Source: Apiotrichum sp. Y4204
Taxonomy: Eukaryota > Basidiomycota > Tremellomycetes > Trichosporonales > Trichosporonaceae
DNA: 64,000 bases
Direction of reading: 5' to 3'
Assembly (NCBI GenBank): GCA_025531455.1
Contig: JAMYHL010000026.1
Span: 496,001 to 560,000, forward strand
Shown: piece after piece, positions 1 through 64,000 of the stretch
Position numbering within the stretch: position 1 is the stretch's first letter
How the letters are laid out: the number at the start of each line of letters is the position of its first letter
Translations under genes and position numbers: made by a program
The notes under the pieces: generated by a model
The model's database searches: none
The model's input: the letters and a program-made list of their open reading frames with translations, nothing else
Told to the model about the DNA's origin: nothing

Positions 1-929
1 ATCCGGACTCGACTGTCGGGGCGTATGGCACTGGCGCCGCACTGTCAAAGGCTTCCAAAGTGGTCATCAACGACATTTGGTTCTTGGATGACACGAACCA
101 CGGCGCCTCTATCGATCTGAACGAGGGGCGGATGGCTGCGCCTTTGTCGTGGCTGGACACGGGCAAGGAGGTTGCCAACTTCGTACAGCACGTACTTCCA
201 GGTCTCAATGCGCAGGACAAGGCGCAGTGGGCACTCGACTGGAAGTCTGGTACGCCAGCCAACAAGGTCATTGGCGTGGGGCACTCGTACGGCGGCTCGG
301 GCCTTGTGCATGCCGCACACCAGTGGCCCGGCCTCTTCTCGTCGCTGTTTCTCGTGGAGCCCATGTCCCCCCCTGCGCTAATCAACGACCCGGCAAAGGG
401 ATTCCCGCTCACGCTCGGAGCGATCAAGCGCCGTTCAGAGTGGCCGTCGCGCGAGGCTGCGCGAAGCGTCCGCGACAATGCACTTTTCAAGTCGTGGGAC
501 GACGCGGCGTTTGAGCTCTGGCTCTCGCACCATCTCGTCCCTGTCGATCAATCAAACCCAGACGGGCCCGTAACGCTAGCGACGCCGACGTGGGCGGAGG
601 CCGCGACATTTTCGGACCCGTACGCCCCCCAGCGCGCGTGGGACAAGCTGCCCGATCTCGGCATGCCCGTTGGCTTCCTCATGGCCGAGAACGAGTTCTG
701 GATGGGCGGCGACGACCTGGCAAACGAGATGGTCTGGCGGCCGCAGCGCCCGCGCAACGAGCGCGTCATGGGCGCGTCGCATCTGGTGAGTATTGATGAA
801 CAGTAGTGACGAGTGGAAGGATGGGTTTCCTGACGCCAGATTATTCAGGAGAAGCCAAAGGAGACGGCCGAGGCGCTCGCGCGCTTCCTCGCAACCCTCG
901 ATACCGGCGACTGGGATGCGAGCGTTTAG
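1..929 (+). CDS. alpha/beta hydrolase, C-terminal part (5' end outside window)
   Basis: The frame is open from base 3, so the gene starts upstream of the window. The visible part has a serine-hydrolase nucleophile elbow, GVGHSYGGSG, near bases 261-300, which is the G-x-S-x-G motif of alpha/beta-hydrolase-fold esterases and lipases. A late Asp/His-bearing stretch (MAENEFW, then GASH) fits the rest of the triad. An intron is called at 786-839 (54 nt, GTGAGT donor, CTGAC branch); a second in-frame acceptor at 848 would remove three more residues. The last exon encodes an alanine-rich helix and stops at 927-929. The substrate cannot be read from the sequence. It could be an epoxide hydrolase, esterase or lipase-like member. 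The fold call is firm; the function is not. Confidence 0.85.
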
Positions 930-1789
930 AGGTTATGAGTGTTCCTCGAAGATAAACGCAAAAAGAAGACAAGGTTTGCCTCGGGGAATTCTCGCTTACT
1001 GTGAGAGATGCATCTAGAGGTAGAGTTTCGACTAGTACATTAGTGGCCGGCGCCACTGTCATCTCGAGCAACGACGCCACATTGCGTGGCGCTCTGTGGA
1101 TCTGTGGCTCTGTGGCTCTATGGACACTGTGCCCAATGTGATCAGTCAGCTCAAGTGCCACAACCCACCAGAACCAACTGTGCTGCAAGATCGCTGTCCG
1201 GGCTCCAGTTCTTGGCCCTCACTGGCACCGCTGGTACCGATGCTGGTGGTCATGGGCTAAAGGCGATGGGGGAGCTGCACGAACACTCACGACGCATCTC
1301 ATCCACATACCGCAAGAGGCACGCCACCACCATTGAATGATCACGGGTCGGAGGAATCTGATTTCTGTCGCAGTCACATTCACGATCTGCACAATTGCCC
1401 CGAACTCTGCTAATGCGCCATCTCCTGCATTTCACGTTGACAGCGCCACCGTCCACCGTCGCTGACCTTTGTTGACTCCCCCGTGGAGCACATTGAGGTG
1501 AAGCGAAGATGGGCCCCAGAGCCGGTTGACTTGTCACATCGGAGGACGGTGGTCTCAGATGGCAGCGAGATCACTTGTCATCTCGGCTGAGAGACCAAAT
1601 TGACAGAGACCATGATCTGGACCAGCACATCGAGGCGAACAGCAAGCAGCACACATCAATGGAAAGCAGCTGCAGCTTGTCCTCCCCCCAATGCCTTGAG
1701 AAAAGTACTTAAACTGCTCCCATGCCGTGTCTGCAACAGGTACCGCACAACTCCTATCATTCTCCACCAAACTCAAACAAGATAACAGG
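930..1789. other. intergenic, no gene recognised
   Basis: Short random-looking frames only. It holds the 3' flank of the hydrolase and the promoter of the next gene. No RNA gene or repeat was recognised. Confidence 0.6.
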
Positions 1790-2225
1790 ATGTCCAGCCC
1801 GGGAGACGAGCACAACGTGTGTTTTGGATCCGGATCATGCTGATATGACCCAGAGCGGCGGCCGCTTCAAGTCGGCAATGTCGTCCTTTGCGTCATTTAT
1901 GAACAAGGGCGGGCGATTCGAGGCGCCACCCGACGAGGCACTCGCTGCCGAGTCGGTGTCGCACGACGACGGCCGGCGCTGGGAACCCCCTCCCAACGCG
2001 GAGCACGCGGCCGAGATCGCAGCGCACGACGACTCGAACAGGTGGCAGGCGCCCGCGGACGCCGAGCTCGCCGCCGAGGCTGTCGCCATCAACAAGGATG
2101 GTGCGCGCCGCTGGCAGGCGCCGGTCGTTGTCGACGCCGAGACTCTACCCCCTGTTGACGCCGCGGGTAGCTTTGAGCCCACGGCCAATGTGCCTCCGGC
2201 CAATCCCGCCCAGGGCGCGGTGTGA
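1790..2225 (+). CDS. small hydrophilic protein with RRW-x-AP repeats, copy A
   Basis: Family not recognised. The protein contains about three degenerate units of roughly 23 residues. Each begins R-R/F-W/F-x-(A/P)-P, continues into an Ala/Glu-rich stretch (xAELAAEAV) and ends in a charged HDD/NKDG turn. It is highly charged, has no cysteine, signal peptide or membrane segment, and looks intrinsically disordered. Two starts are possible. One is ATG 1790 with a 37-nt intron (1817-1853), which mirrors the exon structure of its downstream paralogue. The other is an unspliced start at ATG 1845. I prefer the spliced model because copy B has the same small first exon and mini-intron. Copy B lies 760 bp downstream on the same strand, so this is a tandem duplication. 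A stress or desiccation role is a guess from composition and from the SMP-domain neighbour. Confidence 0.7.
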
Positions 2226-2983
2226 GGTGCGGTACGATTTTCAAGCCAGGTTTGGGCAACTGGATAGTACAATTCGTATACACGAGGAAGAGAATGCTGT
2301 TGATACATGAATAGTCTATTTCTGCGCGCTGGGGGCATCGCGGAGGCGGCCCCCAGTACAAGCTTGCTCCGGCTTGGCATCAACTATAAGTGAGACATCA
2401 CGACTTGGCTGTCGTATTGGAGAGCCAAGTGGTCTGGCAAGCTACTGACAATCTCCCAATCTTAGACCCTGTCGTCATTATCATTTGCTGCCCATTCAAT
2501 ATGTCTCAGACTAAGATCATCATCAGGCCGAGCTGCAGGCATCCCACCGCAGTGCATGGCCCCGAACCCTGAACGATGACGAGATGGCATCGACCGGAGA
2601 TTAATGTCCTTCAGCTCGCGTGACTCGCCAGCCACCCTCCCAGCATAACCATGAGTTCTATCCTGGCCACATTGCCACTCGCCGGGAGCAACAGTCCCTG
2701 CGTCTTCGCATCCCTGGCGGCCCTGCTGACCCCGTGGTCTCGAGCACTTGCGCGGTATACCAAGCATACTTACTCTAAGCGAACGCAACCGAGGCCATTC
2801 CGCGGCTCTGCACATATTTCGGCGGGCGGCACAAGCATGACGTTATGTTGTAGCGGGTGCAACGATGGCGCATCGGCGCGGAAAGAAAAAGTGCATGAAC
2901 GGCTTGCCACTGGGGACCGTATATATATCGCTTGCAGCACAAGTCTTGCATGCATCCCCTAACCCCCTACGAACTCACTCATA
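2226..2983. other. intergenic between repeat-protein paralogues
   Basis: No coding frame of interest. It contains the promoter of copy B, including the TATA-like run at 2920-2928. Confidence 0.6.
2920..2928 (+). promoter_or_regulatory. TATA-like element upstream of repeat protein copy B
   Basis: Alternating TATATATAT about 55-60 bp before the ATG at 2984. Two CCCCT pentamers (2956-2960 and 2964-2968) lie between it and the ATG. They resemble stress-response elements but may sit inside the leader. Confidence 0.4.
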
Positions 2984-3500
2984 ATGACTCACGACACACC
3001 TCCCGCACAAGCCGCCGCCCCCGTTGCACCCGTTGAGGTGAGTTTCCGGCGCCGAACGAGCTAACAATCAGCCCGCTCACGAAGAGGACAGGTCGAAGCT
3101 CGACGCGGTCAAGGACTTCCTCAAGGGCTCGGAGGAGGGTGGGCGGTGGCAGGCGCCGGCGGACGAGGCCGTCGCCGCCGAGGCGATCCCCACCGAGGAG
3201 GACACGCGGCGCTGGCAGGCCCCACCTGACGCGGACCTCGCGGCTGCCGCGGTTGCGCCGCACGACGACCCCAACCGCCGCTGGGAGCCGCCTGCAGCTG
3301 AGACCGCCGCCGCGACGACGATCACAAAGCCTAATGAGCCGCGGAGGTGGGAGGCACCGGCCAACCCCTCAATCGCTGCCGCGAGCCTCAATCCCATGGC
3401 GCTGCCCGGTGAGGCTGGCACCGCTCCCGGAGCAGCTCATGGAATCGCGCCGGTCAATGCCCAGGCGCATGCGCATCCCGCGCACACTGTCGCCCAGTGA
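2984..3500 (+). CDS. small hydrophilic protein with RRW-x-AP repeats, copy B
   Basis: Predicted 160 aa, exons 2984-3037 and 3072-3500. The intron is only 34 nt (GTGAGT donor, GAGCTAAC branch, CAG acceptor). It is a paralogue of the gene at 1790. After a Pro/Ala-rich N-terminus and a short charged helix, it has four repeat starts of the type RW(Q/E)(A/P)P spaced 22-23 residues apart, each followed by Ala/Glu-rich sequence and a charged turn such as HDDPNRR. An Ala/His/Pro-rich tail ends the protein. No known domain, signal peptide or transmembrane segment is seen. The family is unrecognised. The protein looks disordered and soluble. A protective or stress role is inference only. Confidence 0.8.
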
Positions 3501-4156
3501 GGGCGCATGAGGTGCGACTCCTGTTCCGGAAAGTTTATCGACAATTGGGCCGCGTGCTGGGACGATCGGGACGAGCGAGAATGACTATTACGATATACAC
3601 GATTTGCAACAAGCTTCGGAACGCAACTTTAGTTCGCAAGAGTGACGCGCCACCGTTCCTTTTACACCGTGCGAGAGCGTCGCCAAGAGGAGGGCGTCTC
3701 GACGTACATCAGATGTAGGATGTAACTTTGTGATCACCGGGCAACGGCTTCCATCCTGCTTTGTTCTAGAACTGTACCGAGTTCCACACCAGCACGGCAA
3801 AGTCTATTATGCTTGAACACGAGGCCAAGGTGCCGGTGCGCCCTTCGCGCCCGTCGCGGGGCGTTGACTACTAATCTACTGACCGTGACGGGGCGGGCGC
3901 ACTCGAGCTCCTCGAGGCTGCCTCGAGACAGCTTCAAGTGACCTCTGGAGGGTAGCGTGAGAACGCGATATCGCAGGCATCGCTGGAGACAAGAACAGCG
4001 GGGTCCAGCACGAAGACCAACAGCCTCGTGCTATTTAACAGGCCACACCCCGCGTTCATTCCCTCACCTCATCGCCATCCGAGTCGTCACATCCGTCTCC
4101 TCACCACTCAAACCATCCTACATTCGATCTCCTCATAAAGAACGCACAACTCCAAG
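3501..4156. other. intergenic, no gene recognised
   Basis: Only short frames. It contains the promoter region of the SMP-domain gene, with a TATTTAA-like sequence near 4032. Confidence 0.6.
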
Positions 4157-4413
4157 ATGGGCCGTAACCCCAAGATGACTCAGTCGGACGCCTCCCGCAT
4201 CCAATCCACCCAAGTGAGTTTGCCCAGTGACAACACTAACAGAAGGCGAAGACCGGCGGCAACATGTCGTCCTCGGGTTTCGCCGCGCGCGCCCAGGCCG
4301 CTGCGGCGGCGCACAACGCGGTCGTCGCGCAAACTCAAGCCGCTCAGGCGCAAGGCAAGGCGGGCGGTTTCGCCGGCGGGGCGAAGGATGCTGGTGGCGG
4401 CGGGAAGACGTAG
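4157..4413 (+). CDS. SMP (seed maturation protein)-like / LEA-like small protein
   Basis: Predicted 74 aa from exons 4157-4213 and 4246-4413. The sequence MTQSDASRIQSTQAKTGG, followed by GFAARAQAAAA, matches the SMP (LEA-5/seed maturation protein) core found in many fungal small proteins. That identification is from recognition, not a search. The tail is Gly/Ala/Gln-rich. The best-fitting intron is 32 nt (4214-4245), which restores the conserved IQSTQAK junction. An alternative acceptor at 4242 gives 29 nt and inserts one Lys. SMP proteins are linked to dormancy and desiccation tolerance in plants; their role in fungi is poorly defined. Its position beside two other small hydrophilic proteins is notable. 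Confidence 0.8.
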
Positions 4414-5114
4414 GGAATGGGCATTTAGTAGTTTTTATCCGAGCGGTGCGGTATTACAGGGTACCGATGCACTTTGTTCTGGATTGAACACTGCACACTC
4501 TACGAAGGAACTAGTATGGAGCACAGGACGGGGTCATGCATCGCGATCTTTGTGGTGGATCAAGAGTACGTAGAGCTGACGACTGACCGCTTGAGAGAAA
4601 GGCGCTGCAGATCCGTGGCACTCGGCAGGTAGGCGTCAATCCGATTTGACGTTCCACGATCCATCTACTGCCCCTCGCGTGTGACTGACTTTGAATCATA
4701 CCATAACCTCTGGAAACTGCACTTACCCCTCTTGACGACCACTGACGCTGAACCGAGATTTGGGCAGACAGAGCACGAGACGGTGTGATGGAGGCGCCAT
4801 GCGGAGACATTAACAGCACCCGAGGGTGTGAAACCTCTTACGGCTTCGCAGCTCGACTCCGCACTGTACAGACGAGATACACCTTAGCGTGTGTGATCAG
4901 CAGAGCATCTCAAACAGGTCGGTCCTGATCGGACACGTCCTGGTTGCGGGTCCTGCTGCAGCAGGTGCTAACCAACTTAGAACGCTCAGCTTGACCGCCC
5001 GTTAGTCACCCGGCCAGCTCTTAAAGCAACAGTGAGAATCTGTAGTGAGAGGCTGATACATGGCTACAATTTGTCTATGGGGTTGTTCTTCAACTTTCCT
5101 CCTGCGGACACTCA
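4414..5114. other. intergenic between convergent genes
   Basis: No coding frame or RNA gene recognised between the SMP-like gene and the PalI/SUR7-like gene on the opposite strand. Confidence 0.6.
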
Positions 5115-5829
5115 TTACGCGTATCCGGGCTTGCCGTAGGCCATGTTTTTGTGGTAATTCTCGGTCTCGCGCTTCTGGGCACGGGAGCGGCCGCAGCAGC
5201 ACTGGAAGAAGGTGAAGAACTGACCGATGAGGAGAACGATCATGGCGGCGACAACGAGCCACGCGCTGGCAGCCCATGCACCGGAGAGGCTGAGACCGGT
5301 GTAGTTCTCGGTGATGCGCTTGCGGACGACCTGGAAGACGAGGAAGTCGACAACGACGGCAATAACCGTGAGGATGAACGCAAGCGTGGCGGAGAGCGAA
5401 GCCCAGAGGAATCCAAACTTGTTGGAGCAGGCCGAGATGATGAATGCGAGACCGGAAAAGGCGCACGCAATCGGGTGCAGCACCATCGCCTTGGTAAGGC
5501 TCGTCATGGCCAAGTCGACGTTGTGCTCCTTGTTCATGCGAAGCTGCGTCGTGAGAATGTCGGCGATGTTGTAGCCCAGCGTCGCGGACGTGCAGTTCCA
5601 CTCGCCCGGGTTCGGCTTCGTACAGGCTCCAAAGGCGCCAAAGTGCCATGCGAAGGGGACGCCATGGTTGACGCCCTCAATGGTAAGGAAGCCGAGAGGC
5701 TTGATGATGGGCGAGGAGACTGGGATTGTTAGCACGGCTTCGGATCACCCGGCACTCACGACACACCACCAAAAGGAGAGCGGTGGCGATGAAGAGGAGC
5801 GTAGTACCAATGTGTGCGGAGACACCCAT
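5115..5829 (-). CDS. PalI/Rim9-SUR7 family four-span membrane protein
   Basis: Predicted 224 aa. Exon 1 is 5829-5760 and exon 2 is 5719-5115, with a 40-nt intron (GTGAGT, GCTAAC branch). The N-terminal hydrophobic segment (GTTLLFIATALLLVV) is followed by an extracellular loop containing FGACTKPNPGEWNC, a cysteine pair arranged as in SUR7/PalI proteins. Three further membrane spans follow at roughly residues 95-115, 120-145 and 160-185, and then a basic cytosolic tail ending KNMAYGKPGYA. Family members either act as the Rim9/PalI component of ambient-pH sensing or organise eisosome/cortical membrane domains. The sequence alone does not separate the two. Confidence 0.85.
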
Positions 5830-7160
5830 GATTGCAAAGTGCGTTGGAGGAGAGAGTGGTAGAGGTAGGCGCTGGGTACTACAGCAGGTCGCCGCGGAGA
5901 GGACGGAGAGTTGTCTCTTCTGGGGATGATGAAGTTGAGCTGACAAGTCTTGTCTTGATATATGTCCTCATCCCTACTCTTGCCCTATTGTTTCCATGTT
6001 CCCTCTCAAGGATGCACCTGCACCCAATGTGAGCTCCAGATGCTCACCGTGAAGAATGGCCTTCATCGCCACGCTCCATCTTTCAGCGGTGCGTGCCGTA
6101 GTGCCCAAGACGCCAGGACTCGTTCGGCTTCGTAGGTCAGCCCGCCAGGGACAGCCGTGGACTGGACAGGAACAGTAGCTGAGTAGCACTGCAGTCCGTT
6201 ACAGGTTCCAGCGTTCCAGCCTTGTGAACGTTCCAGCCTTGCGGACCCGTGCCAACGACCCGGGAGGGGTGTGCGACTCGACAGAACTCTCCGAGGCTCG
6301 CGGACTGAGGCGAGGCAAAGGCGGGGCACAGCGCCAAGCGGCTCCTTGAGTTTGTGCCCTGGCGGGGCCTACCCAGAAACCAGTCTCGGGCGTTCCAGCA
6401 GATACCTGTGAGTTGTAACTGGCCAGGTGGATGGAGGCAGCGGAGAGATAGCAAGGGGCTGTGCGGAAAGTGTGCGCAATTCAAGCCGAGGTCGTATCGC
6501 CCGGTATCGCACTGTGCACAAATCTGAAACACTTGCATCAATCACAGCGCGTCAGATCACGCCTCAGCCACAACACCGCGTGCGATTGGTACACGACTTC
6601 AAGCTGTACCTCACACGACGCCACGGGAACAGCATGGTTTAATTCTCTGGGCGGGCGTCGCGTGCGTTCAGTTCGCGCAGTGTGCATATCCTGAAGACGT
6701 CTGAGGTTTAGTGCGGTCACCCTCACGAGTGGAAGTGAGTCGCGAACGCGGGAGGAGTCGTGGGGAAGACGTGTCTCGGAAGGGTAGGGCGGAGTACGCG
6801 TTTCAGAACCCCTCTTGCCCATGTCACCTCCCCCACACGCAACCAATCTAAAAACGCGAACAGTTGGTAGAAGAAGATAATTTCTACACGGCTAATGCAG
6901 CGGCACCTGAGGAGTACGGTCCATCGTTTCATTACCGGCTGTTGAGCGACATGCATGTGGTGGCGAGCAAGAGCAAGTCGATGCCGAGTGCGACATGCTG
7001 GAACATCCATCATTGATGAATTCCAATGTCAAAACCCCCCAAGATCCCAGCCCTCTGGTGTGCACCCGGCACAGCCACCTCGTCATCGATTTAATGCCTC
7101 AGCTCGTCTCCTCACTCCACCCCACTAGACATCCACAACCAGCAACCAGTGCAAAGCACA
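5830..7160. other. intergenic region, promoter of PalI-like gene and of cupin gene
   Basis: No plausible gene. Around 6203-6240 the motif GTTCCAGC/CGTTCCAG recurs three times, and TGAACGTTCC at about 6225-6235 is a perfect head-to-head heat-shock-element-like pair. Its significance is unknown. Confidence 0.5.
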
Positions 7161-7632
7161 ATGTCGTGCGCACCAGATGGCGGCTGAAGCGCTGACAGGC
7201 AGCAGCCAAGTCACGAAGCAGCCCGGCGGCAGCTCCATCGAGGCGCTGTACGCGCACCCGCTGCCCAATGCGCCCGGGCTCAAGATGGTCGGCATCAAGG
7301 TCTCGTACGAGCCTGGGGGCTCGACCCCAAGGCACCGTCACGGCAATGCCTTTGTGACCGCCACACTTCTGGAGGGCAGCGTCGAGTCTGGAATCAACGA
7401 CGAGGAGCCCAAGGTCTTCCGCGCCGGCGAGTCGTGGACCGAGGCACCTGGCGACATCCATTCGGTCAGCCGCAACGCGAGCCAGACCGAGCCGGCGACG
7501 TTTATGGTCGTGTTCATCGCCCCTATCGACCAGGAGGAGTTTGTCATGTGAGCCCCTGCAGAGGGGATGAGGCACCTACTGACTTCCAGCTTTGACTGCC
7601 CCGCTTGCGAGGTCGCGAGGGATGCAAAGTAG
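7161..7632 (+). CDS. small cupin-fold protein
   Basis: Cupin motif 1 is seen as GGSTPRHRHGNAF and motif 2 as the G-x5-P-x-G-x2-H-x3-N arrangement in GESWTEAPGDIHSVSRN, so this is a single-domain cupin of about 135 aa. Motif 1 lacks the usual Glu metal ligand at the standard spacing. The 3' intron at 7548-7589 (42 nt, CTGACTTCCAG) removes an apparent stop and adds IFDCPACEVARDAK before the real stop at 7630-7632. Two starts are possible. ATG 7161 gives a five-base first exon and a 37-nt intron (7166-7202), producing MSSQVTKQPGG. ATG 7177 gives MAAEALTGSSQ without an intron. The enzymatic role is unknown; small cupins include isomerases and dioxygenases. Confidence 0.85.
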
Positions 7633-10597
7633 AGTGTCTAACGCGCATGAAACCAGCTAAACTGTACGTGAGATGAAACTTGGGGTTGGCCTGGAGCCTG
7701 GGCTTCTCATTCTTGGCGATGAGTAGCTGCGAGTGTTTGCCCCTGGTCAGATGATGAACAAATCAAGCTGCTGCCTGGCGACAGCTATGCTCTTCACCTT
7801 CTGTTTCTGGTCTTTGAGGTCAGCCGGGAGCCTGGAGTTCACGAGCACTGGTCCGGACTCTATTCTCCTTCTCCACGCGACTCACATTATTGATCATTGG
7901 GCCATGGCCATGAATGTCAATTACATTGACTGGCAGCGGAGTATACATATATGGGCGGAACACCAAACCACTAGGCTCATGGCGGTACAGTATGTACAGT
8001 GCACGGGGCGCTGCACACAGGCTACACCTGCCGACTCGGGATCTCAATGTACAGCACATCTCGCTTTGGGAGGCGTTTGGCATCTCATTCGGGAGACACG
8101 AGAAGATGAGGCAGTGAGAGGCGGCTCCACAGGATTGCCTTCATTTGCGAGATCAAGGTGATGCACTGAGAATGCAAACAACCCGTGAACCGTGCAGTGC
8201 ACCACCGAACGCCGGCCGAGTCGCCGGCCCGACTCGGCCCGGCCAACCTGGATCTTTTGCCCGCCGCCAGCCGTTCCTGCCGACGACCGTGGCTGTCCTT
8301 GCGACCCGCCCCCATCTCTCCCTACTGATGCTCTGCTGGTGCTTGGCATAAAGCTTCTCGTTCAGTTGTCAATGCGATATGACAAACTAAACTGTCACTC
8401 GACAAGAACACTGAATGGCGTTACAATATCGTGCATGGCGGAAATACTGCTAGTCGGTGCCCCGTCACTGCCTCGCGGAGTGCATTACGCGACCCACGAC
8501 CCGCACCCTGCTGACCCCTGTCCTGGACGTCGGAATGAAATTCACGGGGTTTCAACCGTCTTTTTGAGACGAACGGCACGAGGAGCACGAAACGCGTGCC
8601 TCCTACTTGCTTACGACGCTTAATAGTCAGGATGACTTGAAGCTCTTGGGGAACTTTGGAGGTGTCGGTGGTGGATTCTGGAGACGATTGTTTTCAGTAG
8701 TGGTGACGGACATGAATGTCGTCGTTGACAGACTCGCTCGGTGCGGATGACACTGGCGAAGGTGCCAACGTTTTGAGAGAACGACAAATGTTAACTGTAC
8801 AAGAGAAGGGGTTGTCATCCTTGTCCAGTGTGAGCTGTGGCATGCCCTTCGGGACAGAGCGACTGCTGGACATTCTGTGCGACATGGCCAAGGAAACCCA
8901 CCGAAAAGGCGGGCAACTGTCATTCACCGAGGTAGGATGCGGCGGTGGCAGAACAGAAAACTGACCCCAGAAATCCGTGCCACTTCACCATGGCACCCGA
9001 ATAAGAGAACAGTTACTGACATGCCGGATCTGAAGTCCTGAAAGCTTGGCCTATGTCCTCACACCGGAAGAATAACGGACGAGGAACTCGTGTAACGGTC
9101 GTTGTCCATGAACTTCCCCAGATACGCTATACATCTCTCCTGGATTGAGCTCTAGATCTCCTCATCAGATTGGATTATACGTTAGATGTCCCGGGGGTGT
9201 TGCCATGCGTCCCTTGAGACACTTCCATGCGACCGCTCTGCCTTCCAGGAAGAGCTGTGTTCTAACGCCGTGTTCGTGAATCGCCGCGGGTGGGGTCTTA
9301 TTCCAATCTCACGTTCTCAGATCGTAACAGGTGTAGTGCTACAGAGAGCAACGATGCTGTCCACCTCAAACCAACTCCCAATATTCCAGACTTGGGAGGA
9401 CATTGTAAGAAGCTTGAATCGTTCTCCGTCCCCACACCCATACCTCCGTTTTTGCTCACCCGCCCCCTTCTCTGTGCTTAACTTGACTCTGGACTCCACG
9501 AGCACGATGGATGTGATAGTGGCAGTGCCACCGCATTGGTTGTGATTGCGGTGTGAAGGTCTATGTACCGGGTCCACCGAGAGATCGAAGCACGAAGAAG
9601 GTGCCGCCACAGTTGTTCGCTTCCAAACACTCTACCACGATCTCGCGAAGGATCCCGCAAACAAGGCACGTGTATCGCCCCTCTTGTGGGAACCGAAAGA
9701 ATTCCGTAGATCCTGATTTGTGGCTTCCGTCCACTGAGTTGGAATCCTAGGAACAGTGCAAAATCCAAGAAATTCCAAAGCATAGGAGATGTACCAATCC
9801 GCGAGATAAGCTTACACTCAAGACGATCTATCACATTCCCAGATCCACCTGGTATAGACGGGTTTCTTACTTCGCGTTCTTTCGTCCTTCCATTGAGGTA
9901 CCACTTTAGAACTCCCGACAGGGCCTTGAAAATGCTGTCAAGTTCTGCACTTGAAACTGGAAATGTAGCTCCACACTTCTTCACAAAGTGGCGCGTTACT
10001 TGTTTTCAGACTTCGATGGTGGTGTCAAGGAGTGTGGCGGGCACCTTTGTCTTCCTAGACTGCAAGACCGATCATGGTCACCCTAAAAAGTAAGATGACA
10101 GATCACAGACTGTGACCAGATTCGGTTTGTCCGAGCACAGCAGGTCCAAGCATGGCAGATAGCATTGTGGATCACATGGGACGACCTGAGGAGATAAGGT
10201 TATTCGGTGACTCGGACAGCCGTTGGGCAAAGAATGGCACTCGCCGCTAACAACAGCAATGGCCCAGAGGCGCTGTCAAGAGCGCTGTTGCAAGCTTGTG
10301 ACAGAACAGCTCAGGCCTGTGACCAGAGCTTCGAGGAAGTTGCGGGGGCCACCGCTTGTAAGAAACGCTGCTGTTCCGGGTGTCAGCAAAGGAATTTCTT
10401 CTTGGCAGGTTCAACTTGCCTTGTTGCGTCGCTAACCCGGGCAAACAACATGAAGACAGACAACAGGACAAGGTCACCATGATAGAAAGGTGATCCAATT
10501 GAAGATATAAACGGGGGCCGAGTTGCAGCTTCAGGCTTCATCAACTCAACAACTTTCTCTCCTTAACTTCCAACAACCGACAACCCAACAACCCAAC
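7633..10597. other. 3-kb region without a recognisable gene
   Basis: Lower GC than the genic parts. Two frames look faintly protein-like, 8716-8964 plus and about 9850-9984 minus, but neither has a convincing start, codon bias or splice structure. A near-perfect inverted repeat with 10-bp arms (8214-8223 and 8230-8239, core GGCCGAGTCG) surrounds CCGGCC. Confidence 0.5.
10505..10511 (+). promoter_or_regulatory. TATA box of small secreted protein gene
   Basis: ATATAAA about 90 bp before the ATG at 10598, followed by a CA/CT-rich leader. Confidence 0.45.
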
Positions 10598-10938
10598 ATG
10601 AAGACCGCCGTCATCGCTACCCTCATCGCCCTTGCCGCGCCTGCCCTTGGAGCCGACTGCTACGGGAAGGACTCGGGCGCCGACCGCAAGCACTACTGGG
10701 ACATGATGAACGCCCGCGACCGCGTTTGCCAGTTCGGCAGCAACTGGGAGCGCATTGAGAAGTTCGGCGACGACCACTTCCGTCGGACTGCCAGGTCCAG
10801 CGCCCAAAAGGGTTTCCCTGCCCAGAGTGCTGGGAGGCCACGAGCAACATCCTCGATGTCTGCTGGTACAAGAAGAATGGCGGCGGAGAGTGGAGGTCCC
10901 TCGACGGCCTGCGCACTTACTCCCTTGGAAGGAACTAG
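10598..10938 (+). pseudogene. small secreted cysteine-containing protein with apparent 1-nt frameshift
   Basis: The first frame encodes a clear signal peptide (MKTAVIATLIALAAPALGA) and a mature part with strong G/C third positions up to DDHF at 10780. After that the coding signal moves to another frame. There, from about 10783, the reading is SDCQVQRPKGFPCPECWEAT and onward to a stop at 10936-10938. That continuation carries four more cysteines, giving six in all, and a CWEATSNIL / NGGGEW pattern like other fungal small secreted proteins. The original frame runs on to 11017 but loses the cysteines. The switch equals one missing base near 10780-10788. No good intron explains it: a 71-nt option from GTTTGC would remove well-conserved coding sequence. 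It is either a broken gene or a sequencing/assembly error. Function unknown. Confidence 0.7.
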
Positions 10939-11707
10939 GAGGGCGCAATCGCAGGCCTGTACTTTCGTCGTGGATCGCGGACGCATACCTCGATCCGACG
11001 CATACCTTGATCTGTAAAGTTTTTAGCCCAGCATTACGCCTTGGCTCCCCTCGAAGTTCTCGCCTGAAACTTGTCATTTCGCTTTTGTTTGCCTCGAAGT
11101 TGTCCCCTCAAATCCTCCCTTGGAATCCCTTTTCGCGGCCCCCCTCGTCCCCCCTTCTTCCGAGTTGCCCAACTTCTCAGATAGTCTCTGTGTAGCATGC
11201 AGCCAGATTCTCTTTTGTCGCTGCCAGACATAATTGGTCATGACGCAGCATTGTCGTTTGACAGAGACAAGCACTGGGCTTGCACTGCCCACAACACGTT
11301 GCGGTAGTTTCAGTGCGCTATGGTGTGCCACATCTGTCAGATGAGAGTAAATACAGTGATATCCGCATACTTGATTGGTCACTCAGAATTTTTCTGGTGA
11401 TCTTGGGCTGTAAGTGAATGGTCAACTAAAGGGACAGGTGAGATGTGTGACAGTCAGAATACTTTAGCTGATCATAGACGCCATAAGCTCGATTAGCCTC
11501 CTCCAGAATGGCTGACCGCCGCGTTGTGGGGGCCAACTCAGCGTTCATGATTCGTCTGAACAGCAGCAAGGTTAAGTTTTCTGGACACGCCGCGTTGGAG
11601 CCATTCCGGAGCGAATATCCGTTAATGATGCACACGCCGTCTGATACTAATGCCTCACTTCTTCACGATGCATTCCATAATTGAATGCAGCCACAAGTCC
11701 ACACGGG
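10939..11707. other. intergenic, no gene recognised
   Basis: 3' flanks of two convergent genes. No feature recognised. Confidence 0.6.
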
Positions 11708-12727
11708 CTACCGGAACACGAACCCGGGATACACAGGGTCGCTGGGATCGATAAAAAAGCTGTGGCGGCCAGTAAGGTGCGCCATCCCCCGGACGCAGGG
11801 CACACACGCCGGGAAAGACGACGGCGACTGCGGCCCGCCAATATCCGTCGCGCGCGCCTCAAACGTGGTGCCGACAATGGAGTGGTGCGTAAGCTTTGTC
11901 CCCTCCTTCATTCTCCCAGCCGCAACGAGGGACGCGACGCGCGCCGCCGTCCCGCTCCCACACGGGGAACGATCGACCGCCCCGTCCGCGAAAACAGTCA
12001 CGTTCCGCTGCTCCACCCCGTCCTTGCCGCCGAGGTCGTCGTAGAAGATCACGCCGTACAGGTCGTATGTCCCGTGGTGTCCCCTCGTCCCGAGCGCAGC
12101 CTTGATCTCTCGCCCGAGGCCCACAAAGTCGTCGTGGTGCGCCTTGGTCACTTCCAGTCCGACAGCCGAAGCAGGGAGAGAAGCGTACACTGCGCCGCCG
12201 AATGAGAGGTCCACCTGCAGCGCGAGGTTCGGGAGCGCGACGGGCACGTCCACCGCGAGTTGGTATGAGGGGACGTTGACAAAGTCGACCGAAGCGACTT
12301 TTCCCTCCGAGACGTTGAGCTGCGCGACGACCCGGCCGGAGGGCACATCAATCGGGACGTCTACGACGCCAGTGCCCCCCGGCGGAGGCTGCACGAGACC
12401 GTGCGCGAATGCCCAGCATCCCAGCGCGATCGTCCCGTGCCCACACGCAGTCGAGAAGCCGTCCTTGTGCCAGAACATGACGCCAAGCACGGCACCCGCG
12501 TCGTTGGGCGGGACGATGAACCCGCCATACATGTCTGCATGCCCGCGGGGCTCATGGACCAGGGTTTGCCGGAGGAGATCGAGCGGATGGTCGGGAGTAG
12601 AGATGACGGTCTTGCGGCGCTCGGCGACGGTCGCGCCCGCGGGCTCACACCCATCTGGAAGCGTGCGCACGATGCGGAACGGCTCGCCGGCCGTGTGCCA
12701 GTCCTCCGTGTCGATCCAGTATGACAT
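11708..12727 (-). CDS. proline racemase family (probable 4-hydroxyproline 2-epimerase)
   Basis: An intronless 339-aa protein starting MSYWIDTEDWHTAGEPFRIV. The open frame extends 40 codons upstream, but that part is low-quality and the family normally begins near this Met. Both catalytic cysteines are present: C95 in the ACGHGT motif and C256 in DRSPCGSGT. Trans-3-hydroxyproline dehydratases replace the second Cys with Thr, so retaining both supports racemase or epimerase chemistry on proline or 4-hydroxyproline through two-base proton abstraction. The C-terminal MAHLTGRHSFFIDPSDPVYPGF matches the family end. Within the window, the amine-oxidising FAD protein at 19127 could act downstream, but this link is only inferred. 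Confidence 0.92.
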   Translation of the reverse strand: MSYWIDTEDWHTAGEPFRIVRTLPDGCEPAGATVAERRKTVISTPDHPLDLLRQTLVHEPRGHADMYGGFIVPPNDAGAVLGVMFWHKDGFSTACGHGTIALGCWAFAHGLVQPPPGGTGVVDVPIDVPSGRVVAQLNVSEGKVASVDFVNVPSYQLAVDVPVALPNLALQVDLSFGGAVYASLPASAVGLEVTKAHHDDFVGLGREIKAALGTRGHHGTYDLYGVIFYDDLGGKDGVEQRNVTVFADGAVDRSPCGSGTAARVASLVAAGRMKEGTKLTHHSIVGTTFEARATDIGGPQSPSSFPACVPCVRGMAHLTGRHSFFIDPSDPVYPGFVFR

Positions 12728-14817
12728 GATTAGAGGTGTGGTGGTTGTGAGAGTGTGGATCGCGGTGTGTGGATCGCGGTGTTGTAGACGTTTGGTGCCC
12801 GAGGCGGCGGCTAGTTGTGCCCACCAGCGGCTAGAGGCCGAGACCATTGCCGAGATAAGAGAGAGTGCTTCACACCTGGGGGAGGACAGTAAAGCAACTC
12901 AGAGCCGCGATGGTCCGTTGATCGCGGACCGACACAGCACCGCCGCGAGGTCGGGACACGAATGCGTGAGGCGCTGAAACATGCTGCGGAGCTTCGGAGC
13001 GGCCCTCGCTCACGATTCGCGTCTTCTTCACCGAAAGCAGGGCTCGGAGTGTTCCGGCCAGAGGTGGGCCACAGGATGAACATGCTGCGAACCCCTCCGA
13101 TGAACTCGCATCCCCCACCCCACCCCACACATTGGTTAGAACTAGTCCGAGACCGCGGTCGCTCGGCTCGTCCTCTCGGAGACATGACAGCACATGGTGG
13201 GATAGTTGGGCTAGATACACTTGGTCGACAGGCTGGAGACCTCGGCCTCCATTGAACAGCCACCTCCACACCTGGAGGTTTGCATCATAGGTGTCGCCTC
13301 GCACCTTACACTTCACGAGCAGGTCCACCACAGTAGCAAAGTCAAACCAAGAACAGGACAGAAAGCATAGGCACAGACCACAAGCAGAACAAGTTCAAAG
13401 GCCGCGAAAGGGAGAAGCAGGAGCTCCTGAATGTGTCATTCTGTGGCCTGTGGCTTACCCAATTTCCGATTCCAGAGCGGGATGCAGCCAGAGTTGCGAC
13501 ACAATGTCTTTGGAGCCATTCTGGACTGTGAAGCAAGTCGCTTCTTTGGGACTGTACGGCTCGATACAAGATTGGCGATGGTTAGAGACGAGAAGAGAGC
13601 CGAGACGCGTATAGCGAGGTGTACATGTATGCATCAGCTGATCGTGATCGACATGATCCAGTATTTGTCAGCCAGGTTCCAGGAATGTGTGGATCATCGG
13701 GGCGGACATCGAGCAACGGCTCCAGTCATCGGAGACGGACGCGAAATGGGACGCGAGCCGGGACGCGAGACGCTGTAATATGCATGTCTGCGTGCTTTCG
13801 GAGCCCCTTCAGGCCCCGCACCTCCACAGTTCCACAGTTCGGGAAGACCCGTCCGTAGCCTGAATGCGGTCCGCGTTCCGCGGTCCGAGAGTCCGAATTC
13901 GGACTGTTGCCACTACCGGCTGCCAAGTCCCTGCCTGTGGCCTGTTGCTCTCGCTGTTTGTGGCGCCGCCATCGCGACCCGACGGCCGATAGACCGACAC
14001 CTGATGGTGGAGGCAAGGAGGGAAACCGTGTTCTCGACCGCCGCTGAGCCAGTAGTGTTTCGTTGACTCGACACGGGCTGCCTGTAAGGTACCGCGGCTC
14101 GATTTCAACTCCTCAAGACTGCAGATTGCCGTGTCCCGACCTTGTCGGCCCACCCGAGTATTGGTGACACAAGTCCAGTCATCAATGTATGCCCACAAGG
14201 TCACAAGTCCCGTCATTTATGAATGCATGTCGGTGCTTGACGGCGATAGTTGCAGCAGCACTGTTGCTCCCAGGCCAGCCAGCCGGCGGCCAAACAGCGC
14301 AATATCGAGTCGAGGCACGCTCGCACTGCGGCTCCGGCCAAGTCTGGCGATGTCCATACTATCCCTTCGATCCAGTCCTCATGGCATGCCAAGCCTTGTG
14401 CCGTTCGGCATCGATGCAGTCTCGGATCTTTCAGGATCTCAGTCGCGAGCTTGACGTCGACGTCGACACCGTGTTCGCGTATCTGAGTTGGAAGACTATT
14501 CGCGACATGCCTCCACCAGCCGCATCCAGTCTGTCACCCGCGCATATCCAAGTAACCGACACGGTACTCTGAACTCGCCGAGTTCCGTAGTGTCGCCCAT
14601 GATCGCCCAGTGGCCAGTGGGCCAGAGGTGTCAACAGGGTCAAGCCACCAACTCCACCTCCAAGGCTTTCTGAGTCAGCCTCGTCTCGCTTCACAGTCCC
14701 GGGTGCTTGGCTGTATTATTTTGATCCACTTCGGACGTCCGTTATTTTTCTTGCGATTCATATATATCGCGATGCGCGTTGGAAGAACACCATCAACCAC
14801 AATCTTTCACCACTGCG
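12728..14817. other. 2-kb region without a recognisable gene
   Basis: No coherent coding frame. Contains a perfect 16-bp palindrome, AGTCCGAATTCGGACT, at 13890-13905 and a smaller one, GAACTCG-C-CGAGTTC, at 14571-14585. The end is the promoter of the MFS gene. Confidence 0.55.
14759..14767 (+). promoter_or_regulatory. TATA box of MFS gene
   Basis: CATATATAT about 55 bp before the ATG at 14818. Confidence 0.45.
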
Positions 14818-16738
14818 ATGCAAGCTCCATCGTCCACAATGTCCCCCCGGGACCCCGACAATCCTCATCCGCATCCCCACTCCCGACCCCGCACGCCCCG
14901 CACCCCGAGAAGCATGACGCCGCACGGCGGCGCGTCCCCGCTGGACCTCTCTCGCGCGCGGTCAGCCACTTCCGTGCGCTCGATGCAGTCCTCGATCGGG
15001 CTAGCCGCCGAGCCTGATCCCCCACGACCGGGCGACCCCGAGTTGCCGCTCTCCGGTGCGCCGCTCGATGTGGGCCCACCGCCAGACGGCGGACGCGACG
15101 CGTGGCTCTGCGTCACGGGCACATTTCTTCAACTCTTCTGCGTTTTTGGTCTCCGTGAGCATTCCGGGACGATGGGCGGTGACTGACCCGCCAGTAACCT
15201 CTGCTGGACAGCTGCAGTCGTACTACATCGACCACCAGCTCAAGGGATACACCAAGGCACAGATCGCGTGAGTCACCGATCTGATGGTGGGAACTTTGGG
15301 GGAGTAACCTTCCGGGCGATTCCGAGCGTTCAAACCTTCCCACACGGGCTGCCCCGCTTCGCTCGTGTTGTTACTGACCGCCAGGTGGATTAGCTCTATC
15401 CAGCCGCTCATGGTCTTCGGGTGGGCAATCTGGACGGGCCGGTACTTTGACGTGCACGGCGCGCGCCTTCTTGCGTGGAGCGGCACGTTCATGGCGACGC
15501 TGGCAGTCATGGGCATGGCGCGTGAGTTTGAAGATGCGTATGGGTCATGTGCTGACCTCAGTCTCGTCCAAGTATTGGCAGTTCCTGCTCTCGCACATGT
15601 GCTTTGGTATCGCGGGCACGCTCATCTACTCGCCCGCGACGGCTGTCGCCGGACACTGGTTCCTCAAGAAACGCAGCACGGCCGTGGGTATCATCGTCGC
15701 GGGCTCGGGCCTCGGCGGCGTCATCTACCCGATCATGATCAAGGAATTGCTGGAGATGCAGTGTGAGTTCCAACGTTGGTGTAGTTGCACGTGTCGCTGA
15801 CAGCAGCCTTCCGCAACACGATGCTCATCATCATGTGCTTCAACGTCGCGCTCATGGTCCCCGCTTGTTTCTGGGTCAAGGCCCGCCTTCCTCCGCGCCA
15901 CCCGCCACCGCTCAAAGCGTTCAAAGGGCCTTGGAAGGAGCCGCGCTATCTCTTCCTCTGCATCGGTGTCGCCTCGTATGGCTTCAAGTGAGTGGAGGAG
16001 AAACGGCCACTTGGGGATTGTCAGGCCACTAACAAAGAGCATCCTCACCCCGTACTTTAATGCCTCCAACCTTGCCGTGTCGAACAACCAGTCCCAGACA
16101 ATTGTAGACTACTCCGTCGCGATCCTCCAGGCGGGCAGTTTCGTCGGGCGTGTCCTGGCGGGCGTGTTGGCGGACAGATTCGGCGTGTGGAACGTCTTTG
16201 GCACAATCCCCTTCCTCACCTCGATCACAATGTTTGCCTTTTGGGTCGCCTCGCCCATCGGCCTCGCGCCTACCCTCCTCGGACAGATTCTCTACGGTAT
16301 CTGGTCGGGAGGGTGGTTTACACTCGCCGCCGCCGCCACGGCCGCAATCTCGCCAACGTCCGAGATTGGCATGCGCATCGGCATGATGTGGAACACGATG
16401 GCTATCCCTGCCCTCATCGGCCCCGTTATCAGCGGACGTGAGTACATCAGTTATACCTGATAACTAACAGGCCAGAGCTCATCACGGTCGCCGGCGACAA
16501 GTTCAAGTACGCGGGCATCTTTACGGGCTGCACCTTCCTCATCTCTGGTTTCTTCACTGTCGGCCCGCCGCTGTGGGTCTTTGTTCGCCGCGTGTTCGGC
16601 TGCCCTGCGCAAACCGACGACGCGGTCAGCATCGAGCAGGCGATTACACCGGCCACGATGCAGTCGGACGGCAAGACGGTCGTCGAGGAGATGACGGAGG
16701 ATATAGAGAAGGAGGGCAGGAGGGTGGATATCAACTGA
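14818..16738 (+). CDS. MFS transporter, monocarboxylate-transporter-like (MCH type)
   Basis: Predicted 530 aa from seven exons: 14818-15154, 15195-15267, 15385-15521, 15562-15762, 15804-15987, 16040-16437 and 16476-16738. One intron is 117 nt; the others are 38-52 nt. A long Pro/Arg/Ser-rich cytosolic N-terminus precedes DAWLCVTGTFLQLFCVFGL, which is the start of TM1 in fungal monocarboxylate-porter homologues. Further signatures are SAGQLQSYYIDHQL and, in the second half, GSFVGRVLAGVLADRFG, the MFS loop motif. The gene encodes about 12 membrane spans. Fungal MCH proteins are often not true monocarboxylate carriers (some move riboflavin), so the substrate is open. An alternative acceptor at 15806 changes one residue. 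Confidence 0.9.
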
Positions 16739-17386
16739 GCGGACGGGATGGGATGGTGGTCGTGATCTGACTGATCTGAGGCTTTGGGTCTCTCTACGAG
16801 GATGTTGTCAAGAATAGAACCTGGTCATATAATAGTAGACATTCCACACTGTATTCTATTGGTGTTGAGCATGTATTCAACTCGCTCGTGCGATGTTGCC
16901 GATGGTGCTCGTAGCTCGTAGCCTCGTTTGACGTTGCCATGTGCAGAGGTAACTTGCCATATTGCGATGAGTGGAGATTGTCGATTGTTGAGATTGTGTT
17001 TGTCGAGATTTGTGTTTGTCATGCAGATGTCTCGCGTCTCGGCGACTCCGTCTCTTGTGTCTCGCGTCTCGCGTCTCGCTTCGCTTGGTTGGGTGGCAAA
17101 CTTCCGCATTTCCGGCAAGGATGGCTGCACATGACGTCTTTTGGAGCGTTGTCCGGAAACGAGACACCACACGAACAACATCTGCATCACAACCCCTGCA
17201 ACCCACACAACTCGATCCTTGTCTTTGTCAACATCCACCTACTGCTTGATCATCATCGCTTCGCTTATCACCCGCTCGCTGCGAGTATTCATTCTCCGCA
17301 TCTGCGATCCACTATAAATTGACACCGTTGAGCATCCATCTCCTCAGCGAATCCATCACCCAAGCACCCCACGACCACACCCAATT
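16739..17386. other. intergenic, promoter of reductase gene
   Basis: No gene. Contains a degenerate GTCTCGCGTCTCG tandem near 17027-17085 and a TATA box at 17313-17319. Confidence 0.6.
17313..17319 (+). promoter_or_regulatory. TATA box of SDR-like gene
   Basis: TATAAAT about 70 bp before the ATG at 17387. Confidence 0.45.
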
Positions 17387-18511
17387 ATGAAAGTCCTCAT
17401 CCTCGGCGCAAGCGGTAAGCCCCGCCGCCGCTCCACCTGACACCAGGCTTCATCGGCAGCTCAGCCTCACACGCGTTCGTGCGTGCCGGCCACATCGTGT
17501 GGGGCCAGACACGATCCACCGCCACGGCCGACGAGTTCGGCACACACGAGGTGTTGCCCGTCGTGTGCGACCCGCACTCGGACGAGGGCCAGAAGGTGTG
17601 GGCTGCCGTAGCCAAAGATGTGGATGTGTGTGCGTAGGCCCCGGGAGGTTTTTGCTGCTAATTGGCTCACTCCCAGTGGTGGACTGCCTGGCGGCCGCAG
17701 GACCCGAGAAGGCCCTGGCCATCTTCGACACGTTCAAGGACGCGGTCGCGGGCCGTCCGGAGGGCGCGCCGCTTCCGACATATGTGTACTGCAGCGGGCA
17801 CTACGTGATGGCGCGAGGGTACGGCGGGCTCGGAGCGTGGACGGACGAGCGGCAGCCGGCCGACGCGCCCGTGAACAAGGGCACGATCTGGCGCGAGAAG
17901 ATTGAGATACCGATCCTGCAGTCCGACGAGGTGAATGGCGTGGTGGTCCGCCCTACGTGTCTGTACGGCAAGTCTGGGTCGTACTTCGGGTTGTACCACT
18001 TTGAACCGGCCATCAAGGCGCTGCAGAATGGGCAAAAGACGTTTGAGAGTATTTGTTCGGCAAACGGAAAGATTTCGACGATTCACGCAGACGATCTCGC
18101 AGACCTCTTTGTCCGCGTCGCTGAGCTCGGGGGAATCTGCCGCGGACAGGTGTTTGTCGCCTCCAACCCGTCCACCGACAACATCCGCGACGTGCTGGAT
18201 GGCATCGTGCGCGTCTCGAGCCTCGAGGGGTGGAAGGGCCGTGAACCAGCTGACGGTGAGCTTTACATAACTCACTTGCCTCTGGAGCGTGGCTTCAAAT
18301 GCTAACTCATTCCCAGCGTACGAAGTCGCGTGGGTCACACCGATCCTGCAGAAACCGACACTCGCCCAGGCGCTCACGGGGTGGGTGCCCCGCAAGATGG
18401 GCCTGTCGGACGGCATCGATGTCTACTGGGTGCGTGTTCCATTTCTCGTTGCACTGACGCCAGCACGCGTACCTCTCCTCCGTCAAGCAGCAGACCAAGG
18501 CGGACCTCTGA
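17387..18511 (+). CDS. NAD(P)-dependent epimerase/reductase, extended/atypical SDR
   Basis: Predicted 316 aa from five exons: 17387-17414, 17447-17629, 17677-18255, 18317-18429 and 18464-18511. The N-terminus MKVLILGASGFIGSSAS is a Rossmann dinucleotide-binding motif (G-x-x-G-x-x-G) interrupted by a 32-nt intron. Later YVYCSGHYVM and VVRPTCLYGKSGSYFG occupy the positions of the active-site Tyr region and the substrate-side PxxxYG loop of epimerase-type SDRs. The usual Y-x3-K is not seen in clean form, which suggests an atypical, perhaps redox-only member. IHADDLADLF is a typical SDR surface motif. The substrate is unknown. Confidence 0.88.
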
Positions 18512-19126
18512 GCGCTCTGAGACTGTACTTCGTATTGATGACTGGCGTGTCATATAGTATGAACTGTTATCCCATCGATGCTCGCATTCCTCGACAGGGG
18601 TAGGTAAGAAGACGTTTGTGTGCTCCTGCATATGGCGCGGCTACTGAACCTCCACTGTATTGTAGCTTGAAGCGCGAGGACTTGGCGCGCTCCGAGGCAT
18701 TCAAACTGAGGTGTACTGTAGCCAGTCATACATGTTTGCGAGCCCCAACCGTCTATCGGTACCAGGCGGACAGGCTACATGGGCCCACATGAACTGTAAC
18801 ATGGACCTCATTACCTCTTATCCATAGTAGACGGAGCATTCATCATGTATGGACACAGATTGAGCCAGACAAGTCGTGAATGGCATGATTCCATCGACGG
18901 TGGAAGATGCCGACAGGATGCCGGAGTGCGGGGTCGAGTGCGGAGTCTCCGACACGAGCCGACTACGAGTCGGCCATTAAGAATGCAGCACGGGAATCAG
19001 CCAAGTAGCCGCCGAGAAGTCGGCAGACAATGCCAATGCCCAATGCAGTGGTATTAAGCCAACATCGATGCATGGATATATCAACAGTGCTCTCACCACA
19101 GCTACCCAGCACATCTACAGCGCACC
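18512..19126. other. intergenic, promoter of FAD oxidoreductase
   Basis: No gene. Contains a perfect inverted repeat, GCCGACT-ACG-AGTCGGC, at 18958-18974, about 150 bp before the FAD gene's ATG. Confidence 0.6.
18958..18974. promoter_or_regulatory. inverted repeat upstream of FAD oxidoreductase
   Basis: Two 7-bp arms, GCCGACT and AGTCGGC, around ACG. The symmetry and the position in a promoter suggest a dimeric regulator site; the factor is unknown. Confidence 0.3.
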
Positions 19127-20585
19127 ATGTCCTCTCCCAGCTCCAAGGAAGTCGTCATCATCGGCGGCGGCATCATCGGCCTCTGCACGGCCTACTACCT
19201 CCTCTCGACCTCAGACGTACGCGTGACGATCATCGAGAATGTGTCGGTCGCGTACGGCGCCTCGTCCCGCGCAGCAGGCTTCATCGGCGGCGGCGCTGCC
19301 TGGCACAAGGAGGGCAACCAGGCGCTCGCGGCGCTCTCGTGGGCGGCGTTCGAGGAGCTCGCTGCGAAATTTGACGGCGGAAAATCTTACGGATACCGCC
19401 ACTGCGCGGTCACCGGCGTGCGCGTCGGAAAGGGCCAGGACGAGATGCACTCGTACCGCCAGCTTCCCGGGGGTACCGCCGCAACCAGTAGCAGGGTGCC
19501 GTGGTACAATGGCGAGAGCGTGAACATTGATGTGTCTGGGCGCGCGGCCCAGCTGTGAGTGTTGTTTTCAATGTAGAATTCAGCTGAGACCAGGGATCCT
19601 GCTGCGTTCTGCGCACGGATTCACGCCGAAGCGACGCGTCTCGGACTGCGCACGCTCATTGCCCAGCCGTTCCGGCGGCGCGGCAAGGTCCTCGAGACGA
19701 GCGCCGGGATGGTGCCGTACGACCGGCTGCTCATCGCTGCCGGGCCGTGGTCCGCGGACGTGTGCCAGACCCTCAACCTTCCCCGTGTCCCTGTCGGCAG
19801 TCTGCCGGGTACACACGTCGTCCTTGCCCCCGGGCGTCTGCCGGAGGGGTACGACGGTGTGCCTGCCGAATCGCTCATGTGCGGGATTGGCGCCGCGGAG
19901 GGCGAGGACATCGCCGCGACCGTCACGGCGGGCGGGGTGTCCGGCGAGCTGTCCGATGAAGAAAGGCAGCGCGGGTGGACGAGGACGATCGAGTATTTCC
20001 CGTAGGTGGAAAGCAGGACGTTCAGGAGCTGACGGAAAGCCGCCCCGACGGCACAGTGTACGCTGCGGGCGAGAATGCCATCCCCGCCGCGATTGGGGAC
20101 GCGGGCATCGACTCGCGGGTGAACCGTCTTCCCGTGAGCTCGCGCGACGTGTACCGCCTCGTGGACGGCGATCTCGTCGGGCGTATGCTGCGTGCCAGCG
20201 CGTTCGTCTCCCCCGCACTAGACATCAAGCGCGGCGCGACGCTCCTCAAGGCTGATGTAAGTCGCGAGTCGCTCACACTCGGCGTGTTCCAGGTGCTCCC
20301 CATGCTGACGACAGTTCTGTTTCCGGCCAGTGACGGAGGACACGATGCCCGTGCTCGGCGAGTGGGCGCGCGACGTGTTCGTCGCTGCGGGCCACGGGCC
20401 ATGGTGCGTAATGTGCGAATGGGCTAGACTGACCTCACAGGGGAATCACACTCGCCCCGGGAACTGGCATCGTCATGGCCGAGCTCATCCTCGCCGACCT
20501 CGAGGGCACACTGCCAAAAGACGTGCGTCTCAGTACAGACATTAGCGGGCTGTCGCCGTTCCGCTTCCGTCGTGCGCGTCTCTAG
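19127..20585 (+). CDS. FAD-dependent oxidoreductase, DAO superfamily (Tda3-like)
   Basis: Predicted 428 aa from five exons: 19127-19554, 19594-20001, 20040-20256, 20315-20403 and 20441-20585; introns are 37-58 nt. The N-terminal VVIIGGGIIGLCTAYYL is the FAD ADP-binding motif, followed by SVAYGASSRAAGFIGGGAAWH, a pattern seen in Tda3-type members of the D-amino-acid-oxidase/sarcosine-oxidase superfamily. LIAAGPWSADV and, near the C-terminus, CFRPVTEDTMPVLGEW with GHGPWGITLAPGTG complete the FAD and substrate domain signatures. It probably oxidises an amine or amino acid. No peroxisomal SKL ends the protein (last residues RARL). It is shorter than many Tda3 proteins. Confidence 0.9.
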
Positions 20586-21060
20586 AAAGCTTGTACGGGA
20601 TGCATTGGGCTTTGGGTTTCTGCGGACGACGAGGTGTACATGAGTGCATGTGTAGATGGGGATTGAGAGGGCAGCAGTTGTCAGTTTCTCATGCCGGCTA
20701 CTTCTCCGACTCGAGCACAGTCAGGTGTCTCGGCAATTTTCGGCCTTGTTGCCGGTCCAGAGAGATCTGTTCTCGAGCTCGTCGTTTCCCACAGCGAGCA
20801 TGCGCAATCCCGATGCGACGCTGAGAATGTGAGAATACATGCTGTCGTGCTCTGTAGCTAGTGCAAGTAGATGTCGACTCGCGACAGGAATGGAGCTGCT
20901 GAGATGAGACCATTCCGGGTGTGTTCTGCTTGCTCAGCATGGTCTCGAGATCGGCTTTTCGGCTGTGCTGGTGACGTCGTTTCGCCAACCTCAAGTCAAT
21001 TCAAAACAGCGCTTTCTCAACCCGCCATTCCATCCACTACTTCCCTTCCCACACTTCACG
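20586..21060. other. intergenic
   Basis: 3' flank of the FAD gene and promoter of the nitronate monooxygenase gene. Nothing else seen. Confidence 0.6.
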
Positions 21061-22131
21061 ATGCCACCCTCCAACTTCCTCCAGCGCGTGGGGATCAAGT
21101 ACCCGATCATCCAGGCGCCGATGGCGGGCACCGCGACGCCGGCAATGGCGGCGGCAGTGTCGAACGCGGGCGGGCTCGGGTCCATCGGCATCGGTGCCGC
21201 GACGGCAGCCAAGGCGCGCACGATGATCCAAGAAACAAAAAAGCTCACCGACAAGCCGTACAATGTCAACGTTTTCGTGCATGTCGATCCGCAGCCCGAC
21301 CCGGCCCGTGACAAGGCGTGGATCGACTTTCTCCGCCCCGAGTTTGCAAAGTTTGGCGGCGAGCCCCCCGCCTCCCTCGCGACAGTGTACCAGAGCTTCG
21401 CGACGGCCAAGGACGTCGTCGCCGTGCTCCTCGAGGAAAAGCCCCCGGTCGTGAGCTTCCACTTTGGCCTGCCCCCTCCGGACGTCATCAAGTCTCTTAA
21501 GGAGTATGGCGCGACGCTCCTCGCGACGGCGACGAGCGTGGAGGAAGCGCGAGCGATCGAGGCGGCGGGCGTCGACGCCATCGTCGCGCAGGGCATCGAG
21601 GCGGGCGGCCACCGCGGAATGTTTGACCAGCACGCGCCCGACGACCAGCTCGGCATGTTTGCGCTTACGCGCCTCCTTGTGCGCCACGTGAACATTCCCG
21701 TCATTTCCGCGGGAGGGATCATGGACGGCGCGGGCATCCGTGCCGTGCTCGACATTGGGGCGGCGGCCGCGCAGCTCGGCACGGCGTTTGTTGCGTGTCC
21801 CGAGTCGGACGCAGACGAGGGATACCGCAAGGCGCTGACGGGGCCAGCGGCGTATCACACGCGCCTGGTGGACATTGTCTCTGGACGCCCTGCGCGCACG
21901 CTCGCGAGCCGCTGGACCGAGATTGCCGCCGCGGGAAACACAAAGGCAGCGGCGTACCCCAACGCATACGATATCGGCAAGCAGATCAACGCGCTCGCAA
22001 AGTCCAAGGGGGACACGTCGTATGGCGCGTACTGGTCCGGACAGGGCGCGCCGCTCGTGCGCCCCATGCCGGCGGCGCAGCTCGTTGAGACTCTGGTCAA
22101 GGAGCTCGAGGAGCCCCGCGCGAAGATTTAG
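21061..22131 (+). CDS. nitronate monooxygenase (2-nitropropane dioxygenase family)
   Basis: An intronless 356-aa TIM-barrel flavoprotein. PIIQAPMAG at residues 15-23 is the FMN-binding start typical of class I nitronate monooxygenases, and GIEAGGHRG carries the putative catalytic His184. The second phosphate-binding segment, VISAGGIMDGAGIRAVLDIGAAAAQLGTAFV, matches the family. It oxidises alkyl nitronates such as propionate 3-nitronate to carbonyls and nitrite, usually as detoxification of plant or fungal nitro toxins. The frame is open upstream of ATG 21061, but the chosen Met follows a pyrimidine-rich leader and gives the standard family N-terminus. Confidence 0.94.
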   Translation: MPPSNFLQRVGIKYPIIQAPMAGTATPAMAAAVSNAGGLGSIGIGAATAAKARTMIQETKKLTDKPYNVNVFVHVDPQPDPARDKAWIDFLRPEFAKFGGEPPASLATVYQSFATAKDVVAVLLEEKPPVVSFHFGLPPPDVIKSLKEYGATLLATATSVEEARAIEAAGVDAIVAQGIEAGGHRGMFDQHAPDDQLGMFALTRLLVRHVNIPVISAGGIMDGAGIRAVLDIGAAAAQLGTAFVACPESDADEGYRKALTGPAAYHTRLVDIVSGRPARTLASRWTEIAAAGNTKAAAYPNAYDIGKQINALAKSKGDTSYGAYWSGQGAPLVRPMPAAQLVETLVKELEEPRAKI

Positions 22132-23749
22132 ATAAGCGGATTGTACATATGCTCAGCAGACGATAGCGACATGACACGAGATGATGACTTTGGAGATGAG
22201 GGAGCCATGATTACATTGCGTTGGGCGTCGCGGCGTTTTGGAAGCATGCCGTGGCCTCGACTGATCCACTGTTGACATTCTCATCTGAGCGCTTAGCCTT
22301 GATGTTGGACACAAACATCACTGCGACTACCACTCTTCATTCCTCGTCCTCCTACCGCTGACCTCTGTGCGTGCCTCTCTGCGTGTTGATCGCGAGCATC
22401 TTCTGCTTCTAGATCTCGTCATCGTGCTACTAACCGCACAGCTCGCACAGACGGAGCGGACCACCCCGCAGACGCCAACCCCGCCCCCAGGCCGCCACTT
22501 ACCGCTGGGGCTGATCCAACCGATTCCTTAAGCGGCCGCTTGGCAGCCATACGCGAGTACCCAGGTGTTGCCCACCTCGCACCTTGCCTGCCTCTTCCGC
22601 TGTTGGCCATATCAGGAACGTAGGAACACCCGATGAGCGAAGCCCAATGAGGCGGACTGTCCGGTGTTGTGGATATCAACGCCGCTCGTAGCCGTAGACC
22701 GTGAGCCGTAGCCGACGCCATTGTTCCATACCTGCTCAGCTGACCATCACGTGCCTTCGGACACGACCGCCGGCGCCAGTTTCCGCGGGTTCTCGACGAT
22801 ATCTCAGAGATAAAATGTGTTGTTCTCCACGGGATAGGTTGGAGATTGCGAGCGGCATGTCCGTTCGTCGTCGGCGATGGCCTCCACTGCACCGGCGACG
22901 AGGGCGGACACCGCCGACGGGCCCCATTCCGCTCCTTCGTTCCACGATCCCACGAGTCGCCGTTCGCTCGGCTCGTCATTCTCGCGTACCGGTCGGCTAG
23001 GTGCCTTCACGACAGGTTTGTGGGGCCCTCTTCTGAGCTTTGTTCTGTTCCCTGCTTCCTTCCATGGCCCTGTTGATGCTGTCGATAGGTACAGTTTGTG
23101 CCGTAGTGCGAAGCGTGTCAGCGTTGCTACAGTACAAACATCCACCAGTAGCGGTGTATCACGAGTTGCTGGATGGCAGTGTGCCTGAGGGGGAGTCAGG
23201 GCTCTTTAGGGCCGTTATTTCCACTCCTTCAATACTACTCCTCCTCCTCCTCGATGCTGGCTCCCTACCCGGAGTCGCCGAGATACCTCGAGCAAGAACC
23301 AACCAACAGCACTCGACTCCGGCGGGGCGGGGGCATGAGCGATTATTTCTCCTTTTCGCTGATTTGGGAGAAACAACAAAGTACAGTACATCGGCCCCAG
23401 GCGCACGGGCGGAGGGGCCGGAGCATAAACCGTAAACCCCGCATGCCCCAGACGGAGGCCCATGGCCCAATTCCACGTCCAATGTCGGCGGGGACGGCGC
23501 GTCGCAGGCGATGCGGGGAACGATTAGGACTCGGCCGGCAATCGGCTTCGACTTCGGCTTGTTCTTGGCGCTGCTAGGTGCGAGAGATATATCATGGATC
23601 AAAAGCAAACAAGGGGGGTGTTCCAACTGATCGTGTTCGTTGACACTCTATCTCACACGACTGACGGCCACTCCGCACGAGCAACGAGAGTAACGAGAAC
23701 GATCCCCGCAAACTACCGTCCCGACCCCGCAATCCTCCCACCTAGCGCA
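22132..23749. other. 1.6-kb region without a recognisable gene
   Basis: Only low-quality frames. Some short TCC/TCG pyrimidine runs occur near 23240-23260. Confidence 0.55.
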
Positions 23750-25275
23750 ATGGGGATGACAACAGCATATGAGGAGAAGGGCTCGCAGTGGACCTCCGAG
23801 GTTGCGCCCGGCGACGAGAAGACTGTACCTGTCGATGTGAACGATGGGACGCTGCACGACGCCGTGTGGGGTGACATTGACGGCGAGGGGCCAAACTACC
23901 GTGGTCTTGGATGGTGAGTGGGAGCGCTCGAGGCTGAATGTGCAACATCGCTGACGACAGGGTGCGCACCTCTGTTATCCTATGCAAGATCCAGATCGGT
24001 CTCGGCATCCTCTCAATGCCGTCGTTTATCCACACGCTTGGCCTCATCCCCGGCGTGATTGTCATTGTTGGCCTCGGCCTCCTCACCACCTGGGCAGACT
24101 ACATTGTTGGACGGTTCAAGGTCGCACATCCCCAGGTGTACACGCTTGCCGAGTGAGTGAAAAGCATCAATGGTAGAAAGAGCTATTCTCACATCAGCGT
24201 TGGAGAGCTTCTGTGGGGTCGTGTCGGACGCGAGATCCTCTTTGTCGGCTACTACCTCTATCTTGTATTTGTGGCCGGCGCGGCGCTCATCGGCGCCTCG
24301 ACATCACTGAACGCGCTCTCCGACCACGCAGTGTGCACCGCCGTGTTCGTGCTCGTTGCCGCGATGTTTGTCGCGTGCGTCGCCTCTATCCAGACGCTGG
24401 ACCGCATCTCATGGCTCACCTGGGTCGGCGTGAGCGGTATCCTCATCGCAGTCATCACGCTCACGGTCGGTGTCGGTGTCCGTGACCGCCCCGCCGCGGC
24501 GCCCAAGACCGGGCCGTGGGACAAGGAGCTCCGCCTGATTGGCAACAGCTCATTTGACGAGATCTCAGCCGCGGTCGCCGCCATCATCTTTTCGTATGCC
24601 GGCGCGCCGGCCTTTTTCTCCGTCGTCTCCGAAATGCGCGACCAGCGCCAGTTCACAAAGTCCATGTTGACGTGCCAGGCGGTCGTCATCAGCACGTTCA
24701 CCATCATCGGTTGCGTCGTGTACCACTACTGCGGAATCTACGTGTCGTCTCCCGCTCTCGGTTCCGCCGGCGGAGTCATCAAGAAGGTATCCTACGGATT
24801 CGCCCTCCCGGGTCTCCTGATGACCGCCATTCTCAACGTGCACATCTCCGCCAAGCTTCTCATGGTCCGCTTCCTCCGCAACTCGTACCACCTCGCACGC
24901 AACACCAAAACCCACTACATGGTGTGGTTCGGGTGCACGTTTGCCAACGCGAGCGTCGCGTTCATCATCGCCGAGTCGATCCCGGTGTTCAACTCGCTGC
25001 TCTCATTCATTGGCGCCTTCCTCGCTACCCCACTCACAATGACCGTCGAGGGCTACATGTACATCTGGGACCAGCGGCAGCGCGGCGGCAGGGCGACATG
25101 GAAGGGCCGCCTGGTACACGTCCTCAACGGCTTCATGATTCTATTTAGCTTCTACGCGATTGGTACCGGCGCGTGGGCGTCCGCCATGGCCATCAAGCGC
25201 GACGTCACGGGCGGCAACATTGTCAAGCCGTTCTCGTGTGCTGACAACTCGGGATACGTCCCCAAGGCCGAGTAG
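23750..25275 (+). CDS. amino-acid transporter, AAAP family
   Basis: Predicted 477 aa, exons 23750-23913, 23961-24152 and 24198-25275. A charged N-terminal tail is followed by TSVILCKIQIGLGILSMPSFIHTLGLIPG, the first span and unwound GxGxLxMP helix of amino acid/auxin permeases. About ten to eleven spans follow, for example ILFVGYYLYLVFVAGAALIGAS and AAIIFSYAGAPAFFSVVSEM. The family includes vacuolar Avt transporters and plasma-membrane permeases of neutral and aromatic amino acids; localisation cannot be decided here. Codon use and intron style match neighbouring genes. Confidence 0.93.
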
Positions 25276-26805
25276 GTGTGGAACTGGGAGAGGATTTGTG
25301 AAGAAGGGCAATGCGGCGTGCTCAGAAGGGATTCAGAAGGATACTTGTTGCGGGTTGTGTTGGGGCATCGGGACGAAGTGACTAGGTGTGGTGGTTGTAC
25401 CGGCTGAAGGGTCCATAGGCATGCAAATGTGAAGCAGTAAGAATGTCGGATGCAGAGGTTCTGCGATGACAGGGTGCAAAGTCAAAGCAAGGGCTCAGTA
25501 TGGTGCGCTTCTCGTTTCCGTACAGGAGTAGACGATACGGCACAGTCTCACGATTGCAACTTTGCTGGATACAGCGTGCGCTTCCCAGAGGCCTCTCAGT
25601 GGCAGTGACCGGTCCCGAGCTGAGCACCATGTGTTGTCCATCCGTCGGTCAGTTCAATCCATCGCCGTATAGTATTGGGGTGACTACATGCTGAGCTATC
25701 GTGCAGGCCATGATGTTCACCGAGCAAAGGGACCATGCCACAGACTACCAGCATGTTCACACAGCTCACCTGAACTCACAGTCACGAAGCCGGGGGCGGT
25801 GCCAAGCGGCCGAGATCAGATGTCGATGGAGCTACTAAGCATGCAGAGAATTGCAGAGTGTGCGTGTCAGACGTGAGTCTGGGCCCGAGTCATGGGACAT
25901 TGGGGAGAGATACGAGATTAACTCTGTATCGCTGTGAGAGTGTAAGACTTGTGCCAATATACTGGCTACGCTGGTGGCCGGAACACCCGGATAAGGTGTT
26001 GTGCCGAGTGGTACACGGCTGGTCACTACCAGAACATACCCCCTGTGGTGATCGCATACAGGACTCGGACTCTTCAGAGCGTGTCCTGTAGGGCAGCTGG
26101 CGGTGTTCAAGGTGCGATGGGCATTGGCATCGCCGTGCCCAGGAGGGTGTGACCTGGATCGCACAATCTCACTGCAATTGAACCGGCCACAGGCTACATT
26201 TCCACAGGCTACCAGCTGACATCCCATTCCAAGCATCAACCTATTTGTCAGCTTTTGATACACACAAAGGGCGAGCTGCACTGGAATGCATCCTGGTGTG
26301 CATATGTGCATTGGCAGTGGATACCCCGAGCACCAAGTCTTGGCGGACACACTCTGGCACTGGGGTGTTTCATCTCTCCAATTGCTCGATCTTGTTCGTT
26401 GTAGTCGCCGCGTTTCAGGTTTCAATCTCTCACTGTGACGGCAGCAACCGTACCGCCTTGCCTCACCGTGTGCATATGTTATTGTGCAGTGCGCACATGT
26501 GGACCACGTCAGGGTCTTGCAATGTGGTAGAGTGTGCCCTTCTGAGTGGTGGGTCGAGTCTGTTGGGTATATAATGACCGGCAAACCATGTCTACATCCC
26601 CACCAACTCGCCCCTCGGTGGTCTCAAAGAGGAGTAAGTCGGCCATACTGTGGCAACAGTACGGCAACTGGCACCTAACCCGCCGCAAACCACAATGCGC
26701 AACCTACATTCCTAGACTGACCGCAGCGTTGTCGCTTACTCAAATCACCCAGACACTCATAAAAGCTGACGACTCGATGCCTCGCGCTCACTCTAACCTT
26801 CCGCC
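25276..26805. other. region without a recognised gene
   Basis: Random-looking frames. A possible promoter (GGTATATAATG at about 26565) precedes ATG 26588, which opens a 73-codon frame with no recognisable domain. I do not consider it a supported gene. Confidence 0.5.
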
Positions 26806-26849
26806 CTAGTGGCAGAACGTCCACACATCGTATCTATCAGTCTCTCGGC

Positions 26850-27075
26850 TGGTCCATTTCGGCAGGTCCACAACAACTTGGCTGGTCCAACACCCTATGG
26901 CAGGTCCACATGACGACAGGTCCACATGTGGCAGGTCCACCCGTGGCAGGTCCACAACAGCGACACGGCAGGTCCACTCTTCACGGCAGGTCCACTCTTC
27001 CAATGGCAGGTCCATTCTTCATCTGTTCAAACGGCAGGTCCATATGACAGTTCCCCTTCACCTTCGACAGGTCCA
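26850..27075. repeat. array of GGCAGGTCCA motifs
   Basis: About a dozen copies of GGCAGGTCCA (variants GGCTGGTCCA, GACAGGTCCA) at irregular spacing of roughly 10-30 bp. They are separated by unrelated short sequence, so this is iteron-like rather than a simple tandem repeat. No coding function is apparent. Confidence 0.85.
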
Positions 27076-27145
27076 CCCTTGACGGGTTTCTCCCTTGACG
27101 GGTCACTCGACGCCTCTCTCCCATCGCGTCCCCCCTTGACGGGCT
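27070..27145. repeat. short array of CCCTTGACGGG motifs
   Basis: Three copies of (C)CCTTGACGGG(T/C) within 75 bp, directly abutting the GGCAGGTCCA array. Confidence 0.7.
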
Positions 27146-27369
27146 CTCCACCCTCGAACGCAGCCCTAGAGGCGCGTCCCAAAGGCGTTCAGCTGCTAGC
27201 CAGCAAACCCACATCGAGCCAGCCCCGCCCTAGTGGCCGGGTGGGTCTCGCAAACGACACTCGGCTCGATGCGCGAGTGAACGTCCCAGGCTCTGGCAGT
27301 CTCCACACATTCGGCGGGCCGAAGTACTCCTAGCCCCCACCTTCTCTACATTCAACGCCCACCACATTC

Positions 27370-28150
27370 AACGCCCACCACGCTCTCTACAATCACAATC
27401 GCCAACAGGCTACATTCTCTCCTCCTACAGGTCCACACTCTTTACTGCCATGCTTCTTGCTTTGTCACAGCAAACGCACATTCCTCCTACAGGGTCACAT
27501 TCTTTCGTTTCTTACCACGCTCTTTGACTCCCAAACAGAACACATTCGTTACTTTTACCACGCTCCTTACCTCAGACACTCATGACCTCTTACAGAAACC
27601 ACGCTCCTTTCAAAATCAAAACCAACAGCTCTCGACCACAGTCTCCACCCCACCGCTTACCGGACCACACTCGTTACTCTTCAAGACAACCCATACGCTC
27701 TTGACCGCTTACCGGCACACGCTCATTACCTTCACATTAAAGCACGCTCTTTAACGCTTACCAGGCCACTCTCATTCCAAATCGTCAACCAACCCCGCTA
27801 CCGCTTAGCGAAACACGCTCTTTCCCAAAATCTTGCCAACAATCTTTACCGCTTACCGAACCACGCTCTTTACCTCTAAACACCCACGCTCATTACCTTC
27901 AACCACGCTCCTGACCGCTTATCGGACCCACGCTCACTACCTACCCACAATCCCCAGACGCCTGGCGGCGCAAAAGACCTCTGCTTTGCTATCCTTCAAT
28001 TCCTTAAACATTGGCAAAACACGTGTCTCTCGATTCGAGTATGGCGCACGTCAACGAACCCCGGCCCAAACACAAACATCAGCCTGCTACAGGCCCAACG
28101 TTCACTACACGCTCCTTACCCACACTCGTTCATAACGCTCATTAACTTCA
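27370..28150. repeat. degenerate array of CCACGCTC-TTACC / ACCGCTTACCG motifs
   Basis: At least a dozen copies of (C)CACGCTC followed by (A/C/T)TTACC or a variant. About six are preceded by ACCGCTTACCGRACC. Spacing is irregular, roughly 20-60 bp. The plus strand is unusually rich in C, T and A and poor in G. No ORF of quality occurs. A weaker continuation with TCACTACT and GCTGACT-type motifs runs to about 28650. Confidence 0.75.
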
Positions 28151-29059
28151 GTTCCCCGGACATTTACTCACCTGTACTGACTAGACTTGTAGCCCTAACG
28201 CTCACATGTACTTTACCTGACTGCTAACACCAACGCTGACAATCTCACGCTGACTCCTGACTCAACTGCTATTTAGTATATGTCCGGAGCTCACTACTGA
28301 CGTGGCTGACCCCTGTTGACCTCTTTTTCATCAATGCTAACGACTCTGACAATGCTTACTACTCACTCCTCATACGCACCTTGACTGCCTTGGCTCATTG
28401 GACTTTCACTGCTCACTACTTACTGCTTACTACTTACTCCCGACTTTGGAGGCGTTCACTACTCCTTCCGCTCACTACTCACTGTCCTACTGCATACTCC
28501 ATAGGGCGTGGGATTCGGTTCTAGCATTCCATTGACCTTGCGTTCTCACTTTAGCCATGCCCTTGCTAACTGCAGCACAGTACACCTAGCCTCAAACCTC
28601 AAGGTCGGCTCGAATCCAATATGAGCACGCTGAAACACGCTCACTACAGGGTCCGACCAAAGCCAGCAGCTGCTCTGACTCACTGACAAGACCTAACCGT
28701 TGCTGGCAAAGTCAGATATACGCGCCAGGAGGCTCTTCATGATCTTTATAAAGTGTTATAGGACATGCACTCTTCTGGAACTAGATAAAAACAAGTGACA
28801 CTCGATGCTTTGCAGGCCATCACACGAGCACAAGAGTCCGAGATCCCAATCGCCATGTCTGCATTTCGCCTCGGCCAAATCCGAAACGAACGTCATGAGA
28901 TTGAACGCCCCGCGCTTGGAAGTACGGAAATACGATAACAACAATACAACCGCCACTTGCAAGACAGCCAAGAGTCACGCTTGCTGCCCACCCCAAGCCA
29001 TCGTCTAGATAAGACATCTCTCATTCTCACACTTGACAACTACCCACATCCTCATCAGC
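28151..29059. other. pyrimidine-rich, gene-free flank of the repeat block
   Basis: Short CTCACTACT/CTTACTACT runs near 28380-28500 fade into ordinary sequence. The end is the promoter of the dioxygenase gene. Confidence 0.5.
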
Positions 29060-30181
29060 ATGCCCTCCTCGACCTCTCCGCCAGCCCTCCCCGTGATCGA
29101 CATTGCGCCCTACCTCCCAGGAACGGAGGGAGCGCACAGCGACGCCCAGCGCGCCGCGACCGCGCGCGCCTTCCACGAGGCATGCCGCGACGTCGGGTTT
29201 CTCTACCTCAAGGTCGACGCGCTCGTCTCCGACACCGAACTCGCGGATCTCCTCAAGGCCGGACACGAGTTTTTCCAGCGGCCGCAGGAGGAGAAGGAGG
29301 AGATCCTGCTCACGAAGAGCGACGGCGCGCGAGGTGAGCTCGAGGATATAGTAATTGGAGAGTTGAGCTGACTTCTTTCCCAGGATACCAGCGGATGAAG
29401 CAGAACATGACGCAGGGCAAGGCGGACCACCACGAGGGGTTGGACCTATACGCCCCCTCGCCTTACGCCGCCGAGGACAACAAGCGGCCGCTGGGGGGCA
29501 CGAACCAGTGGCCGCGCAACCCGCCCGATTTCCGGGACAAGGTCGAGGCGTGGATTGAGAAAACGCATGTTCTGGGTAAAGCCGTGATGCGCGCCATGTG
29601 TGATGGCCTCGGGATGACGGAAAGCGAGTGGGAGGACATGTGGAAGCTGAACGACAACTCGTTCTGGAGCATGCGAATTATTGGTGCGTGGGGAACTAGA
29701 GCCCTGGCTTACACTGCAGGATACCCCGCCCTCCCGGCCGGCGAGGACGGCATTTCGTGTGGCGAACACAAGGACTACGGCTGTTTGACGTGCGTAAAGT
29801 GAGATCCTTTTGTCCAAGCTGACAATTAGCTTCCTCCACGCGGACGACTGCCCGGGCGCGCTGCAGGTCCTTTCCACCAGTGGCGCGTGGCTCGACGCCG
29901 ACATGCTCCCAGGCTGCGTGGTCGTCAACATTGGCGCAATGTGGGAGCGCTGGACCGGCGGACTGTACCCCGCAACGCTGCACCGCGTCATCCACCGCGC
30001 GCCGACGTACAGAGTCAGCATCCCGTTCTTCTTCGAGCCCAACTTTGATGCCCCCATCGATCTCTTGCCCGCGGCCAAGCGCACCGCCGCGGCCGAGGGC
30101 CGCAAAGTCACTGATCCCGGACCGACGATTACCTATGGCGAGTACCTCCTCGGCAAGGTCACGACCAACTTCAAGTACTAG
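29060..30181 (+). CDS. 2-oxoglutarate/Fe(II)-dependent dioxygenase (isopenicillin-N-synthase-like)
   Basis: Predicted 331 aa from exons 29060-29333, 29384-29683, 29720-29789 and 29830-30181. The N-terminal DIOX_N region (PVIDIAPYLPG, then FHEACRDVGFLYL) and the double-stranded beta-helix core are intact. The iron ligands are H208 and D210 (GEHKDYG) and H266 (LHRVIHR). R276-x-S278 (YRVS) would bind 2-oxoglutarate. All catalytic residues are present, so an active oxygenase is expected. Members hydroxylate, desaturate or cyclise small molecules; the substrate is not determinable. It converges with the MFS gene downstream across a strong hairpin. Confidence 0.93.
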
Positions 30182-30248
30182 CATGCAGATGTGAGCCATG
30201 GGTCGAGGGCCCTGGGAGATGGGAGATTGGAGGGGGTTGTGTGAGGTG

Positions 30249-30300
30249 GTGTGAAATTAAGCGCCGGCGCTTATGCTTGGCGATGGCGCTTAATTCACAC
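30249..30300. terminator. long inverted repeat between convergent genes
   Basis: Arms 30249-30265 (GTGTGAAATTAAGCGCC) and 30285-30300 (GGCGCTTAATTCACAC) pair over 16 bp with one bulged A around a 19-nt loop. It lies 68 bp after the dioxygenase stop and 150 bp from the MFS stop. It may help transcript 3'-end formation for both genes, or be a MITE-like remnant. That function is inferred. Confidence 0.5.
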
Positions 30301-30451
30301 GCACTCGAGTCGCCCTTTGCCATGCTTGCCCGCGGCGAACAATCACTGACTCCGGAGATTACACACTCTGATGCATGACTGAGTCACTACTAACGCGTCG
30401 CGTCTACTAATAGTATAGGTGTATTACAAGAATCCATATATGCTCACTCGT

Positions 30452-32127
30452 TTACGCCATCGCTGCGGTGCCGGGCGCAGGTGGAGCCTTGCTCTGGCGA
30501 TAGAGGACGAGGAAGCAGAGGCCGGTGAAGAGGACGTATCCGGACGAGAAGAAGTATCCATTCTTCGAGCCGGTCCAGTCGTCGGGGCCCGTTCCGGTGC
30601 TCAGCAGGCCCTGCTGGACAGCAATGCCGATAACGCCGCCGATCTGGAAGATGACATTGGCGAGCGCGCCGGCGACGCCCGCATACTCGAACGGGAACGA
30701 CTGGATGATGGCCGTGTTCATGCCGACAAAGATGAGCATGCCGCCGACAGTCCCGATGATCTCGGCAGGGAAGATGTACCTCCAGAAATCGCTGCCGTGG
30801 CCGCCACCCGAGAAGGCGAGGAGCATGGATCCGGCAAAGCAGAGTGCGGCAGCGACGGGCTGGACGAAGCGCGGCTTGGTGATGAGTGTGGGAACTGCCT
30901 GGGTGAGACCGCCGACGATGAGGCCGACAATGCCCATCGGGAGGAGCTTGACGGATGCGAGGATGGCCGAGTTGTGCAGCGTCTCCTGGAACCAGGTTGC
31001 CGTGCGGAGCTGGAAGGTCGCAAACCACAGGAAGGCGGCGGATGCCTGGATCACGAGCGGGAGGATGTTGGGGAACGTGTAGATGTCGTGCGGGAGGAGC
31101 GAGTACCCGTGCGGCATCTTGTGTTCCCAGATGAGGAAGACGGGGAGCAGGCAAATGGCAATGACGAGGGGCGCGATAAAGATGGGCTTGTTCCACCCCT
31201 CGACGGGCGCCTGGGTGAATGCGAGGATGAAGAGGATGAGGAGCGCGACGAGTATGGCGACGCCGCCGAGGTCCATCCGCTTCCACTTTTCCGCGCTCGG
31301 GAGGTCCTCAGCCACTGCCTGGGTCTGCGGCATGAGGAACCAGCAGACGACGGAGAATGGGATAACAAGAATGGCAATGAAGCGGAAGTACCAGCGCCAC
31401 GAGGCGAGGAGGAAGACGCCGGCGAGGACGAGGGCAATGGTGTTGGCGAGCGCGCCGGCCATTCCGAAGAGCGTGAGTTTCTTGGCTTGTTCCTCTGGGT
31501 CCGGGAACATCTGAACGATCATGTTGATGCTCGCGGGGATGGTGAGGACCGCGAGGAGGGCGGAAATGGCGCGCAGCACAAAGAACGCATACTGGTCCGT
31601 CATGAACGAGATGATGAGGTAGAACACGCCGAGGCCAAAGAAGCCGATCGTGTACACTCTGTTTGGGGGATACAGGTCCGCGAGGCGCCCGGCAAACAGC
31701 AGTGTGGAGGCAAAGGCGAGGGAGTATGTTCCCAGCACCCACGCAAAGTCGTTGGCGCCAATGCCGAGGTCCTTTGCGATCGGCTCGGTCATGAGAAAGG
31801 TTGCACTAACTCCCGCCGCGTCGATGAACATGGCGAGGCACTGGCATCAGTACGAGAGAACACTTTAAGCTTGTGACTTACGAAACAGAAGAGGAGGACG
31901 TTCTTCCTCACGGGTCCAAGAGCCGCAAGCGCATTCGGCGGCTTGGGTTCAGACAGCGTCCCCGCCACGGACTCGTGCGATGCCTCCTGCTTTGGGAGCG
32001 CATACGTGCTGCTTGCGGGGCTGGGGTTCGTCTTTTCACCCAGCTTCTCGAGGTCGGTCACAGTGTTGGAGGGGGAGAAGGGCTGGTCGGGAACCTCCAC
32101 GGCGTCAACCGTAGCTGGAGATGTCAT
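30452..32127 (-). CDS. MFS drug:H+ antiporter-like transporter (DHA2/14-span type)
   Basis: Predicted 544 aa. Exon 1 is 32127-31882 and exon 2 is 31840-30452, with a 41-nt intron. A soluble Ser/Pro-rich N-terminus of about 75 residues precedes VRKNVLLFCFCLAMFIDAAG (TM1). GRLADLYPPNRVYTIGFFGLG is the loop 2-3 MFS motif, and repeated hydrophobic segments give about 14 spans. The motif FGMAGALANTIALVLAGVFLLASWRWYFRF matches the TM5 region of multidrug-type fungal MFS proteins. It likely exports small organic compounds; the substrate is unknown. The stop lies 270 bp from that of the convergent dioxygenase gene. Confidence 0.93.
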
Positions 32128-34549
32128 TGTGGCGGACTTGATCTGGCGAGCTTCAGTGGCGATCTATGGAGCGAAGAGTTGTGTATCTAGAGCTCTACAG
32201 CCTGGTAGCGATAGCGAGAAGTGAGGACTAGACACTCCTCGTCGACACTCTTATATCTTGTATCTCACTCCGCAACATCGTCAACTGCCTCGCACCCGAG
32301 CCTCGGGGTCGGCGCCGTCGGCCAGATCCCGGACATGCCGGACACAGCCCGAGTCGCCTCTTGCGACCGTGCAGTAGAATGCACATCAGCGCTGCGATGG
32401 CCGATGCATCAGAGGACGTGTAGAGGTATGGTCGGTATGGGGTATGCATCGTACACGTGTGTATGCGGTGCGGCGCGCAATGAGGTGACGCATTCGGCTC
32501 CGAGGTTGGCGCCGCGGTGGGGACGACGAAAGTGACAAAGCAGCACAAAAGTCGTAGGAGGCCGACGGCCTCTCCCGCCGCGACCCATCACCACCACAGC
32601 TCGCACCACGCACCACTCGCACCACTCGTGTTTCCGGGCTTATGCACGGCTTTGTCATGGGATATCCGGGCGGGTCCCCCCATGTGTACATGCATGATGT
32701 GTAGCTGAAGATATCGCAGATGTCATCTTGCGTGCTGCGCTATGCTCCTCTGCTCTGTGTTCTAGAATGCCGGATGGTCCGGGAACCTTGTGCCCTGGCG
32801 CCTGCGGCTTGGAAGAGGAGTCGTTATCATATCACCCCCGATATGGCCGATATCCTTCATTCACCTCCAAAGTCTCCCAGACTTGCAGCTGTACAGTAGT
32901 ACATAGCACAAACATGACAAATTTGCTGGCTGCCAGACTCAAGAAGCTCGGGTTATCCATCAATAGACGGATGTATCCCCTCCACTGCACCAGCAGCATT
33001 GGTTGCTCAAGGCTGATCGCTGATCACTGACTCGGCGATGTCTCGCGGAGCCGAACGACGTCATGTCCATGCCACGACCTCGGTGTCCACCCCATGCTTC
33101 ATGTCCGAGACAGTGGTAGTTGACGATGGCATACTCTGGCAGTGAGAAACGTACATGCAGTATCCATATGGTGGCTACTTGCTATTGGTAGTATTCATAT
33201 GCAGTGTGAACGCCAGTGCCCTCGGCGTTTGTCACTGGAGGGCTGGCGCATTATCAGCCGAGGCCGACGGTCAGCCGGGGTAAAAAGATGGTGAAGAACT
33301 GGTGTGAATTGATGGTACCCCCGGCCCACGAGCCGCGAGCCGCGGCCCTTGAATATCTGTACACCTACCCGTGGCGGAATGTCGGCCATGCCCCTCATGC
33401 TGGCCATGGCTGCTGCATGCCTCCCTCGGGATCTATGGGGGATGACTCAGTTCGGCGTCGGGGAAAGTTGGCCGACAAACCATTTTGGCCACCGTTCAGT
33501 CGATTGCGCGAGTCCCGGAACGTCATTGCGGGAACTCGCCGATCGCTAGTCGACGTAACAACTGTCCGGACCGACTAGTTGTCTACTCTGCTTCTACTCG
33601 AGTGTCTGCTCCAGATCTCAAGAGACGCGCCGACTCGTCCACAATCAATCCGGAGCCACTCAGCGCGCGGGTGACATTACTAGTGCAGCAGCTGCGTGGT
33701 GTTCCTCATCGAGGCTGTCTCACACTGGCCGCGGCAAGACCGTGGGGGACGGTGTGGCCGTGTATCAAGCGCCGTTGGCCGTTTAGCGTCGCCTCCATCT
33801 CGCCCTCTCCTTGATTTTCTCGCATTTCTCGAGAGGCGATACAAGTGTTGTGTCCAGACGCGGGCGTGCGAGGATGCAAGGCGCGTCGACCGCGGTTCGA
33901 TGTTGACTTTGTCCTTGACTCAATTCTACATTTCGCAAACCTCGCCTTTCCCGATCCCCAGGCGACGAGGATTCAATGCGCGTGAGTATAGATGTCATAG
34001 CTGTATCAGTGACCAATAGCCAGATCTGATGACAATGAAACGGGTGGGCAGCGTATCGCACTGCTCGACCAGGGTCGGAGTGTGGTCGGTGTTTTACTGA
34101 CGAGTAGGGGTCGACTGGGTTGATTGGCCGAGATAAATGACAGATTTCCATTCATGTTTACTGTATCTGTGCATGTCTGTCCAACATTATGCATCAAAGT
34201 CGTAGACAGCGGCCAAGCTCTGCACGCTTCGCATGGTCAGCACGATCAGTATACATGCAACACCGTACACAGTACACCGTATGCGCAGGAGGATGACGAG
34301 CAACGCAGCTGCTGGGCACAAGTGGGAGTGGGAAGATCCGTATTTCCGAGATCCGAGACGAGATAGTGTCACAAACAAAGAAATGAACCGCTTTTTTTGA
34401 TCACAAGATGTCCCTCCCGACAAGACAACGCCACTCCATTACTGCTGCTCCACATTACTCAACACTCCTTCATCTCATCCCCACTCTCGCACCACTTGCC
34501 CGAACACCACCAAGTTGCCCGCTCTCACCATCCTCTCACTCTCTCCACG
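32128..34549. other. 2.4-kb region without a recognisable gene
   Basis: Promoters of two divergent genes at its ends. No coding frame, RNA gene or repeat array supported in between. Confidence 0.55.
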
Positions 34550-37033
34550 ATGCCCAACGCCGGCGCAGGAGAAAGCGAAAAGTGAGTCGCGACCAAGACG
34601 AAAACAAAACAAACACTCAATCCACCTCCACTCCACATTCCACGCTCCACCCGCTCCACACATTGTCGCTGACATCCCCAGCCTCCGCCCCCGCCGTTCC
34701 CGCAAGGACCGGCCATGCGACCACTGCCGCCGCGCTAAACGCAGCTGCCACATCACGGTGCGCGGAGAGGCATGCACGCACTGCAGCAAGGCGAACCGCC
34801 AGTGCAGCTTTGATGCGCCGCCGCTGAACCGGCACCGGCGCGCGTCGAGCTCGCCTCAAGCGCAGAGCGCGCCGTCGGCAAGGCGCGAACTCCATCTCAC
34901 ATCATCGGGACCGGGGACGTCGACAGCGACGTTCTCCAGGTCGCCGCATACCCCCTCCCATCCCCTGCATACCTCGCGTCCATCACATCCCGCGCATCCA
35001 TCACATCCCTCGCACCCATCACATCCCTCGGGTCCATCACATCCCTCGGGTCCCTCACATGCCCCGCATCCCCAACATCCCCATGCGCATCCGCCGGGAT
35101 GGATGGCCGAGCGGTCCACCATCGGTGCCCCGCGAGAACGCTCCGCTGTCGCCGCGTTTCTGGATAGTTTGGAGGAGGACGAGGCCCCGCGCCGGCATGA
35201 TGTGAGTTTTGCGTTTTGTCTCTCCGCTGACGCAGATCGACGACGACAGCTACAACTCGCTTGAGCTGGGCGTCACCGAGGAGGAGGAGTCGCATTACCT
35301 CGGTGAGCGCGATCCCTAAACATATCTGAACATAGGCTCGGGGGCCGTCGCGCAGCTTGCATCCGTGTCGCTCGACTCGCGCATCGAAGCGCGTAATGCC
35401 GACGCACTCCCGTATCGCCAGGTCGCGGATCCACGGTATCCTGCATACTTTCTCAAGAACCCGTCCAAGGTGTATGGGCTGTCGAACGCCGCGTTCATTG
35501 CCGAGAAGGCGTATCAGGACGTACTGGCGATAGTCAGTGCCGACGATCCTGGCATGCCGGAGCGGCTGATACAGCAGTGCGTCTTGCAGTTTATTATCGT
35601 TCGCGCTCTCATCTCACCTCCAGCTTCCTCAAACGCACACTACCAACACTCCCGATTCTGAATCGAGCCCGCTTCGAGGCTTCGCTGCGCGGGTGGAGCG
35701 GCGGCGGCCGGTTCCCGTACGCCCTGCTCGTAGCCATATTCGCGCACTCGGCGGTCTACGAGCCCTCGCTCCGGCGGCACTGCAAGGATATGTGGAGTAT
35801 TCACCTGCACGTATGCGACAACGAGTACCGCCAGCCGCGGCTACAAATTATTCAGCTTGAGATCTTTAATATCACCGGCAGGCCGATCCTCAATCCGGGA
35901 GGGAACCACCTTGGCATTGCCCGCGTGCGTGGGAGCTTTGTCCATTGCTGACGGCAGGCGGTCGGCACCATCCAGCTGCTCGGTCTGCACCGCGACTGCT
36001 CCCACTGGAAACTGCCGAAGTGGGAGCGCTCGCTGCGGAAGCGTCTCTGGTGGACGCTGTATATCTGCGACAAGTGGTGCGTACATTAAAGCTGCAAGAA
36101 TTTCTCCAGCTGACGGCAGGAACGCGTACACGTACGGTCGTCCGGTGAATCTCGAGCGAGCGCGGTCCGGAATTCCGCCGCTGACGCTCGACGACGACGA
36201 CCAGGGGCGGGACAGTCCGTCAGATGATGCAGACATATCGTGCTTCATTGCGCTGTCCCGCCTTGCTGTCATCCTCGAGAACATCCTACCACTCGTGCTA
36301 GAGCGGGACACGGGGTACCGACGAGACGGACCTGACCGCGCTGTGCTGGTGCACGCTGCGAGCGATTTGGACGAGGTATACCGCGACCTCTCCTCCGATC
36401 TTGTATTCAGCCCGACTACCACAACGTACCCTCTACGACCGGGTTGCAGTGAGATGAAGTGTACCGCAGCCTCTGACGCCAGGATCTCTGCAGCTGGCCC
36501 ACCTGGGTATCACCGTGCTGATATGTCGATTGGGACTAGAGCGCGACGACTTTGCCACGCTCTCGCATCTCACAAAGGCGACGTCACGCGCACTGGCGGT
36601 GATCGACGGAGTTGCAACTTTCGTTGAGCACCTGACGGCGGACGATTTCCACAGCCACTGGGCGCCGTGGTCTGCGTTCCAGCTCTCCAACGCGGTGACG
36701 CTTCTCCTTCAACAAGCTATCCGGGTAAACCAGCACGCGTCAGCAGAGCCCGGAGCGGACGACATGCGCGTCGCGCAGCTGAAGGACCTGTTTGCCGTGC
36801 TCTCCCGCCTTGTACACGTGATTCAATCCGCAAGCGAGCGAGGGTGGGACGTCGCCGAGTCCGCCACGCCGCGCATCAAGGGTCTCATAAAGTCCATGCC
36901 GCACATCCCAGGCATTGAGGGCGTGCAGGCCATGACAGACTCGGCGGTCCCTGACTGGATGCCGACCGAGCCCGAGCCCCAGGGGGATATCTTTGCGCTC
37001 TTTGACTGGCTTAATGGGGATCGTGTCTTTTAG
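34550..37033 (+). CDS. Zn2Cys6 transcription factor with fungal MHR domain
   Basis: Predicted 719 aa from eight exons: 34550-34581, 34682-35201, 35236-35302, 35336-35576, 35624-35924, 35958-36076, 36120-36448 and 36483-37033. Most introns are 33-47 nt; the first is 100 nt. Cysteines at residues 23, 26, 33, 42, 45 and 52 form the C-x2-C-x6-C-x8-C-x2-C-x6-C binuclear zinc cluster. A low-complexity stretch of Pro/His/Ser triplets (HPSHPS, GPSHPS) at 34970-35075 is encoded by 12-bp repeats and forms a flexible linker. The middle-homology region (GGRFPYALLVAIFAHSA, RLWWTLYICDKWNAYTYGRP) is typical of fungal regulators of catabolic genes. The next genes downstream are an amidohydrolase and a dehydrogenase, possible targets. 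Confidence 0.93.
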
Positions 37034-37265
37034 CGTGTCGTGTTGTATTATCCTGGTATCTGTAGGGCTTTGGTGGGAATGTACATGTTGTTGTCGGGAG
37101 ATATCTCGGATGTTGGTCGTGGTCGATTGTAGAATGGCGGGTGTCAGATGTCGGTGTCTAAACTCGGAACCCTACCGAAATCATACGACGTCATTGCACG
37201 CAACGTGCTGTTAAACACCCCATTCCAACCTTCAAACTCGTCTCAACACCTTCCACTCGCCCACA

Positions 37266-38806
37266 ATGCCGCACTGGACACCTCCCGATCCCGCAAAGCA
37301 CACGCCCCGCCCCCCGCCAAAGGGCGACATCAACGCCGTACCGTGGCAGCCGCCCCCGGCGCGCCCTCTCGTGCTGCGAAGTGGGCTCCAGCAACGACTG
37401 AGGTGAGAGCTGACGCCAGACGCGAATGTCGTCGACGTCGCCGGCAACAAGGTACACAAAGCAACGGTCGTGATTGAAGACGGACACATCTCGCAGGTGA
37501 CCGCCTCCGAGGTGAACATTCCAAACAGCCGCGACATCGACCTTGGAGGACTGTACCTCTGCCCCGGGCTCACCGACTGCCGTGCGTAGAAGTACAGAAA
37601 TTCTCTAATCGCAGACGTGCACATCAACTTCAGCGACGGGCGCCCGACGCCGTTTGTCGATCACCACCTGCGCGCGTCCTACACGCTGAAATGCATGCTA
37701 GCGCGTGGGTTTACGACCGTCCGCGATGTCGTGAGTGCAACAAAAGTGGGTGGGGCTAACCGCAGGGAGGGGCGACGTTCTTCCAGAAACAGGCCGTCGA
37801 GCAATGGCTTACCCCCGGCCCGCGGCTCTTCCAGGGGGGACATCTGAGTAAGTGAGTCTGGCTGCCGAGCTGACATTGAGTGAGCCAGACGGGCGGGCAC
37901 GGCGACCTGCGTCCGCGCGAAGCGCCCGCAGACCTGTGCTGCGCCCCGCGCGACTTCTACACCATCGCGGACGGGGTGACTGGCGTAACGGTCGCGACGC
38001 GCGAGGCGATGCGGCAGGGCGCGGATCACGTCAAGATATGCACCAGCGGCGGGGTGAGCAGCCCGACGGACAAGCTCGAAGGTGTGCAGTTTTCCCCCGA
38101 GGAGATCCGGGCGATTGTCGCCGTCGTAAAAGATATGGGCGGGACGCTGGTCACGTCGCACGCGTACACTGTCCCCGCTATCAGGCGGGCAGTGGAGAAT
38201 GGCGTGCGCGGCATCGAGCATGGAAACCTCCTCGACCGCCCGACGGCCAAGCTCCTCGCTGAAACGGGCACGTTCCTCACCCCGACATTGATGATCTCTA
38301 CGGCAAAAGGTCGCGCGCCGTGGAACGCCACGCTGCCAGACTACATGCGCGAGAAGAACGCAATGGTGCGCGACGCCGGCCGCCGCGCCATCCAGATTGC
38401 CGACGAGGAGGGCGTGTGTATTTGCTTTGGCACGGATCTCACCATGGGGTAGGGAGTCAATGAAGTTGTCACCGCTGACGGCAGAATGGGATACCTCCAA
38501 AGCGAAGAGTTTACGCAGCGCCACGCGCTCCTCCCTTCCCACCGGGTGCTCGCACATGCGACGATCAATGCCGCCAAGCAGCTCAATGACGACAAGATTG
38601 GGCGTATTGCCGAGGGCGCGTACGGCGACTGCCTCGTGCTCACGGCCAACCCGCTCGAGGACTGCCGCGTGCTCGATGCTGGCCCAGCGGGCATCTGGGG
38701 CGTCATCAAGGAGGGGCGCGTCGTCGTTGCTCGTGATGAGTTAAAGCGCAAGCTCGACGAGTGCGGCGGCCTCGATGTCGTGCTGGGTGTGGAGGAGGCT
38801 TTGTAG
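37266..38806 (+). CDS. metal-dependent amidohydrolase (prolidase/imidazolonepropionase-like)
   Basis: Predicted 454 aa from six exons: 37266-37380, 37420-37581, 37615-37730, 37766-37847, 37881-38448 and 38485-38806. Intron 1 needs a GTGGGC donor at 37381, which gives the expected RPLVLRNANVVDV and removes an in-frame TGA. Metal ligands are visible: H93-x-H95 (CHVHI), a Lys in DHVKIC, His in TSHAYT and IEHGNL, and Asp in FGTDL. SQTGGHGD is characteristic of the amidohydrolase group that includes Xaa-Pro dipeptidase-like enzymes. It probably hydrolyses a cyclic amide or a dipeptide; the substrate is unknown. Same-strand neighbours are a Zn2Cys6 factor upstream and a dehydrogenase downstream. 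Confidence 0.92.
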
Positions 38807-39195
38807 CGGCTCAGGCTGCGGAACCTGTGTTCAGATTGCACGTTCGCATGCTCCGGCATGCGCATGTAGCGGAGATCGGATCAGCATGTCGGCAACTCTT
38901 GGTGGAATACTGACCACACTGACGTCCATCGGGTTGAGAGCAGCTGGAACTATCATGGCCCTGTCTTATCTTGACCGCTTACACCGTTGCCACGCCCATG
39001 AATGGCTTCTCACGCCCCCGAACTCGCCCCAGGAATGCGCGCCCCTCAATGCATTCACATTAGAGTTTCGACGTATGTGGCGCAGTGGCGCGGATAACCG
39101 TGATATGAGAGCAGCATTCCCACTCGATACATAAATACTGCTTCACTTGCTCCAGACTGACCCTCGCACATCTCTCCCACCATCACAGCCCCACC
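38807..39195. other. intergenic, promoter of dehydrogenase
   Basis: Contains ACATAAATAC at 39129-39138, about 60 bp before the ATG, as a possible TATA element. No gene. Confidence 0.55.
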
Positions 39196-40475
39196 ATGAC
39201 AGAGTATACCATCCCGCACACGCCGAGCCCCTTCACCGATGTCCCAAACCTCGAGGTCAAGGCCAAGGGGAACACCCACGTCGTCCTCACCAGCCCGCAG
39301 CACATATCCCTCGAGAACCGGCCCATCCCCGAGCCAGGCCCAAACGACGTACTTGTAAAGGTCATGGCGACGGGAATGTGAGTCCCAAAGAAAACAAAAC
39401 TGATACTGTACAAGCTGCGGCACGGACTTTAGTTACTACGCCCGCGGTGGGGTCGGCTCGCGCCGCGCGACTAAGCCACACGTGCTGGGCCACGAGGCCG
39501 CCGGAATTGTCTACTGCGTCGGCGACGAGGTCGTGAACGTCAAGCCAGGGGACCATGTCGCGCTTGAGCCCGCCCTACCGTGCTATCGCTGCCGCTACTG
39601 CCGCGAGGGGCAGTGGAAGTGAGTTCCCGCGCGGAGGGAGCTTATGGCAGCTACTGCGTTCACGACGGATACTTTGCAACTCCTCCCTACGGTACGTGAC
39701 GCATCAGCACCAGCTCACGCCAGACGGCACCCTCTGCCAATGGTTTAAGTGTCCGGCGCTCAACGCCGTGCGTATCCCCCACACGCTCCCCTGGCCCGAG
39801 GCGGGGTGCATTCAGCCCTTGGCGATTGCGGTGCAAATTGCCCGACGCGCGGGCACGCTCACGCAGAAATCTGTCGCCGTGTTCGGCGCGGGTCCCCTCG
39901 GCCTGCTCTGCATGGCGGTTGCGCGGGCGTATGGTGCGCGCCGCATTGTCGCGTTTGACATTTCCCCGCCTCGCGTGGAGTTTGCGACCGGGTACGCTGC
40001 GACCGACGGCGTGGTGTGTCCCTCCCCGCCCGCCGACGTGGATATCATGCAGTGGAACGACGGCGAGTCGGTCAAGATTCTCAAGAACCTGAAGGAGCCG
40101 CCGCTCGACGTGGTTCTCGAGGCGAGTGGAGCCGAGAGCGCCATGCAGCTCGGTATCTCCCTCCTGCGCTGCGGAGGTACCTGTGAGTAAAAAGTATTTC
40201 GGCCTTTGCTGAGAGTAGTCGTCGCGGCGGGCATGGGCAAGCCGATGACGTCCTTCCCCTCGCTCGAGCTGTCGGCAAAGGAACTGAATGTGATCGGCTC
40301 GCTGCGGTACACGACTGGCTGCTTCGAGGACGCGATCAATCTCGTAGAAAGGGGCGTCGTGGACCTCAAGCCGCTCATCACCGCCACGTTCCCGCTTGAA
40401 CAGGCCGAGGAGGCGTTCAAGGCGGTTAGGGACGGGAAGGAGATAAAGGTCGTGATTCTCAATCATGAGGAGTAA
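39196..40475 (+). CDS. zinc-dependent alcohol/polyol dehydrogenase (MDR family, xylitol-dehydrogenase-like)
   Basis: Predicted 381 aa from exons 39196-39377, 39415-39618, 39651-39691, 39724-40182 and 40216-40475, with introns of 32-37 nt. Catalytic zinc ligands are C62 (ICGTDF) and the His of VLGHEAAG. The structural zinc site is intact as [15 protein letters not shown] (C-x2-C-x2-C-x7-C). PPYDGTLCQW and [19 protein letters not shown] (NAD binding) resemble polyol dehydrogenases such as xylitol or sorbitol dehydrogenase. It likely oxidises a sugar alcohol with NAD+. A longer-than-usual N-terminal extension of about 25 residues is present. Confidence 0.93.
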
Positions 40476-41464
40476 AGACAGAGGCCACAGCAAGCGCTTC
40501 TCCATTGTGAAAAATGCCACCAGTTCCATTCCGATCGATGTTCTGGTGAGCTGGCGACTAACCCTCAAAGCCAGGGCTTTTCGGCCGCGGCTCGTCCCTC
40601 TCAGAATCTCAGGCCCCAGTCAGAACCAGAAAACACAATCATGTCTGTGACGCGCAGGAACCGCCCTGAACGGAATGAAGGGAATGCCGAGAGCTGCACC
40701 TCGTTGACATGTCCTGCAGGGATAGAGATGAAACACAGGATTCTCGGCGCGCCACAAGGTTCCAAGACCCAGAACTCACAGAAGCTTTCATATCTCAAAG
40801 TGCTCAGATCAATTGTCTAGAGAGCTAGAGGTGGCCGAGCACGTTTCACGTCCTTTCGACTTCTTTTGCACCAACGTCGTGGTCCGGCGCTGTTGACACT
40901 ACTGTTCTTGAGAAAACGTGTGTCAACATGTCTCTCCAGTAAGAGAAGATCCGGACTGATCCTTCTGCGCTCCAAGGCTCCAATGTGAGCGGATTAAGAC
41001 GTACATTACAACACATGTGTCGTCATTTTCTATCAACGACCTGGCCCTTCAGCTTCTCCTCAGTCTTCCATCACTTGACGGCATGCTCGCCGGCGTCTTC
41101 CCCTGGAGACCACCCTGTCTACCGCATCGCGAGTCCGGTCAAACGTGCCACGGGCACAGCTTGCCTCGGCCGCCACTCTTGGTTTTGTCTCGGCCGCAGC
41201 TCGCTTTGCTGCAGCTCCTTTCGCTCCTCGAGACCCTGCCGACGCGAAGGGGGAGGAAAACCAAAGACACCGGATCTTGACGACCTCGGCGCCCGGAGAT
41301 GGAGTATCAAGGCGAGAAACCCGCCTCGCGCGCTGTCGCTCTCGGGATATAAAGCCCCACCGCGCGATATGCCGAATCCCCATTCCACCCCAAACTCTCA
41401 TTGACCCAAGATCTGAGTCGTCCTGGTCTAAACCAACCCAACCCAAACTCTCCGAAAAACCGCA
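40476..41464. other. intergenic, promoter of peptide-precursor gene
   Basis: No gene. Contains a TATA box at 41347-41353 and a CA/CT-rich leader up to the ATG at 41465. Confidence 0.6.
41347..41353 (+). promoter_or_regulatory. TATA box of repeat-peptide precursor gene
   Basis: ATATAAA in GGATATAAAGCC, 112 bp before the ATG, followed by a CCACCCC- and CAACCC-rich leader typical of strongly expressed genes here. Confidence 0.55.
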
Positions 41465-41758
41465 ATGAAGCTCGCCGTCACCCTCTTCGCCCTCGCGGCA
41501 GTCGCGGGAATCACGATCGCCGCCCCCGCCGAGAAGCGCGACGCCGCCCCCGAGGCGCAGTGGGGTGGTTTCGGTGGTGGCCAGCGTGACCCCCAGTGGA
41601 AGCGTGATGCCGACGCGGCGCCAGAGGCCCAATGGGGCGGATTCGGCGGTGGCCAGCGTGACCCCCAGTGGAAGCGTGATGCCGACGCGGCGCCAGAGGC
41701 CCAATGGGGCGGATTCGGCGGCGGTCAGCGTGACCCCCAGTGGAAGCGCGACGAGTAA
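41465..41758 (+). CDS. secreted Kex2-processed repeat peptide precursor (alpha-factor-like layout)
   Basis: An intronless 97-aa protein. Residues 1-19 are a signal peptide (MKLAVTLFALAAVAGITIA), followed by APAE and Lys-Arg at 24-25. Three copies of QWGGFGGGQRDPQW follow at residues 32-45, 56-69 and 80-93. Each copy is ended by Lys-Arg (46-47, 70-71, 94-95), and the protein closes with Asp-Glu. The spacers after Lys-Arg are DAAPEA (first) or DADAAPEA (second, third). Read as dipeptides they are DA, AP, EA, or DA, DA, AP, EA, all X-Ala or X-Pro, which are Ste13/DPP-type substrates. Kex2 and dipeptidyl aminopeptidase trimming would release three identical 14-mers with N-terminal Gln. It is the layout of ascomycete alpha-factor precursors. 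No CAAX box is present, unlike basidiomycete pheromones. Function unknown; it could be a quorum or mating signal. Confidence 0.9.
   Translation: MKLAVTLFALAAVAGITIAAPAEKRDAAPEAQWGGFGGGQRDPQWKRDADAAPEAQWGGFGGGQRDPQWKRDADAAPEAQWGGFGGGQRDPQWKRDE
41540..41749 (+). repeat. in-frame coding tandem repeat (66 + 72 + 72 bp)
   Basis: Units 41540-41605, 41606-41677 and 41678-41749. Units 2 and 3 differ at three bases, all synonymous. Unit 1 differs from unit 2 at eight codons, all synonymous, and lacks one GAT-GCC dipeptide codon pair. Confidence 0.95.
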
Positions 41759-42343
41759 GCGACAAACGAGTGTCGCCGTCCTTGACTCCGTCTCCCGTGA
41801 GGCACCGTCGCGCCGCCGCGCCGCCGTGCCGCCGTGCCGCCGTGCCCCGAATTTCGTCCATCTCGCGTTTTATCTCCCCAAACGGCGCTCGTTTAGTAAT
41901 TAGAATGTAATCAACGTCATCTCTGCAACACGGCGGGTGTGGGTGATACGTGATAGCAAGGGTTATCACCATAGGGACTGAACTCAATCTGGCCGGAGAC
42001 GGGACCGAGGACGGCGTGTGCCTGTCCCAGCAGCATTGGTGACATGATGCCGTACCCAGTATCGGGTATCTCGGTGCGACTGCCACCCGATTTCCCGTTT
42101 CTGGCGGAGTATCGTCCAGGGCGTCGGAGGCCTGGATGCTAGGGGTTGTCTGAGGTGACCGTGTGTTGGTACCGGCGTTAGAGCTGGTACTTCTTGTGCA
42201 GAGTTAATGACCAAATGGCGTCAGGTGTGAATGGTTTAGCAAGTCATGAGAATCAAGAAAAGTGCGCAGAGATCTAGAAGGGCTACCAGCGTGCAGACAG
42301 CCCCGTTCGCTTCTGATTCAATCACATACGACACATACCATCC
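41759..42343. other. intergenic between convergent genes
   Basis: Contains a GCCGCCGTGCC-type short tandem at about 41808-41845. No gene. Confidence 0.6.
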
Positions 42344-43302
42344 TCAGATCTCAAGTGGCCCCCGTCCTACAGCCCTCGTGATGCGCGCATAGTACGGCAT
42401 GGCCATCATCCACGCGTGGTGCTGGGATCCCGTGTTCTGCTGGGTATACTGAGGTGTTAGCGCCGTGCATGACTCGAGCAGCACCTCGCCGTGCTCACCC
42501 GGGCTTCCTCATCACCAACAAAGGTAAGCTCTCCACCGCGCCCCTTGATGGCCGCCTCGACAGCAATCTGGCCACCGCATAGGTTCTCCAGCCGGACATA
42601 CGTCGCGGTTGCACCCTCGATAGTTGCCGAGCATGTGAGCAGACCCCGATTACGCAAGATGAGCCCCTTGCCATCTTTGAGAGCGGCCTCCACAGCCTCC
42701 ACTGTCGGGTTTAGCGCTTCATCGAAGAACAGCTCGTGGACTGCGTTGTAGAATGTGCAGCTGTCCTGCCACAGCATCTTGAGGGGTTCTCCGCGCGAGG
42801 CAAAGACGCGTCCGTGAGGTGTGTGGCCCGAGGTTATTCCGTTAACGTCCGGGCGGGCAGCATAGATTGCAAGATGGAGGGGCACGTAGTTGGTGTCATC
42901 TGTTGTCAGCACACCCAGCACGTTCATAGGGCAGATTACGCACATTTCCCGCCTCCCACCGCTTCTCCGTCCAGGCGCACTCCCACAAGGCTCCCACTCG
43001 TAACAGCACATAAAGGGACACCCTTCGGAAGGACCCAAACCAGCTGGCTGTCGAGTGCGTCGCGCGCGCTCAGGCCAACAGCACACCCGATGCCCCATCC
43101 CTGCGCGTCCATGATCCGCGCCGCGAGAGCCAGCTGGCCTTTCTGGTACTTTGCGCGGGTGGTGTCATCCTGTAGGTACTGTCAGCTTCGGGAAAGCACG
43201 TTTATTCCCGGCGAGGGGCGGCCTGCGTACCGGAAAGGTGGGGGGCAGGGGACGACGGAAGCCGTCCTTCTGCGCCTGTGGGGCGATTACCAGAGTGGCC
43301 AT
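42344..43302 (-). CDS. class II aldolase/adducin domain protein, copy 1
   Basis: Predicted 267 aa. Exons are 43302-43231, 43169-42944, 42899-42499 and 42448-42344; introns are 61, 44 and 50 nt. ALAARIMDAQGWGIG, SARDALDSQLVWVLPKG and LILRNRGLLTCSATIEGATATYVRLENLCGGQIA match class II aldolase/adducin-type fungal proteins. The zinc-site HxH expected after the PDVNG segment reads SGHTPHG, and the usual third His of the NHG motif is RG here. Metal binding may therefore be altered. It is transcribed divergently from a paralogue, with 266 bp between the start codons. An alternative acceptor would add Tyr-Leu-Gln. It probably derives from sugar-phosphate aldolases, but the activity is uncertain. Confidence 0.9.
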
Positions 43303-43568
43303 GATGGCAAGCACTAGGGAGCAGGATGTGTCAATGTCTTCGCAGTGGTGATGGAGAGGCAGAATATGTGGCGAGTGAACTGCTTTGGTGGTGTTGTGAG
43401 CAAGATGGTCGTTGGACTGGGTGGGATGTTGATGGTCGGAGATGGCCGATGGATGAACATCGATCACCGAGACACCGAGATAGTGGAGAATGTGGGATCG
43501 TAGAGTCAGCAAACAGTCCCACACCTTGGAATACCACCTCTGTCAACATCTCTCCTCCCCATCCGCCG
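43303..43568. promoter_or_regulatory. shared bidirectional promoter of two class II aldolase genes
   Basis: The start codons of the two paralogues are only 266 bp apart, on opposite strands. The region must contain both promoters, so co-regulation is likely. No specific operator was recognised. Confidence 0.5.
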
Positions 43569-44498
43569 ATGATGACTACGACGACAGCAACAGTGACACA
43601 GGAGGCGCCAGTGCTAACTCTGCGACCGACGACGGACGGCGCTTTGGACGAGGTAAGGCGCACCAGCCTGCCACCTGTCCAGTAAGACTAACGCCCAGCG
43701 GCAACGGGTAAAGGAGCGTCTTGCTGGGGCGTTCCGCATCTTCGCGCGACTAGGATACGACGAGGGCGTGGCGGGACACATCAGTGTGCGCGACCCGATC
43801 AATCCCAAGTGAGTGAGGAAACATCTTCCAGCTGACGATAGCGCATTCTGGGTCAACCCCTACGGCGTGGCGTTTGACCACATGACGGCGTCGGACCTTC
43901 TACTCATCGACCACACTGGGGCCGTTCTCGAGGGCACCGGAAAACCCGGTAACGGGCAGTTGTACAATGCCGCCGGGTTTGCGATCCACCACTCGATCCA
44001 CAATGCTCGCAGCGACATCCATGCCGCGGCACACAGCCACAGTTTCTATGGACGCGCATTCTCCGCTCTCGGTCGGAATCTCGATTTGTGCAATTTCGGT
44101 GCGTTTGCGCAATTAATAACTCCTGATTCTCAGAGGGTGCGCAGTACGCGCACACAGTCAAGCTGTACGACAACTTTGGCGGCGTCGTCCTCTCCGACGA
44201 GGAGGGAAAACGCATCTGCGAAGCCTTGGGACCCGAGGGCAAGGGCGTGATCTTGCAGAATCACGGCATCCTCACGGCTGCGACGAGCGTCGAGGCTGCG
44301 GTTGCGTATTTTGTGCGTTTGGAGAAGCTGTGTGAGGCTCAGCTTGCGGCGGATGCTGCTGGCGGCGGTGTTGTCCTCCCTGACCCTGCTGTTGCGGAGG
44401 TGTTTGCGCGGACTGGGGGAGAGGAGAAGGCACGGGAGGAGGCTGAGGAGCTGTATGCTTGGTTAGAGGCTCTGGAAGGGGACGAGTACAAGCGATAG
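43569..44498 (+). CDS. class II aldolase/adducin domain protein, copy 2
   Basis: Predicted 271 aa from exons 43569-43652, 43699-43808, 43842-44098 and 44134-44498; introns are 33-46 nt. It shows the full class II aldolase pattern: [35 protein letters not shown], then the HxH metal motif in [13 protein letters not shown] and the third His in [33 protein letters not shown]. The metal site looks intact, unlike in the divergent copy 1. Members of this fungal group are often annotated as L-fuculose-phosphate-aldolase-like, but many lack tested function. Two in-frame ATGs begin the gene (43569 and 43572). It converges closely with the Dal5-like transporter: 126 bp separate the stops. Confidence 0.93.
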
Positions 44499-44624
44499 GT
44501 ACGATGAGAATCACATATGAGCACTGCCGATTGAAGCGCCCCAAAAACCATTACGCCTATGTAACATAACACTTTTCACTACTTAGCCTTTCCAGTCCCC
44601 AAAACCATGTGTCTAAAGACCATT

Positions 44625-46304
44625 CTACTCAACATAGCGGCGCTCCTCCCCCTTCTCCTCATTTCTGCGGTTACTCCACGAGTATTGGAAGTGCTGGGCA
44701 ATGGCGACGGCACACCCGACGGCCGTGAGGGCGACGCACACGCGGAACCCAGTCTGGTACAGCGGTGCGTCCTTGCCGCGCATGACCTGTGAGCCGATCA
44801 GAGCACCCGTGTTGGCGGACATGATGAACATTGCCATTGCGATGGAGCGCTGCTGCGGCGTCGCCTGGTTCAGGGAGAGCCAGGTGTTGTTCGTCGGGTG
44901 CCATGTGAAGGAGAGGCCGGAGACGACCATCAGCGCCGCGTATTTGCCCCATTTGTCGTGGGATGTGGACTTGGCCAGAACTGGAGTCAGACAAGGCTTG
45001 GGAAGAGCGTGTGACTCACAGCCGATCCATGCGGACAGATTGGCGAGACTTAGGAAAATGACGATAAAGCCCTTGGACTTCACACGGTCGGCGATAAATC
45101 CCACAATGAGCAGTAGTACAAAGGTGATCCAGCCTCCGACGGAGGAGAGCGCATTTGCTTTGATCGCATCGAAGCCAAAGCTCTTGATGAGGAGGGGAAT
45201 GTACTGTCCCACAGCGACATTTGGTGTAATCATCGCAAGGGTAAAGAGTAGATGCGGGTAGTTGCGCCAGTTTCCGAGCGTCCCAAAAATCTCCTTTCTC
45301 GTGAGCGGGCGGCGCGTCTCGGCCTTGGCCACGTCGTCGAGGACCACACGGGCACGGAGAATCTCGCGTTCGCGCGCATTGAACACGCCAAGCGACTTGA
45401 TAAGCGGATAGGGATGTTCCGGCGAGTCAGGGAGGAAGGCGAGAAAGACGAAAAAGCAGAAGAGTGAAAGCGAACCTTCAATCAGAAAGAGATTCTGCCA
45501 GCTCTTGAGATGTGTTTTGATGTGCAAAATGCCGTATGCCAGGAGACCTGCCACACCGCCGACAACGACGTTGCCGAGGAAGAAGATGGCGGTGCGGCTG
45601 CTTAGCTCGCTGCGTTTGTAGAAGCATGAAATGAGGTACAGAGACGCCGGAATATCTGGCCCGTTAGTGTTGGATTCGGTCATGGCACTCACAGCCACAC
45701 TCAGTAATACCGAGTAGAATGCGCGTGGCAAGGAAAGAACTGTAGTTGTGCATGAACATCTGCAGTGTGGCGACGAGACCAAAGCAGAGGATCTGGAAAG
45801 AGATCCAGAGGCGAGGGCCTACGCGCTGCAGAACAATCTGAGAAGGGATTCTGTCCATTAGTCTCAGAATCCGCGTCAATAACACTGGCAAGCTACGTAC
45901 TCGAGAAGAACAATGCCGAGATAGAGCAGACCCTGGCCAGTGTTGAACTGATCAAGCGAGATGCCGATATCCTTGAACATGGATGTGGTTGCAGCGTTCG
46001 CGATATTTCTGTCGTTAGCCACTGTCTCACAATTCACCAAAACCCACCCTCGCTCGATTTGGAAGCAGAAGAAACCAAAAGTGGTCAAGGCGAGGACCGT
46101 GAAGTCGAGCTTGAGGACGACCCTGCGCTCCTCCGCGTCGGTCCAGTCGGTGGAGGACACGGAGTAATCCGAGTCGGACGCTGCCTCAATGTCTTGGACG
46201 ACATGTTTTTCGTCACCTGGGTGTATAAGTCTCCGCAATGCGCACTCGTACGCACCATGAGAAACAGGGTGCGCCAACGTTTTTTCCTCCGTCAATGTAG
46301 CCAT
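44625..46304 (-). CDS. MFS transporter, allantoate permease (Dal5/Tna1-like) family
   Basis: Predicted 491 aa. Exons are 46304-46256, 46216-46048, 46008-45901, 45850-45693, 45655-45020 and 44980-44625. Introns 1, 2 and 5 are each 39 nt and in frame, so retention would also be readable; splicing gives better family matches (ERGNIANAATTSM, WIGFLAKSTSHDKWG). Conserved anion:cation-symporter features include LDFTVLALTTFGFFCFQIERGNI, LLEIPSQIVLQRVGPRLW, ATRILLGITECGYIPASLYLISCFY and HPTNNTWLSLN. About 12 spans. Known members move allantoate, nicotinate, pantothenate or biotin precursors. Its position beside the aldolases suggests uptake of an organic acid, which is inference. Confidence 0.93.
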
Positions 46305-47584
46305 GGCGAAACAACTGCTGTTTTTAGTATGGGATGATCTTCGCTTCTCAGAGGTCAGCTATAAGTACTGCACGCCAAAGCCGCGACATTTCGGCGATGT
46401 GTTCCCAAGCCGATAGGAGTTGATGCCAAGAACGAATGGCGAGGACCTAAACGCCATTCCTCGGCATCGACGTTCCCATCAGCATTGCACCTATGAGCAT
46501 CAACGAGGCTCGGCATAGTGGTGGTGATCATGAAATATGTAAACATGCTACCCCGCCTGCGCTGCCAGTCTGCATGCAAGGCGTGGATTGTGGCCTCAAT
46601 GGCGATATCACTTGGTTGGTGTGTCTGGTGTGGCGCCACGGGTAGCGACGATCGCGACATCGAAACTGAGAATGACGCTCAAGACATCACGTGACTTTAG
46701 GTTGGCGCAAGCTTTGATGCCCATCTATCTCTGTATGATGCATCTTGTCTGAGACGCGACTCGATAAACTGATGCAAATGCTGTTTGCGGCACACAAGTC
46801 GTGACAGGCGCGTTATCGATGGTCTAACCGGAGAGTTCTCTTGGCTTCTTGGCTTTGGTCGCGACTCGTTGCCGGACTCAGAAGGACTAGTGAGTGCGAA
46901 CGTTGGGGGAATGCCCAGGTAGATATAACACCTAGTCGCCCTGGCATGTATCAAGATGAGACGTGTAGCCCAGGCTGGTAAGTAACTTAAGCAGCGTTCA
47001 GTATCTGATCTGATGATAAGGCACTGTCACCGGTGTGTCCTACAACGAGACATTGTGCTGTGAACACCTGATGAACGTAGCCCATTTGGATTAGCCGCTC
47101 TTACATATTTTCACAAAAGCAGCTTCGATAATCTTAATCTTTGCGCTCTCGGCTCGCTTTCGACGGTGCAGCGGTCCTACTGTTGTTGGCCGGCAATCAC
47201 CAAACTCGGCGACTGAAGTGTCGGACTTTGAAGAATTGGACGGAGGAGTGGAGTGGGTTAAGTCACATATGAGGCAAAACTGTGGTGTCAGAAAGGATCC
47301 GAAGATGGCCAGGCCCGACTTGGCCACTTGCCCGCGCGGCGATCTCCGACTTTTGCAACCGACGTCCTCCGGGTGACGGCAAATGGTGCGGCGAGGGCTT
47401 ATCTCGAGAGGGGCAGCGGCGAAGCGGCGAGACGGGCAACAGCGGGCAAGCGGGCAAGCGGGCAACGTTGTTTCGGCGACGTCGTTGCCCGTGTTCGACA
47501 GAGCATATAATGGCGTCGTTCCCAGCCCGGCGAGAGTTCTCCAAGCCCAGAAGGAACTCTGAACAGCTCTAGCACACACTCACG
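46305..47584. other. intergenic, divergent promoters
   Basis: No gene recognised in 1.3 kb. A short GCGGGCAAGCGGGCAAGCGG direct repeat lies near 47440-47462. CATATAA at 47504-47510 is a plausible TATA box for the decarboxylase gene, 75 bp before its ATG. Confidence 0.55.
47504..47510 (+). promoter_or_regulatory. TATA-like element of dialkylglycine decarboxylase gene
   Basis: CATATAA 75 bp before the ATG at 47585. Confidence 0.4.
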
Positions 47585-49159
47585 ATGGTCACGGACATGA
47601 ACGACGCCCCGGTCTCGACGCGCTCCACCCAGGATTTCTGGAAGGTCGCCGACTCGAAACTCGTGCGCTATGGTGGCGCGTGGAGCAAGTGCCGCGTCGT
47701 CAAGGCGCGGGGCACAATGATGTGGGTGAGTGCCAACCTGTCGGACAAAAGTGGTTTCTTAATACTGGGCAGCCTGGAATCACACTGACGACAGGATGAG
47801 AATGGCAAGCCGATTCTGGACTGGACGTCGGGACAGATGTCCTCCGTTCTCGGGCAGTATGTCGCGGTCAATGGAGAGTAGCTCACGCCCCAGCGGCCAC
47901 CCCGAGATCTGCGAGGTGGTGAACACGTACATGCACAACCTCGACCATGTGTTCAGCGCTATGATTACCGACCCAGTGGTGGATCTGGCAGAAGCGCTCA
48001 CACGCCTCACGCCCCCAGGCCTCGACAAGTGCATGTTCCTCTCCACCGGCTCCGAGACGAACGAATGTGCCCTCAAGATGGCCAAGATGTATACTGGCGG
48101 ACACGAGGTGGTGAGCCTCAGCGCGTCGTACCGTGAGTCACTGCCACTGATCTAGATGCAGAATTTCTGACTCTACAGATGGAATGACGCACGGTTCCGG
48201 CGCGGCGACCTTCTCCGTCGGGCGGAAGGGCTACGGTCCTCACCTGCCAGGCAACCTCGTCCTCCCCGTGCCGTACGCGTACCGCTCCCCGTTCCGCACC
48301 CCGACAGGCGAGTACGACTGGAAGACAGAGCTCGACTACGGCTGGGACCTGATCGACCGCCAGAGCTGCGGTGCGCTCGCGGCCGTGCTCATTGAGCCGA
48401 TCGTCTCCACGGGAGGCATCATCACCATGCCGCCAGGATACATGCGCGCCCTCAAGGACCACTGCGAGCGCCGTGGGATGCTGCTTATTGTTGACGAGGC
48501 GCAGACAGGCATGGGCCGTACCGGTGGTGAGTGGAGTCTAATCCAAAAGTGCCCAGCGAATCCATCTGACGGTAGACATGTTCGCGTTTGAATACGAGGG
48601 CGTCACACCCGACATCCTCACGCTCTCCAAGACACTCGGTGCGGGACTCCCCCTCGGCGCAACGATCTGCACCGCTGAAGTCGAGCGCGTGTGCCACGAG
48701 CGCGGGTTCTTCTACTACACGACGCACCTGAACGACCCGCTCGTATGCGCCGTCGGCGCAAAGGTGTGCGAGATCGTGGTCCGCGACAACCTCCCGCGCG
48801 AGGCGGCGCGCAAGGGCGCGATCCTTCGCGACGGGCTCCTTGGAGTAAGTAGCAGAAGTATACCAGTCACTTACGGTCAGTTGCAGAAGAAATACCCGAA
48901 CATCGGAGACGTGCGCGGGCGCGGCCTCATGCTGGGTATCGAGATTGTCGAGGATCTCGAGACCAAGACGCCGGCCGACGCGCTGGGTACGCGCATTTCA
49001 GCTCGCGCGATGGAGCTCGGACTCAGCTGCAATGTCGTACAGATCCCGGGGATGGGGGGCACGTTCCGCATCGCTCCCCCGCTCACCATCTCGGACGAGG
49101 AGATCCGCGAGGGCATCCGGATCCTCGACCAGGCGTTTGCGGACTCTCTTGCCAAGTGA
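47585..49159 (+). CDS. 2,2-dialkylglycine decarboxylase-like class III aminotransferase
   Basis: Predicted 445 aa from exons 47585-47725, 47795-47856, 47894-48132, 48179-48526, 48576-48844 and 48881-49159. It resembles bacterial dialkylglycine decarboxylase throughout: FWKVADSKLVRYGG near the N-terminus, TSGQMSSVLGHGHPEI, LLIVDEAQTGMGRTG, TLSKTLGAGLPLGA with the PLP lysine K282, GDVRGRGLMLGIEIV, and LSCNVVQIPGMGGTFRIAPPLT. The residue stacking on PLP is Tyr in SASYHGMT where the bacterial enzyme has Trp. The reaction would be oxidative decarboxylation of 2-aminoisobutyrate (Aib) or isovaline, coupled to transamination of pyruvate. Aib occurs in fungal peptaibols. The next gene, 307 bp on, is a sugar-type transporter. 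Possible bacterial origin followed by intron gain is inference. Confidence 0.92.
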
Positions 49160-49458
49160 TGGGGGGTGTGAAGTTGGAAAGGGTGGTTGTCGCGTTAGTT
49201 TATGTTACTCTCCTGTGTCTTAAGTTGCCCCTAGGATTTAGTCTTGTCAGTGTAGTTGCAGATGCAGAACCACCCCTCGAAGATGTCGATGTCAGTGTTG
49301 TTGATACGTTGTCCCCCAGGACTCATCCACCCCACATCCAAACTGGCCTTTCGGATCTGTTACTTCCGAACCCTGCCCGGTACTTCTGTTCGGTTTCATC
49401 GTCACCGCCTCTGTTCACGGCTCTGACAATTACACCATCTACAACGAACACTTACTCT

Positions 49459-49470
49459 ATGCCGCCATGA
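49459..49470 (+). promoter_or_regulatory. three-codon upstream ORF overlapping the transporter start
   Basis: ATG-CCG-CCA-TGA. Its stop shares bases with the main ATG at 49467. The upstream ATG has a poor context, while the main ATG sits in GCCGCCATGA, a near-ideal initiation context. It could tune initiation by leaky scanning or reinitiation. Confidence 0.4.
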
Positions 49471-51355
49471 CTCCCGGTGGGGAATACGCGCCTCTGCCAA
49501 CGTCGGATTCTTCCGGCCTGGAGTCGACGGTCGTCCCCTCAGTGGCGCGCCCGGCCCACCATTGGGAGAGCGATGTGGATGAGATTGACAAGGTCGACGA
49601 TTTTAGTGTACCAGGCGAGGACGAGTGGGTCTAACAAAAGACAAGGATGCCAGCACTGATCTTAGGCTCAATCCCTTTGTTTTGGCACTTGTGGGCACCG
49701 CCTCTGTATCTGGCCTGCTCTTTGGCTACGACACGGGCATTATCTCAGGCACATTGTTCGTAACGGCTTCTTCCACCGCTAATGACAGGGTCACCATTGG
49801 GCGGGACCTGGGCGCCGAGCTCTCGACATGGCAGAAGGAGGCGATCACGGCAGCGACGACTTTGGGCGCGCTGTGTGGCGGCCTCGGGGCTGGCGGGGGA
49901 AGCGGCCGGCGGCGCGTGCTGGCGGTGGCCAACGTTGTGTTTATCGCCGGCGCGCTGATCCAGGCTGCCGCGCACAGCGTCCGCGTGATGGTCGTCGGCC
50001 GCTTCGTTGTCGGCCTCGGCGTCGGGCTTGCGAGCTGCATCGCACCCATGTATATTGGCGAACTGGCGCCCACGCGGTTGCGCGGCCGGCTCGTCACTCT
50101 CAATGCTGTTGCGTGTACGCTCGGGCAGGTGGTGGCCTATGGTGAGCATATGTCCGTTCTAGGTTGACCGCAGGAATCGGCGCAGTGTTTGCACGCGCCC
50201 CGGCAGGCTGGAGATGGATGGTGGGCCTTGGTGCGCTGCCCGCTATGGTGCAGCTCGCGTCGCTTGCGTTTCTCCCTGAGAGTCGTGAGTCCAGATGGGT
50301 GTTACTCTGCTAATCCCAGCCCGCATCCTTCTTGTGCGCGGCGACACTGCGGCAGTGTCCGCGGTTTTCAGCCGGATCTACCCACTTGCCACGTTCGACG
50401 ACCTTGCGCGCAAGATCGCAGCAATGCGAGATGCACTCCGCCACAGCGCGCAGATCGAGGCGGAGACGACTTGGCGCGAGCGTGCGGAGAGTTTGTTCCG
50501 CGTTGGAGGCTATCGCCGGGCATTGAGTGCGTAAAGGTCGAGCGTTTAGCACATGCTGCAAACTAACCCCAGTCATTGGCTGTGGCCTTCAAGCACTGCA
50601 GCAACTATGCGGGTTCAACAGTCTCATGTACTTTTCCGCGTCGATTTTCGCCGCGCTCGGCTTTGATAATCCAACAGCGACCGGCATGCTCATCGCTCTC
50701 GCCAACTTTGCTTTTACACTCGTAGCGCTGAAGGTGGGTGCTCCTTCTGGGACCCATACATTCCCCTCTGACCGCAGATCGTCGACCCACTCGGCCGCCG
50801 CACGGTCATGCTCTACACCGTCCCGCCGATGGCTGCCTCGCTCCTTCTCGTCTCCGTCGCCTTCCACTGTGTGTATCTTCCTCTTCATAACTAATCCCAG
50901 ACCTGACCATTCCGACTGGCGGCGTTCTCATCCCTGGAACCGACTATCCCAAACGCCAAACACTGACAATTCTCGGCGGTATGATCCTCTACGTCGCATC
51001 CTACGCGACAGGACTAGGTAACATTCCATGGCAGCAGGGTGAGCTCTTCCCCCTTGAGGTCCGCGCGCTCGGGAGCAGCGTGGCGACCGCGACAAACTGG
51101 ACGTGCAATCTCGTCGTGGCAGCGACATTCCTCAGTCTGATGGAGCGCGCCTCCCCCGCCGGCGCGTTTGCGCTCTACGCCGCTGTCTGCGGTGCTGGGT
51201 GGGTGTTTTGTTACTATCTCTATCCCGAGACTAGTGGGCTTAGTCTCGAGGAGGTTGGTGAGGTCTTCAAGCACGATTTCGGGGTGCAGAAGAGTAGAGA
51301 GATGCGCGCGGCGAAGATGGCCGTGGAGGATGAGTTGCACCGCAGAATGGCATGA
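49467..51355 (+). CDS. MFS sugar/inositol transporter (Itr-like)
   Basis: Predicted 552 aa from exons 49467-49624, 49666-50141, 50174-50284, 50320-50526, 50573-50733, 50778-50868 and 50901-51355; introns are 32-46 nt. A soluble N-terminus of about 55 residues precedes [20 protein letters not shown], the signature of TM1 in sugar porters. [33 protein letters not shown] is the PESPR-like loop after TM4, and [22 protein letters not shown] is the TM7 QQ-motif region. The loop 2-3 motif is altered: it reads [10 protein letters not shown] instead of D-R-x-G-R-R/K. The closest recognisable group is fungal myo-inositol transporters. The first exon is skipped if translation starts inside the intron, which I consider less likely. 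Confidence 0.92.
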
Positions 51356-52673
51356 TGGTCGTGGAACTGTATGATGATATGTACTTTAGCTGTTGAGGAG
51401 GCTGCTCCGAGCCATCGAGACCCAGGGTCGACGATGAACGCCCGTCGTGATCAATTTGTCGTCGCGCCGAGAGGTGTCAGCCGTGTGCTAATGTTGGCCG
51501 AGTGGGGCTGGATTTGGTCGCTGACTTTATGTGTCTTTGGGACGTCTTTACGTCCAAAGTGCACTAGATGACATGACCATTGTTGGTGGACTAGACATCG
51601 ACATGAACTCGCAAGATCGCGTTCATACAGTGATTGAGAACGCTGATACGCGGATATCAACGACGCCGAGTTGCCGCGACCTCCAACGCATGGGCATGTT
51701 TACTGTAGGCAGACATGAGGGTGTAATGAGCAAGAGACTCGCGCCATTCGTGACAACGGCGCTGGACATCCTGGGCTGTACATACCAATTTGTTCCAGTA
51801 CCAAGTGTACATGGCTTGGCTGCGCCCTGCCACAAATCCGACGCGCAGGTCCTGGCTCTGTTTCTGCACCCCGATGTCCCCACTCGATACCGGGGTGCAC
51901 GGCGGGAGGTGCAAAACTGGTGTGAGGGCACTCGACACTCATCAGGTTCATTCTAAACCTGTACGCAGTCAGCAGACCTAAGCACCATACATAGCCGGGT
52001 GTGTCAGTTTGTGTGAGCATTCAGCATGTCAGTTCAGTTAGTGCAGCACAATGAGACGTCAAACCCACATCACGCGCCCAGAACGCGCGCCCAATGTCCA
52101 TCCCGTCGGCTCCCCCCGCTCGGACCACCACCGCGGCCCGGTCGTCAAGCTCTGGCAAGCTGGCACGCTGGCACACCTCGGCCGATAACACCAAACACTG
52201 ATGTCGGACCGCGGATCCGCGTCCTTGTGCTGCGACTAGTGCACCGCGCCCGGGTGGCTATTCGCGGACTGTGGCGTCTGTGCCTTCTATTTCGGCTGGT
52301 CAGCTGGCTCTGCCGTCTCCGAGACGGATGTATGAGGGTGGTGGCAAATAGATGCCGCGGCTGTCATGGGCACTTCGGCGTCGGCCGAGATACTGCGTGG
52401 AGCCACCACGCACCACGGGGACGAGAATCCGAGCAACGCGGGACGACTGCTTGGGCAAGAGCAGAAACAGTACTCCCCTGTGCACCAGAAAACGGGAGGG
52501 GAGAGAGAAAAAGCTGGGTTGGGTGGGGGGTGGCAAAATCCCCGGCTGGCCGGACTGGGAGTGCATAAAATGGTCCATCCACGACCGTGACCTCTCGGGT
52601 CCTCATTCCAATCCCCCTCCCCTCCCCACTATCATCACGCTTATCAGATAACACTCCCCTCCCCTTCTGCAGA
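51356..52673. other. intergenic, promoter of metal ATPase
   Basis: No gene. CATAAAA at 52564-52570 is a possible TATA element, about 105 bp before the ATG. Confidence 0.55.
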
Positions 52674-55600
52674 ATGTCCGCGTCACGCCGTCCTGCTCCT
52701 GGGCCCGCCGATCACGGCGCGGATAAGAAAGAGACCGAGATCGACGATAATGATAATCTAGATCGTTACCACCCCACCCACCATTCTCAGAGTCCGTGTC
52801 TCGCAACCGACCAAAATCACGAAGCTGGAGCGCATGGCCACGCTCATGGCGTGGAGCCCAAGCATGACTCACACGACCACGGCCACGGCCACTCTCACTC
52901 TCACGACCATGCTCACGATCACGAGGGCCACCCACATGCCCACCACGGCCACGCGCACCCTCAGGAAGCGTACCTCCCCAACGAGTCGCCGGCCGAGGCA
53001 CACTGCGTGGACCACGCGTGCAGCGCGTCGCTTGCCGAGCTGCAGGACGAGGATGGGTGCTGCTCGGGATCGGACACCAGTGGTGAGGCGGGTTGTTGTG
53101 GTGAAGGTGCGTTTATGGTTGGGCCTGAGACTGACATTACAGCTGAGCACGGAGATGCTGGCACGTGTGGTGCGGTAACCGATGCATGCACGCAAGATGC
53201 AGCTTCTGGCCGCTGCCCTACACCGGACAGGGACCCAGAGTCGCACACGCACCCCCATGACCACTCCGAGAAGCACAGCCACCATGAGAACCACTGCGGC
53301 CCCGGAAGCGAGACATCGACCTCGACAGCCTCGATTCAAGAAAAGACCTTCTCCGACCCAACACACATCCATAGGCCCTGCCGAAGCATCAACTGCGTGA
53401 CCCGCCGCCGCCGGCGAGCCGGTAAGTGCCCCTTCCTAGTCAAATCTGATTCCAGACCGCACAATGTGTGCATGCTGCGTAAAGTCCATGATGGGCCAGC
53501 CAAACGTCAGCCGTACGTGCCCCAGCCACGAGCGTACAAAACGACAAGTCTAACCCCAGTCGTGCGCTCCCTGATGGACGCTGCGATGCAGGTACACATC
53601 GCCGCGCGCCGGTGCTGCATCGCCTTTGCGGCGTACTGCTGTCCCCGGCCCGACGAGTGCGCCGAGTTTGTCGGCGAGCAAAAGTGCTGTCCGGGCGACG
53701 ACGAGCTCGTGCCCCTTCTCTCCGATGTGCAGTCGTACGGCGGCGTATCGGACAAACAGGAGGAAACAAACGTAAAGAGCGAGGCGTTCACTCTCGAAGT
53801 CTCGGGAATGGACTGTCCCGACTGCCTGGCCAAGGTCCGTAAAGCGTTTGCCTCGATTCCAGGCGCGAACATCACAAAGATTGACTTTATCCGGGGTATC
53901 GTCGAGGCTACCCGTGAAGAGAGTGGGTTTCATGTGCCAGAGGTATATCTAACCGTAGCGTCTCCTGACGCCGAGATGATCGGCCGCTTCGTCGCCCGCG
54001 CTAGCGGGTTCACCATCCGTGTGGCTTACTCGACCCCGACGGACGATTCCGCGACGGTCGTGCCTATTCGGTTTGAGCGCCTTCCACCACCGGAAGTGCT
54101 GTCCAAGTACGATACCAACAATGTCCGTGACAACGATGTCGAGTTTGTGTTCCATCGCGGGGAGGAAAAAAGCTCTCCACGCGAGATCCTCTCGCAGCTC
54201 TCACCTTATGGCGCAACCCTTGCTCCACAGGGCCTCTCGCGCGAGGAAACACGCATCAACGCCGACGTGCGCGCGCTCGCTATCCGCACCGCCCTCTGCG
54301 CGCTACTTACCATCCCCATCCTCGTCCTTGTATGGGCACCGATCCCGCACAAAGGCTCGCTAGGGTATCGCGCCGCCGAATTTGCCCTCGCGACCGGGGT
54401 GTTTGTCCTCGCGTTCCCAATCTACTCGGGCTCGTTCCGCACCATCTGGTATCTCCGCCAGGCGGACCTCGGCGTGCTCACCTCAATGAGCACGCTGACG
54501 ACCTACTTTTTCTCGATTGTGGCGTTCGCGTTCCAGGCGGCCGGGAACAAGATTGCCGACCCCTTCTTCGAGACACTCGGGCTGCTCATCACGCTCATCT
54601 ACCTCGGCCGCACAATTCAGGCCTCGACGCGCAAGGCCGCGCTCTCCGCCATCTCAAGCCTGGCCAAGCTCCAGCCTGAGCAGGCGGTGCTTGTGTCTGG
54701 AGAGCAAGTGGATGCCCGGTGAGTCCACCCCCGCTGTTGTTATGCTGATGACAGGCTGCTGTTTTATGGAGACACCATCCGGGTCGCGGCTGGACACATC
54801 CTGCCGACCGACGGCGTCGTTTTCTCTGGAACGGCGGACGTCGACGAGTCGGCCGTAACGGGCGAGTCTGTCCCCGTCGTGCGCGGCCCGGGCCAAACGG
54901 TGCACGCCGGAACGACGGTCATTACAGGCAGCATCGATGTGTCAGTGTCGCGGCTGGTGGGCGAGAACTCGCTCGCGAGCGTGATCCGCGCCGTGATGGA
55001 CGCGCAGAGCTCGAGCTCGGCCTTTGCGGATCTCGCAGATCGCGTTGCGGGCTGGCTCCTCCCCATCGCGTCGTTTACCGCCCTTACGTCGTTTATCGTC
55101 TGGCTCTTCGTCACGCGCTATGTCCGCCACAGGCCGTGGGGCGCGTCCGTCATCGAGGCTGTCAACTATGCCATTGCCGTCATGGCTGTGTCTTGTCCGT
55201 GTGCCCTGACTTTGGCGGTGAGTGAATGTGTCATTAGGGAAGAAGTGAGCTGACTCTAGGTCCCAACCATAGCGGCGACGGTCATTGCGATGGGCGTCAA
55301 GGATGGCGTCGTCTTCCGCTCCAGCGAGGCGCTGCTCTCCCTATCCACTGTACAGTCGTTTGCGTTCGACAAGACGGGAACACTCTCGCTCGGCACGCTA
55401 TCCATCGTCGAGGCATTCACCGAGAGCGATATCGCGGGGCAGCTGGTGGCGCACATGACTGCGCAGAGCAGGCATCCCGTGTCCTTAGCAGTAAACCAGT
55501 ACCTCTCCTCCAACGCCACGCTCTTCGACATCGAGTACACAACCGTCGCGGGGGGCGGCATGCGCGGCGAGTTCTACGGCTTCCCCGTGCTCGGCGGCAG

Positions 55601-56279
55601 TGCGGCGTTCACAGGCACGGCGCAACACCCGACCGTGAAGACCTACCTCGAGGCGGGGTACACCGTCTTTGTCGTGACCATGGGCGGCAAGCTGATCGCG
55701 GCGTTTGGCCTCGCGGACAAGGAGCGCGACGGGACGGTCGCGCTGTGTGCCAAGCTCGCCGCGCGCGGAACACAGGTCACGATTCTGTCTGGAGACCACC
55801 AGGCGGCCGTCGCGGCCTTTGCCCGGCGCATCGGGAACGCCGAGGGTGTCGGCGCGCTCTCGCCCTCGGGCAAGGCAGACGCGATTGCGCACATGCAAAA
55901 ATCGGGCAAGGTCGCATTCGTTGGCGACGGCGTCAACGATAGCATTGCGCTCGCGCGGGCTGACATCGGGATCGGAATGGGCAGCGGGACGGACGCGGCG
56001 GTGCTTGCCTCGAGCATTATCCTGTTGGGCAGCGACATCCTCCGCGTAATGAGCGCGGCGCTCGAGCTAGCGTTTTCAGCAAGAGTACATGCCCTCCTTG
56101 CGCTCGCGTGGTGCGGCGTGTACTTTTTCGCAGCGCTGCTCCTCGCTTCTGGGGCGACGGTGCATGCGCGTATTCCCCCACAGTATGCTGGTCTCGGGGA
56201 GCTCGTGAGCGTTGCGCCCGTACTGTTCCTTGCCGTGAGCGCGCGTGTTTTCCGGACCGTCCAGCGGAGGAGGAAGTGA
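52674..56279 (+). CDS. P1B-type heavy-metal ATPase with His-rich and HMA domains (Pca1-like)
   Basis: Predicted 1136 aa from exons 52674-53106, 53143-53421, 53456-53512, 53560-54718, 54755-55217 and 55260-56279. Introns 53422-53455 (34 nt) and 53513-53559 (47 nt) shift frame in opposite senses, so an unspliced reading also looks open; splicing gives a MCACC cluster. The N-terminus has an Asp/His-rich run (about residues 50-110) and many Cys pairs, then an HMA domain with GMDCPDC near residue 340. The core has TGES, the SCPCAL metal site near 790, the phosphorylated Asp in FDKTGT near 834, and GDGVND near 1020. It probably exports Cu, Cd or Zn from the cytosol. The final spans (GELVSVAPVLFLAVSARVF) depart from the MxxSS pattern of copper pumps. 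The 36-nt intron 53107-53142 is in frame and less certain. Confidence 0.93.
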
Positions 56280-56966
56280 GGTAAAGGAGTATCAGTGAGA
56301 ATGGATAGTAGACCAGAAGTAGAAGCAGTAGCAAAGAATGTGAAGCAATCCACTCAGCAGGGCGCATGGGCATCAGTACTCTCGTCAGATACTACATTTC
56401 CTCTATACAACGCTGCTCAGCTCTCAATATGATCTCCTCTCGTCTCCTCACGCCTCACGCCTCCTCATCATACTCGACAGTAGGCACGCGCCGCGTCGGC
56501 GTCCCCTTTGTCCGCGCATGCGGCTTGGTCTCAGCTGAACTCTGTTGTTGTTGTGGTAGGGGTTTATTCGGGCTCTTGGCGCTCGTCGCTGCGTCCGTAG
56601 GTCGTGCTATCGGCTCGTCCTCGGGTGTCTTCCGTCAGCGAGATAGGAGATGCACGTACGGCCTGGCGTTTCCGCCCGATCACTTGGGCCATGATGGATG
56701 GTGGTTGAGGGATGGGTGTTGTCAACCCACGTCCCTAGCTCCCTCGCATCTGTGCCACCCGCGGGTTCGCCACCTTGGTGAACATCAACTCGCCACCCAC
56801 AAAATACTCCCGCGACGCGTCTCCCCCTGCCTCGCGATCAAGCTCTCGCGATTCACGATTCTCCAAAACACACTTACCTCTCTTCCCACACCTTCTGTCC
56901 CATTCCATCCATCTCCCCATCTCCGCATCTCCGCACCTCATCCACGCCCTCATCTCCCCCTTCCAG
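56280..56966. other. intergenic
   Basis: No gene recognised; a CT-rich leader precedes the Dpb4-like gene. Confidence 0.6.
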
Positions 56967-57763
56967 ATGCCCCCCGCCAAGCCCGCGCCGCCCGCGCGCC
57001 CAAAGCTGCCCCCGGCCGCGGCGCAGCAGAAGCCGTATTCCGTCGGCATTGCCGAGCTCGAGCTGCCAAAGACGAGTCTGGTCAAGCTCGCAAAGGGATC
57101 CGTGAGTGGGACGAAGAGGCGGGGGAGGGACTGTGATACTTTCTAATTGTTGCCCAACTAGAGCTCCACACTCATGCCAGATTCCGGATAACGTCAAAAT
57201 GGCACAGGACGTGGTACACGCGCTCATGCGCTCCTCGACCGTGTTCATCAGCTATCTCAGTGCGTCTAACCCTCAAAAAATTACTGATGGAAGCGGCGAC
57301 AGCCCACGACCAGGCGCTGGCGCGGTCCGGGCGGAGCATTACTGCCGGAGACGTGCTCAAGGCGGTGACTGAGCTGGATTTCGGGCCGGCAGATGCGCTC
57401 GTTCCGATTCTTGAACAGGAGCTGGCTGGTAAGTGGGGACATATGATCAGAAGTCTGACTGCAGCGTTTCGGGCGCAGGTTGCGGCGAGCAAGGCGCAGA
57501 AGAAGAAGCCAAAGGGGAAGCGAAGGGAGGAGGAGAATGATGCGGACGTGAGCATGGCTGTTGATGAGGGCGAGGGAGAGGGGGGTGAAGAGGGAGAAGG
57601 GGGAGAAGACGGGGAGGAGGGTGAAGGTGAGGGTGAGGGTGAGGAGGGAGAGGGTGAGGGTGAGGGTGAGGGCGATGGTCCCGAGGAGGGCGAGGGCGAG
57701 GGCGAGGGCGAAGGCGAAGACGACGGCCACGACGACGGCCACGACGGGGCGCAGAGCAGCTGA
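56967..57763 (+). CDS. histone-fold protein, DNA polymerase epsilon subunit Dpb4/POLE3-like
   Basis: Predicted 215 aa from exons 56967-57101, 57181-57259, 57294-57428 and 57465-57763. After a Pro/Ala-rich start, ELELPKTSLVKLAKGSIPDNVKMAQDVVHALMRSSTVFISYL, followed by ATAHDQALARSGRSITAGDVLKAVTELDF, forms a CBF/NF-Y-type histone fold. The LPK start and the AxDVLxAxxELDF end are those of Dpb4/POLE3/CHRAC subunits rather than NF-YB. It would pair with a Dpb3/POLE4-type partner in Pol epsilon and chromatin-remodelling complexes in the nucleus. A basic stretch (KAQKKKPKGKRR) precedes an unusually long Glu-Gly repeat tail of about 65 residues encoded by GAGGGT/GAGGGC hexamers (57565-57720). Acidic tails are common in the family; this one is extreme in its regularity. 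Confidence 0.9.
57565..57720 (+). repeat. GAGGGT/GAGGGC-type coding minisatellite (Glu-Gly tail)
   Basis: Hexamer-based purine-rich repeat inside the last exon of the Dpb4-like gene, encoding alternating Glu and Gly. Such tracts are prone to length change. Confidence 0.85.
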
Positions 57764-57882
57764 GCAGGTATACTAGATCAGACGGCAGGACATGTATCAT
57801 ATCATCGCACTCGCCAGCCGGCGGACAAACTGACAACACACTGACGACCTCGAAAGAATACATCTACATCGAATACAATACA

Positions 57883-60800
57883 CTACTTATTTCCCAGATT
57901 GGCGATGTTTGCAAACGCGGGGATGCCCGCGAGGGAGGGGAGGGGGACGGCGGGCGAGCCTATGGACGGCTTTGATATCGGGAGACACGTGGTGCCCGGG
58001 TTGGCGCCCGCGCGGTTCTTGCTGTCCTCCTTCTTGAGTGTGCCGCGGTCGCGCGCCGCGCGCACGATGTTAAAGTGGATGGCTTGGACGGCGGCGTCGA
58101 CGCCAGATTCCGCACGGATGCGCTCTCCGATCCGCGTGGCCTTTTCAATCATGACCGCATTCGTGGTGGCCTTGCGGAGCGCATCGGCGATATCGTCCGA
58201 GCGCAGACTCGCGACCTTCATCCCGGCCCCGAGCTTGGTCACGCGCAGCGCCCAGAAGTGCTGGTCGCCAAACCACGGCTTGATCAGCGTCGGGATGCCG
58301 GCACGCAGCGACGCGCCGACCGTGCCCGCGCCGCCGTGGTGCATCGCGGCCTGGATCTTCGGGAACAGCCACCCATGCGGTACCTTGTCGAGCGGGTAGC
58401 ACGAGTCGGGGTACTCGAACGGCGCCTCGTCGCTTGGCTTGCTGTCGCGGGCTGACCAGCCCTTTGCGATGATAGCGCGTACGCCGGCTGGACGTCAGAA
58501 TTGACCTTGTGATCCTACTCCAACTCACCCTTCTCCACGCCCTTGACAATGCTGCGGGTCACGGCCGAGGGGTTCGGGACGACAATTGACCCAAAGCCAA
58601 TGTACACTATCGGTTTCCCTTCTGCGCGCGCCTTGTCCATCCACGTGATGAGGCTCTCTGGCGGGGTCCAGTCGGTGTCGCTGTTCTCGAGGTTCCAGTA
58701 GCCTGTAATGGTGATGTCATCATACCAGTCGAGCGGCTTGGGGACGACGGCGGGCGAAAAGTTGTACAGGAAGGGCACCTTGGATATGCTAAGGCTGCTC
58801 TGGTCTGTCGCGCCGAGGCCGAGGTGCTTTTTGCGCCACCTGTTGATCTGGCCCGAGGTCGCGCGCCACATAATGTTGTCAAACAGCACGTACGTGCTGT
58901 AGTTGAACGATGGGCCCATCTCGAATGCCGGCACCATGAAAGCCTGGGGATACGCCGCTGTGCGTGTCCACGGCATGGTAAATGCACGGAAGTAGGGTAT
59001 CTTGAGCGACTCGGCAATGTGCACGCCGGCCATTGCGGACGGCGACTCGATGAGCACATCCGCGTCCTGGCACGCGTTCCACGCGTCGACGAGCAGCTCG
59101 TCGAGCCACGCGCGGAAGCCGCCGAGCGCCTCTTTGAAGAAGCCTGGGGAGAACATCTGATATCAGACGAGGTCTAAGAAGTAAAGAAAACGCTTCTACT
59201 CACACGGTGCTCGGTACTCAGCTTCATGAGTGCCGTCGGATCTCCACCCGCTTGGCGGTGCTCGATGCCGTAACCCTCGATCCACTTCTTGAATTCGTCA
59301 TGAGTGACAATTACGACCTTGTGGCCGTCCTGCATGAGGCGCAGCGCGAGCGCAATGTACGGCTGGACGTCGCCGCGCGAGCCGATGGTGAGCATCGTGA
59401 AGCGGCGCGGCGTGAGGCGCACGTTCCACCCCGAGTCCATTGCCCACGGGCGGTTCGCCACAAACGGCATGTAGCTCAGCTCCTGCTCGGACAGCGCGCG
59501 GGGGTAGAGGAGCATGTCCGCCGGCGGGGCGAGCACGTCGGCCGCCTGCTTGATCGTGTTGTGCTGGCCCGATGCGCGGAGCGCGGGGTTGATTTCAATG
59601 TCACGCGGGGTGGCGTTGACGCTCTTAACCTTGTCGGCCCAGATCTCGTCGGCCGTCTGGACGGTCGTTGGGGTGGACGGGGCGGACGAGTCGGTGGTGG
59701 GTGTACCGGTGTCGATGCTAGCCGCAGTGTTGCTGGTGTTGGCGGTGCTGGTCGTAGCGCTGCTGTGCCAGCTCGGCGCTACGCTGACCCCGCTGTCCGT
59801 TGTCGCGGAGCGCACGGGCGCAGTGGGCGATGTTGGCGTCGTGCGAGGGTTGACGGAGCACACGGCGTTGACGCGGCGAATGACCTCGTCGCGGCCCTTT
59901 TCGTTGAACATCTCGAACCGCAGGTCGTGGTGGCCGTGGATCTTGAGCGCCAGGCCGTACAGCCCCAGGCGGAGCGGCGGCGCGACCTCGGCGCCCTTGA
60001 CGTCCCGCGTGTTGAAGCGGTACTTTATGTCCGAAGTGAGGCGCGCACGCCGCCAGAAGCAAATGTACCGCGGGTTGACAATAATGTGACCGCGGGCGGG
60101 CACCAGGCCGTGCAGGACATAGCAGCGTTTAACTAATGTCAGTGGGGGAAGGGTCACTCGCACTTACGCCAGATTCCCTCGTCTTCACGGAGACCAAAGA
60201 TTCTCGCGGCCATGGCCGCCTTCTCCGCTTTACGTGTCTCGATGACGATCTGGGGCTTTCCGCTGCCCTCGTCGTCGTCGTCGTCACGCTCGCCCGTCTC
60301 GCCCGTGCCGTCGCTCGACGACGAGTCGAGGTCGTCGTCCGTTGCGAGGCAGTCGTACCCACCGACGTCGAGAACCATTTTGGCGGGCGGCTCACCAGGC
60401 TTGTAGGTACGCCGGTGGGCGGCGGCCGTTGCGGCCTCAAGCGAGTCGGCAAACCACGACTGGCGGTTGAGAACGCCGACGAGGAAGTCGAACGTGTTTG
60501 CGATATCGTGTGACTCGCGCGGCGACGGCGGGTTCGACGAGTTGGTGTTGCTCCGCGACGGGCCGCCCTTGAAGAGTTGGGACGGGAAGGCCGTGTCGAG
60601 GTAGCGCGAGGGCTGCGACCTAAACTTCTCGTCCATCGACATGGTGGTCGGCGAGGTTACGAGCGGCGAGCGCTCACGCGAGGCCTCGCGGCTGGGGCTG
60701 CCTGTGGGCAGCGCACGCTTGAGGGACGGAAGACGCAGTGAACGGGAGCGCGTCGGGGTGGTGGCGCCGCTTCCGCTTCCGCTTCCGCTGCCGGACATGG

Positions 60801-62805
60801 GGCGGCCGTACAAGTCATAGTTGCCCTTTGCGATCTCCTCGGGGTGCCACGATACCTGCGTGTGGTGGTCGAGCTCGACCTCGAGGTTGACGAGGGTGGC
60901 AAACGAGTGGAACTCGCCCATGCCCTTGATGGTCGCGCGGTCGAGCGGGACACAGCAGCGAAGGAGGCCCCATTGTTGCTGGTTGCGGCATGCCGCCTCG
61001 GAGATTGCGGTGCCTTGCGCCACGGCGTCCTTGCAGTGCGCCTCACGGAAGCGCTCGCGTGCATACCGGTACAGGACTGACTCGAAGTGGCGGCGCCAGC
61101 GCAGGGCGGACGCCTCGTTATCAATTGTAAAGTGGAGTGTGCATTCCGTAGTGGATGTCTGGTAGTGGAGGAAAAAGTCGAGAGGATGCTTGTTATCAAA
61201 CGGCGCGAGGCGGAGGGTTGTGGACACTTGTGGTTAGAAGACAGTTTCGTACTGCTACTCACTAAGAATAGAATACAGGGGACGTACACGCCCGGCCTCG
61301 TCCGCACTGGGGTAGGTGGTCAACATGTCCGGGCTGAGCTCCATCCAGACGCGCTTCTTGCTCTGGAAGATACCGCTGCGGTGGACGGTGACGGGGCCGG
61401 CGATGATAATGTTCGGGCGGGCAGCACGGGCAGCCGTCTCCTCTTCAGTCTGCGTCGGAATGTAGGTATTCTTGCTGAGGTCATAGTACATCTGTTCCGG
61501 TGGGAGGAGCGCGTGGAAGACGAGGCGGTGCGTCGTGAGGTGCAGGTTTCCAATCATCATGACGCCCTTGAAGAGCGACCCCTGGCTCTCGGCCAGGAGC
61601 ACCTCGGGATCGCTCTCGCCATATTCGTTGACCATGCGCGAGGCGATATCGCCAAACTCCTCCTGAATCACGGCGAGCTTCTCGGCGACTGGGATATCTT
61701 CGCGGCTGAACCGCGCAATCAGCCCATTCTCATCGAGATCCGCGATATCCTCGTGTTCAGCCTGCAGCGCGTCGGCCTCTGGCGAGTCTACCTCCTGTGG
61801 GGACTCTGCGCAGTTCACGGCTGGATGCCACTCCTCGTCGTCATCAGACGTCTCGTTCTGCCTGGTATGCGAGGCGCGGGAGAGCAGTGGCGGACGGGCA
61901 TCCGCGGATTCCTCCTCGGCCTCCCGCCCGTCCTTTGTAAACGGCGAGAGGGCGTTCACCGACAATGCAGCGAAACGCTCGCCCATGGCCTTGTTCTTCG
62001 ACACCGTGTCGTGCAGCCAGCGCTTGACGGCCTCGGACTCTGCCTCGGCCTTGTCCTCGAGCGCATGCACCTCCTTGGCGAGGTGGTGGTGGTGTTGGTG
62101 GGGGTGTGGCGTAGTGTCGGACATGAGGGTCGTGTCGGACGCAGACGCCGACGCGGCCGTGTCGGACCCCGACGCCGTATCAGAGGTGATCTGGATATCG
62201 CTCTCGCTCTCGCTCTCCTCGACATCCACGTCGTCGTCTTCGGCCGCGAGCGCCTTGAACACGCTGAAGAGCTGGCAGGCCGGCTGTGGGCCCGAAACGG
62301 CAAAATCTGGGTGGTCGGGCTTACGGCGGCGCGCGAGGTTGCTCAGCGGCTTGAGCGGCTTGGTGATGGGTTTCGCGAGCGCGAGGGGGTTCTTGAGTGC
62401 TGAGAGGCCGGTGCGGGAACGGGGTGTGGATGGGGTAGAGGTTGTAGTCGAGGAAGAGAGTGTCGATACCGTATCGCCCTTATCTTTCTCCATTGGCAGG
62501 TCGTCAGGTGTCGCGCCAACAGACACAAGCTCAGCCGGGTCGACGAGGTGCGCGCCCGTCTCGCCATCAATAATGTTCAGAGCGGCGAGCTCGTCCGCCG
62601 GCGCCTCCGGGTCTGCCTGGCCTGCCGGGATATGGCCGCCGGGTGGGGGTTGGGGTGGGTTCTGTAGGCTTGATGCGGCCGGGGAGTCTGAACGTGACGC
62701 AGCTGCTGACGTCGCCTCGCCGGCTGCTGGAGCGCGAGTCTCTCCCTCTTCCCCCTTGTTCTCGCAGCGCACAATGCGCGCAACATGCTTGAGCGGCGAG
62801 GGCAT
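57883..62805 (-). CDS. ATG26: sterol 3-beta-glucosyltransferase, Atg26/UGT51 family
   Basis: Predicted 1587 aa from exons 62805-61263, 61226-60168, 60132-59204, 59156-58529 and 58487-57883; introns are 35-47 nt. Domain order: a long disordered acidic N-terminus; a GRAM domain (about residues 405-465, [23 protein letters not shown]); a PH domain split by intron 1 (about 465-600); a disordered insert with a Gly-Ser run; a second GRAM (about 855-930, [15 protein letters not shown]); and the GT28 N-domain ([22 protein letters not shown], near 1095). The UDP-sugar site is [19 protein letters not shown] near residue 1434, followed by [11 protein letters not shown]. It transfers glucose from UDP-glucose to ergosterol at membranes; the GRAM/PH modules bind phosphoinositides. 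In some yeasts it serves pexophagy. Confidence 0.95.
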
Positions 62806-64000
62806 CGCGGCAAGTGTTGCGGTGGGGTGGCCGATGGGGAGGGGTGGGGGATTGGGTGGCCGATGCCGAGCGAGTAGGGAGGAGGGTGTCTCGGTGTCTA
62901 GGTGGCTAGGGAGCTAGACCTGAAATTCCTAACACCGGGTCTTGTTTCCTGTGACTCTGATTCTGACTCGGTGCGCGTGACGTTTATGGTGCGGATCCGG
63001 AGGCCGAGAGGGTGGATGGAAAGAATAAGAGCAGTGACGAAGCGTATGGGATCTATAGACGGTTTCGGTGATTGATAAAAAGATCTGGACGGAGGGGTTC
63101 GGTCGCCGGGCCGCCGATGGGAATGGGAAGTGGGGGTGACTACCAGCGTAAAAGTGTGGATGGATGGGATATCTAGATGGGACCTTGGGACCTGGATCAG
63201 AAAACGAAGACAGAGATGGAGGGTGGTAAGAACGTGCGAGTGCATCCACAAATTCATTCAATTTACATGCATAGAGATGAACTTTCTGCAAGCTATCCTT
63301 CCCAGTATACGTATGGCTGTTATGCTCTCTCTAGCGCCGGGTAATGAAAGCGAGAAGAGTGGAGCACGACGACGACGACGACGACAAGCGGGGATCGATA
63401 AGGGTCCCCGCCTCTTGCAGCGCTGCAGAGCCCCGGATGTGCGTCGTGTGCGTCGTGTGCGTCATTTTCGCATGGCGCATTCGCTGTCCGACTCCCCGCA
63501 GGGATCCTTCTCCATCCCTCGATCCCTCGATTCCTCGGCTCGGCAGCCTAGAGAATGGCTATTTTCAGGCGGCCTGCTTGTACGTACATATAGTATCCTC
63601 TTGCTGACATTCAAATCCAGACTCGTTCTTCTTCCCGTGGCCGCCGGCGCGGAAACACTCTGTGCCGCGGCTGGGAGGGGTGCTTGCTTGAATGGTTCTG
63701 AGTCATCGGGTTTTGCATGGCCGCCGATGGCTCCCAGTCGCCGGTGGCCTCCCCAGATCGGCAAACACTTTCTACAGGGGCTACAGGGGCCAAAAGCGCC
63801 TCAAAATCTATTTGCCACCCACCACAAAATGCACACACAAATGCACTCGTGCACAACGCCTGCGTGCCTGCGTGCACGGCCGCCGTACCACCCCTGGAGG
63901 CCTGCCGCTCTGCTATCTTGTTGTATATCCGCAACATCATGCCATAAACATTTGCGCTGGGCTACAGGACAAGAACACATGGACATGGACAACCTCTCCC
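62806..64000. other. upstream region of the sterol glucosyltransferase gene, no gene recognised
   Basis: Contains an ACG trinucleotide run at 63366-63385 and three GTGCGTCGT units near 63440-63464. The far end shows no supported coding sequence. Confidence 0.55.

Follow-up and report, generated by a model that had tools for sequence, protein, structure and literature searches.

What does a fungal gene release when it is built like the alpha-factor precursors of ascomycetes but lies in the genome of an apparent basidiomycete, and what might the product do? The question is raised by an uninterrupted, intronless open reading frame at 41465–41758 on the + strand (stop codon included) of the window, the 64,000-nucleotide stretch of the Apiotrichum sp. 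Y4204 genome that we analysed. The frame encodes a 97-residue precursor, retrieved as a 100% self match in a search of its own genome, which reads MKLAVTLFALAAVAGITIAAPAEKR-DAAPEA-QWGGFGGGQRDPQW-KR-DADAAPEA-QWGGFGGGQRDPQW-KR-DADAAPEA-QWGGFGGGQRDPQW-KRDE and then stops. Translation bore out the first-pass annotation on its central point, three identical copies of a 14-residue core, QWGGFGGGQRDPQW, bounded by Lys-Arg.

The N-terminus of the precursor, MKLAVTLFALAAVAGITIAA (41465–41524, +, approximate boundary), resembles a signal peptide by eye, with a hydrophobic stretch and an A-x-A-like end, and the paralogs start similarly. It is followed by a short pro-segment, PAEKR (41525–41539, +), which ends in the first Lys-Arg. 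Three units follow on the same strand: spacer 1, DAAPEA, consisting of three X-Ala/X-Pro dipeptides (41540–41557), with core 1 (41558–41599) and Lys-Arg (41600–41605); spacer 2, DADAAPEA (41606–41629), with core 2 (41630–41671) and Lys-Arg (41672–41677); and spacer 3, DADAAPEA (41678–41701), with core 3 (41702–41743), Lys-Arg (41744–41749), DE and the stop codon. Ala or Pro occupies the second position in all 11 spacer dipeptides (3 + 4 + 4); the earlier description of the spacers as purely X-Ala/X-Pro holds for the three spacers themselves and not for the segment before the first Lys-Arg or the final DE. A candidate TATA element, TATAAA (41348–41353, +), lies 111 bases 5' of the ATG. A Pfam scan of the precursor returned two sub-threshold matches alone (E 0.089 and 0.22), and a PDB search with it returned no match up to E 10.

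The three 48-nucleotide copies of core plus Lys-Arg differ at seven sites, six of them in the 14-mer and one in the last Arg codon; every difference falls on a third codon position and is silent. Read in any of the five other frames, these differences alter between 2 and 6 residue columns. A crude null, which takes no account of mutation bias or gene conversion, was made by placing seven substitutions at random; 1 of 100,000 such trials preserved the peptide, and 6 of 100,000 did so when transitions alone were allowed. Judged against this null, the silent-only differences mark the + frame as translated and the peptide as the thing kept. Long open frames also run antisense over the repeat (41514–42203 and 41063–41869, both on the − strand); they look like by-products of the repeat, since the + precursor frame alone is free of amino acid differences among the units.

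The 48.9-Mb assembly (182 contigs, designated below by C and a number) looks like a doubled genome made of two subgenomes. Positions 36897–47066 of the window match C1:851001–861000 at ~92%, the match being split in two at the repeat; two matches between the STE3 regions of C13 and C51 span 13.5 kb at 94.6% and 5.5 kb at 91.6%; and the Kex2, DPPIV and IMPDH genes are each paired. The IMPDH exon has as its best PDB match entry 4af0 (559 bits), which we take to be the Cryptococcus neoformans enzyme, followed by 6rpu, 5mcp and 4z87 (454 bits), presumably from Ashbya, and by IMPDH 1 and 2 entries (~383 bits), presumably human. An acetyl-CoA synthetase-like exon, tried as a second placement marker, was uninformative; the best match, an AMP-dependent synthetase and ligase entry, scored far above acetyl-CoA synthetases, indicating that the gene is something other than an ordinary acetyl-CoA synthetase. 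A search of the assembly for 5.8S rRNA gave no match.

STE3 is present on both C13 and C51, and on each contig a 29-residue candidate CAAX pheromone, MDAFTATTIEAPRNYEDDRLYDYGSCTIA, which ends in CTIA, is encoded ~5.5 kb from it. The scan returned four short CAAX-ended frames per 20-kb region, three of them shared between the contigs, and MDAFTATTIEAPRNYEDDRLYDYGSCTIA was picked out for its identity on both and for its MDAF start, which we take to be like that of Cryptococcus pheromones. The STE3 genes within C13:110001–130000 and C51:20001–40000 are closely similar and the CAAX candidate is identical, so it seems that both parents carried one and the same mating-type allele or that one allele replaced the other. 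One open frame from this region had no match in the PDB. The four stretches from the STE3 regions have a G+C content of 51–52%, against 55–61% in eight other stretches and 59% in the window, and a mating-type region of lower G+C has been reported for Trichosporonales (PMC6730849), an order in which hybrid species are known (PMC6642101). The IMPDH result, the STE3 gene with its CAAX candidate, the G+C pattern and the occurrence of hybrids in the order together indicate a Tremellomycete, probably of the Trichosporonales, and so the basidiomycete host proposed from the window is upheld.

The precursor is one of a family. Own-genome searches with three members as protein queries, followed by translation of the loci, yielded 12 loci with 30 core copies, a count that takes in broken copies on C1 and C10 and leaves out an upstream CRGTQCW-KR in pair 6. 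Matches at C3:117479, C149:10611 and C3:31509, and antisense ones on C139 and C152, were left out of the family. The loci were grouped as six homeologous pairs, with homeology checked at the nucleotide level for pairs 1 and 3 and the remaining pairings made by protein similarity. Pair 1 joins the window gene to a C1 locus with a single copy and a stop within the core. Pair 2 comprises C102:478130, with one copy of RWGGGCGGQPCW, and a frameshifted C10 locus that ends in CL-RR; we had guessed this homeolog to lie on C1 near 905–925 kb, which was wrong. In pair 3, C152 carries five copies of QWGAGTCSGKACW and C20 four copies of QWGAGTCGGKACW before the contig ends. Pair 4 combines three copies of NSGWGQGGCGGHACW and two of DSWGRGPCSGEACW on C139 with four DSWGRGPCSGEACW-kind copies on C94, one of them with RPP. 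Pair 5 (C6 and C106) has two copies of GFGGGGCGGGHNPVCW at each locus, preceded by QH in C106, and each locus of pair 6 (C153 and C57) has a single core of QWG type that ends in CW followed by the stop codon.

Two or more core copies are found at 7 of the 12 loci. Two cysteines are present in 26 of the 30 core copies, namely in 26 of 26 in the five other pairs and in 0 of 4 in the window pair, and 23 of the 30 end in CW-KR. In 13 distinct spacers, picked by eye and excluding both pair-4 loci and the frameshifted C10 locus, Ala or Pro is second in 75 of 78 dipeptides and first in 13 of 78. In pairs 3 and 5 the cores are read in another frame than the signal-like start, and we infer an intron in these genes. 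Pair-4 spacers end in ER, and the residues preceding the pair-2 spacer and the first spacers of pair 5 are SR and ER, respectively, so the family also has sites that are not classical for Kex2. In the pair-4 precursors the residues ahead of the DSWG cores, and ahead of EA-NSGWG, are ER instead of KR, so these peptides may be cut with a second specificity or be longer when mature.

Codons with silent-only and with amino acid-changing differences were counted for pairs 1, 3, 4, 5 and 6. They number 7 and 2 in pair 1 (both changes coming from the broken C1 copy), 3 and 1 in pair 3, 5 and 0 and 3 and 1 for the two comparisons in pair 4, and 1 and 0 in pair 5, whereas pair 6 has 0 and 4. The cores are thus kept within most pairs, and pair 6, changed between the subgenomes at 4 of 13 core codons, speaks against uniform constraint. 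The sole change in pair 3, S or G, separates C152 from C20 in 9 of 9 copies, a pattern that concerted evolution of the units within a precursor would produce.

The alpha-factor-style layout proposed for the window gene recurs in the paralogs with variable copy number, and genes for enzymes of the matching kinds are present. The Kex2 P-domain (P_proprotein) occurs on C114 and C149, corresponding to two gene copies; the C149 catalytic exon matches the kexin entry 2id4 (E 1.4e-115), and the C114 copy has, by eye only, a membrane-anchor-like stretch and an acidic tail. A DPPIV-type enzyme (DPPIV_N) is encoded in 778-residue open frames on C153 and C57, with an N-terminal hydrophobic stretch seen by eye, and could be either Ste13 or a vacuolar relative.

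From these elements we infer a scheme of secretion, cleavage, Kex1-type trimming, pyroglutamate formation and signalling. The precursor would be secreted and cut by Kex2 after each Lys-Arg, and a putative Kex1-type carboxypeptidase would trim the basic C-terminal residues. A membrane dipeptidyl aminopeptidase of the Ste13/DPP type would strip the X-Ala/X-Pro dipeptides (DA, AP, EA) and halt at Gln-Trp. Each precursor would then yield up to three linear copies of QWGGFGGGQRDPQW, probably with an N-terminal pyroglutamate, a modification that the analogy to the Coprinopsis peptides makes likely. Pair 6 supports a mature peptide ending in Trp: its open frame stops right after CW, the point to which Kex2/Kex1 trimming would bring the other peptides of the family. 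The released peptides would serve as extracellular cell-to-cell signals rather than as a mating pheromone. On balance we favour this account, a linear QWGGFGGGQRDPQW set free by Kex2 and exopeptidases and acting as a non-mating signal; the constancy of the peptide and a layout fit for a ligand that is released are our reasons for reading it as a signal.

The kind of gene has precedents in print. Ste13-type alpha-like Kex2-processed repeat precursors (KEPs) with dipeptide spacers are reported for Basidiomycota by Le Marquer 2019 (PMC6339444), among them a Trichosporon oleaginosus KEP with the core QSWGGCGGRGTPCW. This KEP and the window gene share Kex2 sites, Ste13-type dipeptides and the core form WGG.GG...P.W, but the window core lacks both cysteines, with F and Q standing where these would align; the comparison is between cores. 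Only 5 of 2000 shuffles of the window core align better with QSWGGCGGRGTPCW, and among the eight other family cores compared, the C57 core has 172 such shuffles and the remaining seven have 4 to 37 of 2000.

Vogt 2022 (PMC9769878) describes KEP peptides detected in mushrooms by mass spectrometry, with Ste13-like trimming. The products reported there from agaricomycetes are linear and carry pyroglutamate, with signs of STE13 trimming, and one of them, QYKAPSW, was made in Pichia from a precursor of Coprinopsis (PMC9769878). These KEPs resemble the window gene in their basidiomycete origin, Kex2 sites and X-Ala/X-Pro spacers, and QYKAPSW and QWGGFGGGQRDPQW both start with Gln and end with Trp. 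The core sequences are otherwise different, and the mushroom peptides have been seen whereas the window peptide is predicted from its gene. Among the KEP types given in Umemura 2020 (PMC7329392), moreover, a Yarrowia/Cutaneotrichosporon one bears the annotation pheromone. The peptide had been called undescribed, a label that no longer fits given the basidiomycete alpha-like precursors published in 2019, T. oleaginosus included, and the mushroom peptides detected in 2022; the window gene is instead a new, cysteine-less member of a KEP kind already published. Our PubMed Central searches found neither the window 14-mer nor the Apiotrichum family in print, nor an account of a multi-gene family in one genome or of a subgenome comparison, although supplements may hold members. 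The parallel drawn earlier with Cryptococcus Qsp1, a secreted signalling peptide of a related fungus, concerns a possible role; Qsp1 is reported to be imported by Opt1 and to act inside the cell (PMC7537855).

A serious rival to the signal reading, less probable in our judgment though far from negligible, keeps the same processing and directs the peptide at other organisms, as an antimicrobial or in some other interaction, instead of at the producer. Vogt 2022 suggests that such peptides take part in interaction with the biotic environment, and knocking out six Coprinopsis KEPs produced no apparent phenotype there (PMC9769878). The paralog cores also differ from one another, and the four differing core codons of pair 6 are all amino acid-changing. 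The window core points the other way, its amino acids having stayed constant while silent sites drifted; moreover, QWGGFGGGQRDPQW is short, Gly-rich and not strongly cationic.

Single genes of the family are likely dispensable, and the window gene alone is unlikely to be essential, since its C1 homeolog is broken, with one unit, a stop within the core and TACAAA at the place aligned with the window TATAAA. The frameshift in the pair-2 homeolog points the same way, and the missing cysteines of the window core and the Coprinopsis knockouts also count against importance of the gene. Against the signal reading itself stand the amino acid changes between the pair-6 homeologs and the failure of the STE2 search, which had no positive control, to turn up a receptor. 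We consider it unlikely that the window gene is itself a decaying member that has no present role, its triplication being a recent tandem expansion. Such decay would fit the single stop-bearing unit on C1, the frameshifted homeolog of pair 2 and the loss of both family-motif cysteines from the window core, but it sits poorly with differences among the three window cores that are silent only and with a frame that is open under a TATA-like element.

We regard as improbable a further reading, in which the gene encodes an alpha-type mating pheromone proper that acts through a Ste2-like receptor. The precursor layout and the two-cysteine cores ending in CW in other family members argue for it, and Le Marquer 2019 (PMC6339444) saw the same likeness in T. 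oleaginosus. Filamentous-ascomycete alpha pheromones (such as those of Neurospora and Fusarium) indeed share the precursor plan and resemble the CW-ended two-cysteine cores of the paralogs, RWGGGCGGQPCW most closely, but the window core is cysteine-less and shows no specific likeness to them. Against three ascomycete pheromones, 195 to 213 of 2000 shuffles of the window core, or about a tenth, align at least as well; the number is 9 to 16 for RWGGGCGGQPCW, the strongest likeness, and 112 to 235 for the pair-5 core and NSGWGQGGCGGHACW. By these alignments the ascomycete likeness is uneven across the family, and the resemblance noted in the first-pass annotation is strongest in RWGGGCGGQPCW, not specific in the window core and absent in some paralogs. 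What further weakens the mating-pheromone reading is that C13 and C51 each have the CAAX candidate close to STE3 and that the host genome gave no STE2 match, in a search run without a positive control.

Dikaritin RiPPs have a tyrosine-bearing core. Least probable of all is that the gene encodes a cyclic peptide of this type, or an uncut wall or fibril protein like the Ustilago Rep1 peptides: Kex2-flanked repeats are common to both (PMC9769878) and Y is counted in repeats by the 2020 survey (PMC7329392), but QWGGFGGGQRDPQW has no tyrosine, UstYa/DUF3328 was matched neither in the host genome (in a search without a positive control) nor among the Pfam matches of the 20 window frames chosen for scanning, and the dipeptide spacers of the window gene point to exopeptidase trimming.

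More broadly, we put forward as a tentative and rather doubtful proposition that Trichosporonales possess a second, non-CAAX peptide signalling system, in which lineage-specific alpha-factor-like precursors, diversified as paralogs, would release W-ended peptides that differ from one another, each recognized by a non-Ste2 receptor of its own, and the window gene would represent a disulfide-free branch of altered specificity. The 12 loci of one family found here stand against an average of 1.00 KEP per strain in Tremellomycetes in the 2020 survey (PMC7329392), figures that are not like for like as the repeat criteria of the survey differ. The doubled genome supplies natural pairs that show which peptides are kept and which decay, and makes the role of alpha-like peptides in basidiomycetes testable.

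Around the window gene, the Pfam-matching neighbours are a zinc-binding dehydrogenase (39537–40187, +), a class II aldolase (42460–43164, −) and an MFS transporter (44628–45818, −); these nearest such genes are ordinary metabolic or transport genes, with no hint of a peptide-modifying cluster there. The five-copy precursor of C152 (stretch L022:4939–5463) continues for 33 residues past its last KRDE, the point at which the window gene stops.
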